64,000 nt of DNA, taken from contig NZ_CP009283.1 of assembly GCF_000758625.1 (NCBI RefSeq), positions 5,405,501 through 5,469,500 of the forward strand, written 5' to 3'. This DNA comes from Paenibacillus sp. FSL R7-0273 (GTDB lineage Bacteria; Bacillota; Bacilli; Paenibacillales; Paenibacillaceae). The position numbers were made by a program, and so were the translations under genes. Below the pieces are notes generated by a model. The model was not told the DNA's origin, ran no database searches, and saw only the letters and a list, made by a program, of their open reading frames with translations. Positions 1 through 64,000 of the stretch are shown here, piece after piece (within the stretch, counting starts at the first letter, position 1; each line of letters opens with the position of its first letter).

Positions 1-861
1 GTGGGCCGGCGGGCTGACATGATATTGCGGTCTGTGCCGGTCTGCAAGCAGGGGAGTACGGTCCAGCTTAATGTCGTCATATTCCACTTGCGGCCGGACA
101 CCGCCATGAGCAGTCAGCACCTCCCAGTAAGAAGCAGCCACTTCCTCACTGCTCAGGGCACGGCTATAAATCTTCAGCTCATCCATAAGACCGCTGAACA
201 TATGCAGGGTGAATACTTCTGCAAGCTTGCTGCTGTGATTGTTCCTGCCGATGAGCAGATCCGTATCTGCCGCTACTGCCAGTCTTGAACCGGCAGGTAT
301 CACCGCCGAAGCAATCTCGCTGCCGTTCAAATACAGCTTAAGCTCGCCTTCATCCCCATTGAACACGGCATTTACGTAAGACCACTCATTCTTGGGCAGC
401 TCACAGCCGTCCGGCGACCAGATTTCGGTCCATTCCCCGCCTGCAAGCCCAATTTGGAAGGACCAGGAGCCGTGACGGAACATGCCAAGCAGGTACCCCT
501 GCTTAGCATCCTTATTATGCCTGTTCACAATGGCGGCCAGCTTGCCCTCATGCCCCCACTCATAGGTTCTCGGGGCAATCCATACCCCGATGCTGAGGGC
601 CGTCAGAAATTCCGGCTCTCCACTACGAGCTTCTCCATGTACAGAATGATCAATATAGGTTGAGTAACCATCGAAGAGGAGACTGGTTCCTGCCACTCCC
701 TTCCTCCATGGCGGAGTACAAGGATCGGTAAACTCCGCATTATTAAACACGTAATGAACATCATCCACTGTATCAGTGACTTTCTCCAGCGCACCTGCTC
801 CGGCTCCTTCATCAAAAGCCCAATATCTCGTTAGTCCGCGGTCTCCCGCCGAGCTGCTCAT
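1..861 (-). CDS. LamG-domain GH32 glycosidase (levanase/fructosidase-like), 3' end cut by window
   Basis: The frame is open from ATG at 861 to the window edge (287 codons). It encodes about 265 residues of concanavalin/LamG-like beta-sandwich (GxxLxFDGYSTYIDHS, WSYVNAVFNGDEGELKLYLNG, GLMDELKIYSRALSSEEV patterns). The last visible residues, DRPQYHVSPPAH, match the usual beginning of a GH32 five-bladed propeller just before its W-N-D/E-P motif, so the catalytic domain should lie upstream of base 1 in window coordinates. There is no signal peptide, so a cytoplasmic enzyme acting on imported fructosyl sugars is inferred. The ATG overlaps the stop of the upstream kinase-GH32 gene by 4 bases (ATGA), which suggests translational coupling. 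The GH32 assignment rests on a short stretch; the LamG part is clearer. Confidence 0.75.
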   Translation of the reverse strand, partial: MSSSAGDRGLTRYWAFDEGAGAGALEKVTDTVDDVHYVFNNAEFTDPCTPPWRKGVAGTSLLFDGYSTYIDHSVHGEARSGEPEFLTALSIGVWIAPRTYEWGHEGKLAAIVNRHNKDAKQGYLLGMFRHGSWSFQIGLAGGEWTEIWSPDGCELPKNEWSYVNAVFNGDEGELKLYLNGSEIASAVIPAGSRLAVAADTDLLIGRNNHSSKLAEVFTLHMFSGLMDELKIYSRALSSEEVAASYWEVLTAHGGVRPQVEYDDIKLDRTPLLADRHRPQYHVSPPAH

Positions 862-3329
862 GCCTCATTCCTCCTTGTTGGCTGCCCTGTACTGACATAT
901 GGAATCTGAACAGCGTCCAGCTTGTGAATCTGCAGGGAGTTCACGACCACCTGCCCTGACTGCGCCCTTACCTCAATATGCTCAATCGGAGATTCAGGGA
1001 AGATCTGATCGGTCAGCACAACCAGGCCATTGTCCGCGTACACTTCAACCGCATTGCGGTCCAGCCAGATTTGCAGCTTGAGCTGCCCATTCACCGCAGC
1101 CAGGCTTGCACCATGCCGGCTTGCAAACGCAGGATGGAAATCAGTTACACCCGATTGGGAGCGGTCGGTGAACAGCCGCTTGTCAGCAGGGTCGTAACCG
1201 ATAATGATCTCGTCCTGTCCGGAGGATTTCAGGTGAATATAGATTCCATCCCCCGAACGAACATCCAGCTCTGCTTCAATCTCCAGCAGATTATAATGGG
1301 TCTGCTGTATGAAAGGAGTCTCAGGCGTAACCGTGACATCCTTCCAGCTCACGGATTCTTTGCGTAGCTGCCCGATTTCCCGGACAGGCATTTGGGTCAG
1401 CACGACGCTCCCTTCCTTGCTGGTCAAAGACAAGGCGCGGGGCAATGTCATTGCACCTCTCCAGGAACCGGTAGGGGTCTCGTTGGCATATTTCCAGTTG
1501 CTCATCCACCCGATGAGCACGCGGCGGCCGTCCTGCTCCGGAACATCCGACCAGGTAACGCCTGCATAGTTGTCTCTGCCATAATCCAGCCACAGGATAT
1601 GATCGGCCGGGTTGTCATTAACAAACGTCTTACCGTCGAATTCACCAATGAAGTATTGCGTGCGCGAGCCTTCCGGACAATCGGGATTGTCCCCGATGCT
1701 GATAATAAGCACCCATTTGGAACGGCCGCTGTCATCCACCGGCAGCTGAAACAGATCAGGACATTCCCAGACGCCGTCATGCGAGCCTTCTTCTTTGCCG
1801 AATTCACCCGTCAGCGACCAATCATGCAAATTGTCTGAAGCATAGAACCGGGCGTGGTCTCCCGCAACAATCGCCATAATCCACCGTTCACTTTGCGCAT
1901 GCCAGAATACCTTGGGATCCCGGAAGTCTACCAGCTCCTCCTCGGCAAGCACTGGATTACCATCATACTTCTGCCAGGTTTGACCTTCATCGCTGCTGTA
2001 GGCCAGACTCTGGCGCTGCCGCGGCTGGCCTGTCTCCGGATGGGTATCCGCATGCGTAAAGATCGCAACGAGTCCTCCCTGGGAATCTCCGAATAAACCG
2101 CTGCTATTATTCCAGTCCACTACACAGCAGCCCGAAAAAATCGCTCCATGCTCATCCGGGAAAAGCGCAACAGGCGCGTGCTCCCAGTGAACCAGGTCTT
2201 CACTTACGGCGTGGCCCCAGTGCATCGGCCCCCATTTATTACTGTAAGGATGATATTGATAGAATAGATGATAGCTTCCCTTGTAATAGACTAATCCGTT
2301 GGGATCATTCGCCCAGTTGTCGGGAGGTGAAAAGTGGAACCCGGGTCTGAACCGTTCGGCATTATCCAGCTGGCTGGACTCCATCAAGCGGTTAATCTCT
2401 TCTGTTGTCGGCATGGACCCGAGAGCCCCCTTTCGTGTTGTTACTAATGCTCCGCCGGCATTGGCGAAAGTCAGCATGCTGGTGATTTGCTGAGCGGTCA
2501 GCTCCTTCAGGGAGCCCCCGTTATCCAGAATCTTATATAACAGGCAGCCCAGAAAAGCATCTCCTGCTCCTGTCGTATCGATGGCCTTGACCTTAACCCC
2601 CGGCACATATCCATCCTGGCCGGCCAGACGATAATAGCAGCCTTTTTCCGCTAAAGTAACGACAATGAGTGTAATATCAAATTGCTGCTGAAGCGCAAGT
2701 GAACCTTTTACAATATCGTCTGTTCCCGTAATAAAAGAAAGCTCTTCTTCCGAAACCTTCAGGATATCGGCATAATTCAAACCCCAAAGTATGTGCTGTC
2801 TCGCTTCCTCTTTGCTCTCCCATAACGCAAACCGGATATTCGGATCAAACGACAGCAGTACTCCTGCTTCCTTAGCCTTAAGAACGGCCGTCCTGGTTGC
2901 TGTACGGGCAGGTTCATGAGTCATAGACAATGAGCCGTAATGCAGTGCCTTGCAGCTGTCAATCCGCTCCAGCGGAACATCCTTTGAATGCAGGAAGGTA
3001 TCCGCGCCCGGCTTCCGGAAGAAGCTGAAGGACCGGTCTCCCTGCTCATCAAGATGTACAAAGGCCAAAGTCGTACTTGCTTCGTCCGTTAGCGATACAC
3101 CTTCTACATCCACACCGCTGCTTAGCAGTGTACTCTGCAGTAAGGAGCCAAAGGAATCCGCCCCCACCTTGCTTACGAGTGCCGATCTTGCACCCAGACG
3201 GGACAACGCAGCGGCCACATTAGCCGGAGCTCCTCCAGGATTGCACTCAAACTGCTCATTCCCCGCGGCTGAACGGCCTGCCGGAGTAAAATCTATCAAT
3301 ACTTCTCCAATCGCGATAACATCTAGCAC
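858..3329 (-). CDS. Bifunctional PfkB fructokinase - GH32 sucrose(-6-phosphate) hydrolase fusion
   Basis: One 823-residue frame carries two complete enzymes. Residues 1-318 are a PfkB/ribokinase-family sugar kinase: GEVLIDF at the start, the GGAPAN substrate motif at 32-37, and DTTGAGD at 251-257 with the catalytic base D257. Residues about 328-815 are GH32: nucleophile D342 in WANDPNG (339-345), D471 in the FRDP motif, acid/base E522 in WECPD. The two are joined by only about ten residues. No signal peptide is present. The start is GTG at 3329 behind AGGTGGGGAG. The inferred role is to hydrolyse imported sucrose or short fructans and phosphorylate the released fructose. It lies in an operon with an ABC importer and is coupled to a second GH32 gene. 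The preferred substrate (sucrose, sucrose-6-P or kestose-like sugars) cannot be read from sequence. Confidence 0.92.
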   Translation of the reverse strand: MLDVIAIGEVLIDFTPAGRSAAGNEQFECNPGGAPANVAAALSRLGARSALVSKVGADSFGSLLQSTLLSSGVDVEGVSLTDEASTTLAFVHLDEQGDRSFSFFRKPGADTFLHSKDVPLERIDSCKALHYGSLSMTHEPARTATRTAVLKAKEAGVLLSFDPNIRFALWESKEEARQHILWGLNYADILKVSEEELSFITGTDDIVKGSLALQQQFDITLIVVTLAEKGCYYRLAGQDGYVPGVKVKAIDTTGAGDAFLGCLLYKILDNGGSLKELTAQQITSMLTFANAGGALVTTRKGALGSMPTTEEINRLMESSQLDNAERFRPGFHFSPPDNWANDPNGLVYYKGSYHLFYQYHPYSNKWGPMHWGHAVSEDLVHWEHAPVALFPDEHGAIFSGCCVVDWNNSSGLFGDSQGGLVAIFTHADTHPETGQPRQRQSLAYSSDEGQTWQKYDGNPVLAEEELVDFRDPKVFWHAQSERWIMAIVAGDHARFYASDNLHDWSLTGEFGKEEGSHDGVWECPDLFQLPVDDSGRSKWVLIISIGDNPDCPEGSRTQYFIGEFDGKTFVNDNPADHILWLDYGRDNYAGVTWSDVPEQDGRRVLIGWMSNWKYANETPTGSWRGAMTLPRALSLTSKEGSVVLTQMPVREIGQLRKESVSWKDVTVTPETPFIQQTHYNLLEIEAELDVRSGDGIYIHLKSSGQDEIIIGYDPADKRLFTDRSQSGVTDFHPAFASRHGASLAAVNGQLKLQIWLDRNAVEVYADNGLVVLTDQIFPESPIEHIEVRAQSGQVVVNSLQIHKLDAVQIPYVSTGQPTRRNEA

Positions 3330-3358
3330 AGCTTCTCCCCACCTAACCCTCTATTTAT

Positions 3359-4984
3359 TTATTGTTTTAGATTTGCATTGTAGCGGTCCAGTCCGGTCTG
3401 GTAGATTTCCATCAATTCATTCAGGCCCATCTTTTCCAGTGTCTTGATATAGTTGTCCCAAGCCTCATCTGCGCCGCCGTCTACAATGAATTTTCCTCTT
3501 TGTGTATTTACATACTTGATCAGTTCCGGCTCAATTTTGTTGATGGTATCCAGCTCCTCCGGCTCAAAGAAGATGCCCGGATAGTTTTCCTTTTCCATAT
3601 AAGGATTGTAGTATTTCGCCAGGTCTTCAGCGCGCTGCTGGGCGCGGGGCTCCATATCTACCACTTTTCCGAAGTCATCGAAGGTAATGACGCCAGGCGC
3701 GCCGGATCCCGGAGCAACCTTTTGGCGGAATTCACCTGCAGACGCTCCCTCAGGCAGCGGCAGATTCACGAGCTTACCGTTATCGTCCTTCTTGTATACG
3801 ACATCCAGCGGGCCCCAGTGGATTTGAGCGGCCATGTAAGGTTCATACTGCTGGTCGATCCAGCGCATGGTGATTTCCGGATTGCTGTTCTCTTTGGTAA
3901 TGACAAAGGACCCGCGTCCCGGCCCGCCGCCATTGGCGCGTCCAATCGTCTGCTCTCCATCCGCGCCTTTAAGCGGTGACAGCAGAACATAATCCTTGGC
4001 ACGTTCGGTACCGACAACCTCCTCTACTTCCCACCAGACGTAGGAGCCCAGCGTCTCATCTGTCGTTTTGCCTTTGGCCAGATACTGTGCTGCATCCTGA
4101 GTGAAGGATTCCGGATCGATCAGACCCTGCTTATACCATTTTTCATGAAAATAATTCAGAGCTTCCTTGTATTCAGGCTGAGTTGCCGTAAAAATAACTT
4201 TACCGTCCCGGACGACACGGTGCTCCAGGTTATCCGGAAGTCCAAAGGCACCGAAAAGTCCGGCGATATCCATACACCACTGCATGTGCATAAAGCTAAG
4301 CGGAATTTCGTCCTGCTTGCCGTTGCCGTTCGGGTCCTGTGTTTTGAAGGCCAGCAGTGCTTCGGTGTATTCATCCAGCGTTTCCGGCACCTTCAGGCCC
4401 AGCTTATCCAGCCAGCTTTTATTGATAACGTGAAAGAAAGGGTTTGTTCCCAGGTTATTCTCTTCCCAGGAAGGCAGCCCGTAGATGTGCCCGTCTGGTG
4501 CAGTAATGGATGATTTGATATCAGGACGGCGGTCCAGAAGCGCTTTCAAATTAGGGGCATATTGCTCAATTAAATCCTCCAGCGGAATCAGGGTTCCGTC
4601 TTCACCGTAATTGATCAGCTCATAGTCGGTAAATCCGGCCGCATAAAAGGCATCCGGCAAGTCGCCGCTCGCCAGCAGCAGGTTTTTCTTCTCTGTATAG
4701 TCGGTATCAGGAATGTTCTCCCAGTTAATCTGCACGTTGGTTTCCTGCTCCAGCCGCTTGAAGATTTCCATCTCTGTAAACTCCGGGGCCAAAGCCGCCT
4801 TCGGGGCCACCATTCTTAAAGAGACTGCTTCATTTACAATAGGAAGACCGGTTGCATTGAAATTCGCTTCCTGATCCGGATTCTCGGCCTGATTCTCTGA
4901 CCCGTTTCCGTTACTTGAACACCCGCTCAGCGCAAACGCTCCGGCCAGCACCACAATCCCCGCATTTTTGAATAAAGACTTCAT
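3359..4984 (-). CDS. ABC transporter sugar-binding lipoprotein (LplA family)
   Basis: The product is a 541-residue extracellular solute-binding protein anchored to the outer face of the membrane. It has a lysine-containing n-region, a hydrophobic stretch and the lipobox LSGC with lipidated C22. Length and pattern (large N-terminal lobe, YKEALNYFHEKWYKQGLIDPE, C-terminal helix) fit the LplA/YtcQ-type family-1 binding proteins of Paenibacillus, which bind oligosaccharides. It lies between the two permease genes and the kinase-GH32 fusion, so the ligand is probably a fructose-containing oligosaccharide; that is inferred from context only. The gap to the upstream permease (about 105 bases) is the largest inside the operon. 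A ribosome binding site AGGGAGG is present in front of ATG 4984. Confidence 0.93.
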   Translation of the reverse strand: MKSLFKNAGIVVLAGAFALSGCSSNGNGSENQAENPDQEANFNATGLPIVNEAVSLRMVAPKAALAPEFTEMEIFKRLEQETNVQINWENIPDTDYTEKKNLLLASGDLPDAFYAAGFTDYELINYGEDGTLIPLEDLIEQYAPNLKALLDRRPDIKSSITAPDGHIYGLPSWEENNLGTNPFFHVINKSWLDKLGLKVPETLDEYTEALLAFKTQDPNGNGKQDEIPLSFMHMQWCMDIAGLFGAFGLPDNLEHRVVRDGKVIFTATQPEYKEALNYFHEKWYKQGLIDPESFTQDAAQYLAKGKTTDETLGSYVWWEVEEVVGTERAKDYVLLSPLKGADGEQTIGRANGGGPGRGSFVITKENSNPEITMRWIDQQYEPYMAAQIHWGPLDVVYKKDDNGKLVNLPLPEGASAGEFRQKVAPGSGAPGVITFDDFGKVVDMEPRAQQRAEDLAKYYNPYMEKENYPGIFFEPEELDTINKIEPELIKYVNTQRGKFIVDGGADEAWDNYIKTLEKMGLNELMEIYQTGLDRYNANLKQ

Positions 4985-5089
4985 TATCCATAACCTCCCT
5001 TTTGTTCATCACACCTGTTAACTGTTGCACTGCTATTTTTGGCCTGAATACGGCGGGACATCCCCCCTCTCAAGTACCTGAAATGAGAA

Positions 5090-5986
5090 TCAGCCCTTGA
5101 TAGAACCGATCATTACGCCTTTGACAAAATACTTTTGCAGGAACGGATACAAAATCAGCAGCGGCAGACTGGATACCATGATGACCCCGTATTTAATCAG
5201 CTCAGTTACGCGCATTTTGGCTGCATAGGATTCCACATCGATCATCATCCCTGAATTGACCTGATTCTGGACAAGAATGTTGCGGAGCACCAATTGCAGC
5301 GGGTACTTGCTCTCATCATTCAGGTAGATCAAGGCGTCGAAGAAACCGTTCCAGAAGCCGACCACATGATACAGCACCATTACCGCCAGTATGGACTTGG
5401 ACAAGGGAAGGACAATGCTCCAGAAAAATCTGGTGTTCGAGCATCCGTCAATTGAGGCCGCTTCCCACATCTCATCCGGTATGGAGGACTGGAAAAAGGT
5501 TCTGACAATGATGACGTTAAATACACCGCCTGCCCCGGGAATGACCAGTGCCCACATCGTATTCAGCATGTGCAAATCTTTTATCAGCAGGTAGGTCGGA
5601 ATCAGCCCGCCGCTGAAGAACATCGTAACCAGCAAAAACCACATAATGACCGACTTCCCGGCCAGATCCTTACGGGCCAGCGGATACGCTGCAAAAACCG
5701 TCACGGCTACTCCAATTAAGGTTCCCAGAGTCGCGTACAGAATTGAATTCCCATACCCAATCCAGATGGAGGAGTCACTGAATATCCGCTCATAGCCGTC
5801 CAGCGTGAAGCCTTTCGGAAACAGCCAGACCTCACCGGAGTAGATATAATTGGGATCGCTAAATGAGGCAGCCAGCACAAAGTACAGCGGGTATAGCACG
5901 AGCAGCATAATGAGGGTCAGCAAAATATAGTTAATGATGTCAAACCATGCGTCCCCTCTGCTTTTTCGCTTCATTAATAGGTTCAT
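5090..5986 (-). CDS. Carbohydrate ABC transporter permease (LplC/YtcP family)
   Basis: The product is a 298-residue inner-membrane protein with about six hydrophobic segments. It carries the EAA loop that contacts the ATPase (EAASIDGCSNTRFFWSIVLPLSKS region, near residue 190) and the C-terminal ending typical of LplC-type permeases (KGVMIGSIKG). It should pair with the permease encoded 14 bases upstream to form the channel. No ATP-binding subunit is encoded nearby; in Bacillales such importers usually borrow a shared MsmX-type ATPase, which would lie elsewhere. AGGAGG precedes ATG 5986. Confidence 0.93.
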   Translation of the reverse strand: MNLLMKRKSRGDAWFDIINYILLTLIMLLVLYPLYFVLAASFSDPNYIYSGEVWLFPKGFTLDGYERIFSDSSIWIGYGNSILYATLGTLIGVAVTVFAAYPLARKDLAGKSVIMWFLLVTMFFSGGLIPTYLLIKDLHMLNTMWALVIPGAGGVFNVIIVRTFFQSSIPDEMWEAASIDGCSNTRFFWSIVLPLSKSILAVMVLYHVVGFWNGFFDALIYLNDESKYPLQLVLRNILVQNQVNSGMMIDVESYAAKMRVTELIKYGVIMVSSLPLLILYPFLQKYFVKGVMIGSIKG

Positions 5987-5999
5987 GATTGTTTCCTCC

Positions 6000-6950
6000 T
6001 TACCACAGGCTGGTTTCTGTCATCTTTTTGGCGATCCGGTTTACGGTGAAAATCAGGATGATATTAATCAGGGAGTTGAACAGGCCGACTGCCGTAGAAA
6101 AGCTGTACTGGGCCTTCTGAATCCCCATTTCATAGACATAGGTCGGGATAATATTGGAGGTGGCATAGTTCAGATCACTTTGCATCAGAAATGCTTTTTC
6201 AAAACCGATGCTCATAATATTGCCAAGTGCGAGAATCAGCAGAATAACAATCGTCGGCAAAATGCTCGGAATATCCACGTACCACACGCGCTTCCATTTG
6301 CTCGCCCCGTCCATGATAGCCGCTTCATGCAGCTCGGGATTGACTCCCGCAAGCGCAGCTAGGTAGATAATTGTGGCGAAGCCTGTCTCCTGCCAGATGC
6401 CTGAGAGGATATACAGCGGACGAAACCAGCCTTCATCAGCCATAAAGAGGATGGGCTGCCCGCCAAACGCGGTAATCAGGTGGTTAACAAGACCGCTGTT
6501 GGGCGATAAAAACACATTAAGCATCCCGACAAGCACAACGGTCGAAATAAAGTGCGGCGCATAAATTACAGTCTGGACAAATTTCTTATAGGACTTGCCA
6601 AGCATCTGATTGAGCATAATAGCGATGATGATGGGCGCCGGGAAGCCGAACAACAGTGAAAGAAAACTGAGGGAGAGCGTATTACCGATGATGGTCCAGA
6701 AATTATAAGCATCGAAAAAATCCTTAAAGTGCTGGAAGCCTACCCATTCACTCCCCCAGATCCCCTGGCTCGGCGAGAAATCCTTAAACGCAATTTGCAC
6801 CCCGTACATCGGATAGTATTTGAATACGAGATACAGAATAATGATCGGCAGCAAAAACAGGTACAGCTCATAGTCGCGCTTGAACCGGCTCCATCTTTTG
6901 CGGCCCGGTTTGATCATGGAGGGATCTGCCGTACTGGTTCTTGAATTCAC
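6000..6950 (-). CDS. Carbohydrate ABC transporter permease (LplB/YteP family)
   Basis: The product is a 316-residue membrane permease with a charged N-terminus (KPGRKRWSRFKRDYELYLF), the family motif FKYYPMYGVQIAFKDFSP after the first membrane segment, and the EAA loop HEAAIMDGASKWKRVWYVDIP. The start is placed at GTG 6950, eight bases behind AAAGGGAG. A longer reading frame runs upstream to 7073, but it would translate straight through two operator palindromes and the promoter, so that extension is rejected. It is the first gene of the sugar operon after the regulator; the regulator gene itself has its own promoter about 1.1 kb further upstream. Confidence 0.92.
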   Translation of the reverse strand: MNSRTSTADPSMIKPGRKRWSRFKRDYELYLFLLPIIILYLVFKYYPMYGVQIAFKDFSPSQGIWGSEWVGFQHFKDFFDAYNFWTIIGNTLSLSFLSLLFGFPAPIIIAIMLNQMLGKSYKKFVQTVIYAPHFISTVVLVGMLNVFLSPNSGLVNHLITAFGGQPILFMADEGWFRPLYILSGIWQETGFATIIYLAALAGVNPELHEAAIMDGASKWKRVWYVDIPSILPTIVILLILALGNIMSIGFEKAFLMQSDLNYATSNIIPTYVYEMGIQKAQYSFSTAVGLFNSLINIILIFTVNRIAKKMTETSLW

Positions 6951-6971
6951 GCTTATACTCCCTTTCAATGT

Positions 6972-7043
6972 AAAATAAACAGTCTTTTGAAACGTTTCCA
7001 ATTTGGGATAAAAAATATATTCTCGAACTTGAAACGTTTCCAA
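6972..7043 (-). promoter_or_regulatory. Sugar-operon promoters with two LacI-type operators
   Basis: Two identical palindromes GAAACGTTTC lie at 6989-6998 and 7031-7040, 42 bp apart centre to centre, which is four helical turns. Each is embedded in TTGAAACGTTTCCAA (plus-strand reading). On the minus strand each overlaps a possible -35: TTGGAA (6996-7001) with TATTTT (6972-6977) at 18-bp spacing, and TTGGAA (7038-7043) with TATATT (7014-7019), also at 18 bp. A repressor bound here would block initiation directly. The same palindrome occurs twice before the adjacent LacI-family gene. Confidence 0.75.
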
Positions 7044-7112
7044 TTTTGAAAAGAAAAACGCCAGTCGGTGCATCCATACGGATATGCTGATGTTTCTCTG
7101 ACCTGCAGGAGA

Positions 7113-8081
7113 TCATGTAGTCTCGCCTTGCCTGAACACGACAGGTATACGGTACACCTGCTTATCCAGCGGAATGCCTTCGATCTTGTCATATAGCAGT
7201 CTGATCGTCATGCGCGCCATTTCTTCCACCGGCTGCCTGATGGTAGACAGAATAGGATGAAAATACGGACTGTCCTGGATGCCGTCATAGCCGATAACCT
7301 TCACATCCTCAGGAACCCGGATACCCTGGTTGCTGGCCTGATCGATATAACAGGCGGCAAGCATATCGGTAATGGCAAAAATGCCATCTGCATCGCCGTG
7401 GTTATGCAGAAATTCGTTAATAAAGGCCTGGTTGTCCACGATGGGGTCCGGCTTCTCGTAGATTACGTAATCGACGCCCAAAGCCTGCGCCTCATGGATG
7501 AAGCCCTCTCTCCGGTTCATGGTCTCACTGAACACAGAGGTGACGCTCCCCATAAAAGCCGGCTTCCTGGCTCCCGCCTTCACAAGCTCCCTTAAGGCAA
7601 GACGCCCTCCCTCATAATTATCCGAAGTGACGCAGGTGATCTTCTTGTTAAAGTGCCGGTCAATGCTTACGATCGGAATATCATTGCTCACATTATTCTC
7701 GATATCGTTGTAAGTTATGCCAACAATTCCAGCCACCTTGTTCTGCCGCAGCATATCGAGATAATACAGCTCCTTCTCGGGCTTGCCGCCGCTGTTGCAC
7801 AGCATCAGCTTATAGCCTTCCCGGTCCAGCTCATCCTCAATGTAATACGCCAGCTCAGAAAAGAAAGGATTCCAGATACTCGGCAGCAATAAGGCGACCA
7901 TCCTGGACCTCTGCATTTTAAAATTACGGGCCACTTCATTCGGGAAATAATTCAGTTCCTGTATGGCTGCTTCTACCTTTTGGCGTGTCTTCGGTTTGAC
8001 GGCGCCAGAGTTGTTAATGACTCTGGACACGGTACCTACTGCAACGCCGGCTAGGTTGGCTACATCTTTAATGCTTGTCAT
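7113..8081 (-). CDS. LacI-family transcriptional regulator of the sugar operon
   Basis: The 322-residue protein has an N-terminal helix-turn-helix with the LacI signature (IKDVANLAGVAVGTVSRVIN, residues 4-23) and hinge region, followed by a two-lobe sugar-binding domain of the PBP1 type (RSRMVALLLPSIWNPFFSELA; VIGYDGIQDSPYFHPILSTIRQP). It probably represses the downstream transporter and glycosidase genes until a fructosyl sugar or fructose phosphate binds. Both its own promoter and the operon promoter contain the same GAAACGTTTC palindrome. The start ATG 8081 follows GGAGGTG. The gene ends about 160 bases before the permease start, leaving the second promoter region in between. Confidence 0.93.
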   Translation of the reverse strand: MTSIKDVANLAGVAVGTVSRVINNSGAVKPKTRQKVEAAIQELNYFPNEVARNFKMQRSRMVALLLPSIWNPFFSELAYYIEDELDREGYKLMLCNSGGKPEKELYYLDMLRQNKVAGIVGITYNDIENNVSNDIPIVSIDRHFNKKITCVTSDNYEGGRLALRELVKAGARKPAFMGSVTSVFSETMNRREGFIHEAQALGVDYVIYEKPDPIVDNQAFINEFLHNHGDADGIFAITDMLAACYIDQASNQGIRVPEDVKVIGYDGIQDSPYFHPILSTIRQPVEEMARMTIRLLYDKIEGIPLDKQVYRIPVVFRQGETT

Positions 8082-8110
8082 TTAACACCTCCGACTCTCT
8101 TCTGAAAATT

Positions 8111-8163
8111 ATAATAGCACCAAAGTGGAAACGTTTCAATAGTTAATTTGGAAACGTTTCAAA
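8111..8163 (-). promoter_or_regulatory. Autoregulated promoter of the LacI-type gene, two operators
   Basis: GAAACGTTTC occurs at 8128-8137 and 8151-8160. On the minus strand TTGAAA (8134-8139) and TATTAT (8111-8116) are 17 bp apart, so the nearer operator covers the -35 box. The second operator lies 23 bp further upstream, about two helical turns. Autorepression is inferred. Confidence 0.65.
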
Positions 8164-8341
8164 ATTAGCAAGCAGGTACGTATGTTTAGTTATATAGGGC
8201 TTGGGTGAAGAAGTTCATTGCTCGAGGTAAGCTTAGGGTGGAGTATGATTGGATGAGGGAGGCCGCGCTGAAAGATTAGGATTGTGCTGGAGGAGGATAA
8301 AATGAGCAAGTCATATCTATGCATACGTACTATAGAAAAAC

Positions 8342-8370
8342 AAAAAAACCTTGATTTCTCAAGGTTTTCA
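8342..8370 (-). terminator. Terminator of tRNA-Leu
   Basis: On the minus strand AAAACCTTGA-loop-TCAAGG is followed by a run of seven T, seven bases after the tRNA end. The stem is about 10 bp including A-T pairs. It can also act in the other direction. Confidence 0.8.
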
Positions 8371-8376
8371 CTGTAG

Positions 8377-8462
8377 TGCCGAGGACGGGGGTCGAACCCG
8401 TACGGTACTCACGTACCGCAGGATTTTAAGTCCTGTGCGTCTGCCTGTTCCGCCACCCCGGC
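8377..8462 (-). tRNA. tRNA-Leu (anticodon UAA)
   Basis: The minus strand gives an 86-base class II tRNA with a long variable arm. The acceptor stem GCCGGGG pairs with CCTCGGC (one G-U pair) and the anticodon arm is CAGGA-CTTAAAA-TCCTG with anticodon TAA. The variable arm CGGTACGTGAGTACCG and T arm ACGGG-TTCGACC-CCCGT are present, with discriminator A. The 3' CCA is not encoded. It stands alone with its own terminator. Confidence 0.95.
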
Positions 8463-8493
8463 ATATAATGTGCGTTGTAACGCGACAAGTAAT

Positions 8494-8522
8494 ATCTTAT
8501 CACGTATCTACTGGATACGCAA
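8494..8522 (-). promoter_or_regulatory. Probable promoter of tRNA-Leu
   Basis: On the minus strand TTGCGT (8517-8522) and TAAGAT (8494-8499) are separated by 17 bp, about 32 bases before the tRNA 5' end. This fits a sigma-A promoter but was only found by eye. Confidence 0.45.
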
Positions 8523-8669
8523 TCTATATTTCCAATATTTCTTCTTGTACCTTAAGTAAGAATAGTGTCGAATAAATGGGTAGGGCTTGTTCTATAAAGT
8601 AACCTCTGCAATTGCACAGTGACGTTGCCCCTTTACACGAACAGCACACTACAGAGCAATGTTACTTTT

Positions 8670-8880
8670 GATTCCCGCCACCAGCACCATACGAGCTAAT
8701 TCAAAGGCATTTTTGCTTTTGATTCCCGCCATCTGCGCCAAATGAGCTAATTCAAAGGCATTTTTGCCTTTGATTCACGCCGTCTGCACTATAAGTGCTA
8801 ATTCAAAGGCATTTTTGCCCTTGATTTCCCTCATCTGCACCAAACGAGTCAATCCAAAGGCATTTTTGCCTTTGATCCTC
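8670..8880. repeat. 51-bp tandem repeat array, each unit holding a hairpin
   Basis: Four units start at 8670, 8721, 8772 and 8823 with exactly 51-base spacing, and a fifth begins at 8874 but decays at once. Each unit begins GATTCCCGCC or a variant and ends with AAAGGCATTTTTGCCTTT, a stem-loop of about 8 bp with a short T loop. The hairpin is perfect in units 2 and 4 and mismatched in 1 and 3. No reading frame with a ribosome binding site crosses it. The rest of the gene-free stretch 8523-8923 shows no other recognisable feature. Confidence 0.85.
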
Positions 8881-8923
8881 GTACACAGCGCTCAGAGACG
8901 CTCACACTAACCACTAATAAACC

Positions 8924-8951
8924 AAAAATCAGGGGCATCACTGCCCCTGAT
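8924..8951 (-). terminator. Terminator of the WGxxGxxG gene
   Basis: ATCAGGGGCA-TCAC-TGCCCCTGAT is a perfect 10-bp stem. On the minus strand it is followed by TTTTTGG, about 45 bases after the stop of the gene ending at 8996. Confidence 0.85.
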
Positions 8952-8995
8952 CCTACTCATAGCCGCCCGAAGGGCGTACAGCAGCTGGTTACCTG

Positions 8996-9526
8996 CTAGT
9001 GGCGTTCCCGCTCGCCGCTCCGGTTACGCATGCCTGCAAGACCCAGCAGGCCGAGCAGACCGAGCCAGCCCCAGTTGGAGCCTCTGTCGTTGTCTGTGTT
9101 GGTGGTTGTGCTGGTGGCGCGGTATCTGCCGGTCTCGGTGTTGCTGGACAGCGGGGAGACAGAGCTGTTGTCATTGCCCCGGACCGCGTTGTTCACCATG
9201 TTCCCGCCTCTGCGCATTGTGCCAGTGGCGTTGTTCATCATTTTGTCGCCGCTCTGCTCTACTCTGTTCATCAGGGTATCGCCATTGCGGTTCATCGTGT
9301 TCCCGGTCTGGTTCATCATCCGGCTACCTGTTCCGTTCAGCAAGTGAGTGCCTGTTGTACCATTTGTCTCACGGATACGTTCAGTCTGCATTCCGGTTCT
9401 GCCGGTGTCTGGAATGGATGCTCCCATTCCTCCACCGGTTCCAGCAGCATTAGCTGCATAACCGGATCCCATGAGACTCATTGATAATAGCGTACCGCAG
9501 GCAAGGCTCGTGACCAGCTTGTTCAA
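8996..9526 (-). CDS. Exported WGxxGxxG-family protein, Asn/Met/Gly-rich
   Basis: The product has 176 residues: a signal peptide (about residues 1-28, ending YAANAAG), a low-complexity middle rich in Asn, Met, Gly and Thr with loosely repeated GDxMMN/GNTMNRN segments, and a C-terminal WGWLGLLGLLGLAG stretch followed by RNRSGERERH. The WGxxGxxG ending resembles a sorting or anchoring tail seen in a Bacillales family of short exported proteins; its function is not known to me. The start is TTG 9526, eight bases behind AAAGGGGG; no ATG fits better. It is a single-gene unit with its own terminator. Confidence 0.8.
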   Translation of the reverse strand: MNKLVTSLACGTLLSMSLMGSGYAANAAGTGGGMGASIPDTGRTGMQTERIRETNGTTGTHLLNGTGSRMMNQTGNTMNRNGDTLMNRVEQSGDKMMNNATGTMRRGGNMVNNAVRGNDNSSVSPLSSNTETGRYRATSTTTNTDNDRGSNWGWLGLLGLLGLAGMRNRSGERERH

Positions 9527-9602
9527 GTGATGTGCCCCCTTTGAGGAATTTGTATTTCGCTGATAATTTCCCCATGTAGCTCATCATCTATACAAGTGGT
9601 TC

Positions 9603-10283
9603 TTATTCCCTGATGAGGTTCACCGTCCTGCTGGCAGCATCATAAGTGACGCTTGCCCCAAGCGCTTCAGCAACCGCCCGTACCGGCGCATAGGTTATAC
9701 CGTTCTCCAGCAGGCCGCTGGTAATTTTGACCCCGTTCAGTGTGACCGATATAGCCTGGTCGGTTCCGGCGGCCGGTCCGTTAATGACAGCCAGCGCATC
9801 CTTTACCTGCTGCACCGTCGGCTGCCTACCGGCACGCAGCTGCTCGGTGGTCAGTCCAAAGGTCATTTCCAGATGGGAATAGTCCTTGAAGGAGGTCCAG
9901 TCCCCGCCCCAGGCAAACCCCAGCTTCTTGGCCTCCTGAGCCACCTGCTGCCAGTCAGCGATCTTATCCTTATTACCGTCCCGGGAGATGTCCCAGGAGA
10001 CATTTTTTCCGTCAGGCAGCAGCAGGGCAAAATCAATCGCCAGACCGTAATTGTGGTAACTGGTGCCTCCTCTGGCATTGGTCACAATGCTCCCCGGCTT
10101 CGTGCGGCCTTGAGCATATAGCGCATTCTGCTCGGCGATGGTACGCAGGCCCTGTGTGATGACGATCGGGATGCCTTTGGCATAGCTGCGCTGGATCAGA
10201 GCAGTAGCCCCGGCCAGCAGAACCGGATGAAGATTCCCCAGCCAGCCTGCCGACTTACTCTTCACCTGATCTAATGTCAGCAT
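9603..10283 (-). CDS. M15-family L-Ala-D-Glu peptidase (CwlK-like) with C-terminal copper-amine-oxidase-like domain
   Basis: The 226-residue protein opens with an M15 metallopeptidase domain of the CwlK/phage endolysin type (residues about 1-150). Zinc ligands are visible in SYHNYGLAIDF (His and Asp) and in YSHLEMTFG (His). A short helical linker follows, then a C-terminal segment VTLNGVKITSGLLENGITYAPVRAVAEALGASVTYD matching the copper amine oxidase N-terminal-like repeat common in Paenibacillus surface proteins. It probably cuts the L-Ala-D-Glu bond of peptidoglycan stem peptides. There is no signal peptide, as in phage endolysins. Start ATG 10283 is eight bases behind AGGGGG; the GTG at 10292 is less likely. 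Confidence 0.88.
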   Translation of the reverse strand: MLTLDQVKSKSAGWLGNLHPVLLAGATALIQRSYAKGIPIVITQGLRTIAEQNALYAQGRTKPGSIVTNARGGTSYHNYGLAIDFALLLPDGKNVSWDISRDGNKDKIADWQQVAQEAKKLGFAWGGDWTSFKDYSHLEMTFGLTTEQLRAGRQPTVQQVKDALAVINGPAAGTDQAISVTLNGVKITSGLLENGITYAPVRAVAEALGASVTYDAASRTVNLIRE

Positions 10284-10430
10284 TTTCCTCACCCCCTGAT
10301 ACAGTAAATGCCCGCTTCGCCTGCTTTGCTTGTACGATTTGCCTACAGTGCATGCAGCTATTCATGATTCCCCCAAATAAAAGACAAAAGACCCCGGATA
10401 CCAGGGTCCCTCTACTCCTATACAAAACAG

Positions 10431-10613
10431 CTATGCCAGCCATCCCCATACAACGATCAGCAGGATGATAATTCCGCCTACAATCAATAAATCAACCGCC
10501 TCCGAAAAAAAGCCCTTATGACGCCCGGAGACAATCCGTTCTTCCTGCTCCTTGGCCCTAAGCTTTGCTGCATCTACATCAGAACCGCCCAGCGGTGTCC
10601 GCGGATCAAACAT
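10431..10613 (-). CDS. Small single-span membrane protein, unknown function
   Basis: The product has 60 residues: a soluble charged N-terminus (DAAKLRAKEQEERIVSGRHKG) and a C-terminal membrane helix LLIVGGIIILLIVVWGWLA that ends the protein. Start ATG 10613 follows AAGGGTGAGG; a GTG at 10622 in the same frame is possible. I do not recognise the family. It lies upstream of the peptidase gene on the same strand, about 150 bases away. Confidence 0.65.
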   Translation of the reverse strand: MFDPRTPLGGSDVDAAKLRAKEQEERIVSGRHKGFFSEAVDLLIVGGIIILLIVVWGWLA

Positions 10614-10736
10614 AAGCCTCACCCTTTCACAGTTTTACCTACTATACCATAAAAAGGGATACAGTCTGGATGCTTTTCCGCAAAATAGGCCACATTATAT
10701 AAGACGAACTTACATGAATGAAGGGTGGAATTGTCC

Positions 10737-10886
10737 ATGGATATTCACAGCGAACATTATAAGGTGGCGGCTCTCAGCGAACGGGAGGACGCAGTCGAAA
10801 TCATCCGGCAGGCTGAAGCTGAGCTTGCCCGGATCACAGGCAACAGCGCAGTTACACTGATTGCTTATGAAAAGACGGAAGGCTAA
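10737..10886 (+). CDS. Small hypothetical protein (49 aa)
   Basis: ATG 10737 follows AAGGGTGG by eight bases. The product is acidic (MDIHSEHYKVAALSERED..., IIRQAEAELARITGN, VTLIAYEKTEG) with predicted helix then strand, and no membrane segment. Its stop overlaps the stop of the convergent YolD-like gene by four bases. No function is assigned; the ribosome binding site and ordinary codon choice argue that it is real. Confidence 0.55.
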   Translation: MDIHSEHYKVAALSEREDAVEIIRQAEAELARITGNSAVTLIAYEKTEG

Positions 10887-11212
10887 AGGATGCAGGCCTC
10901 CGCAATATCGTCCACATGAACCCATTTCCATTCCTCTGCCCACTGCAGCTTGATTTCGCGCGAGTGGGTATGAATGGAGGTGACAAAGCCGCTAATTTGT
11001 CTGGGCTCACCTTGACCGTGCAGAACAACGGATACCCGTTTGTGATATTTTAGTGACACAGCCAGCGTCTGCTCAATCTCCTTCAGCTTCTGCTGCAGAT
11101 CGGGCCGTCCGTCATTGCTCACTATATCATACTCAGCTGTACAGACTTCCTGTACCTGCTCCGGCAGCATCCTCCGGCCCTCCTGCAATCCTTCCTCCAG
11201 CTGTTTGCCCAT
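10883..11212 (-). CDS. YolD-like family protein
   Basis: The 109-residue protein fits the YolD-like family: a central helix with KEIEQTLAVSLKYHKRV, then a small beta-barrel-like part with GFVTSIHTHSREIKLQWAEEWKWVHVDDI, close to the family's G-x-I-x(n)-I-x-L-x(n)-W-I-x-L-x-D-I ending. YolD-like proteins are commonly encoded next to Y-family DNA polymerases (UvrX/YqjW) and are SOS-controlled; here no polymerase is adjacent. A LexA-like box CGAACATACGTTTG stands about 47 bases upstream of ATG 11212, supporting damage-inducible expression. Confidence 0.8.
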   Translation of the reverse strand: MGKQLEEGLQEGRRMLPEQVQEVCTAEYDIVSNDGRPDLQQKLKEIEQTLAVSLKYHKRVSVVLHGQGEPRQISGFVTSIHTHSREIKLQWAEEWKWVHVDDIAEACIL

Positions 11213-11259
11213 AGCCGCTCCTCCTCAAGTTATATTCACTTATCCACACCAAAACAATA

Positions 11260-11273
11260 CGAACATACGTTTG
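11260..11273 (-). promoter_or_regulatory. LexA (SOS) box candidate before the YolD-like gene
   Basis: CGAACATACGTTTG matches the Gram-positive LexA consensus CGAACRNRYGTTCG at 13 of 14 positions. It lies 48-61 bases upstream of the YolD-like start. Confidence 0.6.
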
Positions 11274-11437
11274 TATTCGTATTATATTCGCAGACCCGTC
11301 CCGTAAGCAAGCAGAAAATAATTACAGCAGCCAGGCACCGGCAGCCGGTCTTCTGGGATTCGCCGGGCCGCAAGCAAAAGGCGCGCACAGACAGGCTGTA
11401 CAGCGCCTCAAATAATAATCCTTAAGCAAAGCTGATG

Positions 11438-12079
11438 TCAGTTCGCCGAATTACCGGCCCCGGCTCCGCTATCTGCAGGGGTTCCGTCCGCATCCACGCC
11501 GGATTCAACTGCTTCTGTGCCTACGACAGTCCCGGGAACGCTCCCAAGCTCCGTCTCGGCTGCGGCATCCTCTTCCAGAAGCCCAACAGCCACTCTTGCC
11601 TGATTAACCTTAGAAATACCATACAGCATCGCCACATCCGCCTGCTGATTCATGGCATTGAATTCATCGGCAGTCACCTCAGGGGAAGCCGCACTCCGGG
11701 AAGCCTGCTCCTTGATGGAATAGGCGCTCTGGAATGCAATTGCCGCATCTCTCAGCAGTGTCTCAATATTTTCCGGCAGGCTTTTGGAGATTTTCACCTC
11801 ATTAACCTGGTCGGCAATATCTGAGGCTGTATCCTGAAAGGAGTCAAGGGCTTTCTCAAGCTCTTTGTCTGTAGCCTCTCCCGTCGAATATGAGGTAAGC
11901 GTCGTGTTGAAATTCTCCAGCGAAGACTTGCCCATCTCGTCAAACTTTGACATCTCATTGTAGAAGTTCTGTACCGTCTCCTGTACCTCCTCCTCTGAGG
12001 CTGGCGCAGAGCTGTTATTGCTGCAGGCACTAAGGATCATTACCATCATTAGTAAAATTGTCAGTAAGGTTTTTTTCAT
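11438..12079 (-). CDS. Putative lipoprotein with helical core
   Basis: The 213-residue protein begins MKKTLLTILL and has the lipobox ILSAC (Cys at about residue 18), so it should be a lipid-anchored surface protein. The mature part is mostly helical and acidic (ELEKALDSFQDTASDIADQVNEVKISKSLPENIETLLRDAAIAFQSAYSIKEQ) and ends in a disordered Gly/Ala/Asp-rich tail. It resembles small helical-bundle lipoproteins of Bacillales, but I cannot name a family. The start is ATG 12079, ten bases behind GGAGGG; the in-frame GTG at 12097 is part of that ribosome binding site. Confidence 0.8.
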   Translation of the reverse strand: MKKTLLTILLMMVMILSACSNNSSAPASEEEVQETVQNFYNEMSKFDEMGKSSLENFNTTLTSYSTGEATDKELEKALDSFQDTASDIADQVNEVKISKSLPENIETLLRDAAIAFQSAYSIKEQASRSAASPEVTADEFNAMNQQADVAMLYGISKVNQARVAVGLLEEDAAAETELGSVPGTVVGTEAVESGVDADGTPADSGAGAGNSAN

Positions 12080-12237
12080 CTTTTCAAATCCCTCCACTTA
12101 ACAGAATAATGGCGGGTTTTGTAAAGCGCAAATGAAATTAATGTAAAAAAAGCTCGAATCAGCCATATTTCAATTTTAAAGCGTCTTCATTGCAAAAAGA
12201 CCTCCTCAAATTGGATATCCTTTTGCAAATTTCATCG

Positions 12238-13701
12238 CTAAGCCAGCACGTAAGCATCGGCAGGAATAACCTCTCTCGGACGGCTATGGCTCTCCCACAT
12301 GAGGATTGCCTTGGCGTCACCCTGGTTCTCATAGTACTCAACCTTCAGCTCATGCAGCTTGCCTTGGATCAGCTGTACACTGCCTTTGCGCTCTGTTCCG
12401 CTCTGCTTGACCCAGCTGTCGATCACCAGGATCCCGTCAACCCACACCCGTATGCCGTCATCGGAGTAGGTGTAGAGATTGTAAGTCTCGCTGAAGTCAG
12501 GTATCAGCTTACCGGTCCATCGTACAGCGAAGAAGTCGGCATTAATTAGCGGGTCTGGGCTCGCCTGCCTCCATGTAAAGTTAATTGCGGAATCTGTCCG
12601 GACCAATGCAGGTGCTCCGCTCAGCGTCATATTATTGAAATATTCGCCCTTAATTCCCGGAGGATGCGTCTGCTCCCCTGCGGCTACCAAGGCCTTATAC
12701 TCATCCCTGGTAATGACAAAGCCGTCATTCATAAAAGCCTTGATTACCGCCTCCGTATTCTGCTCGTACAGCAGCTTGGCCCAGGTCAGCTGGTAGGACC
12801 ATTTATTTTGGGATTTGGCCAGGACAGCTGCAGAAGGCAGCTTGCCGTTCTCCCCGATGGCGATTAGCTTGCCGCGGCCGAGATCCCACAGCCCGTCGTG
12901 ATGGCTGTCTTTAAAGTCCCCGTCATAAATATCGAGCGCCAGCACATCTACCCTGCCTGCGCCGGGATAGTATCTGGACGGCTCATGGCTCCACTGGTTC
13001 TGGGCATTGGGACTCCACACCCAGAGCAGGTTATGCAGCCCGTGATACACGGTGTAGCGGTCAAACATGAGGTTCCACAGCTCGGTGAACCGGCTTTTCT
13101 GCCCCCACCAGAACCAGCCGCCGTTCATCTCATGATAAGGTCTCCAGAGGACGGGTACGCCTGCGTCATTCAGTTTTTTGAGGTAGACGGCTGCCTTGTC
13201 CAGATCTGCCAGCAGCGCAGTGTACTGAGTGGTACCCGGTGTAATATATCTGGCAAAATCAGCTTCGCTGAGGTTCATCGAGACATTCGACCAGGCCGGA
13301 GCCTTCCCCGGCAGATTGGCATGATAGCTCATGGTGACAATCCCTCCAGCCTTGTGCCAGCGGATAGCGCTGTCTGTCACCCACTGACGCTGGTTGGCTA
13401 TCAGTGCCTCGGTCTGGTTGCCGATCGCCCCCAGCTCGTAGCCGTGAAGCCCGACATATTGGCCGCTTGTATTCTTCAGCTTGTTGCTGAACTCATCTGC
13501 ACTTTCCAGATAATCGTGTATCCCGCTGATAATCCCCTTGCCTTGCAGTGAGTACAGATTATTCAACAGCTTCAGCGCCGGCGCTGCCAGCTTCTCATCC
13601 GCCGGAGCCCGCAGCAAAGCGCGGAAGGCTGTCTGCCACGCTGCATCATTTACCAGCCGGGATGCGGAGTCGAGCAGATCCCGGAGTATGCGCTGTTCCA
13701 T
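12238..13701 (-). CDS. GH26 glycoside hydrolase (mannanase-like) with C-terminal PA14 domain
   Basis: The 487-residue protein has a GH26 (alpha/beta)8 domain at about residues 50-330, with acid/base Glu in WRPYHEMNGGWFWWG (E191) and nucleophile Glu in LIAIGENGKLPS (E284). The C-terminal 130 residues are a PA14 domain (GIKGEYFNNMTLSG, DDGIRVWVDGILVIDSWV), which usually binds carbohydrate. GH26 enzymes act mainly on beta-1,4-mannans, some on beta-1,3-xylan or mixed-linked glucan. No signal peptide is seen at any plausible start, which is odd for a polysaccharide hydrolase. ATG 13701 follows GGTGG; ATG 13713 is an alternative with a weaker site. A single gene, no sugar genes adjacent. Confidence 0.88.
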   Translation of the reverse strand: MEQRILRDLLDSASRLVNDAAWQTAFRALLRAPADEKLAAPALKLLNNLYSLQGKGIISGIHDYLESADEFSNKLKNTSGQYVGLHGYELGAIGNQTEALIANQRQWVTDSAIRWHKAGGIVTMSYHANLPGKAPAWSNVSMNLSEADFARYITPGTTQYTALLADLDKAAVYLKKLNDAGVPVLWRPYHEMNGGWFWWGQKSRFTELWNLMFDRYTVYHGLHNLLWVWSPNAQNQWSHEPSRYYPGAGRVDVLALDIYDGDFKDSHHDGLWDLGRGKLIAIGENGKLPSAAVLAKSQNKWSYQLTWAKLLYEQNTEAVIKAFMNDGFVITRDEYKALVAAGEQTHPPGIKGEYFNNMTLSGAPALVRTDSAINFTWRQASPDPLINADFFAVRWTGKLIPDFSETYNLYTYSDDGIRVWVDGILVIDSWVKQSGTERKGSVQLIQGKLHELKVEYYENQGDAKAILMWESHSRPREVIPADAYVLA

Positions 13702-13867
13702 TTGTTCCACCATCCTTTTTTTGTACCATTGTATGGGGACAACCGTTACAGGGAAGCGGCGGATGGCGGGTAAACAGGGATAATATTTTAATTTTCAATG
13801 AACTTTTTCACAAAATTACGTGCTGTAAGCTTAGTACAAGTATGTATTAATGAATAAATCTAGCCTG

Positions 13868-14296
13868 CTATGGCTGTTGCTGGCGGGAGTATCGCATTGG
13901 CAGCAGATCCAGAATATCGGTCTTTGCCAGATTTTCTTCCCGGGGAACGATCACCCTGCAGTCTTCTGCGTAATCGGCAATCAGCTCACGGCACATGCCG
14001 CAGGGAGATACCACCCTGATTTCTCTGTCCTCACTGTCCGGGTCCGGATGCCTTACTGCAACAATAGTATCAAACTCTTTGTAGCCTTCCGAAATAGCCT
14101 TGCCGATGACCATCGCCTCTGCACAAACAGTTACCCGGGACAGGCTGGCTTCCAGATGCACCGCAGTAAAAATCTCACCCGTTTTGGTGCGGAGCGCCGC
14201 ACCGACATGATGCCTTTCCCACTCGTAGCGCTTCTTGATAATCTCCCCGGCAGCAGCAACCAGCGTTTCATCTTCTATTGATAGTTCAGCCCTCAT
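13868..14296 (-). CDS. Cytidine deaminase family protein
   Basis: The 142-residue protein carries both halves of the zinc site of the small cytidine deaminase family: C58-A59-E60 in TVCAEAMVIGKA and C99/C102 in SPCGMCRE. E60 is the proton shuttle. The N-terminal substrate part (HHVGAALRTKTGEIFTAVHLEAS) differs from housekeeping Cdd by its HVGAAL and VHLEAS spelling and is closer to the blasticidin-S-deaminase-like and general nucleoside deaminase branch. Likely reaction: hydrolytic deamination of cytidine or an analogue. Single gene; AGGAAG precedes ATG 14296. Confidence 0.85.
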   Translation of the reverse strand: MRAELSIEDETLVAAAGEIIKKRYEWERHHVGAALRTKTGEIFTAVHLEASLSRVTVCAEAMVIGKAISEGYKEFDTIVAVRHPDPDSEDREIRVVSPCGMCRELIADYAEDCRVIVPREENLAKTDILDLLPMRYSRQQQP

Positions 14297-14424
14297 CTGA
14301 TCTTCCTCCCGATCCTTACGACCTATTCGGTCTATTTTTCTTATTTAGTATACTAAAATCTGCTAATTATAAGCTATACTGAGTAGACCGAAGCAACAAG
14401 ATTCCGCATCATCAGGAGGAGCAT

Positions 14425-14865
14425 GTGAAGAAACAGAAATTTATCCCTAGCCTTATTATTGTTGTTCTGCTTGCACTGGCAGCTTACTGGTTTGAAGAGA
14501 ACGGCCTACCGGTCACGCCAACGCCTTCCGGCGGCGGCTCTGAGGTCGTACAGCTGGTTTTCCCTTCAGACCGCTATCCGGAAACGGCTGAGCACATCCA
14601 GGAAGCGATCAAGAACGGCGAGTCTGCGATCTGTACGATCAGCCGTGAGGACGCAGAGGAGAACCGCAAGGAATCCCTTAAAGGCGTCCCGACCAAAAAA
14701 GGCTATGACCGCGATGAGTGGCCGATGGCAATGTGTGCCGAGGGCGGCGCCGGAGCCGACATTGAATACATAACACCGAGTGATAACCGGGGGGCGGGCA
14801 GCTGGGTAGGCAACCAGCTCGAAGGCTATGCCGACGGGACACGGGTAGAGTTCATGTTCAAATAG
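14425..14865 (+). CDS. NucA/NucB-type extracellular deoxyribonuclease
   Basis: The product has 146 residues: an N-terminal signal/anchor segment ([17 protein letters not shown]), a short Pro/Gly linker, then a NucB-like nuclease domain with the family marks [14 protein letters not shown] (catalytic Asp/Glu region) and [13 protein letters not shown] near the C-terminus. NucB of B. subtilis is a secreted sporulation DNase; NucA-like relatives act in DNA uptake. Which role applies here is unknown. The start is GTG 14425, five bases behind AGGAGGA; the overlapping ATG is out of frame and stops immediately. A hairpin terminator follows. Confidence 0.85.
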
Positions 14866-14877
14866 GAACGGACAGAC

Positions 14878-14913
14878 AGCAGCTCCGCCGGGACTTTTAC
14901 CGGCGGAGCTGCT
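14878..14913 (+). terminator. Hairpin terminator after the nuclease gene
   Basis: AGCAGCTCCGCCGG pairs with CCGGCGGAGCTGCT (14 bp, 8-base loop). A T6 run follows ten bases later. It lies between convergent genes and could serve both. Confidence 0.7.
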
Positions 14914-14929
14914 GCTTACTGAAGCTTTT

Positions 14930-15088
14930 TTAGAACAAACAGGCTCTTGTGATAATAACCAGCAAAATGAACAGAACCAGAATCGCATTGGTTGAGGTCA
15001 TCCAAGGGCTTACAACCGGTACGACCGGAGGTCCCTGATTCACTCCGCCAACATTGTTTCCGCAACCGCAACCGTAATCTGCACCCAT
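14930..15088 (-). CDS. YjcZ/SscA-like sporulation microprotein
   Basis: The 52-residue product starts MGADYGCGCGNNVGGVNQG and ends in a single membrane helix (NAILVLFILLVIITRACLF). A Gly/Cys/Asn-rich head and a helix of the form ILVLFILLVII is the hallmark of the YjcZ family, whose member SscA takes part in B. subtilis spore coat assembly. ATG 15088 lies behind GGGAGGA. A second gene of the same type lies at 17481-17615. Confidence 0.85.
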   Translation of the reverse strand: MGADYGCGCGNNVGGVNQGPPVVPVVSPWMTSTNAILVLFILLVIITRACLF

Positions 15089-15282
15089 TATTTAATTCCT
15101 CCCTGTAATGTTTATGCCCACGCCACAGAATATGTATCAGCTGATCCGGCAGTTTGGGCCAATCGGCAAACATCTCTATTCGCCTATCGGAGGGTAAAGA
15201 CTAATGAACCGGCTTCATGCAGTCGATATACAATAGGAGCACTGCTAATACCCAAAAATGCGAGAATAACAGGAGGTGCATA

Positions 15283-15459
15283 ATGGACGTAGCCGCATTA
15301 TCCATTGCCATGGGCCAGGCTTCTCTTAAGCAGGCTGCCGGCCTGCAGGTTATGAGTATAGCCAAAAACACAGCTGAGGTGCTGGCGCAGAATATGGCCC
15401 AGATGCTTCAGCAGAGCCCGCATCCGGATCTTGGAAAAACACTTGATATTCAGGTTTAA
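15283..15459 (+). CDS. YjfB-family protein
   Basis: The 58-residue product (MDVAALSIAMGQASLKQAAG..., SIAKNTAEVLAQNMAQML, LGKTLDIQV) matches the small YjfB/putative motility protein family in length, DVAALS start and LDxxV ending. It is predicted to be helical and soluble. AGGAGGTGCATA precedes ATG 15283. A short terminator follows, so it is probably monocistronic. Confidence 0.85.
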   Translation: MDVAALSIAMGQASLKQAAGLQVMSIAKNTAEVLAQNMAQMLQQSPHPDLGKTLDIQV

Positions 15460-15514
15460 TTGTTTTATCCTTAAATACATAAGAACGTCAGTTCCGGTCA
15501 ATACCGGTCCCCTT

Positions 15515-15532
15515 AGCCCTACGGGCTTTTCT
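15515..15532 (+). terminator. Short terminator after yjfB-like gene
   Basis: AGCCC-TAC-GGGCT is followed by TTTCTTTT. The stem is only 5 bp but sits 55 bases after the stop and before the next gene. Confidence 0.55.
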
Positions 15533-15546
15533 TTTACCCGTAAATG

Positions 15547-15560
15547 CGAACATACGATCC
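15547..15560 (+). promoter_or_regulatory. Possible LexA-like box before the ImmA/IrrE gene
   Basis: CGAACATACGATCC agrees with CGAACRNRYGTTCG at 12 of 14 positions and shares nine leading bases (CGAACATAC) with the better box at 11260-11273. It ends 17 bases before the start codon. Confidence 0.35.
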
Positions 15561-15577
15561 TATTTAGAGGTGATAAT

Positions 15578-16120
15578 ATGCAATCCTATTACCAGATGAC
15601 TGCTCTTGAGAGCTGGACGGAGGATTTATATCAGCGTCTGCAGGTAACCCGCCCGTCCGATATTTCTATTTCTTACATAGCCGAACGGCTCAACATCTGG
15701 GTGCATTATCTGGATGTCCGCAGCAAGAGCGTGGAGGCCTCAGCGGGCATGTATACCATGTTCCTGGACAACCGGCTCCCGCCCGAGCTGCAGCGCCTTG
15801 AATTCCTTCATGAGCTCTGCCATCTGCTCCGCCACGCCGGCAGCCGTATCCTGATGCCCGGCCAGTTCACACAGGCACAGCAGGACGAATCCGAACGCTT
15901 TATTCTCTATGCAGCCATGCCTTACTCCATGATCTCCGCCAGACCCTTGCCTGAGCTGCGGGAAGATGCTGTATATCATATAGCCTCTACATTCCAGGTA
16001 CCCGAGGAGCTGGCCGTGCAGCGGATTGACCAGATTCAGCGGCGGATCTTTCAGGGCCAGCTGATGGCTGTAATGGAGCGCAGCGAGGAGAGAAAATTCA
16101 TCCACAGACATATTAGATAA
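15578..16120 (+). CDS. ImmA/IrrE-family metallopeptidase
   Basis: The 180-residue protein has the zinc motif H78-E-L-C-H82 in RLEFLHELCHLLRHAG, preceded by the family's strand FLDNRLPP and followed by ESERFILYAAMPYSMI, which matches the second conserved helix of ImmA/IrrE (DUF955) peptidases. These enzymes cleave repressors, for example in ICEBs1 induction or the Deinococcus radiation response. No XRE-type repressor partner lies next to it; the neighbours are small proteins. The upstream region has a LexA-like sequence. AGAGGTGATAAT precedes ATG 15578. Confidence 0.9.
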   Translation: MQSYYQMTALESWTEDLYQRLQVTRPSDISISYIAERLNIWVHYLDVRSKSVEASAGMYTMFLDNRLPPELQRLEFLHELCHLLRHAGSRILMPGQFTQAQQDESERFILYAAMPYSMISARPLPELREDAVYHIASTFQVPEELAVQRIDQIQRRIFQGQLMAVMERSEERKFIHRHIR

Positions 16121-16166
16121 CCACTGCGGGGACAATACGTTCATAAATCCTTTGAGGAGGAGCGAT

Positions 16167-16325
16167 ATGGAAGCTATTCAGGTTATCCGGTTATTGCTGG
16201 CTCATCCGGATTACAGCGTAGACGCGGTTCACCCTGAAATACCTGATTTCGTCGGCATCGCGGCAATCGAGGTCGATCACGAAACCGAAACCTTCTCGAT
16301 TCTTCTGCAGGAGCCTGAGGGATGA
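16167..16325 (+). CDS. Small hypothetical protein (52 aa) downstream of the ImmA/IrrE gene
   Basis: ATG 16167 stands five bases behind GAGGAGGAG. The product MEAIQVIRLLLAHPDYSV...VGIAAIEVDHETETFSILLQEPEG is acidic, soluble and looks like a small alpha/beta fold. The gene starts 46 bases after the peptidase gene, so co-transcription is likely. I do not recognise a family. Confidence 0.65.
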   Translation: MEAIQVIRLLLAHPDYSVDAVHPEIPDFVGIAAIEVDHETETFSILLQEPEG

Positions 16326-16346
16326 ATGCGCATGCTCCCGTACACA

Positions 16347-16378
16347 AAAAAATGACCCCGCCGGCGTCCGGCAGGGTC
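16347..16378 (-). terminator. Terminator, probably for the comB-like gene
   Basis: GACCCCGCCGG-CGT-CCGGCAGGGTC (one mismatch) is followed on the minus strand by ATTTTTTTG. It lies about 150 bases beyond the stop of the gene at 16526 and may also limit read-through from the plus-strand pair. Confidence 0.6.
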
Positions 16379-16525
16379 CAAATCTATGAATAAGGGGGGT
16401 ATGTCATTACTATACAGCGCTTAGCTTAATTCAGTATGAAATCCGGCTTAAGACTGGCTGAAAATGTATACCTTTTGCGATGCAGCAATGCGATGCTGCA
16501 ATTCTGCCCGGTCAATCGCCAACGG

Positions 16526-17293
16526 TCAAGCCAGACACAGCACATTAACAAACCGGTTATGCTGCATTACCGGCACAGCATAGCTGATATCCACCTGACA
16601 GCAATAGGTCACATCGGCTTCGAATCCCCGCTCACGCAGCTCCCGGCCGCTGGAGGATTCCCAGATCAGCTCCCGGATCCGCTGCCCGGAGGACCGCAGC
16701 GCACCGATGCAGACCTCCGCTTCCGCAGATTTGCTCCCTGACAGCTTAGAGAGAATGAGTCCCGCGCTTAGGTAATCTTCAATGCCGGGCCGGAGATTAT
16801 TCTCGGAGCCGATAACATCCGGCCATTTCTCACCGCAGGGAACGACCGTGATGGCCGCTCCTGATTCAAGCCTCAGCAGATTGGCAGCTTCTGCCACAGC
16901 CGATGCATTCAGCAGACAGCCGACCAGCAGTGCGGGCACCTGTGCGGCAATCCATGTACATGCTGCACCGTTCATGGAACACAGGACAAAGTCACGGTCA
17001 TAATCAGCAGAGCTGAAGGACAGCGGTGACAACGAATGTCCCCCTGCTCTTACAGCCTCTGAGCGGCCGCGGATGAGCTCTGCACCCAGCTCCCTGGCAT
17101 AGGTTCTGGCCTGTTCATTGGCCGGCGGGGGATACGGGTAGATGTTAGCCTTATGCTCGACAGCCGTTACAACAGTGGACGAGAAGCTCAGTACATCGAC
17201 AATGATGACGATGTCTCCGCGCTCCGCTGCAGCTCTCGCCCCTCTTTGACCCCAGTCCAGCTTAATGTCATAGGGTGTTTGATCAAAGAACAC
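16526..17293 (-). CDS. ComB-family 2-phosphosulfolactate phosphatase homologue
   Basis: The 255-residue protein shows the ComB signature: IVIIVDVLSFSSTVVTAVE near the N-terminus (metal-binding Asp), CSMNGAACTW in the middle, and VVPCGEKWPD with the acidic DYLSAGLILSKL helix. ComB dephosphorylates 2-phosphosulfolactate in archaeal coenzyme M synthesis; in Bacillales the physiological substrate is unknown, so only the phosphatase family is claimed. The start is GTG 17293, six bases behind AAAGGAGGG; the ATG at 17323 would translate through that ribosome binding site. Confidence 0.85.
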   Translation of the reverse strand: MFFDQTPYDIKLDWGQRGARAAAERGDIVIIVDVLSFSSTVVTAVEHKANIYPYPPPANEQARTYARELGAELIRGRSEAVRAGGHSLSPLSFSSADYDRDFVLCSMNGAACTWIAAQVPALLVGCLLNASAVAEAANLLRLESGAAITVVPCGEKWPDVIGSENNLRPGIEDYLSAGLILSKLSGSKSAEAEVCIGALRSSGQRIRELIWESSSGRELRERGFEADVTYCCQVDISYAVPVMQHNRFVNVLCLA

Positions 17294-17431
17294 AGGTTTC
17301 CCTCCTTTCTTGTCCGTATTCATCTCATACCTACAAACAGGGAGTTACCCATAGAAGGCGGGCGGCGAACCGCTTATTACCAAATTTTCTTTAAATTTTC
17401 GACAATTCCCCGGCGTGTCCTTCCCGGCTGC

Positions 17432-17463
17432 ATAAAAGCAGCCCTGCCGGAACCGGCAGGGCC
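17432..17463 (-). terminator. Terminator of the second YjcZ-like gene
   Basis: GCCCTGCCGG-AA-CCGGCAGGGC is a perfect 10-bp stem. On the minus strand it is followed by TGCTTTTATG, about 20 bases after the stop at 17481. Confidence 0.75.
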
Positions 17464-17480
17464 ACATTGTATTTGTTCAG

Positions 17481-17615
17481 TTATACCCAGAAAGCCTTAG
17501 TGATGATTACCAGCAGGATGAACAATACCAGAATTGCAGCAGTAGAAGTAAAAGGACTGCCGTATCCGCAGTTTGCTCCGCCAACTGGACCTACATTTTC
17601 ACCATAACAACCCAT
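17481..17615 (-). CDS. YjcZ/SscA-like sporulation microprotein
   Basis: The 44-residue product begins MGCYGENVGPVGGANCGYG and ends in the membrane helix AAILVLFILLVIITKAFWV. It is the same family as the gene at 14930-15088: the helix ILVLFILLVIIT is identical while the Gly/Cys-rich heads differ. ATG 17615 follows AGGAGGAATTGG. Probably expressed in the mother cell during sporulation, by family analogy only. Confidence 0.85.
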   Translation of the reverse strand: MGCYGENVGPVGGANCGYGSPFTSTAAILVLFILLVIITKAFWV

Positions 17616-17713
17616 TTCCAATTCCTCCTTCATGATTGAGAGTACACCATAGCATATGTGATTTGCCCGCCGCTGACTGGGTGAAACGGCAATGACTTTT
17701 CGCCCGGGCCCTT

Positions 17714-18550
17714 TTATTTGGAAATATCGATAAAGCCCTCGCCGAACACATCGCGCACATCGTGGATGGTAACAAAGGCATTTTTGTCCTCAGACCGCAC
17801 GATTTTTTTGAGCATGGATACCTCCTGCTTGCTGATGGCAATGTAGAGCACATTCTTATCATCGCCGGTATAATATCCGTAGCCCTTCAGCACGGTTACT
17901 CCGCGGTCCATTAACTCTGTAACCCTGGCCGCAATGCGCTCATGCTCAGCCGAAATAATGGTCACGGCTTTTTTGGGATTTACCCCTTCGATAATGAACT
18001 CCATCGCCTTCGTTCCAATAAAGAGGATGACGAACGTGAACATCACCTTCTCGATCCCGATGACGAAGACTGACAGTCCGGCCACAATCAGGTCAAAGAA
18101 CAGCAGCGCATAGCTGATATTCCAGTCCCAGTATTTATTAGCCAGCCGGGCCAGAATCGTCGTGCCTGCCGTGGTACCGCCAACCCGGATAATGAGTCCG
18201 ATCCCGCCTCCGGCCAGCAGGCCCGCAAAGATGGCGTTAATCACCGGCTCGCTGGAATCAATCCGCCAGCTCTCAGTCAGATACAGGAATAGGGAATTGA
18301 AGGCTACAGCGATGATAGTATACAGAATAGTCTTCTTATCCAGCAGCCTGTAGCCGATAATCAGCAGAATTCCGTTGAGGGTGAAGCCAACCAGTGCCGG
18401 TGACCATTCCAGCAGATAGAATAGAATGATCGATACCCCGGTCACTCCACCCTCGCCAAAATCATTAGGGATGATGAATACATTGACTGCCAGCGCAAAC
18501 AAAAACGCTCCGACAATCAGCATGAACAGCTCATAAACATTTTTTCTCAT
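17714..18550 (-). CDS. YitT-family membrane protein with DUF2179 domain
   Basis: The 278-residue protein has five or six membrane helices (FMLIVGAFLFALAVNVFIIP; VTGVSIILFYLLEWSPALVGFTLN; GLLAGGGIGLIIRVGGTTAGTTILA) and a cytosolic C-terminal DUF2179 domain (AVTIISAEHERIAARVTELMDRGVTVLKGYGYYTG). This layout is that of YitT/YvjA-type proteins. Function is not established; a transporter or sensor role is commonly suggested. The start is ATG 18550, behind GGAGGAGTG; an upstream in-frame ATG at 18607 lacks a site and runs into a terminator. Confidence 0.9.
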   Translation of the reverse strand: MRKNVYELFMLIVGAFLFALAVNVFIIPNDFGEGGVTGVSIILFYLLEWSPALVGFTLNGILLIIGYRLLDKKTILYTIIAVAFNSLFLYLTESWRIDSSEPVINAIFAGLLAGGGIGLIIRVGGTTAGTTILARLANKYWDWNISYALLFFDLIVAGLSVFVIGIEKVMFTFVILFIGTKAMEFIIEGVNPKKAVTIISAEHERIAARVTELMDRGVTVLKGYGYYTGDDKNVLYIAISKQEVSMLKKIVRSEDKNAFVTIHDVRDVFGEGFIDISK

Positions 18551-18606
18551 AGGACACTCCTCCAAATACGTACCAAGCTCACAGAATAATCCGGAAATAA
18601 TCCCCA

Positions 18607-18646
18607 TAAAAAAAGCGACTAAAGGAGTAATTCATCCTTTAATCGC
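18607..18646 (-). terminator. Terminator after the jelly-roll-like gene
   Basis: On the minus strand GCGATTAAAGGA-loop-TCCTTTAGTCGC is followed by TTTTTTT. It separates the gene ending at 18721 from yitT. Confidence 0.85.
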
Positions 18647-18720
18647 CTTGGGTAAGCTCTTTTGATACTTCTGATCATAACAAGCATTGTCAGGAAAGTA
18701 AATACACCTTCTGAAGATTC

Positions 18721-19128
18721 TTATCCTATGGATACGCCTGAATAGGTTACCGGACCGGTGACGCTTGCTGCATTCAGCAGAATGTTCAAGCTGTTGTTAG
18801 CTATCCCTAAAGAATAAGCGTGATAGCCCGGCGGTACGCTTCTGTCCAGAAAAGACAGCGCTATAGGCTGTATTGCCAGCAGCGCCAGTCCGCTTGACCC
18901 CACATTATAAATGGGTTGACCATCCCGGTACAGGGTGAACACTACACTCGGCACACCCAAAGTCGTCTGAAATCCGATGCTGGCATTCAGCAGAACAGAT
19001 CCGCCGGTAACGGTGGACAATCCGAACTCAGCCAGGATCTGGTTCGCTCCCGGAGCCAGGATTGGAATGGATATCGTCTGGCTGCCTGTTGAGGCGGTAC
19101 TGCTTCCTACATCAATAATGGTTGCCAT
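18721..19128 (-). CDS. Beta-rich protein resembling exosporium BclA-C-terminal-like domains
   Basis: The product has about 135 residues, is rich in Ser/Thr/Gly and has alternating hydrophobic strands (TISIPILAPGANQILAEFGLST, GVPSVVFTLYRDGQPIYNVG, NNSLNILLNAASVTGPVTY). This suggests a compact jelly-roll like the TNF-like C-terminal domains of spore surface proteins, but no collagen-like repeat or signal peptide is present. The family is therefore a guess. The ATG at 19128 is preferred by the natural-looking MATIIDVG start; ATG 19143 directly touches GAGAGG and is the other option. It has its own terminator. Confidence 0.6.
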   Translation of the reverse strand: MATIIDVGSSTASTGSQTISIPILAPGANQILAEFGLSTVTGGSVLLNASIGFQTTLGVPSVVFTLYRDGQPIYNVGSSGLALLAIQPIALSFLDRSVPPGYHAYSLGIANNSLNILLNAASVTGPVTYSGVSIG

Positions 19129-19265
19129 CTTAAAATCACACATCCTCTCATCTATTCTACTTTTAGAATATGTGAGAAGCTGCAGGTAAGCTTGGACGGA
19201 TCAACAGCAGCATTGTCCTATTTAAGAATAAGCCAGCGTAACCGGGTAGGAGGCTCCTCCTCGTG

Positions 19266-19760
19266 CTATGCAAAGGAAAACCTGGCCCCGATAAAATAGC
19301 CGATAGAGACAAACAAAACGGACCAGATCAAGGCACCGGCGGTGGTAATCAGCAGATACTTGCGGAACGACATGGCGCTGATGCCGGAAATGTAGCTGCA
19401 GACATGTCTTAATCCGGGAATGAAGTAGGCAATAAACACAGTCCAGTGGCCGAACCTCTGAAACCATCCTTTAACGCTGGCAAACCGTCTGGGGGTAAGG
19501 CCCACCCATTTACCGAATTTCTCGACAACCGGCTGGCCCACTCTCCGCCCGATGGTATAGCTGATCATTGTGCCTGTAATGGCCCCCAGGAAGCAGACAA
19601 CGACAGCAACCGAAAAATTAAGCACCATCACCGAGCACAGATAGCCTACAAACAGCATCAGCAGCTCGTCCGGTACAGGAATACCGAGAATCCCCAGTGC
19701 CATGAGCAGGAAGACCGCTAAATATCCGTATTGGGTAATCATCTCTATGATCCAGGGCAT
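19266..19760 (-). CDS. DedA-family membrane protein
   Basis: The 164-residue protein matches DedA/SNARE-associated (VTT) proteins: an N-terminal re-entrant hydrophobic part, the motif GRRVGQPVVEKFGKW, then FxRFGHWTVFIAYFIPGLRHVCSYISG, which is the conserved F-x-R-(x)n-P-G-x-R signature, and a C-terminal membrane helix. DedA proteins flip or scramble lipids such as undecaprenyl phosphate or phosphatidylethanolamine. The gene lies four bases after pssA, which fits a shared role in phospholipid handling. Confidence 0.9.
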   Translation of the reverse strand: MPWIIEMITQYGYLAVFLLMALGILGIPVPDELLMLFVGYLCSVMVLNFSVAVVVCFLGAITGTMISYTIGRRVGQPVVEKFGKWVGLTPRRFASVKGWFQRFGHWTVFIAYFIPGLRHVCSYISGISAMSFRKYLLITTAGALIWSVLFVSIGYFIGARFSFA

Positions 19761-19764
19761 GAAC

Positions 19765-20289
19765 TCACTTCCTGTTAACGTATTTTTTTAGCGACGGAAA
19801 CGGAATATGACTGATCATCATTACGGATAACAGCCCCATCATCATGATGACCCATCCCGGTTTCATATATTCAACAAATAACGACAGCATGGACAGAATC
19901 ACGCCGGCCGCTGTGATCGGCATACCGGTGAAGCCCGTGGACGGGGCTGATATATTGAATCTAGCCAGACGCAGCGCACCGCAGATCAAAAAGCCAACCG
20001 CAGCCGCCGGTCCCAGCCAGTGCACATTCTCCAGCTTATATAATAGAATCAAAAATGTCGGTGCCAATCCGAAGGAGATAATATCCGCCAGCGAATCCAA
20101 TTGCTTACCGAACTCGCTGGTACAATCCAGCATTCTTGCCAGCATTCCGTCCAGCACATCGCAGAATGCGGCCAGCAGAATCATTAATAACGCCAGCTCA
20201 TAGCGCTCCTTAATCGTGTACAGCAGGGACAAGGATCCCAGCCCCAGGTTACCCAGCGTGCACATTGAAGGCAGCCAATTCCATTTCAA
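19765..20289 (-). CDS. pssA: CDP-diacylglycerol-serine O-phosphatidyltransferase
   Basis: The 174-residue membrane enzyme has the CDP-alcohol phosphotransferase motif D-x2-D-G-x2-A-R-x8-G-x3-D-x3-D, visible as DVLDGMLARMLDCTSEFGKQ followed by LDSLAD (residues about 43-65). It makes phosphatidylserine from CDP-diacylglycerol and serine, the precursor of phosphatidylethanolamine. The choice of serine over glycerol as acceptor is based on overall similarity to short Bacillus PssA (ITAAGVILSML, GALRLARFN). The start is TTG 20289, ten bases behind AAAGGAG. Operon with the dedA-like gene; psd is not adjacent. Confidence 0.85.
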   Translation of the reverse strand: MKWNWLPSMCTLGNLGLGSLSLLYTIKERYELALLMILLAAFCDVLDGMLARMLDCTSEFGKQLDSLADIISFGLAPTFLILLYKLENVHWLGPAAAVGFLICGALRLARFNISAPSTGFTGMPITAAGVILSMLSLFVEYMKPGWVIMMMGLLSVMMISHIPFPSLKKYVNRK

Positions 20290-20331
20290 AACGGTTCCAC
20301 TCCTTTTCCGGCCTTAATGCCGCTTGTCTGC

Positions 20332-22080
20332 TCAGCCTTCAAAGTACACACTGAAACAGACGCCATTTCCCTTGTTCTCTACTGCATACCGGCAGCCGTG
20401 CATATCCAGAATCCGTTTGGCAATGGACAGTCCCAGTCCGGTTCCGCCCGTCAGCCGGCTGCGGGAGGGCTCGGCCCGGTAGAACCGTTCCCAGATCTGC
20501 TCCAGCTGATCCTCCGGAACCGGCTCGCCCTGATTGTGAATGCTGAACACACTATTCTTCCCCTGGCCGTCTATCCTGACGGTAACTATGCTGCCTTCGT
20601 CCGCGTGCCGGATGGCATTGGTCATAAAGTTCAGCACCACCTGCTCCATCCAGCTGCTGTCGGCATACACCGGCGGCTCATTCACCGGGATAACAACCAC
20701 CTTCAGCGTCTTGCGGTCCAGCAGATGAACCAGCTTATCAGCCACCTTCTCTGTAAGCTCACTGAGCATAAAAGAGCTCTTCTGCAGCTTAATGGTGCCT
20801 GACTCCAGCCGGGCCAGATCCAGCATATCCTTCACCAGGAACTCCATTTTGTCGGCTTCCTCAATAATGACCTTAATGTAGTGATCCTGCTTGCCTGCAC
20901 TCACACCATCCTCCAGACCCTCAGCAAATCCCTTTATAATACTGAGCGGGGTCTTAAGCTCATGCGAGGCATTGGCAAAAAAGTCCTGCTGCATAATCTC
21001 CATCCGCTGTTTATGCTCCATCTCCTCCACCAGCTGGCGGTTAGCCTCACGCAGCTCGCGCAGCGCCGAATCCAGGCTTACCGACAAGGTGAACATGCTG
21101 TTCGACAGGCTACCCAGCTCATCCTTTTGCCGGATCGAGTTATCGCCTGTAAAGTCCAGTAAGACCATCCGTTTGGCGATGTTATTTAGCTTGATTAGCG
21201 GCCTGGTGACCATCTTGGAAAAAAACAGCGAGAGAATCAGAATCAGCGCAAACCCGCCCAGTCCCAGATATAAAAAGAACCAGCGCAGCGCTTCATTCGA
21301 ATCCTTGACATCCTGCAGGGAGGTAACCGTGAACAGCAGCTCAATCTCTCCGCCGGCCTGCCGGACAGGCAGAATAATGACAGAATTGCGGATCCCGCTC
21401 CAGGGAGCCGTCCACTCCTGCTTTTGCATTTCCAGCTGCTCCAGATCCGCCTTTTGCTTAGACGTCAGAGGGAACCATTCTTCCAGCGCCTCAAGCAGAA
21501 TTCCCTGACGCGGATTCCATAGCTTAAGATCCGGCAGTACAATTTCTGTGACCGTTCCGGACAGCCGCGTCATTCCCTCCTCATGCATCCCTATCGTTCT
21601 GCCGCCGAAGGTTATGCTTACAGGATAGATCAGGTCCTGAGCACTGCCTTCCTCTTCAAAAAGCTCGCCCTCAAGCGTCAGCGAATCCTCTTCCTTGATA
21701 TCCGCCGCCCTCAGCGCGTCCCCGTATTCGCTCATGAACATCGAAAGGGAAACCACCAGCTCCCTGCCGTCCTTCGTCCGCAGCTTCATATGATACGGGT
21801 CGTCTGAATTCATCTTGCCGTCCAGCTTCACAATCGCCAGTTGTGTCTTGTTGCGCAGCATAAAGCGGACCAGCTCCTGGGACAGCCGGCTGCCGTTCCA
21901 TTGCTCACTGGTATAGCTGGCACCAAAGCCTTTAAGATGCTTTTCAACCCGGCTCTCCTTCTGATGCTGGTAGAAGCCGTCAAAGAAAAGCAGCTGGCCC
22001 AGTGTAACCATCCCGTAAAAGCAGAGAAAAAAGATCACCGTCATCACAAACAGCTTAAAGGTGATTCCCTGTCTTCTCAT
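20332..22080 (-). CDS. Sensor histidine kinase
   Basis: The 582-residue membrane kinase has a first transmembrane helix at 9-33, an extracytoplasmic sensor of about 230 residues, a second helix at 266-290, HAMP 289-341, a short coiled coil, a HisKA H-box NASHELKTPLS with phosphorylated H373, and a C-terminal ATPase domain with N-box (NFMTNAIRHADEGS) and G2-box (GGTGLGLSIAKRI). The sensor domain resembles no ligand-binding family I know. Its start overlaps the response regulator stop by four bases (ATGA), so the two form one unit. Confidence 0.93.
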   Translation of the reverse strand: MRRQGITFKLFVMTVIFFLCFYGMVTLGQLLFFDGFYQHQKESRVEKHLKGFGASYTSEQWNGSRLSQELVRFMLRNKTQLAIVKLDGKMNSDDPYHMKLRTKDGRELVVSLSMFMSEYGDALRAADIKEEDSLTLEGELFEEEGSAQDLIYPVSITFGGRTIGMHEEGMTRLSGTVTEIVLPDLKLWNPRQGILLEALEEWFPLTSKQKADLEQLEMQKQEWTAPWSGIRNSVIILPVRQAGGEIELLFTVTSLQDVKDSNEALRWFFLYLGLGGFALILILSLFFSKMVTRPLIKLNNIAKRMVLLDFTGDNSIRQKDELGSLSNSMFTLSVSLDSALRELREANRQLVEEMEHKQRMEIMQQDFFANASHELKTPLSIIKGFAEGLEDGVSAGKQDHYIKVIIEEADKMEFLVKDMLDLARLESGTIKLQKSSFMLSELTEKVADKLVHLLDRKTLKVVVIPVNEPPVYADSSWMEQVVLNFMTNAIRHADEGSIVTVRIDGQGKNSVFSIHNQGEPVPEDQLEQIWERFYRAEPSRSRLTGGTGLGLSIAKRILDMHGCRYAVENKGNGVCFSVYFEG

Positions 22081-22757
22081 GCTTCTTCCTCGAACATGTA
22101 TCCGGTGCCGACCACCGTACGGATGCAGCGTGACTCTGCACCCAGCTTGCTGCGCAGCTTCTTGATATGGCTGTCCACAACCCGGGAATCCCCGTCAAAT
22201 TCAAGGCCCCAGACCCGGCTCAGAATGGTGTCACGGGAGACGGCAATGCCTTTATTGCGGATCAGCAGCCATAACAGCTCATATTCTTTGGGGGCAAGCT
22301 CCACCTCTGCACCTCCGATTTCCAGCCGGTGGGCAGAGGTATTAAAGACCGCAGCGCCGAATTTGAGGCTGCCGGAATCCGGCAGGTGACCGCCCTCCAC
22401 CCGCTTCATTAGCGCATTGGCCCGCGCAACCAGCACCTTGGGGCTGAACGGCTTTGTCACATAATCGTCCGCTCCCGCTTCAAAGCCGTATATCTTATCG
22501 TCATCTGCAGACTTTGCCGTCAGCAGAATAATAGGAATCGCTGATTGCCGGCGGATCTCCCGGCACACCTCGAACCCGTTCAGCCTGGGCATCATAATAT
22601 CCAGGATGATCAGATCCGGCAGCTGGGAGCTGAACCAGAGCAGCGCATCCTGCCCGTTGTCCGCTTCGCATACTTCCCAGCCGTTTTGTATGAAATAGTC
22701 TGACACCAGCTCGCGGATCCGGATTTCATCCTCTACGAGCAGAAGCTTCTTCTTCAA
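22077..22757 (-). CDS. OmpR-family response regulator
   Basis: The 226-residue protein has a receiver domain with acidic pocket VEDE, phosphoacceptor D53 in LIILDIMMPRLNG, Thr in ILLTAKS and Lys in YVTKPF, followed by a winged-helix DNA-binding domain (APKEYELLWLLIRNKG, VDSHIKKLRSKLG). The start is set at TTG 22757, six bases behind GGCGGGG. An ATG at 22796 in the same frame has no ribosome binding site and would add a non-homologous tail. Target genes are unknown. Confidence 0.92.
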   Translation of the reverse strand: MKKKLLLVEDEIRIRELVSDYFIQNGWEVCEADNGQDALLWFSSQLPDLIILDIMMPRLNGFEVCREIRRQSAIPIILLTAKSADDDKIYGFEAGADDYVTKPFSPKVLVARANALMKRVEGGHLPDSGSLKFGAAVFNTSAHRLEIGGAEVELAPKEYELLWLLIRNKGIAVSRDTILSRVWGLEFDGDSRVVDSHIKKLRSKLGAESRCIRTVVGTGYMFEEEA

Positions 22758-22824
22758 TCCAGTCCCCGCCTTCAAAGATGTTATTGGTATTAGCATAACT
22801 GGATGTTATGTCCTTTATGTGCCC

Positions 22825-23046
22825 TTATATCTCCCGAAGGAACAGCTCAATCTGTTCCATGTAGCCTCCACAGTAGGAGGAAGGCATGATGCGTTCCCGG
22901 TACACCCGCTCCGTTTCTTGTACATCTACATTAATATCGTCATCCACCAGCAGCAAAAGTATAGGAGACTTGAAGTTCCGCAGGTCCTTTTCCGCATCTG
23001 CGGTGAAATTCCGCTGACAAAGGTCCTTCCATACAAAAGACCATCC
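22825..23046 (-). pseudogene. C-terminal remnant of an alpha/beta hydrolase
   Basis: On the minus strand this frame reads KDLCQRNFTADAEKDLRNF then SPILLLLVDDDINVDVQE and ends with MEQIELFLREI and a stop. The pattern (D-L-x-x-F-x-x-P-I-L-x-L-x-x-x-D-D-I-N-V-D) is the last third of an alpha/beta hydrolase, covering the acid residue. There is no start codon: the frame begins behind a TAG that lies inside the terminator of the neighbouring gene, and the nucleophile part is missing. It is most simply read as a decayed 3' fragment. Confidence 0.55.
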
Positions 23047-23060
23047 CTAAAAGGATGGCC
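23034..23060 (-). terminator. Terminator of the 68-codon gene
   Basis: On the minus strand GGCCATCC-TTTTA-GGGATGGTC is followed by TTTTG, 17 bases after the stop at 23077. Confidence 0.65.
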
Positions 23061-23076
23061 TGCCCTGCTGCAATAT

Positions 23077-23283
23077 TTATTTTGCCAAAATACTCCTTAG
23101 CATAACCAGCCGCTTGAAGCCCTCCGTCCCGGCCCAGCCGCCCGCACTCGCCAAAATCATATTATGAAACAGCTTCATCGCGATCGAGTAGGTCAGCGTT
23201 CCAAGCACAATCTCTATCGCGACAAACCGGAGGATATCCCCCTTGGTAATAATGTAGACTCTGAATTCCTGATTACGCGGCAC
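23077..23283 (-). CDS. Small protein with one hydrophobic segment, unknown
   Basis: The product has 68 residues: basic N-terminus (VPRNQEFRVYIITKGD), one hydrophobic stretch (FVAIEIVLGTLTYSIAMKLF) and a C-terminal KRLVMLRSILAK. Two in-frame GTG codons fit AAGGTGG; the one at 23283 has the better 7-base spacing, the other is at 23289. No family recognised. It is followed by a terminator. Confidence 0.6.
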   Translation of the reverse strand: MPRNQEFRVYIITKGDILRFVAIEIVLGTLTYSIAMKLFHNMILASAGGWAGTEGFKRLVMLRSILAK

Positions 23284-23349
23284 CGGCACACCACCTTATT
23301 CGTCTTTTATGTAGCCATATGCTGCTGTTTGGTTGTCTAATGCCTATAA

Positions 23350-24138
23350 TCAGGGATTTAGCGGTGAGAGCTGCACCTCAGCTTTATCGGCAACCAGGGT
23401 ATAAAACTCGGGAAAGCCCGGGTCTGCGGCATTGGGAATCTCTTCAAAGGTCCGGATATACAGCCCGTTAGCAGCCGCCGCAGTCAATATGTCCCCCGCC
23501 GTCCAGGCCTTGGTCAGCACCTTGTTCAGTCCCGGACGCTCTGCTTCCGGCAGCAGCCTGGCAAAGGCGACCTCACCTTCCCGGACTGTATCATCAAAAT
23601 AATTGCCTGTCGACTCCCGGAGCGTCTCCGTCGTCTTCCACGCTCTGGCAAACGGATGAAAATCCGTCAGCAGCAGCCGGCCGCCCTCCCCCAGCCTCCG
23701 GTTAACAAGCGAGAATAAAGGCTTCAGATCGGCAAAATAATGCAAAACCCCAAACTCTGTCAGCACATAATCGAACGTTCCCAGCGTTTCTTCATCCGGG
23801 ATACTCAGCACATCCGCGCAGATATAGCTCAGCTCCACTCCCGCCGCAGCCGCCACCTCAATAGCATACCGGCAGTTCTCCGCGGAAATATCAACCACCG
23901 TCACCTCGGCTCCTAGCAGCGCTAAGGGAATCGCTTTACGGCCGTGGGAGCCGAGCAGATTGAGCACTTTTTTGCCGGATGGATCTCCTATGTATTTCAA
24001 CCAGTAACGCAGCGGGTGCCGCGGGTCCTTCTTCAGCACTTCGGCAAGCGCCTCCGGCGTCCCGTGATGCTCTACCCAGGCCTGATAGGCCTTCGTTTCC
24101 CAAGCTGCTTTGTTGGCAGCTGACAGTTGCTCCTGCAT
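23350..24138 (-). CDS. Class I SAM-dependent methyltransferase
   Basis: The 262-residue protein has motif I KVLNLLGSHGRKAIPLALLGAEVTVVDIS (residues about 57-85), with the GxxG loop and the acidic residue at the end of strand 2. Then come CADVLSIP (motif II region), YVLTEFGVLHYF (motif after strand 4) and GGRLLLTDFHP (strand 5). The glycine-rich loop is spelled NLLGSHGR, less canonical than E/DxGxGxG but common in this uncharacterised branch. Substrate unknown. ATG 24138 is preceded by AAGGAGG; single gene. Confidence 0.88.
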   Translation of the reverse strand: MQEQLSAANKAAWETKAYQAWVEHHGTPEALAEVLKKDPRHPLRYWLKYIGDPSGKKVLNLLGSHGRKAIPLALLGAEVTVVDISAENCRYAIEVAAAAGVELSYICADVLSIPDEETLGTFDYVLTEFGVLHYFADLKPLFSLVNRRLGEGGRLLLTDFHPFARAWKTTETLRESTGNYFDDTVREGEVAFARLLPEAERPGLNKVLTKAWTAGDILTAAAANGLYIRTFEEIPNAADPGFPEFYTLVADKAEVQLSPLNP

Positions 24139-24267
24139 GCATTAAGCCTCCTTGATAAATATGGAATAAATTCCAGGGTTATCAGTTTACTACAAAGGCC
24201 GGAGGATAGATAGCGGCGAATGGAAAAATAATACTTATGGAGTTGGTGCACATTGCCGCGCTCCCAC

Positions 24268-24299
24268 AAAAAAACCAGCCTGTTGAAGGCTGGTTTTAT
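24268..24299 (-). terminator. Bidirectional terminator after the lipoprotein gene
   Basis: AAAACCAGCCT-loop-AGGCTGGTTTT is flanked by A-rich and T-rich ends, so it works on both strands. It lies 27 bases beyond the stop at 24326. Confidence 0.85.
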
Positions 24300-24325
24300 A
24301 TTTTTGTATCCTGTCACTTCGAATC

Positions 24326-24868
24326 TCAGAGCTCCGACCAGGTAATATTAAGCTCAACGACACCGGGTTCAGCCGTCAGCGCGCCTCCGATTACGGACCA
24401 GATTTGCGTATTGTCCGGTGAGTTGCCCTGGATAATCAGATTCTTCTCATCTATTGTTTGTACAGCATTATCTCCCAGTTTGTCAGCGAAATAATCCTTG
24501 TACCGCTTGGTTACAGACTCCATCCCTTCCTTAGTCCTGAAAATAAGCAGCGTTGCCTTCTTGCCTTCATTCTCTTCCGAATGCGACACGCTGATCACAG
24601 CATCCTCAGGGAGCGGAAAGTCTCCAGGCAAATGCTCCGGCAATCCCTCTGATGCAGCTCCCGCAGCCGGCTGGACAGAAGCCTGTTCAGTAGCGGCTGG
24701 CGCGGCCGTTGCTGACGGCTGGACTGAAGCGGCCGCTTCCTCCGTAGCTGCTGCAGTCGGCTGAGCCGTCGCGGCAGCATTATCCGCCTCATTATTACTG
24801 CTGCAGGCACTCAAGGTAATAGCGGCCAGCACCAGACCAATTCCTGCAACATATTTTCTATTATTCAT
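24326..24868 (-). CDS. Putative lipoprotein, Ala/Thr-rich linker
   Basis: The product has 180 residues: signal peptide with lipobox TLSAC (Cys near residue 22), a low-complexity Ala/Thr/Pro/Gln linker of about 55 residues, then a compact domain (LPGDFPLPEDAVISVS, KKATLLIFRTKEGMESVTKRYKDYF, NLIIQGNSP, VVELNITWSEL). The domain pattern, a hydrophobic strand followed by a helix and strand, resembles small surface domains of Bacillales, but I cannot name it. Lipid anchoring to the outer face of the membrane is inferred. It lies divergent from the ECF sigma gene, about 200 bases away. Confidence 0.8.
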   Translation of the reverse strand: MNNRKYVAGIGLVLAAITLSACSSNNEADNAAATAQPTAAATEEAAASVQPSATAAPAATEQASVQPAAGAASEGLPEHLPGDFPLPEDAVISVSHSEENEGKKATLLIFRTKEGMESVTKRYKDYFADKLGDNAVQTIDEKNLIIQGNSPDNTQIWSVIGGALTAEPGVVELNITWSEL

Positions 24869-25068
24869 ATTCTCGCCCCTTCACTATTTCATTCCATGCA
24901 TCGCTTTTCCAGAATAAGGTATGCAGACTTACCGGATTTTACCCCATATCCCCCTGGCTTAATCAGAATGAAGTGACATCACGGCGTAATATTTAAAATT
25001 TCCCGAAACAAAATGTGACCAAATCCCGTTCGTAGTGGTGTTATAGGTATAAAGGAGGTCATTGCATC

Positions 25069-25563
25069 ATGCAGCGATCCATGACCCGGCCGGGAAATCA
25101 TGTGATAAAGAGTTACGAAGCCTATTCAGAGATGCTGTTCCGGATTGCGATGGTCCATCTGGGCCGCCGCCAGGATGCTGAAGAGGCCGTTCAGGATACG
25201 TTCATCAAGCTGATGGAGAAGGCGCCGGCTTTTAACGACGCCGAGCATCAGAAGGCATGGCTGATCCGTGTGCTTACCAATACCTGCAAAACAATGCTGG
25301 GCAGGGGCTGGCGAAAGCGCGAGGTCAAGCTGGACGGTGCCGAGGCGCTGGCAGCAGACGGTCCTATAGATCTGGCGCTGCTGCAGCTCGTAATGGCATT
25401 GCCTGCGAAAATTAAAACAGTGATCCATCTCTACTACTACGAGGATTATTCTGTACAGGAAATCAGCCGGATTCTGCAGATCAGTGACTCTGCTGTGAAA
25501 ATGCGGCTTCAGCGGGGACGGCAGCTGTTAAAACTGGAGCTGGAAGGAGCGGAATCAGAGTGA
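25069..25563 (+). CDS. ECF RNA polymerase sigma factor
   Basis: The 164-residue protein consists of sigma region 2 (YSEMLFRIAMVHLGRRQDAEEAVQDTFIKLM, residues 20-50) and region 4 (LPAKIKTVIHLYYYEDYSVQEISRILQISDSAVKMRLQRGRQLL, 110-155), with no extra domain, as expected for an extracytoplasmic-function sigma factor. It directs transcription when released by the membrane anti-sigma encoded immediately downstream, which overlaps it by four bases. ATG 25069 is nine bases behind AAAGGAGGT. Upstream, TGTGACC...CGTA might be a self-recognised promoter, but this is weak. Confidence 0.92.
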   Translation: MQRSMTRPGNHVIKSYEAYSEMLFRIAMVHLGRRQDAEEAVQDTFIKLMEKAPAFNDAEHQKAWLIRVLTNTCKTMLGRGWRKREVKLDGAEALAADGPIDLALLQLVMALPAKIKTVIHLYYYEDYSVQEISRILQISDSAVKMRLQRGRQLLKLELEGAESE

Positions 25564-26516
25564 AGGAAGAACAATTTCGACAACAATACAAGAAAGCGGT
25601 GGATACTATGAAACCAAGTGAACATATGAAAAACGGACTGGTCAGCAAAACGGAGCAACAGCAGCAGGAGCGGAAACGCCCGCGCAAAACGATGTACATC
25701 GCAGCAAGTCTCGTAATTGCCGCAGGCATCGGTATCGCCGGACCAAATATCTGGCAGCAAATCAACGGCCCGGCGGCTCCGGCGCAGGTGGCCCAGGTTG
25801 ACCCGGGAACGGGCATCATCATTCCTAAGGTGGAGCTTCCGGATCCGAATGCCCAGGTTCAGGCAAGCATGGTTCCGCTGGTTGTATATGAAGGCAATGT
25901 GTATACGCAGTCTGCAACGCGGATGGAAACTGCAGACATCGCTGCCCTGCGCGGCGATAAGCTCGGAACAACGACAGGCGGCATTGATGAATGGACCGGC
26001 AAGGATGGCTATACTGAGCTGTCTTCTAACATCGGCGTAACAGATATCTATACTGTAAAAGGCTACGATTCCGGCTTCCTGATCATGTCCTACACGGAAA
26101 TTGACGGCCAGGTATTCGCTGACCTATATGAGCATACCAACGGCATTACCGTAAACAGCGGCGCCGACCTGATCGGTGAGCTAAATCTCGAAGGCCGGAT
26201 TACGTCCGCCCAGTGGGAAAGCTTCGACAGCTGGAACAACGGCCAGCAGCAGTATGCACCGCTTGCAGGCGGTGAGGTGCTGGATAACTTCGTGACAGCG
26301 CTTCAGGCCGCTAAACCACTCGCAGCAGAACCGCTGGTCGAGCAGGGCATCTACGAGAGCGAAGACCGCAAGATTGTCTATCTGGAGCTGGAGGATAAGG
26401 CCCAGGTTCAGCTGGTGCTCTTCGGCCAGGGGCTGGTGCGCTATGGCAACGCCCCCGTATTCTTTGAAGTGGAAGTCGGCGCGTTCCAGACACTCTGGGA
26501 CAGCATGACTCCATAA
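25560..26516 (+). CDS. Membrane anti-sigma factor for the adjacent ECF sigma
   Basis: The product has 318 residues: a cytoplasmic N-terminus of about 42 residues (EEQFRQQYKKAVDTMKPSEHMKNGL), one membrane helix (TMYIAASLVIAAGIGIAG, about 44-61) and a large extracytoplasmic domain beginning with a Pro/Ala linker. This is the layout of single-pass anti-sigma proteins; the N-terminus lacks the H-x3-C-x2-C zinc motif. The GTG start overlaps the sigma gene stop (GTGA), which ensures coupled synthesis. The outer domain (VVYEGNVYTQSATRMETADIAALRGDKLG) may sense an envelope signal; nature unknown. Confidence 0.82.
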   Translation: MKEEQFRQQYKKAVDTMKPSEHMKNGLVSKTEQQQQERKRPRKTMYIAASLVIAAGIGIAGPNIWQQINGPAAPAQVAQVDPGTGIIIPKVELPDPNAQVQASMVPLVVYEGNVYTQSATRMETADIAALRGDKLGTTTGGIDEWTGKDGYTELSSNIGVTDIYTVKGYDSGFLIMSYTEIDGQVFADLYEHTNGITVNSGADLIGELNLEGRITSAQWESFDSWNNGQQQYAPLAGGEVLDNFVTALQAAKPLAAEPLVEQGIYESEDRKIVYLELEDKAQVQLVLFGQGLVRYGNAPVFFEVEVGAFQTLWDSMTP

Positions 26517-26558
26517 GGAAGGCTATGGCCCGCGGCAACGGGCCGGCCTGACATTAAT

Positions 26559-26591
26559 AAAGCAGCCCTGCCTTGTAGGCGGGCTGCTTTG
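26559..26591 (+). terminator. Terminator after the sigma/anti-sigma pair
   Basis: AAAGCAGCCC and GGGCTGCTTT form a 10-bp stem with partly paired inner bases, 43 bases after the anti-sigma stop, followed by GCTG. The A/T flanks allow function in both directions. Confidence 0.7.
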
Positions 26592-26606
26592 CTGTGTTGC
26601 GGTTTT

Positions 26607-26714
26607 TCATGATACTTCTTTCTGCTTATCCGTCTTTTTCTTTCTGCGGTTTTCCCAAAACGTATCTGCGATACATTCAAAAATAAACTCAATGATTGAA
26701 AAAATCCCTCTCAC
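26607..26714 (-). CDS. Possible 35-residue protein
   Basis: The minus-strand frame from GTG 26714 reads VRGIFSIIEFIFECIADTFW then ENRRKKKTDKQKEVS: a short amphipathic or hydrophobic head with a basic tail, which looks protein-like. The upstream AAGGCGGG is too close to the GTG, so the start is doubtful and the gene could be a fragment. Confidence 0.3.
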   Translation of the reverse strand: MRGIFSIIEFIFECIADTFWENRRKKKTDKQKEVS

Positions 26715-26745
26715 CCCGCCTTACTCTCGCTCACACGGCTCAAAC

Positions 26746-27804
26746 TCACCATAAAGAGTCCTGCGACAGATTGATATATTTCAGCTGCTGCATCTCCTGC
26801 AAAAAGTCCGGCTTCGCCGGAATCATGCACATCCCGAGATCCAGAGCCTGCAGCTTCTTCAGCTTCGTCAATTCGACGGGCAGCTCGCGGATAGCCGTGT
26901 ACTGGATGGTGAGCCGCTCCAGCTGCTCCAGCTCTCCGATCTCCGGCGGTATGCGGTTTAGGCTAATCTCTTCTTTAGGCTTGGCTTGGTAACCGGGCAC
27001 CGGACGGTCTGAGCTGGCGCACTGGATGGTGAGCTCTTTCAAGTTTTTCAGCCTGCCAATGGATGCAGAAATTTCTTGCAGATCAGCCGTCATGATTATT
27101 AAGCGCTCCAGCTTTTCCAGCTCAAATAGTTCATCCGGCAGATGATACAGGTCCTGCTCAAAAATCTCCAGCTCACGCAGCCCGCCAAGCTCCCTTATCC
27201 GCTCGGGCAGCTCACTCAGCCGGTGTCCGCTGATGTACAGCTTATCCGTTCTGTGCCTGATGGCATCATTCAGCAGACAGTCCAGCTCCCGGTGCGCCGC
27301 AAGCTCCATAAAGAGCCCCGTAACTTGCACCATCAGCCCCGCTGCCTCCTCCTCCGTTACTTCCATGCCATAGATGCCTTCATGCACGACTGAGTAGAGA
27401 TAGTCCCCGCCTTCTTTTTTGAGGAAACATAAATCCTCCGGCAGCTTGGGATACTTCCAGTCCGCCAGCCGGTTGGCTGCTTGCTTCAGCACGTTTCCGC
27501 TCTCTTCACTGCAACGGTAGAAATAGTACGTGCCCGAGCCGTAAAAGGCATGACTGTTATATGTACCTTTGAGCTTCGCAAGTTCCTTCATGATTTCTTT
27601 CGTATCCTTGTCCTGAATGACAATGGTCTTCACAAGGTAAGGCTGCAGAGCAGCTAAAACAGGTGCGTAGTGCTCTCTTGCCGATGTATCCACCCCGGGT
27701 TCAGTCGAAAACTTCTCCCCCAGCACAAACCATTCAGCATTCTGTATACCTAAGTCGATGACCTGCCTGTACGCTTTCCTCCGGGGGTCTGTATGCATTC
27801 TCAT
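26746..27804 (-). CDS. Leucine-rich-repeat protein
   Basis: The 352-residue protein has an N-terminal half of unknown fold (residues 1-190) and a C-terminal LRR region. About five repeats of the bacterial 23-residue type are visible: LSELPERIRELGGLRELEIF, LPDELFELEKLERLIIMTA, ISASIGRLKNLKELTIQ, IPPEIGELEQLERLTIQYTA, LPVELTKLKKLQALDLG. Such repeats form a curved protein-binding surface. No signal peptide or LPXTG is present, so it is cytoplasmic. The start is ATG 27804, ten bases behind AGGAGGGG; an ATG at 27831 lies before that site. Confidence 0.85.
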   Translation of the reverse strand: MRMHTDPRRKAYRQVIDLGIQNAEWFVLGEKFSTEPGVDTSAREHYAPVLAALQPYLVKTIVIQDKDTKEIMKELAKLKGTYNSHAFYGSGTYYFYRCSEESGNVLKQAANRLADWKYPKLPEDLCFLKKEGGDYLYSVVHEGIYGMEVTEEEAAGLMVQVTGLFMELAAHRELDCLLNDAIRHRTDKLYISGHRLSELPERIRELGGLRELEIFEQDLYHLPDELFELEKLERLIIMTADLQEISASIGRLKNLKELTIQCASSDRPVPGYQAKPKEEISLNRIPPEIGELEQLERLTIQYTAIRELPVELTKLKKLQALDLGMCMIPAKPDFLQEMQQLKYINLSQDSLW

Positions 27805-27855
27805 CCTGTTGTCGCCCCTCCTATATTCCATTCGAAGACATTCGTTAGACCGATT

Positions 27856-28329
27856 TCAGCGCAAGCTTTTCACCATAAAATAATTCCCAAGCTTCACACC
27901 CCTGCGTTCCACAACCTGCTGCCGGATCACCTCAAAACCTGCTTGTTCAAAAAAAGGCTTCGCCGTAATACTCGCTTCTGTACGGATCTCAGTCAAATCC
28001 AGTCTGCGCGCCTCCGCCTCCAGGGTATTCACCAGTGCCTTAGCAATTCCCTGCCGCTGATATTCCTTATGTACAAACAGCCTGTCCAAATACCCTTCAA
28101 GCGTCATATCTGCAAACCCGGCGATTTCGCCATTACTCTCCACAACATAGCAAATATTACGGCTCAGAGCATCTTTCCACGTGCTAAGCCGCTTGCTCTC
28201 ATCCTCATACGAAGCCCAGGCGTTGAGCTGTTCCTGCGAGTAATCCTGTTTGTTCACTGAATGCACTGTTCCGTAAAAAAGAGCGACGATCTGTGTGGTG
28301 TCCTGCTCGGCGAATGTTCTGATTATCAT
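27856..28329 (-). CDS. GNAT-family N-acetyltransferase
   Basis: The 157-residue protein has the acetyl-CoA binding motif A, DRLFVHKEYQRQGIAKALVNTLEAEA (Q/R-x-x-G-x-A, residues about 87-110), and the C-terminal strand-helix ITAKPFFEQAGFEVIRQQ. The substrate is not predictable. ATG 28329 follows GGAGGCCCCC. It is 24 bases from the LRR gene and 12 bases from the nuclease gene on the same strand, so an operon is possible. Confidence 0.88.
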   Translation of the reverse strand: MIIRTFAEQDTTQIVALFYGTVHSVNKQDYSQEQLNAWASYEDESKRLSTWKDALSRNICYVVESNGEIAGFADMTLEGYLDRLFVHKEYQRQGIAKALVNTLEAEARRLDLTEIRTEASITAKPFFEQAGFEVIRQQVVERRGVKLGNYFMVKSLR

Positions 28330-28341
28330 TGTGGGGGCCTC

Positions 28342-29073
28342 CTATACTGCCTTTATCGGCTTAATATGCCGGCATGTCGGATAGCTGCTGCAGCCATAGA
28401 ATTCTCCTCTTGGACCTCTGCGCAGAACCAGCTTGCTGCCGCATTTCGGGCACGTGAATTCATCTGCCGTAACCTCAGCAATAACAGCCTTTGCGGCAGG
28501 CACAGCTCCCGGGTTCATGACCAGTATCATCTCAATCAGCGCTTCGCGGTTGATCAGCCTCACTCCGTTTGACCGGGCCAAGTCATAGGCTGCCGCGGTA
28601 TATCCGCTATTCGATACGACCCAAGCCTCCGAAGCCGTATAATAGGCGATTGAGGCTTGTGCTTCCTGGACCGCCTTGATTCCGACATTGCTGCTGTAAC
28701 GTTTGCCTTGCACCACGATTTTTTTGCTTTCTTTTTGCAGGATTAGATCAGCACCAAAATCACCTGCTGCTTTGGTAACCTCCGTTTGGTACCCCTGTGC
28801 CCGGAATAAATAGCCTAAATACTTCTCAAACTGTACCCCTTCCATCCGGTCAATGTCTGCAATGCCGGACTTCTTCAAACGCTCAGCCCGTTTGTCATGG
28901 ATGTACTTCATTATAGAAAGCACAATAACCAGCCCTAAACCTCCTCCAACCATAGCCCCATAGATAGATTTTGTGATGAAAAAGCCTAACACAGCTAAAG
29001 ACAACGCAGCCAGTCCAGCCAGCGCCTCAAAGAACTCTTCCTCCTGTTTCACTTTACTTTTTCTCCGCGCCAT
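28342..29073 (-). CDS. Membrane-anchored Mrr-like restriction endonuclease with topoisomerase-type zinc finger
   Basis: The 243-residue protein has two membrane helices near the N-terminus (ALAGLAALSLAVLGFFIT; YGAMVGGGLGLVIVLSIM). A PD-(D/E)xK nuclease domain of the Mrr_cat type follows (MEGVQFEKYLGYLFRAQGY; GDFGADLILQ then VVQGKRY, giving the D...QxK active site). A C-terminal four-cysteine topoisomerase-like finger completes it (CPKCGSKLVLRRG then YGCSSYPTCRH). Such proteins are thought to cut modified or foreign DNA; no methylase or other defence partner is adjacent. The start is ATG 29073, behind GGGGGAC. Confidence 0.88.
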   Translation of the reverse strand: MARRKSKVKQEEEFFEALAGLAALSLAVLGFFITKSIYGAMVGGGLGLVIVLSIMKYIHDKRAERLKKSGIADIDRMEGVQFEKYLGYLFRAQGYQTEVTKAAGDFGADLILQKESKKIVVQGKRYSSNVGIKAVQEAQASIAYYTASEAWVVSNSGYTAAAYDLARSNGVRLINREALIEMILVMNPGAVPAAKAVIAEVTADEFTCPKCGSKLVLRRGPRGEFYGCSSYPTCRHIKPIKAV

Positions 29074-29216
29074 CTTTAAGTCCCCCATGTAGAATAATTC
29101 GATCTGGTTGTTACTTTCGTTATATGGAATTAAACCCCTTCTCTGGTACAGATCATGAAACTTAATTACAAAACTCAGCGTAAACAATTAGAAATACGGA
29201 CTGTGGGGTGGATATA

Positions 29217-29408
29217 ATGAACCAAGCACAAACAGCTTGCAAAGTTTGCGGAAGGACAGAATTCGTTAAAGGCAAGTTAGATAGCGGATATGCACGTGTA
29301 ATGCCGATCAATAAGTCTTTTTCCTGGGGCTCAGGCGTAATTTACACGTTCTGTAAAAGATGCGGCGAAGTTGCCTCGATGAGAATTGAGAATCCTGAGA
29401 AGTTTTGA
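29217..29408 (+). CDS. Small zinc-ribbon protein
   Basis: The 63-residue product has two cysteine pairs, C8-x2-C11 (ACKVCGRTEF) and C46-x2-C49 (FCKRCGEV), typical of a zinc ribbon, around a short beta region. Function unknown; possibly nucleic-acid or protein binding. ATG 29217 is five bases behind GGGGTGG. It is divergent from the Mrr-like gene. Confidence 0.75.
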   Translation: MNQAQTACKVCGRTEFVKGKLDSGYARVMPINKSFSWGSGVIYTFCKRCGEVASMRIENPEKF

Positions 29409-29442
29409 GCCCGACCGGAGTTTTTATAATATGCTCTGCCAA

Positions 29443-29691
29443 CTAAATAGCAGCAGGCATAAGAACTATCAGGTAAAGTGCTATTGAAGCGAATATAATG
29501 TTACGGATGGACAGGTTCTTGCCCTCATGGATTTTTTTGAACAAGGAAAAACAGTTATAAAGAAACAGCACACAGGATAGCGGAAGAATAAAAAACAGCC
29601 AAAAGTACAAGCCTACACCTCCTCTAATCAAAATCAAATCTATTACAAGACCGAACACTAGCCAAGAGACAAAGCGCCTCCTTATTAACAA
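29443..29691 (-). CDS. Small membrane protein, unknown
   Basis: The 82-residue protein has three hydrophobic stretches (WLVFGLVIDLILI, YFWLFFILPLSCVLFLYNCF, IIFASIALYLIVLMPA) and a short charged loop (KKIHEGKNLS). No ribosome binding site of normal strength is visible before ATG 29691, and base composition is A+T-rich like the following island. The hydrophobic pattern suggests a real gene or a recent fragment. Confidence 0.5.
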   Translation of the reverse strand: MLIRRRFVSWLVFGLVIDLILIRGGVGLYFWLFFILPLSCVLFLYNCFSLFKKIHEGKNLSIRNIIFASIALYLIVLMPAAI

Positions 29692-30070
29692 AATATTACT
29701 ATAGATGATGGGTTAATACCACAGACAACCCTAAACAAAGCCCCCCCCTGCTAGTCAAGGGGTTAGTGAGGTTATATTGAACTTAATTAATAGAGGTTTT
29801 CTGTGTATGGACTTAGCTTTTTTTTTCAAATACTTTGTTTGCAAATCTGTTAGAAGGATCTAACACTGTCCTAGTATTAAAATTATCTTAAACTAACAAG
29901 ACACTCCGATAGTCTTACATTAGGCATCAGGGGTGTATGTTTCACAATGCCCATTTTATGTACAAATTTTGTCTTGATTCTACATATTACATATTTAGGA
30001 ATAAATGTTTAGACATTACTTATATTAAAATATAAACTCAAATTCATCATTAATAAGGGGTTGTTATATT
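29692..30070. other. A+T-rich gene-free stretch holding a degenerate copy of the tRNA-Ile terminator
   Basis: Bases 29726-29772 (ACAACCCTAAACAAAGC, then CTGCTAGTCAAGGGGTTAG) closely resemble 32568-32619 (ACAACCCCAAACAAAGC, then TTGCTAGGCAAGGGGTTTAG), which is the terminator of tRNA-Ile. The remainder is A+T-rich and shows no frame with a ribosome binding site. The promoter of the Kelch gene should lie in its last 100 bases. Confidence 0.6.
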
Positions 30071-31348
30071 TTGTTAAAAAACAAAAAGATTTTTATGTTT
30101 ATTATTCTATTAGTTATCTCAGGCGTTACATCAATTAAGTTTGTGTTTGCTTCAGAAACGGACGTTTGGACAAAAGTCACGGACTTGCCTGATGCCAGAG
30201 CTGCCAATGCAGTTGCCGAAGTTAATGGAATTATATATTCAATAGGTGGATCAGCAGGAGCGATGCCATACAAAGATGTTCAAGCATACAATCCAGCAAC
30301 TAATACATGGACAAAAAAAGCAGATATGCCCACAGCTCGTTCATCTGCATCAGTAGTTGTTGCAGATGGGAAAATATATGTTTTTGGAGGATATACAGGG
30401 AATTTCTATTCATGGACAGGTGGGAGCGCGGTTAATACTGTTGAAATGTATGATCCGTTAACTGATTCTTGGACAACTAAATCTCCCATGCTCTTTCCAG
30501 CAGGAAGTACTTCTGCCGTAAATTACAATAATAAGATTTATGTTTTTGGAGGATTAACAACTAATGTGACGTCAATTGCAAAAGTTCAGGTCTATGATAC
30601 TCAAAATGACTCTTGGTCCGAGAAAAGAAGCATACCACAAGCGATACATGGTACAGGAGCTGTCACATACAATGATAAAATATATCTTGTAGGTGGCAGA
30701 TACATAGGTAATAACGTAGCTGTAGATTTTTTTCAAGAGTATGATCCTCTTAATGATTCATGGATGATGAAAACAAGCCTACCAACACTAAGAAACGCAC
30801 CTTCTGTAGTAGTTTACAAGAATAATATTATAGCGATTGGCGGAAGCACACCTAATGTAGAAACAGCATCAGTAGTAGGATACGATTTTACAACAAACTC
30901 ATGGTCAGCGTTCCCTAGTCTAAATGATGCAAGGGCAGGTTCATCAGCTGTTGTTTACAAAGACAGAATATTTGTGTTTGGTGGAAGCAAGCAAACAACT
31001 TCAAATTCTCCTGTTGGAAGTGTTGAAGTTTACGGTACAGAAACGCCTGAACCAACTACGACACCAACACCAACACCAACGCCATCACCATCTCCTGAAC
31101 AATCAATTGGAAATCGAGCAATTCTTGTTGTAACCATGATTACAGGTCTCGAAAAAGAATTCGATCTCAGTTTAGAAGAAGTAAATAATTTTATTACATG
31201 GTATGAAAGCAAACAATCGGGGAGTGGAACAGCCGCTTACGCAATTAATAAACATGACAACAACAAAGGACCTTTCACAATCCGAAAAGATTATATAATC
31301 TTCGATAAGATACTCACCTTCGAAGTAAACGAGTATACATTGAAGTGA
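30071..31348 (+). CDS. Exported Kelch-repeat protein with shared C-terminal domain
   Basis: The product has 425 residues: a signal peptide at 1-28 (KKIFMFIILLVISGV...FASE), then about six Kelch blades of some 48 residues with the hallmark DGKIYVFGG / NNKIYVFGG / NDKIYLVGG followed by VxxYDPxxDSW. A linker of Thr-Pro repeats (about 325-345) leads to a C-terminal domain of about 75 residues (RAILVVTMITGLEKEFDLS, VNNFITWYESKQ, NNKGPFTIRKDYIIF). The same domain ends the convergent protein at 31393-32280. The start is TTG 30071, ten bases behind AAGGGG. Codon use is much richer in A/T than in the flanking genes, which suggests transfer. Likely a secreted binding protein; ligand unknown. Confidence 0.88.
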   Translation: MLKNKKIFMFIILLVISGVTSIKFVFASETDVWTKVTDLPDARAANAVAEVNGIIYSIGGSAGAMPYKDVQAYNPATNTWTKKADMPTARSSASVVVADGKIYVFGGYTGNFYSWTGGSAVNTVEMYDPLTDSWTTKSPMLFPAGSTSAVNYNNKIYVFGGLTTNVTSIAKVQVYDTQNDSWSEKRSIPQAIHGTGAVTYNDKIYLVGGRYIGNNVAVDFFQEYDPLNDSWMMKTSLPTLRNAPSVVVYKNNIIAIGGSTPNVETASVVGYDFTTNSWSAFPSLNDARAGSSAVVYKDRIFVFGGSKQTTSNSPVGSVEVYGTETPEPTTTPTPTPTPSPSPEQSIGNRAILVVTMITGLEKEFDLSLEEVNNFITWYESKQSGSGTAAYAINKHDNNKGPFTIRKDYIIFDKILTFEVNEYTLK

Positions 31349-31351
31349 ACA

Positions 31352-31383
31352 CTAACCCGTCAGGCATGAGCCCGGCGGGTTAG
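31352..31383. terminator. Bidirectional terminator between the convergent pair
   Basis: CTAACCCG (31352-31359) pairs with CGGGTTAG (31376-31383) with further G-C pairing inside. It lies 4 bases after the Kelch stop and 10 bases from the stop of the opposite gene. Confidence 0.75.
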
Positions 31384-31392
31384 TTATTATTG

Positions 31393-32280
31393 TTATTGAA
31401 CAGAATATTCATCTACACTGAAAGTCAGAATTTTTTCAAAAATAACATAGTCTTTTCTGCTGGTGAATGGGCCCTTATTATTTTCATGTTTGTCAATGGC
31501 AAAGGATGCTGTCCCTGTACCCGCCTGCTTAATTTCATACCACGTAATGAAGTCATTGACTTCAGACATATTTAGGTCAAACTCCTTTTCAAGACCGGTA
31601 TTCATGGTGACAACCAAAATAGCTCGGTCGCTTGTTGGCTGCTCTGGAGCCGGTGACGGTGTTACCCTTGGCGTTGAAGTTGGCTCAATGGTAGGTTGTG
31701 GTGTTGTCGTTGGTGTTGGCTCTGCTGTTGGTGGTGTTAGAGAGCCTATTGTGATCTCACTAATAGCAATCCAAGTATTACTTTCAGCACACTCTATTCT
31801 AATACCGCTATATTTTCCTGGAGTCACTGCAAAAGGATCTAAAATCGTGTAATATTTATTTGCGTGGTTTTCCACTTCTCTATTTATTTTTCCGGATATT
31901 TCAACCCAACTCCCGGACTGAAAACCATACAACTTATAGGAAACATTAGTTTTTGGACTAGCAGAAGCTGCTAATTGTACAAAATCCAAATAAATCTCTT
32001 CAGGAAATTTCATTTCTAATAAACCGTTATAACCTCCACTATTCCAGAAGGTTTCAAAATTCAAATCTATTACATTGCTAGGAGCCATCCCACTGTATGA
32101 TTTATCAGCAGACACTATAGTTCCATCTGGGGGCACAGTTCCAATCATTTCAATAACATCTCCACCTTCTGCATGTGAAACCTCACCTTTAATTATTGGT
32201 TGAAGTAAAATAACAGATACTATTATACTCATCACTAAAAACAATTTATATCTCACCTTAATTCCTTTTTTCACAAACAT
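31393..32280 (-). CDS. Exported F5/8-type-C-like protein with the same C-terminal domain as the Kelch protein
   Basis: The product has 295 residues: a signal peptide (about 1-37, ending VSHAEG), then a galactose-binding-like F5/8C domain at about 45-190 (PSNVIDLNFETFWNSGGYNG; EIYLDFVQLAASASPKTNVSYKLYGFQSG; YSGIRIECAESNTWIAISEI). A Thr-Pro linker at 193-220 follows, and then the domain shared with the Kelch protein (RAILVVTMNTGLEKEFDLN, VNDFITWYEIKQ, NNKGPFTSRKDYVIF). F5/8C domains usually bind sugars or lipids. ATG 32280 has AAGGAG four bases away; GTG 32274 has better spacing. A+T-rich codons as in its partner. Confidence 0.85.
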   Translation of the reverse strand: MFVKKGIKVRYKLFLVMSIIVSVILLQPIIKGEVSHAEGGDVIEMIGTVPPDGTIVSADKSYSGMAPSNVIDLNFETFWNSGGYNGLLEMKFPEEIYLDFVQLAASASPKTNVSYKLYGFQSGSWVEISGKINREVENHANKYYTILDPFAVTPGKYSGIRIECAESNTWIAISEITIGSLTPPTAEPTPTTTPQPTIEPTSTPRVTPSPAPEQPTSDRAILVVTMNTGLEKEFDLNMSEVNDFITWYEIKQAGTGTASFAIDKHENNKGPFTSRKDYVIFEKILTFSVDEYSVQ

Positions 32281-32386
32281 CCATCTCCTTCAATATGTAT
32301 GCAACAAGCCTACACTAAAAAAGGGCGAACAAACAGTCTGTTATTCGACATTTATTTACAATAAACTTAAGGGTTATTAAGGAAAT

Positions 32387-32494
32387 ATGTGGATAGCAAA
32401 AAGAAAATTCGTCATCGGTCGACGGGTTAGAGAAACCTTTGACAAAATCGAAGCAGAATTAAATAAATTCCTGGAAAATAGATTAATCCTGTAG
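32387..32494 (+). CDS. Doubtful 35-residue ORF at the island edge
   Basis: ATG 32387 follows AAGGAAAT. The product MWIAKRKFVIGRRVRETFDK then IEAELNKFLENRLIL is basic and helical, and could be the fragment of a larger protein. It lies just inside the edge of the A+T-rich island, where decayed fragments are expected. Confidence 0.25.
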   Translation: MWIAKRKFVIGRRVRETFDKIEAELNKFLENRLIL

Positions 32495-32585
32495 ATAAAT
32501 AGGCTCCGTTAGCAAATCGGTTAGCAGGACAGCTTCTTCTGTATATATTTGCTTCTCCTCAGAATCACAAACAACCCCAAACAAA

Positions 32586-32615
32586 GCAAAAACCCCTTGC
32601 TAGGCAAGGGGTTTA
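32586..32615 (-). terminator. Terminator of the tRNA-fMet/tRNA-Ile unit
   Basis: On the minus strand AAACCCCTTGC-CTA-GCAAGGGGTTT is followed by TTGCTTTG, seven bases after the tRNA-Ile end. Confidence 0.85.
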
Positions 32616-32621
32616 GTGAAG

Positions 32622-32695
32622 TGGGCCCTACAGGACTCGAACCTGTGACCAATCGGTTATGAGCCGACCGCTCTGACCAACTGAGCTAAGGGCCC
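32622..32695 (-). tRNA. tRNA-Ile (anticodon CAU, lysidine type)
   Basis: The minus-strand tRNA has acceptor GGGCCCT/AGGGCCC, D arm AGCTCAGTTGGTCAGAGC, anticodon loop CTCATAA and T arm CAGG-TTCGAGT-CCTG. The CAT anticodon could mean Met, but the body (TTAGCTCAGTTGG, GGCTCATAACC) matches Bacillus tRNA-Ile2, whose C34 is converted to lysidine by TilS so that it reads AUA. CCA is not encoded. It is the promoter-distal member of a two-tRNA unit. Confidence 0.85.
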
Positions 32696-32735
32696 GGATC
32701 TAATGTATCCGAATGTACAAGGGCTGTAAAAGAAT

Positions 32736-32815
<80 letters not shown>

Positions 32816-32896
32816 TCAGTAAACTTATTCAAACAGCGACAATAGTTAATATACATTAAATAAGGCCATAAAGTCAAGGATGAATTTGTTAATTGC

Positions 32897-33061
32897 TCAG
32901 GGTAAAAAGCGAACCCCGTAACGGCCCTTCCGCGAACGGTAAATTTCTACAAACTGCGGGTCATGATAGCCGTAGATCCAGCCGTCCTGCTCCAGCCTTT
33001 TGGCCAGACAGCCCGCCTGAAATCTCGTCCTGAACAGCTTGGCAAAATAGATCCAGTTCAT
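32897..33061 (-). CDS. Small basic protein (54 aa), unknown
   Basis: The product MNWIYFAKLFRTRFQAGCLA then KRLEQDGWIYGYHDPQFVEI and YRSRKGRYGVRFLP is soluble and basic. ATG 33061 lies nine bases behind AAGGAG. The longer frame to 33169 has no ribosome binding site. I do not recognise a family; the fold looks like a small helix plus beta hairpin. It lies downstream of the pyr operon on the same strand, about 140 bases after pyrE. Confidence 0.6.
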   Translation of the reverse strand: MNWIYFAKLFRTRFQAGCLAKRLEQDGWIYGYHDPQFVEIYRSRKGRYGVRFLP

Positions 33062-33198
33062 GATGGATGTCTCCTTTGAAGTCGGGTATTCAGCGCTGCA
33101 GTTATAGCATACCCCATCATGACAGATAAATATGCGGGACCTGCTACTCTCATAACCTGAAAGCCGCAAGTCCCGCCTTTAAAATATTTAAACTAGGC

Positions 33199-33840
33199 CT
33201 ATACTCCGAACGAAGCCGGGTCCTTCCGCCAAGATTGCAGCAGCGCTACATCGCTCTCTGCGATCTTGCCCTGGCTCAGGGCTACATCGATCAGGGTCGT
33301 GTAGTTGGACAGGCTCTGCAGCGGCACACCGGCTGCTGCGAACGCTTCAGTGGCACGGTCCAGCTCATAGCTGAAGATCGCCAGAACCGCCAGAACCTCT
33401 CCGCCTGCTTCCTCTACCGCCTGAGCCGCTTTGATCGAGCTGCCGCCGGTGGAGATCAGGTCCTCGATCACGATAACCTTCTGGCCGGGCGAGATACTGC
33501 CCTCGATCTGGTTCTGCTTGCCGTGGCCTTTGGCCTTGTCGCGGATATAAGCCATCGGCAGATTCAGCTTATCGGATACCCAGGCCGCATGCGGGATACC
33601 GGCGGTTGCTGTGCCTGCGATGACCTGCGCCTCGGGATAGCTGGCTTTAATCAGCTCTGCAAAGCCGCCTGCAATATAGTTACGCACTTCCGGGAAGGAC
33701 ATTGTCAGACGGTTGTCACAATAGATTGGCGATTTGATGCCGGAGGTCCAGGTGAACGGGTCCTGCGGACGCAGGGCAACGGCCCCGATCTCCAGCAGAT
33801 AGGCTGCAACTTGCTTACTTGTATTAGACAATGTACTCAT
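33199..33840 (-). CDS. pyrE: Orotate phosphoribosyltransferase
   Basis: The 213-residue enzyme converts orotate and PRPP to OMP. The PRPP-binding motif [14 protein letters not shown] (about 121-134), the flexible loop with [13 protein letters not shown], and the N-terminal [16 protein letters not shown] (orotate site) are all visible. It is the last gene of the pyr operon, overlapping pyrF by four bases (ATGA). Confidence 0.96.
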
Positions 33841-34619
33841 GCTTGTGTCATCTCCTCAATAATGGATAGTGCTGCTGCGCGCGGGTCGGCTGCTGCGGTA
33901 ATCGGACGGCCTATGACCAGGAAGTGGCTGCCCTGACGGATAGCTTGTCCAGGCGTCATAACACGGGACTGGTCATCCAGGGACGAGCCTGCCGGACGGA
34001 TACCCGGCGTTACCGTGACGAATTCCGGACCGCAGGCTGCTGCGATCGCTGCCGACTCCTGCGGGGAAGCAACTACGCCATGCAGGCCCGCTTCAGCCGC
34101 CAGCTTAGCATAACGAACTACGGTATCCTCTACATTCCCGGCAATGCCGATCTCTTCGTTCATGACTTCCTGGCTCGTGCTTGTAAGCTGTGTCACCGCA
34201 ATAATCAGCGGGATGTGCAGCGAAGGATTCAGGCTGACCGCCTTTGCGGCTCCCTCCAGTGCTGCAGCCATCATCGTCTTACCGCCGGAGGCATGCACGT
34301 TGAACATGTCTACACCTAGTCTGGTGATGCTCTCAGCACCGCCGCGGACTGTATTCGGGATATCATGCATTTTCACATCCAGGAAGACGGAATAGCCGCG
34401 TTCCTTAAGCTCTCTGATAAAATCCGGCCCTGCTGCATAGAACAGTTGCATGCCGACCTTCAGGTAGCACGGAATGCCTTCCAGCTTATCAATCAGGACC
34501 CGCGCCGAATCTGCATCCGGATAATCCAGCGGAATCATCAGCCTGCCGGCCATTTCATCCCGTCTGGCAATCTGGCCAATCGTCTCATGCTCTGTCTGCT
34601 CTGGGGTTTGCTGTTCCAT
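33837..34619 (-). CDS. pyrF: Orotidine-5'-phosphate decarboxylase
   Basis: The 260-residue enzyme decarboxylates OMP to UMP. The active-site motif [13 protein letters not shown] (Asp-Lys-x2-Asp) and the phosphate loop VTPGIRPAG with VIGRPIT are present. An N-terminal extension of about 25 residues ([21 protein letters not shown]) is unusual for a family that normally starts at the first strand. The start is ATG 34619 behind GGAGAGGGAG; a frame to 34736 exists but includes a hairpin region. The 120-base gap to carB is the second-largest in the operon. Confidence 0.94.
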
Positions 34620-34739
34620 CGGTCGTTCTCCCTCTCCTTCATTCATCATCTGCTTGCCCGGGCACAGTTGAACGGTCTGCGCTAACGCAAACCGTTCCCT
34701 GTATGAAACCGCCCGCAGGCGGTTCCTGGTATTCATATC

Positions 34740-37700
34740 TTATTGTCCGACAAAAGCGGGCATCGACTGTGACGAGAAGTTGATCGTCTGCAGCATTTTC
34801 AGCAGCGCTGCTACGGTATCGAGCGAGGTCATACATACCACGCCGTTCTCAACCGCTTCGCGGCGGATGCGGAAGCCGTCACGCTCAGGTGTTTTACCCT
34901 TGGTCAGGGTGTTGAACACGAAGTTCGCCTGGCCGCTGCGGATCAGGTCGAGGATCGTAGGCTCGCCTTCGTCCAGCTTGTTGACGTTCATCACGTTCAG
35001 GCCGGACTGCTCCAGCGCCTGCGCCGTGCCGCCTGTAGCGATGATTTTGTAACCCATAGCATGGAAGCCCTTCATCAGCTCAACTGCTTCGGCTTTGTCT
35101 TTATCCGCTACTGTAACGATGATCGCGCCGGTCGCCGGAATTTTCATTCCTGCACCAATCAGACCTTTGTACAGCGCCTTGGCATACAGCTTGTCGCGGC
35201 CCATAACCTCACCGGTTGATTTCATTTCAGGTCCCAGGGTAGGCTCAACTCTGCGCAGCTTGGCAAAAGAGAACACTGGCACTTTAACCGATACATAGTC
35301 GCTCTCCGGCCACAGGCCTTCTGTGTAGCCCTCTTCCTTCAGCTTGCCGCCGAGGATGATTTTGGTCGCCAGATTCGCCATTGGAATGCCGGTTACCTTG
35401 CTCAGGAACGGAACCGTACGCGAGGAGCGCGGATTCACTTCGATTACGTACACTTCGTTCTGGTAGATAACGAACTGGATGTTCACCAGACCGATGGTCT
35501 TCAGCTCTTTGGCGATTTTGATCGTGATGTCGGTGATCTTCTGCTTCAGGCCTTCATCCAGATACTGCGGAGGATATACGGCGATGGAGTCGCCGGAGTG
35601 GACGCCTGCACGCTCCACATGCTCCATGATACCCGGAATAACAACCGTTTCACCGTCGCAGATCGCGTCAACCTCAACCTCTTTGCCGAGCATATAACGG
35701 TCGATCAGGACCGGATGCTCCGGATTGATTTTGACCGCTTCAACCATGTAGCTCATCAGCTCAGCGTCGTTATATACGATTTCCATTGCGCGGCCGCCCA
35801 GCACGTAGGAAGGACGCACCAGCACCGGATAGCCGAGGGACTGGGCTGTTTCTACCGCCTGGCTTGCATCGGTTACTGTCTTGCCTTTCGGCTGTGCGAT
35901 ATCCAGACGGGCCAGCAGCGCTTCGAACCGCTTGCGGTCCTCAGCTTCGTCGATGCTCGACAGGCTGGTTCCGAGGATGTTCACACCGGCAGCCGCCAGC
36001 GGCGCAGCAAGGTTGATGGCCGTCTGGCCGCCAAACTGCACGATAACCCCGATCGGATTCTCCTGGGCAATGACGTTCATTACATCTTCAAAGAACAGCG
36101 GTTCAAAATACAACCGGTCCGAGGTATTGAAATCCGTAGACACCGTCTCCGGGTTGTTGTTGATAATAACGGCCTCATAGCCGGCGTTCTGGATCGCCCA
36201 TACCGCGTGAACAGTGGAGTAGTCGAACTCAATCCCCTGGCCGATACGGATCGGTCCCGAGCCTAGTACTACAACCTTCTGCTTGTCGGAATGAGTTACT
36301 TCGTTTTCTGTTTCATAAGTTGAGTAGTAGTACGGTGTCGATGCTTCGAATTCAGCAGCACAGGTATCTACCATCTTGAAGACCGGTGTCAGGCCTTGCG
36401 CAAGCCGCAGGCTGCGGACATCCGCCTCCTTCGTCTGGGCACCGCCCGGACGTCCTTCGGCACGAATCTCGGCGATGGCCCGGTCAGTGAAGCCTTTGCG
36501 CTTCGCCTGGTACAGCGTTTCAGCGCTCAACGTTTCTTCACTGCGCAGCACATCCTCGAATTGCACCAGTCCTTCAATCTTGGACAGGAACCACCAGTCT
36601 ACATTCGTAATATCCTGGATTTCCTGCAGCTGATAGCCGCGGCGGTAAGCTTCGGCGATGAGGAACAGGCGCTCATCGTCCGCTTTGGCCAGACGGTTAC
36701 GCAGCACACTGTCTTCCAGCAGCTCGGCACCCGGCAGACGGAAGCGGTGAACTCCGATTTCCAGGGAACGGACAGCCTTGTGGATCGACTCTTCAAAGGT
36801 ACGGCCAATCGCCATCACTTCGCCGGTCGCTTTCATCTGTGTGCCCAGCTTGCGGTTCGCCGAGGTGAACTTGTCGAACGGCCAGCGCGGGATTTTGCTG
36901 ACGATATAGTCCAGCGTCGGCTCGAAGCAGGCATACGTCTGGCCGGTAACCGGGTTAACGATTTCGTCGAGCGTGTAGCCGAGGGCGATTTTGGCTGCCA
37001 TCTTAGCGATTGGATAGCCGGTTGCCTTGGAGGCAAGCGCCGAAGAGCGGCTGACACGCGGATTTACTTCAATTACATAATATTGATAGCTTTGCGGATC
37101 AAGCGCGAACTGTACGTTACAGCCGCCTTCAATGTTCAGCGCACGGATGATCTTCAGTGAAGCGCTGCGCAGCATCTGGTATTCACGGTCGGAGAGCGTC
37201 TGGCTCGGTGCTACAACGATACTGTCGCCAGTATGTACACCTACAGGGTCAAAGTTCTCCATATTGCAGACAACGATACAGTTGTCATTTGCGTCACGCA
37301 TAACTTCGTATTCTACTTCCTTCATGCCGGCGATGCTCTTCTCGACCAGACACTGGCCGATCGGGCTGTAGCGGATACCCGCTTTTACTGTCTCACGCAG
37401 CTCTTCCGCGTTGTCACAGATCCCGCCGCCGGTTCCGCCCAGGGTATACGCCGGACGGACAATCAGCGGGAAGCCGATTTCCTCAGCAAAGCTCATAGCT
37501 TCGTCTACTGTAGTGATAATAATACTTTCCGGAACCGGCTGGTCCAGCTCGCGCATCAGTTCGCGGAACAGGTCGCGGTCCTCTGCCTTCTCGATCGAGT
37601 GCAGCTGAGTACCCAGCAGCTTCACGTTCTCTGCTTCCAGTACGCCGGCACGCGCCAGCTCAACCGCCATGTTCAAGCCGGTCTGGCCGCCCAGTGTCGG

Positions 37701-37961
37701 CAGCAGTCCGTCAGGACGCTCCTGGCGGATGATGCCTGTTACGAACTCAAGGGTGATTGGCTCAATGTAGACCTTATCAGCCATGTTAGTATCCGTCATG
37801 ATGGTGGCCGGGTTGCTGTTGATCAGTACAACCTCCACGCCTTCTTCCTTCAGGGCCTGGCAGGCCTGTGTGCCTGCATAGTCAAACTCGGCGGCCTGGC
37901 CGATGACGATCGGACCGGAGCCGATGACGAGGATTTTTTTAAGTTTATCATTCTTAGGCAT
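34740..37961 (-). CDS. carB: Carbamoyl-phosphate synthase large subunit
   Basis: The 1073-residue protein has the duplicated ATP-grasp architecture: the first half starts [25 protein letters not shown], the second [25 protein letters not shown] (near 555), and each has an [13 protein letters not shown] or [16 protein letters not shown] loop. The last 140 residues form the MGS-like allosteric domain. It uses ammonia from CarA, bicarbonate and two ATP to make carbamoyl phosphate. Position in the pyr operon marks it as the pyrimidine-linked enzyme (PyrAB). Confidence 0.97.
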
Positions 37962-37963
37962 AA

Positions 37964-39142
37964 TTATAGAGCTCCTTTCACGGCTTCAAGCTTCGGCGTT
38001 TGTTTAGGTGCCGTGATTCTGGCATTGGCAGCAAGCTGCGCCTGGCGCGAGCCGGCAGGCGTCTTCGCTTTGTGGTCAGCAATCATCTGCAGGAAACGGT
38101 CGAACAGATAGCTGCTGTCATGTGGTCCCGGCGCTGCTTCCGGATGGTATTGCACCGAAAAGGCAGGGTAACGGGTATGCTTTAAACCTTCGATAGTCTT
38201 GTCATTGTTATTGATGTGCGTCACTTCAAGCTCGGTGCTCTGCACAGATTCTTCATTAACAGTGTAGCCGTGGTTCTGCGAGGTGATGAAGCAGCGTCCG
38301 CTCTCCAATTCCTTAACCGGGTGGTTACCGCCGCGGTGGCCGAATTTCAGCTTCTCAGTGTCTGCGCCGCAAGCCAGAGCGAACAATTGGTGGCCCAGGC
38401 AGATACCGAAGATCGGGTATTCTCCGAGCAGCTCAGAGATGGTGTTGACAGCGTAAGGTACATCTTTAGGATCCCCAGGGCCGTTGGACAGCTGGATGCC
38501 GTCAGGGTTCAGGCGGCGGATTTCGTCTGCAGTTACATCATGGGGCACAACCACTACGTCACAGCCGCGGTTGTTCAGCTCACGCAGGATACCCGTCTTC
38601 GCGCCGTAGTCAACCAGCACGATCCGTTCCTTTGTTCCAGGGCTGCTGTAGCTTGTAGTAGTCGAGGTGCGGGCAACCTGGTTACGCAGCTCCTCAATGG
38701 TTGTGTCACCCATCATTTCCATCAGCTCTTCCACACGCTTGTTAGAGGTAGTCAGGATGGCTTTCATCGTTCCGTAGTGGCGGATAATGCGGGTCAGCAT
38801 CCGGGTGTCAATTTCACTGATCCCGGGAATGCCGTATTCCTTCAGCAGGTCGTCCACACTGTATTCAGCACGCCAGTTGCTCGGTACTTCTTCATGGCGG
38901 CGCACAACAAAGCCGTGTACAAAAGGACGCACGGATTCAAAATCATCACGCGTAATGCCGTAGTTCCCGATCAGCGGATAAGTCATCGTTACGATCTGTC
39001 CGCAGTAGGAAGGATCCGACAGTACCTCCTGATAACCTGTAATCCCTGTGTTAAAAACAACCTCGCCTGTCTTTTCGCCCTCAGCGCCAAATGCGGTACC
39101 TGTAAACAGCGTTCCGTCCTGAAGCAGCAATCTTGCCTGCAT
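37964..39142 (-). CDS. carA: Carbamoyl-phosphate synthase small subunit (glutaminase)
   Basis: The 392-residue protein has an N-terminal CPSase domain ([35 protein letters not shown] pattern) and a C-terminal class I glutaminase with nucleophile Cys in [12 protein letters not shown] and the His/Glu pair in YHPEAAPGP. It hydrolyses glutamine and channels ammonia to CarB, whose gene starts two bases downstream. A 66-base gap separates it from pyrC. Confidence 0.97.
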
Positions 39143-39208
39143 TTCCTTCCACTCCTTCTTGTTTCTGTAGTCTGATTCTATTGTCTCTATCCCGACTGAG
39201 TCAGGATG

Positions 39209-40483
39209 TTAGCTGTTTTGCGTCCAGACGGCCTTGCCGTCTACCCAGGTTGCTACCGGCCAGCCTTTCAGCTTCCATCCGGTAAACGGAGTGTTACGTC
39301 CTTTAGTGGCAAAAGTGGCCGGGTCTACCACCTGCTCTTCATTCAAGTCAATCAGTGTCAGATCAGCCGGTGCCCCAATGGCAAGGCTGCCTGTGTTAAG
39401 CCGGAATACGCGGGCCGGATCAGCAGTCATCCGCTGCACCAGCAAGCTCAGGTCCCATTTGCCTGTAGCTACAAAAGCGGTATACAGCAGCGGGAAGGCT
39501 GTCTCGAAGCCGACGATGCCAAACGGTGCAAGCTGCATGCCCTTGGCTTTTTCTTCTTCGCTGTGCGGTGCATGGTCTGTTACGATGATGTCGATCGTGC
39601 CGTCCAGCAGCCCCTCGATGCAGGCTTCCACATCGCGGCGGGAGCGCAGCGGCGGGTTCATTTTCCAGTTGGCGTCCATTCCAGGGATATCCTCTTCGGA
39701 GAGCAGCAGATGGTGCGGACACACTTCAGCAGTCACTTTAATGCCGATTTGCTTCGCCTGGCGGATCAGCCGTACCGACTGCTCTGTGCTGACGTGGCAG
39801 ACATGGTAGTGAACGCCTGTAGCTTCAGCGAGCAGAACATCGCGGCCGACATGAATCGCTTCCGACTCATTTGGAATTCCCTTCAGACCATGCTTGGTTG
39901 CAAAAGTTCCTTCGTTAACCGCACAGCCTTCGACCAGTGAATCATCCTCACAGTGGGCGATAACCGGCATATCCAGGCTTGCAGCCAGCTTCATGGCATC
40001 CTTCATCATCTGGGCAGTCTGTACACCTACACCGTCGTCTGTAAAGCCGATCGCTCCGGCTTCCTTCAGGGCGGCAAAGTCAGTCAGCTCGCGGCCAAGC
40101 TCATTTTTGGTGATTGCCGCATATGGCAGTACTTTAACGAGTCCGGCTTCACGTGCTTTTTCTTTTACCAGCTCTACGATTTCAGGAGTGTCTGTTACCG
40201 GCCGGGTGTTCGGCATGCAGGCGATGGTGGTGAATCCGCCCTTGGCAGCCGAGCGTGCGCCCGTTTCGATCGTTTCTTTATGCTCAAAGCCAGGCTCGCG
40301 CAGATGCACATGCATGTCAATCAGGCCCGGTACCAGCAGCTTGCCTTCCGCATCGACAATCTCACCGGATTCTTCCGCAGGAAGCTCACTTTCAACCGCT
40401 GTAATGATTCCGTCCTGAACTACGATGTGCTTGATTTCCAGTTCGCCGTCTTTGTTCAATACGCTGGCGTTTCTAATGATCAC
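39209..40483 (-). CDS. pyrC: Dihydroorotase
   Basis: The 424-residue enzyme is a type-I dihydroorotase of the amidohydrolase superfamily: zinc motif DMHVHLREPGFEHKET, further metal ligands in VIAHCEDDSL and CHVSTEQSV, and catalytic Asp in VTDHAPHSEEEK. It cyclises carbamoyl aspartate to dihydroorotate. The start is GTG 40483, ten bases behind AAAAGGAG; an in-frame ATG at 40522 precedes that site. The 125-base spacer before it is A+T-rich and holds a possible internal promoter. Confidence 0.96.
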   Translation of the reverse strand: MIIRNASVLNKDGELEIKHIVVQDGIITAVESELPAEESGEIVDAEGKLLVPGLIDMHVHLREPGFEHKETIETGARSAAKGGFTTIACMPNTRPVTDTPEIVELVKEKAREAGLVKVLPYAAITKNELGRELTDFAALKEAGAIGFTDDGVGVQTAQMMKDAMKLAASLDMPVIAHCEDDSLVEGCAVNEGTFATKHGLKGIPNESEAIHVGRDVLLAEATGVHYHVCHVSTEQSVRLIRQAKQIGIKVTAEVCPHHLLLSEEDIPGMDANWKMNPPLRSRRDVEACIEGLLDGTIDIIVTDHAPHSEEEKAKGMQLAPFGIVGFETAFPLLYTAFVATGKWDLSLLVQRMTADPARVFRLNTGSLAIGAPADLTLIDLNEEQVVDPATFATKGRNTPFTGWKLKGWPVATWVDGKAVWTQNS

Positions 40484-40533
40484 GATGATGATTCTCCTTT
40501 TGCCTGCAAGCCGCAGCTCCAAGCTCTGTTTGT

Positions 40534-40562
40534 ATTATATAATAAAAATTCATCTTTGTGTA
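40534..40562 (-). promoter_or_regulatory. Possible internal promoter before pyrC
   Basis: On the minus strand TACACA (40557-40562) and TATAAT (40534-40539) are separated by 17 bp in an A+T-rich spacer. The -10 is perfect, the -35 is weak (4 of 6). Confidence 0.35.
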
Positions 40563-40608
40563 TATTTATTAATCCATTTATGTCAGGTTTTTTTAGTGTC
40601 TGTCTCTT

Positions 40609-41517
40609 CTATTGAAGTGCACGCTCCATGACTGCCATTCTCACCGGAACACCGTTAGCCATCTGCGGGAAAATCCGTGACTGGCTGCTCTCGACTACCG
40701 CATCATCGATCTCCACATTGCGGTTGACCGGCGCCGGATGCATGATGATCGTGTTCTTATCCAGCTTGGCTGCACGCTCTTCAGTGAGTCCGTACTGCTT
40801 GCGGTATTCATCGGCTGACTGCAGGATGCCTGTTGCATGGCGCTCCAGCTGCACTCTCAGCATCATAACCACATCCGCCTTCAGTGCTTCTTCTATACTA
40901 ACGTAGGGTGCATACTGCGCCAGTTCAGGCGCCTTCATGCTGTCCGGGGCGCAGAACTGCACGCTTGCTCCCATCTTCGTCAGTCCCCAGAGGTTCGAGC
41001 GGGCCACCCGGCTATGCATAATGTCCCCGATAATCGACACTTTCAGGCCCTTCAGCTCGCCAAAATTTTTGGTCATCGTATACATGTCCAGCAGCGCCTG
41101 GGTCGGATGCTCGTTGTTGCCGTCTCCGGCATTGATCAGCGGGATGGATACCTTCTCCGCCAGCTGCTGCAGCACGCCTGCAGGCTTCAAACGCACAACT
41201 CCGGCGTCGATCCCCATCGATTCCAGTGTGCGCACTGTATCGTAGATCGACTCGCCTTTTTCTACACTGGAAGCTGCCGCCGTAAAATTCAGCACTTGCA
41301 CACCAAGGCGTTTCTCAGCCATTTCGAAGGAAAAGCGGGTCCGTGTGCTATTCTCAAAAAACATGTTAGCCACAAACTGCGATCTCAGCACCGGTGTCAG
41401 CTTCTCCTTCTGGTTGTCCCAGTAAGCCGTTCTGTTCAAAAGCTGCAGAAGCTCTGTCCGGTCCAGCTCTTTAATCCCCAGCAGACTGCGTTCCTTCACC
41501 TTGGTTGCTGTCATCAT
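40609..41517 (-). CDS. pyrB: Aspartate carbamoyltransferase
   Basis: The 302-residue catalytic chain has the carbamoyl-phosphate signature FFENSTRTRFSFEMAEKR (about 52-69) and HPTQALLDMYTM (aspartate-side loop). It condenses carbamoyl phosphate with aspartate. As in other Bacillales there is no regulatory PyrI gene. It follows pyrR with only two bases between. Confidence 0.97.
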   Translation of the reverse strand: MMTATKVKERSLLGIKELDRTELLQLLNRTAYWDNQKEKLTPVLRSQFVANMFFENSTRTRFSFEMAEKRLGVQVLNFTAAASSVEKGESIYDTVRTLESMGIDAGVVRLKPAGVLQQLAEKVSIPLINAGDGNNEHPTQALLDMYTMTKNFGELKGLKVSIIGDIMHSRVARSNLWGLTKMGASVQFCAPDSMKAPELAQYAPYVSIEEALKADVVMMLRVQLERHATGILQSADEYRKQYGLTEERAAKLDKNTIIMHPAPVNRNVEIDDAVVESSQSRIFPQMANGVPVRMAVMERALQ

Positions 41518-41519
41518 TG

Positions 41520-42083
<564 letters not shown>

Positions 42084-42131
42084 TTATCCAGCCATCCTTT
42101 CGCTTGTACGCCCGTCCAAGCCCCCGGAAAA

Positions 42132-42164
42132 CAAAAAACTCCTTGCCCAAAGCAGGCAAGGAGT
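42132..42164 (-). terminator. pyr leader attenuator (intrinsic terminator)
   Basis: On the minus strand ACTCCTTGCC-loop-GGGCAAGGAGT is followed by TTTTTTG, about 50 bases before the pyrR start. It is the termination arm of the PyrR-controlled leader. Confidence 0.9.
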
Positions 42165-42270
42165 GAAATCCGCAGATTAAAAAAGATGGCGTGTCCGCGC
42201 GCATAAAGAGGCTATCCGTACTCATACGGATCCCATCCATTTGTCGCGAACCTCGATTCACGTTACCTTG

Positions 42271-42287
42271 CCAGCCTCACGGGACTG
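42271..42287 (-). promoter_or_regulatory. PyrR-binding loop (anti-antiterminator) in the pyr leader
   Basis: Minus-strand CAGTCCCGTGAGGCTGG, followed by CAAGG, matches the conserved PyrR recognition sequence of Bacillales (AGUCC-x-GxGAGGCU). It lies between the promoter and the attenuator. Confidence 0.8.
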
Positions 42288-42316
42288 AATTAAAGGCGCA
42301 TATTCAACTAAAGGGA

Positions 42317-42345
42317 ATTATGACAGAAGTTTGTCTTGGTGTCAA
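42317..42345 (-). promoter_or_regulatory. Sigma-A promoter of the pyr operon
   Basis: On the minus strand TTGACA (42340-42345) and CATAAT (42317-42322) are exactly 17 bp apart. The transcript would begin near 42310, just before the PyrR loop. Confidence 0.85.
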
Positions 42346-42494
42346 ACCGGGAAAGATTTACAGGGGATGGGAGCGAACAGGTGAAGCACGTACTTGGTGC
42401 GTTTATCTGGTGCGTGTACGTGGTGCGTTTAAATAGTGCGTGTACTGTTTGGGTGCCGGGCGCTGCTGCGGGGTTTTTGGACTTCCGGCCGCTG

Positions 42495-42549
42495 TTGTCT
42501 GCAGATTTCTTCAATTGTACCGCTGTTCGCGGTTGAAATCTGCAGACAA
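42495..42549. repeat. Intergenic inverted repeat, 15-bp arms
   Basis: TTGTCTGCAGATTTC (42495-42509) pairs perfectly with GAAATCTGCAGACAA (42535-42549). The middle contains a second small dyad (ACCGC...GCGGT). The surrounding 42346-42987 has no frame with a ribosome binding site; it also holds a looser dyad ACAAGGCACC/GGTACCTTGT near 42685-42711. Confidence 0.75.
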
Positions 42550-42807
42550 AGGCGGACGCTCCGCTCCTCCAGTTCCAAAATCCCCTCCGCGCTTCCACCT
42601 GAACAGAAGGCTTTCCCGGTTCGGGGAGGAGGGGCAGCAAAGGGGTGACGGCTGGGCTGTGCGCCCAGCGTCACCAGCAAAGTCTTAACAAGGCACCTTA
42701 TATGGTACCTTGTAAGACGAGTGTTGTACCTCAACAGGCCAGGTATAAAACTTATAATAAGTGTAGAATCGACAACTAATTCTCCAGTTAATCCACCGCC
42801 AGACTAT

Positions 42808-42891
42808 TTAGTTGGAAAAAGGTAATCTAAATAGGCTACTTTTCTCTGTAAAGGCCATTTCGGTAATATTAGGTATCCTTTTTCCAACTAA
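42808..42891. repeat. Intergenic inverted repeat, 15-bp arms 54 bp apart
   Basis: TTAGTTGGAAAAAGG (42808-42822) and CCTTTTTCCAACTAA (42877-42891) are exact complements. The bases inside are A+T-rich, with GGTAATCTAAATAG facing GGTAATATTAGG. The arrangement looks like a small non-autonomous repeat rather than a terminator because the loop is long. Confidence 0.7.
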
Positions 42892-42987
42892 TACACATAA
42901 AAACGGGAAAATACGAGATTTAGGTGGCGAAAATCAAACTAAATTGAGATGAGGCTGAAAAATGGTAAAGCTCTATACCTACCAGCG

Positions 42988-43629
42988 TTAATCAGCCTTT
43001 CGCACAGGATGCCGCACAATCGTCTTCAGCTTTGCTATATCCGATTTGCGCGGATCGGACAGATAAATCTCATGATGCTTCCGGATGTCTGACAAATCAC
43101 ACAGCAGGCCCTGCTCTGCTATATACTTGTTCATTTTATCAACAGTCGCCGGTTCGTCATCATAACTGCCGATATGCATACACTGGACGCACAGTCCCTC
43201 TGCAAAGGTAACAAGCCTCGCCGCTGAAATATCGATCTGCGGTTTCTTACGGGTAACTGTCTCCACAGCAGCAGCGTACACCTGCTCATTCACAAACTCC
43301 GGCTGGCGGATCATCGCGGTCCAGCAGAACCTGTCCTTTCTGGTGTAATCCACCCCGTGAATGCCCTCCTGCCACCACAGACCCTCCAGCGGAGGCACGA
43401 CGTACTCGAAGTAGCCCTCTGGTGCGGAACTACTTTTGGGAGCCATTTTGATCGCATAAGACAGCGAGTACAGTGTCTCCAAAGCTCTCTGGTATTCGCC
43501 CTCCGGCTCATTCGGGTCCCCTTGCCCATCCACCTGGATGAAGGTCATTTCAGGCACATTAACAACCCCAGGCACAGTCTTGGGCTGGTATAATTCTTTG
43601 TCTGCTTTTTTAAAATCAAGCTTTTCCAT
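42988..43629 (-). CDS. GyrI-like small-molecule-binding domain protein
   Basis: The 213-residue protein begins KLDFKKADKELYQPKTVPGVVNVPEMTFIQVDGQGDPN and contains GYFEYVVPPLEGLWW and LCVQCMHIGSYDDEPATVDKMNKYI, the arrangement of stand-alone GyrI-like (AraC effector-binding) proteins. This family binds hydrophobic or cyclic compounds; some members hydrolyse them. No DNA-binding domain is attached. Single gene; a possible drug-binding or stress role is inferred from the family. Confidence 0.85.
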   Translation of the reverse strand: MEKLDFKKADKELYQPKTVPGVVNVPEMTFIQVDGQGDPNEPEGEYQRALETLYSLSYAIKMAPKSSSAPEGYFEYVVPPLEGLWWQEGIHGVDYTRKDRFCWTAMIRQPEFVNEQVYAAAVETVTRKKPQIDISAARLVTFAEGLCVQCMHIGSYDDEPATVDKMNKYIAEQGLLCDLSDIRKHHEIYLSDPRKSDIAKLKTIVRHPVRKAD

Positions 43630-43814
43630 AAGTACACCTCTTCATTTAGGCTTATACCAGCATTCTACCCTATTGAAATAGACAGCTATATGTCATATTA
43701 CTTATCTGCCGGTAAAATAAAGCCCACAACAGGCAGCCTCCGTCCTTGCCCTTTTCCCCGGTTTTTACTATGCCCCTGCCTCTCTGTTATGATAAATCCG
43801 GAGGCGACTTGACG

Positions 43815-44381
43815 ATGAACATGGAGCTAAAAACAATTGCTGAGTGGGACAATGAGCTGTGGAGGTCCGTGGAGCCGGTATACCGCGAAGCTTTTCCCAG
43901 CGGAGCCAAGCCGGAAAAAATCCTGCACAGTATGCTGGACCTTGGAATCGGTTATCTGCATGCCGGAATCATAAATGGACACACAGCCGGGATGGCTGTT
44001 ACAGGTGTTATCGACGGAAAAGAGGGCCCACGGCTCATCATTGATTACCTTGCGGTCAGCCGTGAGCTGCGCGGGCAGGGAGCAGGAACGCTGCTGCTGA
44101 ACTCGGTCGTAGAGTGGGCACAGAAGGAGCATGGCGTGCAGGGCGTCATTATCGAGGCGGAATCCGGTACGTCGGAGGAGCATACGGAACGGATTCATTT
44201 CTGGGAAAAGAACGGCTTCATCCTTACCCCTTACGTTCATCAGTACATCTGGGTGCCGGAGCCGTACCAGGCCATGCTGAAGCCGCTCGCGGCTGGAGTT
44301 GCAGTAACGGATAGCGGGGAGTCCCTGTTCAAGTACATCAATGCTTTTCATAAAAAGGCGTACCGACCGCCGGCAAAATAA
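43815..44381 (+). CDS. GNAT-family N-acetyltransferase
   Basis: The 188-residue protein has the acetyl-CoA motif DYLAVSRELRGQGAGTLLLNSVVEWAQ (R/Q-x-x-G-x-G) at about residues 76-102 and the motif-B-like WEKNGFILTPYVHQYIWVPEPYQ. The substrate is unknown. ATG 43815 lies 11 bases behind GGAGG; the frame continues upstream without a better start. Confidence 0.85.
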   Translation: MNMELKTIAEWDNELWRSVEPVYREAFPSGAKPEKILHSMLDLGIGYLHAGIINGHTAGMAVTGVIDGKEGPRLIIDYLAVSRELRGQGAGTLLLNSVVEWAQKEHGVQGVIIEAESGTSEEHTERIHFWEKNGFILTPYVHQYIWVPEPYQAMLKPLAAGVAVTDSGESLFKYINAFHKKAYRPPAK

Positions 44382-44427
44382 TCCCGCAGTTTCCTGTTTC
44401 CCTCATGACCTTACATTAGCTTAGCCA

Positions 44428-44467
44428 AAAAAAGCCGCCGCAGTCTGTTAAGACCGCAGCGGCTTTA
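44428..44467. terminator. Bidirectional terminator between the GNAT gene and dapL
   Basis: AAAGCCGC and GCGGCTTT with inner CGCAGTCT/AGACCGC pairing form one long hairpin flanked by A5 and T-rich ends. It ends four bases before the dapL stop. Confidence 0.8.
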
Positions 44468-44470
44468 TCA

Positions 44471-45724
44471 TTAAAATTCGAATTCAACGTCGGAGAGACG
44501 TCTTTGAATTTCGGAGATTACACGTTTTTCTTCTTCCTCGCCTTTGGCTACAAAGGTTACGGAGAAACGGACGAACGGGCCGGCATCATCCCAAGGCACA
44601 GTGGAGATCAGCTTTTCGCGGATCAGGAACTGGGAGAAGTCCTCACCGGATTCAAAACGGCGTCCGCCTTTGACACCCTTAGGTGCAGCTACGTACAGGA
44701 AGAACGAGCCCTTCGGTTTCTCGGCTTTGAAGCCCAGGCTGTTCAGCGCATCCACCAGCATGTTGTGGCGGCGGGAGTACTTGGCAGCAATCGCTTCGGT
44801 AATTTCAGGATGCTCCAGACCGTAAGCGGCAGCCTTCTGGATCGCGATGAACTGGCCGGAGTCGTTGTTGTCCTTAACGTCACTGAATGCTTTTACGATC
44901 AGCGGGTTACCGGCAACAAAGCCGATTCTCCAGCCGGTCATGTTATAGGACTTGGACAGGGAGTGCAGCTCTACGCCGACATCCTTGGCACCAGGTACAG
45001 ACAGGAAGCTCAGCGGCTTCACGCCGTCATAAGTCAATGCAGCATATGGAGCATCGTGAATGACTACGACATCATATTTTTTAGCCCAGGCAACAACGTC
45101 TGCGAAAAACTCGGGAGTTGCACTTGCGCCGGTTGGGTTGTTCGGGTAGTTCAGGTAGAGCAGCTTCGCCTTGCGGGCGATATCCTCAGGAATGGAGTTC
45201 AGGTCCGGCAGGAAATTATTTTCCTTCTTAAGCTCCACAGTATAGACTTGTCCGCCCAAATATTTAGTGTGAGTACCCAGTACAGGGTAACCCGGAATCG
45301 TCATAATCGTAATGTCGCCCGGATTGATGAAGGCGGACGGCAGCATCGCCAGAGCAGGCTTCGAACCGATTGAGTGAACAACCTCGTTCACAGGGTCAAT
45401 GCCTTCAACCTGGAATACTTCCTTCAGATAAGCTGCTGCTGCAGCTTTGAATTCAGGAATTCCGTTATCGGAATAACCGCGGTTCTCTTCCTTGGCAGCT
45501 TCAATAGCCAGCTTGGCGACAATGCCTTCATTAGCCATTTCGTCCGGCTCGCCTACGCCCATGTCGATCAGCTCGATATCAGGAAAATCCTGCTTCGCAG
45601 ACGCTTTGGCGCGTTTGATTTTTTCAAATTTATAGATGTTGGTATCCTTGCCGTAGTTAGCGCCGCCGATGCGGTCAGCAAAATTAGTCTGAATAAAAGT
45701 GTTCTGGTATTGTTCAATGCTCAT
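44471..45724 (-). CDS. dapL: LL-diaminopimelate aminotransferase
   Basis: The 417-residue class I/II aminotransferase has PLP Lys in LHSLSKSYNMTGWRIGF, YNM/NYPNNPTGA (Asn contacting PLP) and HDAPYAALTYDG, plus the DapL-type N-terminus NFADRIGGANYGKDTNIYKFEKIKRAK. DapL makes LL-diaminopimelate directly from tetrahydrodipicolinate, feeding lysine and peptidoglycan. It could be a closely related aminotransferase of another specificity, but the N-terminus supports DapL. ATG 45724 is chosen for similarity to the family; ATG 45748 behind AAGGATAT is also possible. Confidence 0.88.
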   Translation of the reverse strand: MSIEQYQNTFIQTNFADRIGGANYGKDTNIYKFEKIKRAKASAKQDFPDIELIDMGVGEPDEMANEGIVAKLAIEAAKEENRGYSDNGIPEFKAAAAAYLKEVFQVEGIDPVNEVVHSIGSKPALAMLPSAFINPGDITIMTIPGYPVLGTHTKYLGGQVYTVELKKENNFLPDLNSIPEDIARKAKLLYLNYPNNPTGASATPEFFADVVAWAKKYDVVVIHDAPYAALTYDGVKPLSFLSVPGAKDVGVELHSLSKSYNMTGWRIGFVAGNPLIVKAFSDVKDNNDSGQFIAIQKAAAYGLEHPEITEAIAAKYSRRHNMLVDALNSLGFKAEKPKGSFFLYVAAPKGVKGGRRFESGEDFSQFLIREKLISTVPWDDAGPFVRFSVTFVAKGEEEEKRVISEIQRRLSDVEFEF

Positions 45725-45853
45725 ATTCTTGTTCTCATCTCCTGGCATTATTTATATCCTTGGAATTTATGCAGGACGATTCTACATCCTATAATCTAAA
45801 TATGAAGCAAAAGCGCCGGTAAAACCATGGATTTATCATCACTTCATTTGTAC

Positions 45854-46828
45854 TTATCTGCTCCGCAGCTGCAGCAGCAAATCTTCCATATCTGCCGGGA
45901 TCGGCCGGCTGTACTCCATATATTCCCCGGTAGATGGATGCACGAAGCCAAGCTTAGCGGCATGTAATGCCTGTCCGTTCATTGTGATGCCCTTGCTGCG
46001 CCCGTATACCGGATCTCCGACCAGCGGATGGCCGATAAACTTCATATGCACACGAATCTGGTGCGTACGGCCTGTCTCCAGCTGCAGCTCCAGCAGGGTA
46101 CAATCCCCCAGGCGCTCCAGCACGGTAAAATGGGTCACCGATTTCTTGCTGTTCTTCTCGGTTACAGTATACAGCTTGCGGTCATGCGGATCGCGGCCGA
46201 TTGGCGCATCCACAGTCCCCTTGTCATGCGACACGTTTCCGTGCACAACAGCGATATAACGCCGGGTTACACTGTGCTCCTTCAGCTGGGCTGCAAGCGA
46301 GGCGTGGCTGGCGTCATTTTTGGCCGACATAATCAGTCCGGAGGTATCCTTGTCGATGCGGTGCACAATTCCCGGACGGATCTCGCCGTTGATGCCGGAC
46401 AGATCCTTGCAGTGATACATAAGCGCATTGACCAGTGTTCCTGACGGATGGCCGGCTGCCGGATGCACAACCATGCCGCGCGGCTTGTTGATCACGATAA
46501 CATCGCTGTCTTCATAGACAACATCAAGCGGGATATCCTCCGGTACAAGATCTGTTACTTCGGGCTCCGGTACAGATATAGCTACGATATCACCTGCCGA
46601 CAGCTTATAATTCGCTTTTACAGGAGCGCCGTTTACCGAAACATGCCCATTAGTAATCCATAGCTGCACCTGCGAGCGGGAAATCTCCTCTTCCCAGGCT
46701 TCGGTGATGTATTTATCAATCCGTTCCTTGGCGTTTTCTGCTGCAACCGTCCACTGTGTGACGTCCTTGTCCTCTTCAGAGGCTCCCTCAGCCGCCAATT
46801 CGCCAAAGTCCTTGTTCAAATCATTCAT
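45854..46828 (-). CDS. rluD: RluD-type 23S rRNA pseudouridine synthase (YlyB)
   Basis: The 324-residue protein has an N-terminal S4 RNA-binding domain (ERIDKYITEAWEEEISRSQVQLWITNGHVSVNG, residues 36-68) and the RluA-family catalytic motif HRIDKDTSGLIM with catalytic Asp. It isomerises uridines in 23S rRNA. An acidic N-terminal extension of about 25 residues precedes the S4 domain. It overlaps lspA by eight bases, the conserved lspA-ylyB pair of Bacillales. Confidence 0.94.
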   Translation of the reverse strand: MNDLNKDFGELAAEGASEEDKDVTQWTVAAENAKERIDKYITEAWEEEISRSQVQLWITNGHVSVNGAPVKANYKLSAGDIVAISVPEPEVTDLVPEDIPLDVVYEDSDVIVINKPRGMVVHPAAGHPSGTLVNALMYHCKDLSGINGEIRPGIVHRIDKDTSGLIMSAKNDASHASLAAQLKEHSVTRRYIAVVHGNVSHDKGTVDAPIGRDPHDRKLYTVTEKNSKKSVTHFTVLERLGDCTLLELQLETGRTHQIRVHMKFIGHPLVGDPVYGRSKGITMNGQALHAAKLGFVHPSTGEYMEYSRPIPADMEDLLLQLRSR

Positions 46829-47336
46829 TCCCTTCTTTTACTTCCTTTGACTCTTTAACCTCAGTGATTTCCTCTCCGCCCTTCACATCACGCAGCGTAT
46901 CCAGAATAATCAGCGCTACCCCGATTACAATGCAGGAGTCAGCCACATTAAAGATCGGGAAGGTATAGCTGCCGAAATTGAACATCAGGAAATCTACAAC
47001 CTCGCCGTTCAGCAGACGGTCCAAAAAGTTGCCGATAGCTCCGCCCAGTACCAGCGCCAGCGCCGTAGGCAGCAGCTTGCGGGTCTTCCGTGCTTTGTTC
47101 AGGTACCAGATGATACCGATCACCACGACAGTCGTTACCAAAATAAAGAACCACTGCTGTCCCTGAAGAATGCCGAAAGCGGCTCCACGATTGCGGTGTG
47201 AGGTAATAATGAAGAAATCGTTGATAACCGGAATCTGCTCTCCGAGCTCCAGCCGGGTAGCAATCACATATTTGGTACCCTGGTCAATCAAAAATACAAT
47301 TAGCGCAATCAGAAAGTACACCACAGAAGTTGTCAC
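46821..47336 (-). CDS. lspA: Lipoprotein signal peptidase II
   Basis: The 171-residue membrane aspartic peptidase has four membrane helices and the catalytic Asp pair in GNFLDRLLNGEVVDF and FNVADSCIVIG. It cuts prolipoproteins after lipidation. A charged tail EITEVKESKEVKEGNE extends beyond the last helix and carries the overlap with rluD. ATG or GTG start near 47336; the protein begins TTSVVYFLIALIVFLIDQGTK. Confidence 0.95.
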   Translation of the reverse strand: MTTSVVYFLIALIVFLIDQGTKYVIATRLELGEQIPVINDFFIITSHRNRGAAFGILQGQQWFFILVTTVVVIGIIWYLNKARKTRKLLPTALALVLGGAIGNFLDRLLNGEVVDFLMFNFGSYTFPIFNVADSCIVIGVALIILDTLRDVKGGEEITEVKESKEVKEGNE

Positions 47337-47543
47337 TCCGTTCTTATTTTTCCCGCGGCTGCGGTACGAATACTGAATTAAGACTTGTATATTGTAGCAC
47401 AGGCCTCAAGAACCCGTCTATTGATGGCTTGGGCAAAAAGCCTTAGGCAAAAAACATTTTCCAGCGGTAAAAATGTGCCTCTCCGGCCAAGCTATCTTAG
47501 AAGGATGGGTTTCGATAAAAGCAACCGAGAGGAGCATACTCCT

Positions 47544-48275
47544 ATGAGTCACCTGACATCACAGCAGCTTGCACAGCTGCATACAGCGCTGCTTCAGCAG
47601 CAGGAGGACATCCGCCACCGTCTGCAGAACAATGAGCACTACGGACTGCAGGAATCACTGCGCGACAACACCGGCGAGCTGTCCACCATCGACAACCACC
47701 CCGGTGATGCGGCAACTGAGCTGTACCACCGCTCGATGGATATCTCGCTCGTTGAGCGGGATGAGCATGAGCTGGAGGAAATTGATGATGCCCTGAGCGC
47801 AATGGAGGAAGGCAGTTATGGCAGCTGCGCCGTCTGCGGCGGGGATATTCCGTTTGAACGGTTGTCCGTCGTTCCCTCAACCCGGTACTGCAAGGAGCAT
47901 AATCCGCGCCAGTTCTCGCCTTTTACACGGCCGGCAGAGGAAGAATTCCTGTCTCCGCCATTCGGGCGGACAAGCCTCGACGAACGTGAAGAGCAGAACG
48001 GGTTCGACGGGGAGGACGCCTGGCAGATCGTTGAAAGCTGGGGCAGCTCGAATTCACCGGCCATGGCTGAAGACAATGAAATCCGCTCCTATAATGACAT
48101 GGAGATTGAGGCGGACGAAACCGAGGGCTTCGTGGAGCCGTGGGAGAATTTTGTCGCGACCGATATTGCCGGCAATCATCTTACCATCATCAAAGGCAAC
48201 AGCTACCGTCATTACATGGATACCGAGGAAGGCGATTATTCTTTGGACCCGAATGGGAAAAGATCAAGGGAGTAG
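47544..48275 (+). CDS. TraR/DksA zinc-finger protein (YlyA/YteA family)
   Basis: The 243-residue protein has a long coiled N-terminal region with DNTGELSTIDNHPGDAATELYHRSMDISL, then a DksA/TraR-type zinc finger (CAVCGGDIPFERLSVVPSTRYCKEH). A C-terminal YteA extension ends in a short conserved part (DETEGFVEPWENFVATDIAG). In B. subtilis, YlyA at the same position (between ileS and lspA) binds RNA polymerase and affects sigma-G-dependent genes; the conserved location supports the same identity. The start ATG 47544 stands behind AGAGGAG at 11-base spacing. It is on the opposite strand to all its neighbours. Confidence 0.87.
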   Translation: MSHLTSQQLAQLHTALLQQQEDIRHRLQNNEHYGLQESLRDNTGELSTIDNHPGDAATELYHRSMDISLVERDEHELEEIDDALSAMEEGSYGSCAVCGGDIPFERLSVVPSTRYCKEHNPRQFSPFTRPAEEEFLSPPFGRTSLDEREEQNGFDGEDAWQIVESWGSSNSPAMAEDNEIRSYNDMEIEADETEGFVEPWENFVATDIAGNHLTIIKGNSYRHYMDTEEGDYSLDPNGKRSRE

Positions 48276-48294
48276 CTGCGGCTGCTCCTTTTTT
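48269..48294 (+). terminator. Terminator overlapping the ylyA-like stop codon
   Basis: GGAGTAGC-TGCG-GCTGCTCC is followed by TTTTTT. The left arm includes the TAG stop. Confidence 0.85.
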
Positions 48295-48312
48295 CCATAT
48301 AAAAGCGGCATG

Positions 48313-48765
48313 CTAAAACGTCTTCAGCTCCAGCTGATGCTGCACGATCCGCACAATGTCAGCGATATAATCCCCGATAATCGGAAGATTAAGCGCTCCA
48401 AGCACCTGCAGAACATAAATGATCGTTGCCGCAAAAAAGGTAAAGCCGAGCGCGATCCCAAGCCCGCGTGCCGTCCCTGACAATATATTCAGCCAGATCA
48501 GGCGGAAGGGGCTATGCAGAAGCTCTGTATACTCGGCAATCCGCGCCTTCTCCATCTGCTGGGCCAGTCCGGTTGTCAGCCGGTAGACGGCATTCAGCTT
48601 CTCCTCCTGGCTGAGCGCCTGTTCCTGCCCTGCTCCAGCCTCTTCCAGCTTCAGACCCGCTTTCTGCGGTTTCTGCCCACAATCCCCGTCGCCATCCCTT
48701 GATGTCTTAACCGTAATTCTCCCGCCCTGTACAGACTTCCTGCTCTCCTCATGCCTGTCCGTCAA
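48313..48765 (-). CDS. DUF5665-like membrane protein
   Basis: The product has 150 residues: a charged N-terminal half, a helical stretch EKLNAVYRLTTGLAQQMEKARIAEYTELLHSPFRLIWLNILSGTARG, one strongly hydrophobic helix (LGIALGFTFFAATIIYVLQVL) and a C-terminal helix IIGDYIADIVRIVQHQLE. The pattern of a helix with LxxPxRLxWxNxLxGxARGLG just before a membrane span is that of DUF5665 proteins, of unknown function. The start is proposed as TTG 48765, nine bases behind AAGGGG; the frame runs upstream without a better site. Confidence 0.7.
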   Translation of the reverse strand: MTDRHEESRKSVQGGRITVKTSRDGDGDCGQKPQKAGLKLEEAGAGQEQALSQEEKLNAVYRLTTGLAQQMEKARIAEYTELLHSPFRLIWLNILSGTARGLGIALGFTFFAATIIYVLQVLGALNLPIIGDYIADIVRIVQHQLELKTF

Positions 48766-48968
48766 CCTTATCAGCCCCTTCACCCGACATAACTGCGTTC
48801 CTTCACATAAAAAGCCCGCCCCCCGGAGAGAAGCTCCCCAGGGACACGGACTGCTCATGCGGCGCATTCCCAAGAAAGTACATGCCCTTTAAAGGGCCAT
48901 CTGGACGTTTCTTCTTATGCCGCTAGTATATGCCAACCCGGGACAGGTAATGCACCTGCTCCCAGGTC

Positions 48969-51900
48969 TTAGCCTTCGATAAAGATGCCGATCGATTTGC
49001 CGCTGATATCTACTGCTTCAAAGCTATGGTCGCCGTCAAAAGCAAGCTCAGCTACCAGTACGTTATCACGCAGCACATGCTCAAAAGCAGTTACTGCCGC
49101 TTTCAGCTCGTCATCCAGCTGCAGGGTCAGGCCGATCCGCTTCTCGATTGCCAGATCCAGGCGCTTGCGGTAATCCTGCACCGCACGGATGATCTCACGC
49201 ACCCAGCCCTCCTGCTCCAGCTCAGGCGTGATTTCGGTGTTCAGCGCCACGGTCAGACCGTAGCCGGAAGCTGCAGCAAAGCCGGATTTCGCCTGCTTCT
49301 CTACCAGCAGCTCTTCTGCCGTAATCTGCAGCTCTTCGCCTTCCGGTGACACAACATTTACAACACCATCAGTAACAGCCTTACGGGTAGCATCGCTATC
49401 CATGCCCTTCAGGAAGCCTTGGATAAAGCCGACGTTTTTGCCGTATTTTTTACCTGCCACCTTGAGGTTCAGCTTCAGAGTGAAGTCGACAAAGCCGCTG
49501 TCGCTGTTCTCCAGGACAATATGCTTCACGTTGATCTCATCCTTGATGATCTCTTCGTAGTCGGCGATATCAAAGTCACGGTCCAGCGACACGATCAGCT
49601 CGGACAGCGGCTGGCGGTTCTTGATGCCGGTCTCGTTACGCACGTTGCGGGCCAGCTCGACGATACCTCTCGCGCTTTCCATATCGCGTTCCAGCTCAAG
49701 ATCGATCAGGCTTTCATCCGCTTTTGGATAATCGGCCAGATGCACGCTTTCCCCGCCGCCCAGGTTCGTAAAGATATCCTCGGACAGCATCGGTGTGAAC
49801 GGAGCCATCAGTGTAGCCGTCTTAAGCAGTACATGAGTCAGGGTGCGGTAAGCATCCAGCTTCTCTTCGCCAAGCCCGCTGCCCCAGAAACGGTCACGGG
49901 AACGGCGGATATACCAGTTGCTCAGCTCATCCACAAAGTTCTCAACCGCTTTGGACGTGTTAACGAAGTCGTTCACGGCCAGGCCTTTATCCACCAGCAG
50001 GATCAGGCTGTTCAGGCGGGACAGAATCCAGCGGTCCAGCTTGTGCTCGGATACCTTAAACGGATGCTCAGCAGGATCATAGCCGTCGATGCCGGCATAC
50101 AGCGTCAGGAACGCATGCGTATTAACGAGCGTATCCACTACCTTCGATTTAGTCTCACCGACCAGGCCGCGCGAAAAGCGTTTGTTATTCCAAGGCGCAC
50201 TGTCAGACAGGATCGCCCAGCGGAACGCATCGGTGCCGTATTCGTTCATGATCTCCCACGGGTCGATTACGTTGCCTTTGGATTTGGACATTTTTTGGCC
50301 GTTCTCATCGAAGATGTGGCCGTGGGCGATAACCGCCTTGTAAGGCGCTTTTCCCTTGAACAGCGTCGATACAGCCAGCAGGCTGTAGAACCAGCCGCGG
50401 GTCTGGTCGATCCCTTCACAGATCATATCCGCCGGATACTGGTCTTCAAAGGTCTCATTGTTCTCAAACGGATAGTGGCTCTGGGCGAACGGCATCGAGC
50501 CACTGTCGAACCATACGTCGATTACTTCCGGTGTGCGTACCATCACGCCGCCTTCACTGAACGGGCTGCGCAGCTGGATGTTATCCACATACGGCTTATG
50601 CAGCTCGATGTCCTCAGGCACCTCGCCGATGGCCATCGAACGCAGCTCCGCGATGCTGTGCGGCGCAAATTCCTTGCCCGTATCCTGGCAGACCCAAACG
50701 TTCAGCGGAGTTCCCCAGTAGCGGTTACGGCTGATGTTCCAGTCAACCAGCTCTTCCAGGAACTTGCCGAAGCGGCCTTCACGTACATGGTCAGGGTACC
50801 AGTCAACTGTATTATTGTTAGCGATCAGCTGATCCTTGATTGCTGTTGTCTGGATGAACCAGCTGTCTGTTGCATAATAGAGCAGCGGTGTATCGCAGCG
50901 CCAGCAGAACGGGTAGCTGTGCTCGTATTTCTCTTTGTTGTAGAGCAGCCCTTTTTCGGACAGCACCTTGATGATGTCCAGATCGACATCCTTCACGAAC
51001 CGTCCGGCAAAATCGCTCACTACAGCGGTATATTTACCGGAAGTGTCTACTACATTCACAAAGCTGATGCCGTTCTCGCGGCAGCTCTTGTAGTCATCCT
51101 CACCGTGTGCCGGAGCCATGTGTACGATCCCTGTACCGCTGGAATCCGTAACAAAGGATGCGCCCACGATTACATTGTGCTTCTCTGCCTTGATGTAGCT
51201 GAACGGCGGAGCGTAGCTCTGGCCGATAAAGTCAGCACCCGTGTGGGTGGACAGGATCGTGTATTCGCCCTTCAGCACTTCATCCACGAGGTTCTTCGCC
51301 AGGATGTACACGCCGTCTTCCTGCTCTGCACGTACATATTCCATCTCAGGGTTCATAGCCAGCGCCATATGCGCCGGAAGCGTCCAAGGTGTAGTCGTCC
51401 AGGCCAGCACATAGTCCCCGCTGCCTTCGAGCTTGAACTTAGCTGTAGCACTCAGGTCCTTAATGGTCTTGTAGCCCTGCGCCACCTCATGGGAGCTCAG
51501 CGTCGTCTGACAGCTAGGGCAGTACGGGCTGACGCGGTGTCCACGGTACATCAGGCCTTTGTCGTGCACAGTCGCCAGGATGTTCCATACGCTCTCGATG
51601 TACGTGTTGTCCAGCGTTACATACGGATTATCCAGGTCCGTCCAGTACCCGATCGCTTCCGTGAATTCACGCCACTGCTTCTCGTAGCCGAAGACACTGT
51701 CCTTACATTCCTTGATGAATTTCTCGATGCCGTACTCCTCGATCTCCTGCTTACCGGAGATGCCAAGCTTCTTCTGTACGCCAAGCTCAACCGGCAGGCC
51801 GTGGGTATCCCAGCCCGCTTTGCGCACGACGCGGAAGCCCTTCATCGTCTGGTAGCGGCCGATAAAGTCCTTGATTACGCGGCCCAGCACGTGCCCGATA

Positions 51901-52061
51901 TGCGGCACCCCGTTCGCTGTCGGCGGTCCTTCATAGAACACATAGTTCGGGCGGCCCGCCCGGTTCTCCATCGATTTGCGGAACGTATCTTCGTCGCTCC
52001 ATTTCTTCAGGATGCGGACATCTCTCGCCCGCGCCTTTTCTTTGACGTCTACTTTTTGCAT
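48969..52061 (-). CDS. ileS: Isoleucyl-tRNA synthetase, long (type-2-like) form
   Basis: The 1030-residue class I synthetase has HIGH at 54-57 in YEGPPTANGVPHIGH, GWDTHGLP, the editing domain, DVWFDSGS, and the KMSKS loop GQKMSKSKGNVIDP, then the anticodon-binding helices. Length and the GPPTANGVPHIGH spelling resemble the eukaryote-like type 2 IleRS rather than the roughly 920-residue type 1 enzyme of B. subtilis, whose C-terminal zinc finger is missing here. Type 2 enzymes are generally far less sensitive to mupirocin. A T-box leader lies upstream, but 800 bases away behind a repeat element. AAAGGA precedes ATG 52061 at 11 bases. Confidence 0.94.
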   Translation of the reverse strand: MQKVDVKEKARARDVRILKKWSDEDTFRKSMENRAGRPNYVFYEGPPTANGVPHIGHVLGRVIKDFIGRYQTMKGFRVVRKAGWDTHGLPVELGVQKKLGISGKQEIEEYGIEKFIKECKDSVFGYEKQWREFTEAIGYWTDLDNPYVTLDNTYIESVWNILATVHDKGLMYRGHRVSPYCPSCQTTLSSHEVAQGYKTIKDLSATAKFKLEGSGDYVLAWTTTPWTLPAHMALAMNPEMEYVRAEQEDGVYILAKNLVDEVLKGEYTILSTHTGADFIGQSYAPPFSYIKAEKHNVIVGASFVTDSSGTGIVHMAPAHGEDDYKSCRENGISFVNVVDTSGKYTAVVSDFAGRFVKDVDLDIIKVLSEKGLLYNKEKYEHSYPFCWRCDTPLLYYATDSWFIQTTAIKDQLIANNNTVDWYPDHVREGRFGKFLEELVDWNISRNRYWGTPLNVWVCQDTGKEFAPHSIAELRSMAIGEVPEDIELHKPYVDNIQLRSPFSEGGVMVRTPEVIDVWFDSGSMPFAQSHYPFENNETFEDQYPADMICEGIDQTRGWFYSLLAVSTLFKGKAPYKAVIAHGHIFDENGQKMSKSKGNVIDPWEIMNEYGTDAFRWAILSDSAPWNNKRFSRGLVGETKSKVVDTLVNTHAFLTLYAGIDGYDPAEHPFKVSEHKLDRWILSRLNSLILLVDKGLAVNDFVNTSKAVENFVDELSNWYIRRSRDRFWGSGLGEEKLDAYRTLTHVLLKTATLMAPFTPMLSEDIFTNLGGGESVHLADYPKADESLIDLELERDMESARGIVELARNVRNETGIKNRQPLSELIVSLDRDFDIADYEEIIKDEINVKHIVLENSDSGFVDFTLKLNLKVAGKKYGKNVGFIQGFLKGMDSDATRKAVTDGVVNVVSPEGEELQITAEELLVEKQAKSGFAAASGYGLTVALNTEITPELEQEGWVREIIRAVQDYRKRLDLAIEKRIGLTLQLDDELKAAVTAFEHVLRDNVLVAELAFDGDHSFEAVDISGKSIGIFIEG

Positions 52062-52116
52062 TTGAGGGTCAATCCTTTCAATGATGTAATCTTGAAACCA
52101 AGCTTCAAAAGCTTTT

Positions 52117-52859
52117 CGATCCCCCTAAATCCCCCTTAGCCAAGGGGGACCCCGAGGGCCCCGGCCCTCTGGACACCCGGAAAGTTGTCTAGCTCCGGGA
52201 CAGAGCCGGTATGGTTGTTAATTTGGTTGTAATCCGCGCTTACCGCCGCAAGCGGCCCGCTTTACCTCAAGCACGCTAGTCGCGTCTCGCGCCGTGCCCT
52301 TACTCTTGTTGGGGCACCCGCCCCGCGATCCCGTAGGGCAGCACTGGGCGGGACGCCTTGCTCTTGTTGGGGCACCCGCCCCGCGATCCCGTTAGGGCAG
52401 CACTGGGCGGGACGCCTTGCTCTTGTTGGGGCACCCGCCCCGCGATCCCGCAGGGCAGCGCTGGGCGGGACGCCTTGCTCTGTTTGGGCACCCGCCCCGC
52501 GATCCCGTTAGGGCAGCGCTGGGCGGGACGCCTTGCTCTGTTTGGGCACCCGCCCCGCGATCCCGTTAGGGCAGCGCTGGGCGGGACGCCTTGCTCTTGT
52601 TGGGGCACCCGCCCCGCGATCCCGTTAGGGCAGCGCTGGTCGGGACGCCTAAAGGCGGCGGGGCGCAGCCGCCGCGTGCCTTAAAGGCAAGGCCCCGCAG
52701 GCGTCCCCGCCAGGGGAGCCTAAGAAGGGCCGCTCCTCCCGCCGCAGTAATCCTTCCCGTCCGCCACCGTAAACTCCCTCCGCGGAGCCCTTGTTGCGGG
52801 TGTCCAGAGGGCGGCCAGCCCTTGGGGTCCCCCTTCGGAAGGGGGATTTAGGGGGATCG
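52117..52859. mobile_element. 743-bp GC-rich element with 63-bp inverted terminal repeats in the ileS leader
   Basis: The left end (52117-52179, CGATCCCCCTAAATCCCCC...) and right end (52797-52859) are reverse complements over 63 bases. The outer 21 are identical, as is the inner block GCCCTCTGGACACCCG, with one small shift between. Each end also folds on itself (CCCCCTT...AAGGGGG). Between them lie the six-copy tandem array and more G+C-rich sequence without a convincing gene. It sits 10 bases from the T-box terminator and 55 bases from the ileS start. It looks like a non-autonomous insertion; no target duplication was made out by eye. Confidence 0.7.
52299..52648. repeat. Six tandem copies of a 58-59-bp GC-rich unit
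   Basis: Units begin at 52299, 52357, 52416, 52474, 52532 and 52590. Each reads CTTGCTCTTGTTGGGGCACC, then CGCCCCGCGATCCCG, GTTAGGGCAGCG, CTGGGCGGGACGC with few changes. Units 4 and 5 share a TCTGTTTGGG variant. CCCGCCC and GGGCGGG at the two sides, and CCC-GTTA-GGG in the centre, give every unit a nested dyad. Reading frames across it are only by-products of the repeats. Confidence 0.9.
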
Positions 52860-52868
52860 CCGCACAAC

Positions 52869-53160
52869 AAAAGGAGCGTCATCCCGCCCCCAAAGGGGCG
52901 AGACGACGCTCGCGATACCACCCTAATTCATGCATGACGCACATCCTTAAGGGGAGTGAATACAGCACAATCTCAGTTCCGCACAAAATCCTGCTATGCG
53001 GGTCCGGGATAACGTCCGGCAGACGGCATAAACCTACTCACGAATGAATCGCTTCGGATCAGCTTCTAGGGGAAGATCTTCCGGTAAGGGTTGAACAATC
53101 GGCTCGCAGCACCGCCGACTCTCTGGAGAACACAACCTTATCGTACTTTGTCCCGTCATC
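52869..53160 (-). promoter_or_regulatory. T-box riboswitch leader (tRNA-Ile responsive, inferred)
   Basis: On the minus strand AGGGTGGTATCGCGAGCG (52907-52924) is a clear T-box, followed by the terminator AGCGTCGTCTCGCCCC-TTT-GGGGCGGGATGACGCT and CCTTTTG (52869-52910). Upstream are the stem-I-like region with GAGAGTCGGCGG and GCTGCGAGCCG and a possible ATC specifier in AGCTGATCCG (53056-53065). Uncharged tRNA-Ile should open the terminator and allow ileS expression. The specifier was not confirmed by folding. Confidence 0.85.
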
Positions 53161-53193
53161 GAATACATATAAACTTCACACAGATATGCTTTA

Positions 53194-53222
53194 GTTATAG
53201 ACGTTTTACGAAAAAATGTCAA
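53194..53222 (-). promoter_or_regulatory. Sigma-A promoter of the T-box/ileS transcript
   Basis: On the minus strand TTGACA (53217-53222) and TATAAC (53194-53199) are 17 bp apart, about 35-40 bases upstream of the T-box stem-I region. Confidence 0.8.
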
Positions 53223-53289
53223 CACCGCAGCCGCCTAACCGGCTTAATGCTCCATTTCCTGCTGTCCGTTTAACGCTGTCCGCTACAGC

Positions 53290-53775
53290 TCAGAGCAGAT
53301 TGTCACTGGTCTCACGGCTTTCGAGCGCGCTCCAGTCATCCTGAGAGAGCAGCTCCAGCTGAGCTTCCACCAGTGTCCGGAACCGGGTGCGGTAGATAGA
53401 AGCCTGCTTGCGCAGCTCTTCCGTTTCAATCGCAATTTTGCGGGATTTGGACAAGGCCTCGTTAATAATCCGGTCGGCGTTCTTCTCCGCTTCCTTGATG
53501 ATCAGCTGTGATTCCTTTTTGGAATTGTTCTTTACATCATCAGCCGCTTCCTGGGCGACAATGATGGTCTTAGACAAGCTTTCCTCAATGTTCACAAAAT
53601 GATCCAGACGCTCTTGAATGGACAAAAGCTGGTTTTGCAATTCTTTATTCTCGCGAATGACGCTTTCATAATCCTTAATAACCTGATCAAGAAACTCGTT
53701 AACCTCGTCCTCATCATAACCGCGGATTCTCCGGGAGAATTCCTTGTTATGTATATCGAGCGGCGTTAATGGCAT
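53290..53775 (-). CDS. divIVA: DivIVA-family cell-division/pole protein
   Basis: The 161-residue protein begins MPLTPLDIHNKEFSRRIRGYDEDEVNEFLDQVIKDYE, the membrane-curvature-binding N-terminal domain of DivIVA with the conserved F and R residues, followed by coiled coil up to about residue 140. It marks curved membrane at poles and septa and recruits division-site and sporulation partners. The start is ATG 53775, seven bases behind GGAGGT; an in-frame GTG lies inside that site. It comes just before ileS as in B. subtilis. Confidence 0.94.
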   Translation of the reverse strand: MPLTPLDIHNKEFSRRIRGYDEDEVNEFLDQVIKDYESVIRENKELQNQLLSIQERLDHFVNIEESLSKTIIVAQEAADDVKNNSKKESQLIIKEAEKNADRIINEALSKSRKIAIETEELRKQASIYRTRFRTLVEAQLELLSQDDWSALESRETSDNLL

Positions 53776-53924
53776 GCTGTGCACCTCCTGGAAATTTCGG
53801 ACCTTGCACGCCCCGGACTTTATTGTGCCCCGGTGACGCAGAAGAATAAAACTTTACTGCAATAAGAATCGAATCCCTAGAGATAATGAATTTCGACAAG
53901 CGCCTGCAGATTCCTGCCGGGGCT

Positions 53925-54707
53925 TTAGACAAATTTACCGACCCTGATCCGGTAGCGGTCTTTTTTCGTCAGGCCGCCTATCTCCAGCACCTTAAACCGG
54001 CCAAATCCTTGGATGGAGACCATGTCGCCATCCTTAAGCGCACAGGAAGGATCCTCTTCCACTTTCCAGTTGACCCGGACGCGTCCGGCTTTAATCGGAG
54101 CCAGTATTTTGCTCCGGCTAAGCCGCGTCACGTCCGCTGCAATTCCATCGAGCCGTAAAGAGGCTACTGTAATGTCCATTGTTTCAAGCTTAACACTGCT
54201 GCTGCGCAGCTCTGACAGAGGAAGGATCTCCGTGCTGACATTGACCCGGTGCACACCGGTCAGATTCATCGACAGATAATCGGCAATATCTGATGCCACG
54301 ACAACATGGCAGCCGTCCTCCAGCACGTGAATATCGCCGATCTTCCCTCTCTTTATCCCAAGCCCCAGGATAGCTCCCATATAGTCGCCATGCTCAAGGG
54401 TGAGAAATTTCTGCTCTCCGGAGGAGATGCTGAGAACCTTAAGCTCCATATCTTCTTCCGAAAGATCACGGTAATCAGGTGCCACCAGCGCCCGCTTCCG
54501 TTCAGCGCCTTCAGAGCCGCCTTCCCAGCAAACTGTCACATCAGGATGGCGGTTTACCAGCGTCTGCAGAATATAGCCCTGTCTGGGGTCAAGAAACTCG
54601 GTCAGCTTCACTTCATGATAATCTCCGGCATGACTGACCCATTCCCAGGCTTTATCCACAAATTGCCGCTCATCCGGATGAAAGTGTCCGTAAATTTCAT
54701 TTCTCAT
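53925..54707 (-). CDS. ylmH: S4-domain RNA-binding protein YlmH
   Basis: The 260-residue protein has an N-terminal mixed domain (FHPDERQFVDKAWEWVSHAGDYHEVKLTEFLDPRQ) and a C-terminal S4 domain (VASLRLDGIAADVTRLSRSKILAPIKAGRVRVNWKVEED, with GDMVSIQGFGRFKVLEIGG). YlmH binds stalled large-subunit complexes and helps rescue them alongside RqcH. It stands in the conserved ylmDEFGH run, three bases from ylmG. Confidence 0.92.
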   Translation of the reverse strand: MRNEIYGHFHPDERQFVDKAWEWVSHAGDYHEVKLTEFLDPRQGYILQTLVNRHPDVTVCWEGGSEGAERKRALVAPDYRDLSEEDMELKVLSISSGEQKFLTLEHGDYMGAILGLGIKRGKIGDIHVLEDGCHVVVASDIADYLSMNLTGVHRVNVSTEILPLSELRSSSVKLETMDITVASLRLDGIAADVTRLSRSKILAPIKAGRVRVNWKVEEDPSCALKDGDMVSIQGFGRFKVLEIGGLTKKDRYRIRVGKFV

Positions 54708-54710
54708 CGT

Positions 54711-54980
54711 TTAGCCGAAGATCATTGCCACGATGGAGTGAAGTCCTACTACAGCAAAGCGCAGCACGAACAATGCAATAATCGGGGAGATGTCCAGCGT
54801 TCCGAACAGCGGGGGAATAATCCGCCGGAACGGGCTCAAATAGGGTTCAACAAGCTTGCCGAGCAGCTCGCCGATGAAATTTTCACGCAGGTTAGGCAAC
54901 CAGGACATGAGAATGTATATAATGATCATGTAGTAGTAAATCTGAAATAGAATGTTAATAATGGAAGATATTTCGTTCAA
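54711..54980 (-). CDS. ylmG: YggT-family membrane protein YlmG
   Basis: The 89-residue protein has two membrane helices (IINILFQIYYYMIIIYILMSW; ISPIIALFVLRFAVVGLHSIV) around the family motif NPYLSPFRRIIPP (here VEPYLSPFRRIIPPLFGTLDISP). It probably takes part in membrane organisation at division; exact role unknown. Between sepF and ylmH, in the conserved order. Confidence 0.92.
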   Translation of the reverse strand: MNEISSIINILFQIYYYMIIIYILMSWLPNLRENFIGELLGKLVEPYLSPFRRIIPPLFGTLDISPIIALFVLRFAVVGLHSIVAMIFG

Positions 54981-54987
54981 AACCTGT

Positions 54988-55434
54988 TCACCTCATTTTG
55001 TTGTAATCTTGATCGTCTCCGAGGATTTCCGTAATGGATCCTTGAATTTCTACGGTATCCGGTGTGCACATAAATATATTGCCCCCAATCTTGGATATTC
55101 CTCCACCCAGGGCATAAACAGTTCCGCTCAGAAAATCAATAATCCGCATCGCCTGGTCGTTGCGCACACGCTGCAGGTTAATTACAACGGTGCGGTGGGA
55201 ACGCAGGTGATCCGCAATTTCCTGGGCCTCCTCATAGGAGCGCGGCTCATACAGTACCACCTTCACATTTTTTTGCGAATGGATACTGACGACGTTAGCC
55301 CGCTGGTTTTTGCGGGTTTCTACAGGGGCCGGCTCATACTCCTCTTCATCACGGGTAATCTGTTCCCGTTCCACAACTTCCTCTTCCTCCTGCAAGCCCA
55401 AAAAATTCATAAACCGGTTCATCACGCCCATCAA
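54988..55434 (-). CDS. sepF: Cell-division protein SepF
   Basis: The 148-residue protein has an N-terminal amphipathic membrane-targeting helix ([13 protein letters not shown]), an acidic linker, and the C-terminal DUF552 domain ([59 protein letters not shown]). It forms rings that arrange FtsZ filaments and anchor them to the membrane. Its start overlaps the stop of ylmE by four bases. Confidence 0.95.
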
Positions 55435-56129
55435 GCTCCCTCCTCGTGACCTACTAATACCGTACCCAGGCGTACCCGGGTGGCTCCTTCCTCTATCGCC
55501 ACTTCAAAATCATTCGACATTCCCATCGACAGCTCTTGTATAGGCTCAGGTGTCAAGGCCAGCAGATTCAGCTCATCACGCAGCTTCCTGAGTCCGCGGA
55601 ACACGGGACGGGTAAGCTCCGGATCTTCTTCATGAGGCGCCATGGTCATCAGCCCGATAACCTTTATCCGGTCAAGCGGAGCAATTTCCCGCAGAAATTC
55701 CGGTACAGCTTCAGGCGGCAGACCAAACTTCGTATCTTCTCCGGATATATTAACCTGAAGGAATACCTTCACGTCTATTCCGGCGGCACCGGCTTTTTTC
55801 TGCAATTCGCGCGCCAGCGATAACCGGTCCAGAGAATGTATATATTCAAATTTGCCGATAACGTCCTTAACCTTATTGGTCTGCAGATGACCGATAAAAT
55901 GCCAGGTTCCTTTGTCTCCAAGCGCCTTCCACTTATGCTCGGCATCCTGCCAGCGGCTTTCGGCGATCTCTCCGAGGCCTGCCTCAAATACTTCAGCCAC
56001 CGTGTTCAGCGATACATATTTCGTCACTGCGATAACCTTGACGTCGTTTACATCCCGGCCGCTTGCCGCGCAGGCGCGTGCTACACGTTCCTCTACAGCG
56101 GCTTTTCTTTCCAGCAGTGTCAAACCCAA
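55431..56129 (-). CDS. ylmE: PLP-homeostasis protein (YggS/YlmE family)
   Basis: The 232-residue single-domain TIM-barrel protein carries PLP on Lys in [13 protein letters not shown] (about residue 35). [23 protein letters not shown] and [23 protein letters not shown] complete the family pattern. It maintains pyridoxal phosphate balance and has no catalytic activity of its own. It sits two bases downstream of pgeF. Confidence 0.94.
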
Positions 56130-56131
56130 CT

Positions 56132-56986
56132 TCAGCTCTCCTTTATTCCGATCCAGCTCGTCATTCTTCCTGTTACGCCCTGTTCCTTGCGGTATGAAAA
56201 GAACAGATCAGGATTACAGCTTGTACACCATGTTGTACATTCGATATGAGTCGGCAAAATTCCTGCTTTAATCATAATGCGTCGGTTCATTTCTTTCAAG
56301 TTCAGCATACTTTTGTCCCTGTCACTCTGCGAAATATTGTATAACGGCGCTGCAGCATCCAATGAAGCAGGCTCAGGCAGCGTCTGCTCAAGCGCACGGA
56401 CATGCTTCATCACGTACTCATCCACCTCATAGCAGCATTCTCCGATTGACGGGCCTATAGCTGCTGTAATATCGCCTGGGCGGCTTCCGTATATCTCCAC
56501 CATTTTGCTGACCATAGCTCCGGCAATTTCTCCGACTGTGCCTTTCCAACCGGCATGGGCCAGTCCTGCCGCACGCTTCACAGGATCATAGAAGTACAGC
56601 GGCACACAATCCGCATAAAAGGAGGTAAGCAGCACTCCAGGCACGTTTGTGAGCAGCCCGTCTGTAGACTGAAAAGCAGATGTCCTGTCCCGGCTGCCGC
56701 GCCCGCGCTTTGCTGAAGTAACGGCCTCTATATGGGTTCCGTGAGTCTGCTCCCCGCAGGTCCAGTCCTCCAGGCTAAAGCCCAGACTGCCTGCAAGCCT
56801 GCTGCGGTTAGCAAGCACAGCCTCCGGATCATCGCCGACATGAAAAGCACAGTTGAAGCTGTCATAAGGCGCCTTGCCTGTTCCGCCCTGTCTTCCCGTA
56901 AATCCGGCAGTGATTCCGGAATGCTTCAGCCACGGTTCCAGCTGCAGCCGTACGGGCAGCTCCTTCATTTGAATAAACGGTTCCAT
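56132..56986 (-). CDS. pgeF: Peptidoglycan editing factor PgeF (YlmD, polyphenol-oxidase/laccase-like)
   Basis: The 284-residue protein of the DUF152/CNF1-YfiH family has its metal/active residues in GEQTHGTHIEAV (His), FYADCVPLYFYDP (Cys) and AHAGWKGTVGEIA (His). The family corrects mis-incorporated serine in peptidoglycan precursors and shows purine-nucleoside or phenol oxidase activity in vitro. ATG 56986 follows GGAGGTGAGAGG. The 124-base gap to ymxH is the largest in this block. Confidence 0.92.
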   Translation of the reverse strand: MEPFIQMKELPVRLQLEPWLKHSGITAGFTGRQGGTGKAPYDSFNCAFHVGDDPEAVLANRSRLAGSLGFSLEDWTCGEQTHGTHIEAVTSAKRGRGSRDRTSAFQSTDGLLTNVPGVLLTSFYADCVPLYFYDPVKRAAGLAHAGWKGTVGEIAGAMVSKMVEIYGSRPGDITAAIGPSIGECCYEVDEYVMKHVRALEQTLPEPASLDAAAPLYNISQSDRDKSMLNLKEMNRRIMIKAGILPTHIECTTWCTSCNPDLFFSYRKEQGVTGRMTSWIGIKES

Positions 56987-57110
56987 CCTCTCACCTCCGC
57001 TTAAGTGTACCCTACAATGCGAGGCCAGGTCTACGAGGCTTGCTCAGGGACTGGACAGATATATCCTTCTCAAGCTCTTTACCACAAACGGTAAAAAAAG
57101 ACGCACCTGA

Positions 57111-57455
57111 TTAATAAGTGCGCCGTTCACTGCGGTCCCCCCGCTCCAGATACATCGTTTCACGCTCTTCCTGGCCCTGCGGGAGCCTGGCCTCCTCCAT
57201 TTTGACAAGAACAACATCCGCACCGATCTTGACGATATTACGCCACGGAATAATGAGATCCGTACCGCCGCCGAACAGCCCCATAAAGCGGGTGAAGCCG
57301 GGAATGATAATCGCATCGATTACCCCTCGGCGCAGGTCCAGCTCAAGATCGCTGATCTGCCCCAGCCGTCTTCCGTCCACAATATTGATGACATCCTTGG
57401 TCTGGAAATCGGAGATTTTCATTTTTTTTCCTGCATTAAAGGACTCGTCGTTCAT
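57111..57455 (-). CDS. ymxH: YlmC/YmxH-family sporulation protein (PRC-barrel)
   Basis: The 114-residue protein contains a PRC-barrel: KISDFQTKDVINIVDGRRLGQISDLELDLRRGVIDAIIIPG, then DLIIPWRNIVKIGADVVLVKM. YlmC/YmxH proteins are conserved next to sigG in spore formers; function unclear. A charged tail ERETMYLERGDRSERRTY extends beyond the barrel. The start is ATG 57455, behind AGGGGTGACAGG. Confidence 0.88.
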   Translation of the reverse strand: MNDESFNAGKKMKISDFQTKDVINIVDGRRLGQISDLELDLRRGVIDAIIIPGFTRFMGLFGGGTDLIIPWRNIVKIGADVVLVKMEEARLPQGQEERETMYLERGDRSERRTY

Positions 57456-57549
57456 CCTGTCACCCCTGTACAATCCGGCTTATAGCTGAGTATATGTACC
57501 ACAGGCTTGTCAACATGCAGGAATAATTGGAGCCCGTTATGCATTGCAT

Positions 57550-57602
57550 TATAAAAGGGTATCCTTCCGGCCGCCGAAGCACACCGGATACGGATACCCT
57601 TC
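57550..57602 (-). terminator. Terminator of sigG
   Basis: AAGGGTATCC and GGATACCCTT form a 10-bp stem around a second inner dyad (TCCGG...CCGGA). On the minus strand it is followed by TTTATAATGC. It lies just after the sigG stop. Confidence 0.75.
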
Positions 57603-57617
57603 TTGTCATTGTCAGCT

Positions 57618-58400
57618 TTAAGACTTTACATGCTTCTGCATCTGCTGGATGGCCGACTTCTCAAGCCGTGACACCTGGGCCTGTGAAATACCGATCTCAT
57701 CCGCTACCTCCATCTGGGTTTTACCTTCGAAGAAGCGCATGGACAAAATCCGCTTCTCACGCTGCCCCAGCTTCCGCATCGCTTCACGCAGGGCAATCTC
57801 TTCAATCCACGATACATCCTTGTTTTTGTCATCACTGATCTGATCCATGACATAGATCGGGTCTCCCCCGTCATGATAGATCGGCTCGAACAAGGACACC
57901 GGATCCTGGATAGCATCCAGTGCGAATACAACATCCTCTTTCGGTACGCCGAGCGCCTGGGAAATTTCAAAGATCGTCGGCTCCCGTGAATTCTGGTTGG
58001 TCAGGCTGTCACGGACCTGAAGCGCCTTGTAGGCAATGTCCCGCAGCGAACGCGAAACTCTGATCGGATTGTTGTCTCTGAGGTACCTGCGGATTTCACC
58101 GATAATCATCGGCACCGCATAGGTGGAAAACTTTACATTTTGCGATAAATCAAAATTATCGATGGCTTTCATCAGACCGATGCAGCCTACCTGGAACAGA
58201 TCGTCAACGAACTCTCCCCGATTGTTGAACCTTTGAATAACGCTAAGAACAAGTCTAAGGTTACCGTTAACCAATTTCTCTCTGGCGGATCGCTCGCCCT
58301 GCTGCTGTAGCGAAGTGAACAGCTCCCGCATTTCCACGTTCGTAAGAACGGGCAGCTTCGAAGTGTCCACTCCGCAAATCTCGACTTTGTTTCGGGTCAT
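57618..58400 (-). CDS. sigG: Sporulation sigma factor SigG
   Basis: The 260-residue sigma factor has the N-terminus KVEICGVDTSKLPVLTN, which contains the SpoIIAB/Gin-contact segment, then region 2 (RLVLSVIQRFNNRGEFVDDLFQVGCIGLMKAIDNFD), region 3 and region 4 (MRFFEGKTQMEVADEIGISQAQVSRLEKSAI). It directs late forespore transcription. It is adjacent to sigE, as in all Bacillales. AGGAGG (GGGAGGTAAATC) precedes ATG 58400. Confidence 0.97.
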   Translation of the reverse strand: MTRNKVEICGVDTSKLPVLTNVEMRELFTSLQQQGERSAREKLVNGNLRLVLSVIQRFNNRGEFVDDLFQVGCIGLMKAIDNFDLSQNVKFSTYAVPMIIGEIRRYLRDNNPIRVSRSLRDIAYKALQVRDSLTNQNSREPTIFEISQALGVPKEDVVFALDAIQDPVSLFEPIYHDGGDPIYVMDQISDDKNKDVSWIEEIALREAMRKLGQREKRILSMRFFEGKTQMEVADEIGISQAQVSRLEKSAIQQMQKHVKS

Positions 58401-58476
58401 GATGATTTACCTCCCAAGGAGAAACATTACTGTACATTATCTCCCCGGTCCGGCATTTTATTCCTTGCTTTTTAAG

Positions 58477-59196
58477 TCACACCATCTTATTGAATTCCTT
58501 GCGCAGCCGCTTGATAATTCTCTTTTCCAGACGCGAGATGTAAGATTGCGAGATTCCCAGCAGATCGGCAACATCCTTCTGGGTTTTCTCTTCACCACCC
58601 CGCAGCCCGAATCTCAGCTCCATAATCAGCCGCTCCCGCTCGCTGAGCTTCTCCAGCGCCTTCTGCAGCAGCTTGCGGTCTACCTGCTCCTCAATATTCC
58701 GGTAAATGGTATCATTTTCAGTCCCCAGCACATCGGAGAGCAGCAGCTCGTTGCCGTCCCAGTCAATATTCAGCGGCTCATCAAAGGACACCTCGCTGCG
58801 CGTCTTGCTGTTGCGCCGCAGATACATCAGGATCTCATTTTCAATGCAGCGCGAGGCGTAGGTAGCCAGCTTGATTTTTTTTTCAGGATCAAATGTATTT
58901 ACGGCTTTAATCAGCCCTATGGCACCGATGGAGACAAGATCCTCAATATTGATGCCCGTGTTCTCAAATTTGCGGGCAATATACACCACCAGACGCAGAT
59001 TGCGTTCAATCAGCATGGCTCTGACTGCCGCATCCCCTGTAGAGAGCCGCTGCAGCAGGTATTCCTCTTCTTCCCTTGTCAAAGGCGGAGGCAGTGCCTC
59101 ACTTCCCCCGATATAATAGATTTCCTGGCTTTTTAGCCCCATCAGAAACAGCATCCGATAGTACTGGAGCTGCAGCGCAAGCTTCCATTTGACCAT
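58477..59196 (-). CDS. sigE: Sporulation sigma factor SigE (pro-form)
   Basis: The 239-residue protein has an N-terminal pro-sequence ([24 protein letters not shown]) that ties it to the membrane until SpoIIGA cleaves it before [14 protein letters not shown]. Regions 2-4 are nearly identical in pattern to B. subtilis SigE ([46 protein letters not shown]). It controls the early mother-cell programme. The start is ATG 59196 behind GGAGGAGGAG; the frame to 59301 is an artefact. Confidence 0.97.
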
Positions 59197-59294
59197 TATT
59201 GTCTCCTCCTCCAAGAAGTGCACAGTTACCCCGGATGTCCTTAACCATCCTCTTGGGGTGATCCAAGCAGAAACGGCTTTACCGTCCTGTCTTT

Positions 59295-60242
59295 TCAACA
59301 AGGCACTGCAGCTTCAGCCGCGTGCTCTTTTTGGGCCAGGTCAGGGTGTATGACCGCCCGGTACGCGCCGTCTCCCGACAGTGTCCCGCCATCCAGCCCG
59401 ATGAGCACTCTTTTACTGCAGAAGCTATCCTCACCAAGCTTTATTTTCACAAGATCCGGCTTCAGTGCGAGCATAAAGGCTGCCCCGCGGTTTACGCCCC
59501 GGTAAGGGACAAGCCGCAACCTGTCTTGCCAGGCAAAAGACTGCCCGTCCGTCTCCAGCAGAAGCTGGTCCGCACTCATCTGGGTCAGCTTACCCTTCCA
59601 CGAAGCCGGCAGGTGCCCATCCCAGAGCGAAGCCTCCATCACCATAACCGGAATCCGGGTCAGGGGATCATTCAGCCGGTTCCCTGTGTCCAGCAGGCCC
59701 TGGCATACCACGCTCACACCTTCTATCTCCACCGTCACCTCACCTATATAGGATTCCAGCTGTTCTCTGCGGACCCGTGAAGAATGGATCAGCTTAAAGA
59801 GCAGCAGCACGACCGGGAGCATGGCGAGCACGAACCAGAATCCGATTTTCAGCCGGTGGGCTTGGCCCCCTGTACTGGTAAACAGGATACCGTTCCAGAT
59901 GTCCCCTGAGCTCTGCAGCAGGTAATGGATTCCCAGAATACCGCCGGCCGCCGTAAAATTGATGACGTAAAAGGCTCCCAGTGCACGCAGATACCCCTGC
60001 AGGCTGCTGTACCCGAAGGCGATCAGCAGCATCAGCACCGACAATCCGAACTTAATCAGAAAGGTATAAAGAAAAGAAAGCTCCGGAACGAACATCATCA
60101 CCACATACAATGCGCCAACCAGCGCGGAGAGAAACAGCCTCCACCAGGCGATCTTTACCTTGACCAGCCAGCCTGTCAGCCATATGAGCACTCCGTCGAT
60201 CAGCAGATTGGCAGCGAAAATCAAGTCGATGTAAACTACCAC
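59295..60242 (-). CDS. spoIIGA: Pro-SigE-processing aspartic protease SpoIIGA
   Basis: The protein has about 315 residues with five membrane helices in its first half and a cytoplasmic aspartic-protease-like domain. The catalytic Asp is in [16 protein letters not shown], with the partner strand [22 protein letters not shown]. It cleaves pro-SigE after a signal from SpoIIR in the forespore. GTG 60242, six bases behind AGGTG, is the chosen start; GTG 60251 is possible. sigE begins 98 bases downstream. Confidence 0.93.
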
Positions 60243-60314
60243 TATTTTCACCTGCCTAAGAGCCGCTATCCTGCCGAAAGAATAGAGCAGGCTCTCTTTT
60301 TAGACGATAAGATT

Positions 60315-60381
60315 AGTATAGAAACTCCGGCTTTCAAAGTCTGTCTAAACATGGGGGGCGTTCAGGAGGTTTTTTTGTCGA
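60315..60381 (-). promoter_or_regulatory. spoIIG-type promoter with Spo0A-like boxes
   Basis: On the minus strand TAGACA (60342-60347) and TATACT (60315-60320) are 21 bp apart, a wide spacing like the known 22 bp of the Spo0A-activated spoIIG promoter of B. subtilis. TGTCTAA (plus strand, 60342-60348) overlaps the -35 and TGTCGAG (60376-60382) lies upstream; both resemble the 0A box TGTCGAA with one mismatch. Confidence 0.6.
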
Positions 60382-60417
60382 GATATAGCCGTGGAGGGTC
60401 TTGTATTCCTATAAAAG

Positions 60418-60445
60418 AAAAACCAGCCCGGGAAGGGCTGGTTCG
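60418..60445 (-). terminator. Terminator of the Rpn-family gene
   Basis: On the minus strand AACCAGCCC-TTCCC-GGGCTGGTT is followed by TTTCTTTT, 13 bases after the stop at 60458. Confidence 0.85.
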
Positions 60446-60457
60446 TATATCCATTGT

Positions 60458-61402
60458 TTAATTCAAAAGCCTGATATCCTCTTCTGTAAGTCCGGTTGCA
60501 GCTTGGACCGCCTGGAGGCTAAGCCCCATCCGGAGTAAATTTGCAGCAATCTCCAGCTTGGCTTCCCGCATACCTTCTTGAAGGCCCTCTTCTTTGCCTT
60601 CTTTAATACCTTCTTTAATACCTTCTTTAATGCCTTCTTTAATGCCTTCTTCTATTCCAGCTTTTCTGCCTTCCTCCAAGCCCTTGGCAAAGCCTTCCCT
60701 TTGCGCACCATCCCTTTGCGAGGCCTCATCATGCAGAAACTTCTGACGGTCTTCATATCTGCGCCGGGCTTCGGGATTCTGGCTCAGGTATTCCAGCGTC
60801 TCCATCGCTTTTTGCAGTGCCGGTTCATTCATCTTCAGTACCTCCCAGTTCTCATTGTCTTTTCCCTTCAGAAACAGCAGCCAGTTCACCAGCCCTTCTT
60901 CTCCGGGTACAGCCGGCTTCTTCAGCTTGGGCAACTCGAGAAAATGAATTTCTATATCATCGATAAGCGGCGCACCGCTGCTGTCCTCCCGCAGATGAAA
61001 AACACTATGGGTGTGTTCATTCGGCAGCACATTATAGTTTAATATATTGATCGTGATACACTTCTTAAGCTCCGTGTACCGCCCGCCGGTCTGCAGCTGG
61101 CTCGCATAACGCTTACTCCAGTAGTAAAGCGTCCGCTTTTCCATATCATATTGGTTAAACAATTGCATTTCAATATTAATCAGCCTGCCGTCAACCGTCC
61201 TCGCCCAGATATCAAATATGGACTGCTTGTCTCCCGGATCATCTTTATCTGTGTAGGGGTTCAGCAATACCACTTCATCCAAAGGGGCAGTTCCCGCATC
61301 CTGCAGAACACGGTTCAGAAAAGCCAGCAGAACATCCTTATTAGTCTCACTTGCAAATATTCTCTTAAAAACAAAGTCTACCCGGGGGTCAAGCAATTCC
61401 AT
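60458..61402 (-). CDS. Rpn-family recombination-promoting nuclease/putative transposase
   Basis: The 314-residue protein of the PD-(D/E)xK Rpn (YhgA-like) family starts LLDPRVDFVFKRIFASETNKDVLLAFLN. Its active site is DKQSIFDIWARTVDGRLINIEMQ (D...ExQ), followed by the typical YYWSKRYASQLQTGGRY. The C-terminal part holds a run of four GIKE units (coded by 12-bp DNA repeats at 60599-60646) and LRMGLSLQAVQAATGLTEEDI. Rpn proteins nick DNA and promote RecA-independent recombination; they move often. It interrupts the usual ftsZ-spoIIGA order. ATG 61402 is behind GGGAGTGGTGG. Confidence 0.9.
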   Translation of the reverse strand: MELLDPRVDFVFKRIFASETNKDVLLAFLNRVLQDAGTAPLDEVVLLNPYTDKDDPGDKQSIFDIWARTVDGRLINIEMQLFNQYDMEKRTLYYWSKRYASQLQTGGRYTELKKCITINILNYNVLPNEHTHSVFHLREDSSGAPLIDDIEIHFLELPKLKKPAVPGEEGLVNWLLFLKGKDNENWEVLKMNEPALQKAMETLEYLSQNPEARRRYEDRQKFLHDEASQRDGAQREGFAKGLEEGRKAGIEEGIKEGIKEGIKEGIKEGKEEGLQEGMREAKLEIAANLLRMGLSLQAVQAATGLTEEDIRLLN

Positions 61403-61446
61403 ACTGTCCACCACTCCCGTTATCCGTATTATATCAGCTGAAAAGC

Positions 61447-61496
61447 AAAAAAACACCGCATCTCCACAGTCTCATGACTGAGGGATACGGTGCTTC
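61447..61496 (-). terminator. Terminator of ftsAZ
   Basis: On the minus strand GCACCGTATC-loop-GATGCGGTGT (with an inner CAGTCATGAGACTG dyad) is followed by TTTTTTTGC, about 20 bases after the ftsZ stop. Confidence 0.85.
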
Positions 61497-61518
61497 CGTA
61501 AAATGCTATTTAGGTATA

Positions 61519-62634
61519 TTACTCGTTGTTGCCGCGTGTGCGGTTACGCAGGAAGGTCGGTATATCAAGCTGGTCAGAGGCTGTCTGATTACCGAACGGC
61601 CGCAGATTATTGCTGTTGCCTTTGTCAGCCGCAGGCTCACTGCTGGCAGCCGGACGGCGGGTCTGGGCAACTGGAGAAGGCTTATGCTCAAAGCCGGTAG
61701 CAATAACCGTAACCTTGATTTCATCCTTCATGCTCTCCTCAATGATTGCACCGAAGATCATATTGACTTCAGGGTCCGAGGCTGAGGTAACAATCTCAGC
61801 CGCCTCATTCACCTCGTACAGGGAGAGGTTGGAGCCGCCTGTTATGTTCATAATTACACCGCGTGCGCCCTCGATAGAGGTCTCCAGCAGCGGGCTCATA
61901 ATCGCCTTGCGGGCTGCTTCAGACGCACGGTTCTCACCGGTGGCAATTCCGATGCCCATCAGAGCAGAGCCGCGTTCAGTCATGATTGTCTTCACATCTG
62001 CAAAGTCAAGGTTGATCAGACCAGGTACAGCAATAAGGTCGGAAATACCCTGTACAGCCTGACGGAGCACGTTATCCGCTTCGCGGAAAGCCTCCAGCAT
62101 CGGCGTCTTCTTATCCACAATTTCCAGCAGGCGGTCATTCGGGATAACGATAAGGGTATCTACTTTTTCCTTCAGAGCTTCGATTCCAAGCTCAGCCTGG
62201 TTGGACCGCTTTCTTCCTTCAAAAGTAAACGGGCGGGTGACAACACCCACTGTCAACGCTCCGCATTCTCTGGCAATTTCAGCAATGACAGGAGCAGCAC
62301 CGGTACCCGTACCGCCGCCCATTCCTGCAGTGACGAATACCATATCTGCACCCTTAAGCGTATTTGAGATCAGATCGCGGGACTCCTCAGCTGCCTTCTT
62401 GCCTACTTCAGGATTGGCGCCTGCGCCAAGACCCCGGGTAAGCTTGTCCCCGATTTGCAGTTTATGCTCCGATTTGGCCATATGCAGCGCTTGGGCATCT
62501 GTATTAACCGTGATGAACTCAACACCCTGAACGCCATTTTCGATCATCCGGTTGACAGCATTGCTTCCGCCGCCGCCTACGCCGATGACTTTTATTTGCG
62601 CCAAGCTCTCCATTTCAAAATCAAATTCCAACAT
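61519..62634 (-). CDS. ftsZ: Cell-division GTPase FtsZ
   Basis: The 371-residue tubulin homologue has the GTP-binding tubulin signature GGGTGTG at 107-113, the T7 synergy loop [11 protein letters not shown], a variable C-terminal linker of about 45 residues, and the conserved C-terminal peptide DIPTFLRNR that binds FtsA and SepF. It assembles into the Z-ring. It follows ftsA by 64 bases in one transcript. AAGGGGGAG precedes ATG 62634. Confidence 0.98.
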
Positions 62635-62698
62635 ATTGATTCCATCTCCCCCTTGAGTAGTGCTTGGATGGCCGGTCCAAGTATATCTGGACTTACGC

Positions 62699-63964
62699 TT
62701 ATATGAACTCGCTGAACATATTTTTTATACGCTCCATCAGACCCGGCTTCTTGTCGATCTCCTGGCTTGGAGCAGCGCTTTGCTTGCTTCGGTTGACCGT
62801 CTTCTTATTTGCGCTTACACCGTTATTGCTGCGTACACGGAAACGGCGGACAACATTATGCAGAATACCTACACCGCCGGTAAAGCCAGGGTCACGTACT
62901 CCGATATAGTCAGGCACAGCAATGCGCACTGAAGCTGACAATTCGGATTGTGCTGCCTTTAATACACCCGGCATAGATACAGTTCCGCCCGTAAGTATAT
63001 AACCTCCGGGAAGGTCGTTGTAACCGAGGCGCTTCACTTCCTGACGGATCAGGTGGAAGATTTCCTGGACTCTCGGCTCGATAATGGCTGCCAGATCCTC
63101 CTGGTTAAATTCCTTTTCCACATTGCTGCCGATACGGAGCACCTTAAATACGACATCTGAGGCGGCATCATCAATCCAGGCGCAGCCGTACTTCAGCTTT
63201 ACCTTTTCCGCCTGATCCGTAAGTGTACGGAGCCCGTAGGCAATATCATTGGTTACAAATTCTCCGCCGATCGGGATCGTGGAAGTAGCACAAAGGGAAC
63301 CTTCTTCATAAACGGCAATCGTCGTTGAGCCTGCACCGATATCAACCAGTACTGCCCCCATCGACTTTTCATCTTTGGACAGCGCCAATCCGCCGGCTCC
63401 AAGAGACATCAGTACAAGATCCTTTACTTTAAGCCCTGATTTCTCTACACAACGAAGCAGATTATGTATTGGCGTCTTCGCCCCGGTTATAATCGTCGCC
63501 TCAACCTCCAGACGAACCCCGATCATACCGCGGGGATCCTGGATTCCTTCCAGGCCGTCAACGATATATTGCTTGGCAACAACGTCGATGACTTCCCGTT
63601 CAGGCGGCATAGCAATAACTTCTGCCGCTTTGATCACCCGGTCAATGTCCTCTTCGCCGATCTCCCGGTCCTCATTCTGAACGGCAACGACGCCATGGCT
63701 GGATTGCAGACCGATGTGATTGCCGGAAATCCCGACGTATACCTCAGATATTTGAATACCGACCATCTGCTCTGCATACTCCACAGCACTTCTGATCGAT
63801 TGCACAGTCTGATCGATATCTACAATCGCACCCTTGCGAATCCCTTCGGAATCAGCAGATCCAACGCCAATAATATTAAAGGTTCCATTAGTAACTTCTC
63901 CGATAATTGCCCGTACTTTGGATGTACCGATGTCCAAACTAACAATGATGTCATTGTTGCTCAA
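62699..63964 (-). CDS. ftsA: Cell-division actin-like protein FtsA
   Basis: The 421-residue actin-fold ATPase has [19 protein letters not shown] (phosphate 1), the SHS2 domain 1[19 protein letters not shown] (phosphate 2), [15 protein letters not shown] (adenosine motif) and the C-terminal amphipathic membrane-targeting helix [13 protein letters not shown]. It tethers FtsZ to the membrane. The start is TTG 63964, about ten bases behind AGGAGGT; GTG within that site is followed by a stop. The last 36 bases of the window contain this ribosome binding site and nothing else recognisable. Confidence 0.97.
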
Positions 63965-64000
63965 GCCCTATGGCACCTCCTGTTATAATCATAATAAAAG

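Follow-up and report, generated by a model that had tools for sequence, protein, structure and literature searches.

Two inverted modules of putative triplex type bracket a variable array between the T-box and ileS in Paenibacillus

The GC-rich element between the T-box leader and ileS in Paenibacillus sp. FSL R7-0273 is bounded by two inverted copies of one intergenic module of about 75 nt, built from a head hairpin and three arms (Y, R1 and R2). We consider it probable that these triplex-type modules are ancient at ileS, that they are maintained at the DNA level and bracket an array, and that the insert is tolerated by ileS. In the mechanism we propose, the mirror-symmetric purine arm R2 would let one DNA strand fold as a purine-motif intrastrand triplex, and the maintained feature would act in DNA, as a triplex that forms when the Y-R-R strand is single. 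The pair has most likely occupied its position between T-box and ileS from a time that predates the diversification of the sampled genus, and would bracket a hairpin array that expands and contracts. For ileS, the element would be a tolerated addition of about 740 nt after the T-box decision and no regulator. As judged by sequence comparison, the identity of the modules, their vertical inheritance at ileS and at three other sites, and the mirror covariation of their arms are supported, as are the conservation of the modules, which the interior does not share, and losses that include collapse to a palindromic unit.

Layout of the element and anatomy of its ends

The window is the whole 64,000-nucleotide stretch analysed here, from a genome of one contig of 7,288,921 bases. 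The T-box leader (52891..53168, minus strand) matched the RF00230 covariance model over its full length (1-219/219; E 1.3e-20) at 92.4 bits, just below the gathering score of 93, and is an ordinary member of the family; its specificity is presumably for isoleucine, as deduced from the downstream gene. A terminator-like hairpin of 17 pairs followed by CTTTTGTTGT (52874..52911, minus strand) is succeeded by the left, T-box-proximal module (52797..52867, plus strand), which points away from the interior and corresponds to profile positions 1-70 at 55.9 bits, its coordinates being calculated from distances to the start of ileS. The variable interior covers 617 nt between module boundaries (52180..52796). 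The right, ileS-proximal module (52104..52179, minus strand; profile positions 1-75, 62.3 bits) has the architecture of the left one and points to ileS, which encodes an isoleucyl-tRNA synthetase of 1030 aa (48969..52061, minus strand). Aligned without gaps, the inverted arms at 52117-52182 and 52794-52859 are 76% complementary over 66 nt, and as a BLAST match the element ends show 87% identity across 66 bases. The original prediction had described inverted ends of about 63 bp around a 617-bp interior with a tandem array, wedged between T-box and ileS. All of this was borne out, at coordinates and distances that hold, with the RF00230 match upstream and the ileS start 55 bases beyond the element.

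The tandem array (52298..52650; 6.1 units of 58-59 bp, period 58, 95% matches) carries in every unit a hairpin core on the mRNA strand, GCTGCCCT(n)CGGGATCGC. ORFs of 86-108 aa cross it, and the four that we checked had no Pfam match at E <= 0.1, as expected from the predicted lack of a recognisable gene. Within 52060-53300 no other Rfam family matched at E <= 1. Other tandem arrays in the window lie at 8667-8876 (51 bp x 4.1), at 60573-60673 (12/36 bp) and at 42390-42446 (13/26 bp), the last near a PyrR-type leader (RF00515 at 42130-42300).

Read toward the flanking gene, the module runs CGGGTGTCCAGAGGGC-loop-GCCCTyTGGGG, Y arm, loop, R1, TTT, R2, with a head hairpin of the form CCAGAGGGC..GCCCTyTGG. 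The arms are 7-8 nt long and of the TCCCCCTT or CCCTCCC type; the loop between Y and R1 is short, but long in some copies. In the left module, Y (TCCCCCTT), loop, R1 (AAGGGGGA), TTT and R2 (AGGGGGAT) span 52828..52857 on the plus strand and form a putative purine-motif intrastrand triplex. The right module has the same arms at 52119..52149 on the minus strand, with GGCT as its loop. At loci L342 and L343, and in the ileS leaders of G018, G066, G003 and others, the third arm and its tail (ATTTAGGGGGATCG) are duplicated outward past the module.

A third arm that repeats R1 directly would provide two alternative hairpins, and one that repeats it in mirror fashion fits a purine-motif intrastrand triplex. 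Module copies were gathered with a profile of 101 sequences and their arms parsed in a way that is neutral between the two registers; 281 profile matches gave 271 parsed copies, of which 24 were dropped and the remaining 247 merged into 197 distinct contexts. Compared across these 197 copies, the three arms covary. Counted from the second loop, position 4 has the combination CGG in 119 copies, TAA in 62 and TAT in 13, and position 1 has TAA in 128 and CGG in 65. Because most arms are self-mirror, the register can be read in only 20 copies; mirror register was better in 16, the two tied in 4, and direct register was better in none. A switch between alternative hairpins, with R2 as a direct copy of R1, is disfavoured by these counts. 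Part of the covariation could arise if blocks were exchanged among copies. The sequence properties of the broad BoxC/PIT/TM class were found in the module: Y-R-R arms on one strand, C.G.G, T.A.A and T.A.T triads, and mirror register. Arm type differs between the two ends at ileS, the left module being of C5 type in 66 of 68 parsed copies and the right one of C5 (24), CCCTCCC (23), TCCCTCT (5) or other (1) type; on the ileS tree, the arm type of the right module changed 6 times.

Copies beyond ileS and the history of the pair

The 14-mer GGGTGTCCAGAGGG has 8 exact matches in the source genome and its reversed control has 0, which places it beyond chance. Two of the matches are at the ileS element and six stand singly elsewhere, so that the module is present at 7 loci. 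The ends are therefore not private to the ileS element, since they have single-copy homologues in the genome and the interior has none. From their translations, we take the neighbours of the six single copies to be hisF, era, uvrA, rpsP, a znuB-like gene and an abrB-like gene. Five of the copies lie at gene starts, and all of them turn one and the same side to the start codon. At about 27 kb, beside an abrB-like gene, there is a member of this module family (L020, G000:C1:26634), which several relatives also have.

Among 100 genomes of the genus, 93 contain the 14-mer (copy numbers range from 0 to 17), and the reversed control has one match apiece in five; in the order, 73 of 198 genomes contain it. 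By profile score, at least 79 of the 120 matches listed in named genomes are module loci, of which at least 65 are in Paenibacillus, at least 10 in Cohnella, at least 2 in Saccharibacillus and at least 1 each in Bacillus and Neobacillus. In the 30 best-matching genomes for each gene, the module was found upstream of rpsP in 22, of era in 28 and of hisF in 18 (one of these a weak partial copy), in one orientation throughout. Among 98 of the 120 loci that could be used, the motif faces gene starts in 49 and gene ends in 49, a count in which small genes can be miscalled. The head hairpin GGGTGTCCAGAGGGC..GCCCTCTGG is also seen in distant taxa, among them Rhodovarius and Oscillospiraceae (L065, L081, L133, L137, L143, L158, L167 and L177), followed there by a different hairpin and by no triplex motif. 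Only loci with the completed hairpin are counted, because chance alone predicts about as many 16-mer matches.

ileS was matched in 99 of the 100 genus genomes, and 96 yielded an upstream stretch (G044, G061 and G062 had a partial ileS match and G089 none); with five stretches cut by contig ends, 91 were scorable. Both modules are present in 52 of these, some with a partial or modified right copy; 14 have the left module only, 2 the right only, 2 a collapsed palindromic unit (G016 and G072, assigned by eye) and 21 none. One of the right-only cases, G060, is a weak 13-bit remnant. All full-length left copies are inverted and lie near the T-box terminator, and all full-length right copies are forward and upstream of the start. 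The T-box core lies 81-134 nt from the start at 19 short empty sites, 393-1400 nt from it with the left or both modules and 474-1190 nt with both. An assembly error, which would have undone the original prediction, is ruled out by the single contig and by identical architecture in other assemblies.

Five changes between occupied and empty states are required on the ileS protein tree. The simplest reading makes the pair ancestral at ileS and vertically inherited, with about five losses; the direction of change is our inference, since the ileS tree has no outgroup, and remnants in G016, G072, G060 and G088 support ancestral presence and repeated loss. The original prediction had taken the element for a simple insertion bounded by inverted terminal repeats, and this part did not survive: the ends are modules found singly at other genes, and a recent insertion of that kind is rejected by the distribution in relatives together with the ileS tree. 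Empty sites were read by eye for a target-site duplication, and their flanks are too diverged to define a junction. Two genomes of a module-free clade, G032 and G033 (L255 and L254), counted among the 21 module-free sites, carry an unrelated inverted-repeat insert (GTTCAAAAAG.. / ..CTTTTTGAAC) at the same leader position, and the ileS leader of G052 holds a short stretch related to it.

The interior turns over. Across 66 occupied genomes it measures 174-1234 nt (median 506) at a median GC of 67%, and 41 interiors contain a tandem array. The close relatives G000, G087, G077 and G095 have 6, 4, 4 and 3 array units; at 4-fold sites the last three are 79-82% identical to G000, and G077 and G095 are without the right module.

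Constraint, related systems and rival explanations

Where two genomes have 23-49% identity at 4-fold ileS sites, their left modules are 72-78% and their right modules 60-76% identical (shuffled left modules, our control, align at 20%), and the 75 nt of interior flanking the modules are 38-52% identical. Identity between left and right modules is 0.793 within a genome and 0.798 across genomes, and none of 47 genomes has an own right copy that comes closer than the median left orthologue. These values indicate that the copies are not homogenised and that the ends are not co-evolving partners. Long-range pairing of the ends, which RNA folding does predict here, is disfavoured as the maintained feature by this lack of co-evolution, and also by the left copies being nearly all C5 with the right copies split among arm types.

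A closely comparable system is found in E. coli, where the main text of Holder et al. (2015; PMC4666352) describes BoxC/PIT as a class II intrastrand triplex, CCCTCNCCC N3-6 GGGNGAGGG N3 GGGNGAGGG, with 23 copies in MG1655 and five inverted pairs, each of type A plus type B; TM-ECO, with consensus arms of 9 nt, is reported there from 262 proteobacterial genomes. According to the same text, the motif forms a stable triplex in vitro and has no DMS protection in vivo. The lack of protection speaks against the reading that we prefer, and the triplex of the Paenibacillus module is to be seen as a potential structure. The E. coli loci are described as varying between strains and as highly variable locally, with a "palindrome effect" where they are paired, and no effect in vivo was seen; the TM loci are associated with local instability and showed neither promoter nor terminator activity. 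Set against this description, the Paenibacillus module shares the Y-R-R class II order with a 3-nt second loop, the intergenic position, the variable surroundings, the inverted pairs of unlike types and the single palindromic unit left by loss at paired sites. It differs in its arms of 7-8 nt rather than 9 nt, so that the strict TM-ECO consensus is not matched, in a constant head hairpin apparently absent from the description in PMC4666352, in being retained genus-wide at orthologous positions, and in its host, Paenibacillaceae rather than proteobacteria. The database of that paper covers 5246 genomes and plasmids and may list such Paenibacillus motifs; its main text contains neither the name Paenibacillus nor words starting with "covari" or "compensat". 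In literature searches combining Paenibacillus with intergenic or palindromic repeats, MITEs, triplex DNA or T-box ileS, no title concerned the element.

These observations bear on the in vivo role of bacterial intrastrand-triplex motifs. In Paenibacillus a triplex-type architecture persists at orthologous sites genus-wide, with arms that change in mirror register and copies that are not homogenised; persistence at sites, mirror covariation and no homogenisation together amount to an evolutionary test of the triplex, for which the empty sites, single modules and collapsed versions form a natural comparison set.

Short palindromic intergenic repeats in several copies, sometimes paired, are also what REP/BIME and MITE families offer, but single modules are common here, and to our knowledge those families have no mirror arm. 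REP/RAYT elements have a guide tetranucleotide at the hairpin foot. That the element is a non-autonomous, MITE-like mobile element, inserted as one unit in the ileS leader by way of true terminal inverted repeats, would agree with its inverted ends, with the several genomic copies of the end and with their intergenic sites, and the insert of G032 and G033 shows that the leader accepts insertions. We nonetheless hold this to be quite improbable, because the pair is old at ileS and its ends do not co-evolve. Nor are copies at other genes bounded by inverted repeats on both sides, as a search at E <= 0.01 gave no second module in inverse orientation within 1000 nt for any of 90 regions upstream of rpsP, era and hisF. 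The Y1 transposase PF01797, the one transposase family searched, has 0 matches in the source genome, with 5 of 14 control genomes positive. A neutral by-product, that is, functionless palindromic DNA that maintains itself by template switching and conversion, gains from the rapid turnover of the arrays here and from E. coli TM loci that PMC4666352 describes as unstable and free of promoter and terminator activity. Template switching, however, would be expected to perfect inverted and not mirror repeats, and the third arm is a mirror; orthologous copies are more alike than copies in one genome, and modules are better conserved than 4-fold sites and the adjoining interior. We therefore find this account rather improbable.

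A conserved functional leader RNA, serving mRNA stability, ribosome access or T-box read-through, would explain why 70 of 91 genomes are occupied at one site, and the RNA structure is strong, as originally predicted: the 850-nt leader folds at an MFE of -488.6 kcal/mol, against -413 +/- 5.8 for 20 shuffles. A strict hairpin core, GCTGCCCT(1-4)GGGATCGC, lies on the mRNA strand in every one of the 32 (of 96) leaders that have it; its only five other hits among scanned loci are all the ileS locus itself, with L124, L130 and L140 so assigned from a neighbouring divIVA-like gene. These 32 leaders are homologous, however, so a single strand is expected. The T-run after the T-box stem is shorter in occupied genomes (mean 4.65, n=66) than in empty ones (6.38, n=21), a difference that spans only 4-5 independent contrasts. 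Against an RNA role, the same module occurs at unrelated genes and beside gene ends, 21 of 91 T-box genomes are without it, the interior is poorly conserved, and RNA pairing would not maintain mirror symmetry. The leader match to RF00230 is itself ordinary, but the distance from core to start is far longer where modules are present. As for a conserved leader in relatives, which the original prediction had named as a contrary outcome, the ends are indeed conserved at the site and the interior is variable. We regard a leader RNA as unlikely. No second promoter inside the element, as had been suggested, came to light: sigma-70-like sites number 0 in 66 occupied leaders, where block shuffles lead one to expect 7.25, and 0 in the window. 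An effect of the element on ileS regulation is unsupported by present evidence, given no promoter-like site, no co-evolution of the ends, unrelated carrier genes and the 21 genomes without the module. Conservation at a fixed site could mean an unrecognised role in ileS expression. The reading with DNA-level maintenance of the modules is the one that we prefer, and the equal facing of gene starts and ends, taken with the report in PMC4666352 that purine-motif triplexes do not form in RNA, points to DNA.

Module direction relative to replication

Fork direction was estimated from a hisF-based origin in 34 genomes, for copies among the matches listed. Within these matches, 157 of 166 non-ileS copies in the replichore body point with the fork, as does the one copy near the terminus (1/1); the right ileS module does so in 20 of 20 cases and the left in 0 of 28. 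These copies are non-independent. By distinct flanking gene, start-facing sites number 18 with the fork and 1 against, and end-facing sites 7 with and 2 against; by eye, a spurious ORF underlies one "with" site in each class, and the left ileS module would add one end-facing "against" site. This count used 58 of 82 loci, 7 having no usable module or ORF and 17 having their nearest ORF more than 300 nt away. In this exploratory analysis, module direction follows the estimated fork at most sites. Much of the start-facing excess may only mirror leading-strand genes. If the modules merely tracked such genes, end-facing sites should lie mostly against the fork; the opposite was observed, at few sites.

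If the fork polarity is real, the Y-R-R strand would be the lagging-strand template. It is then conceivable, although we are inclined to doubt it, that the modules are replication-polar single-strand devices, with the triplex strand on the lagging-strand template, the third arm under selection, triplexes used in vivo as intergenic boundaries, and the ileS pair confining an unstable array. Kept on that template, the strand would be exposed at each fork, and selection on the third arm across the genus would mean that intrastrand triplexes are used in the living cell.

The "against" entry of G090 stems from a wrong origin estimate, as this copy scores "with" when genomes deposited from the origin are set to 1. 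The "against" copies of G065 and G070 are real modules, located at the 3' end of one gene, which we take to be agmatinase-like.
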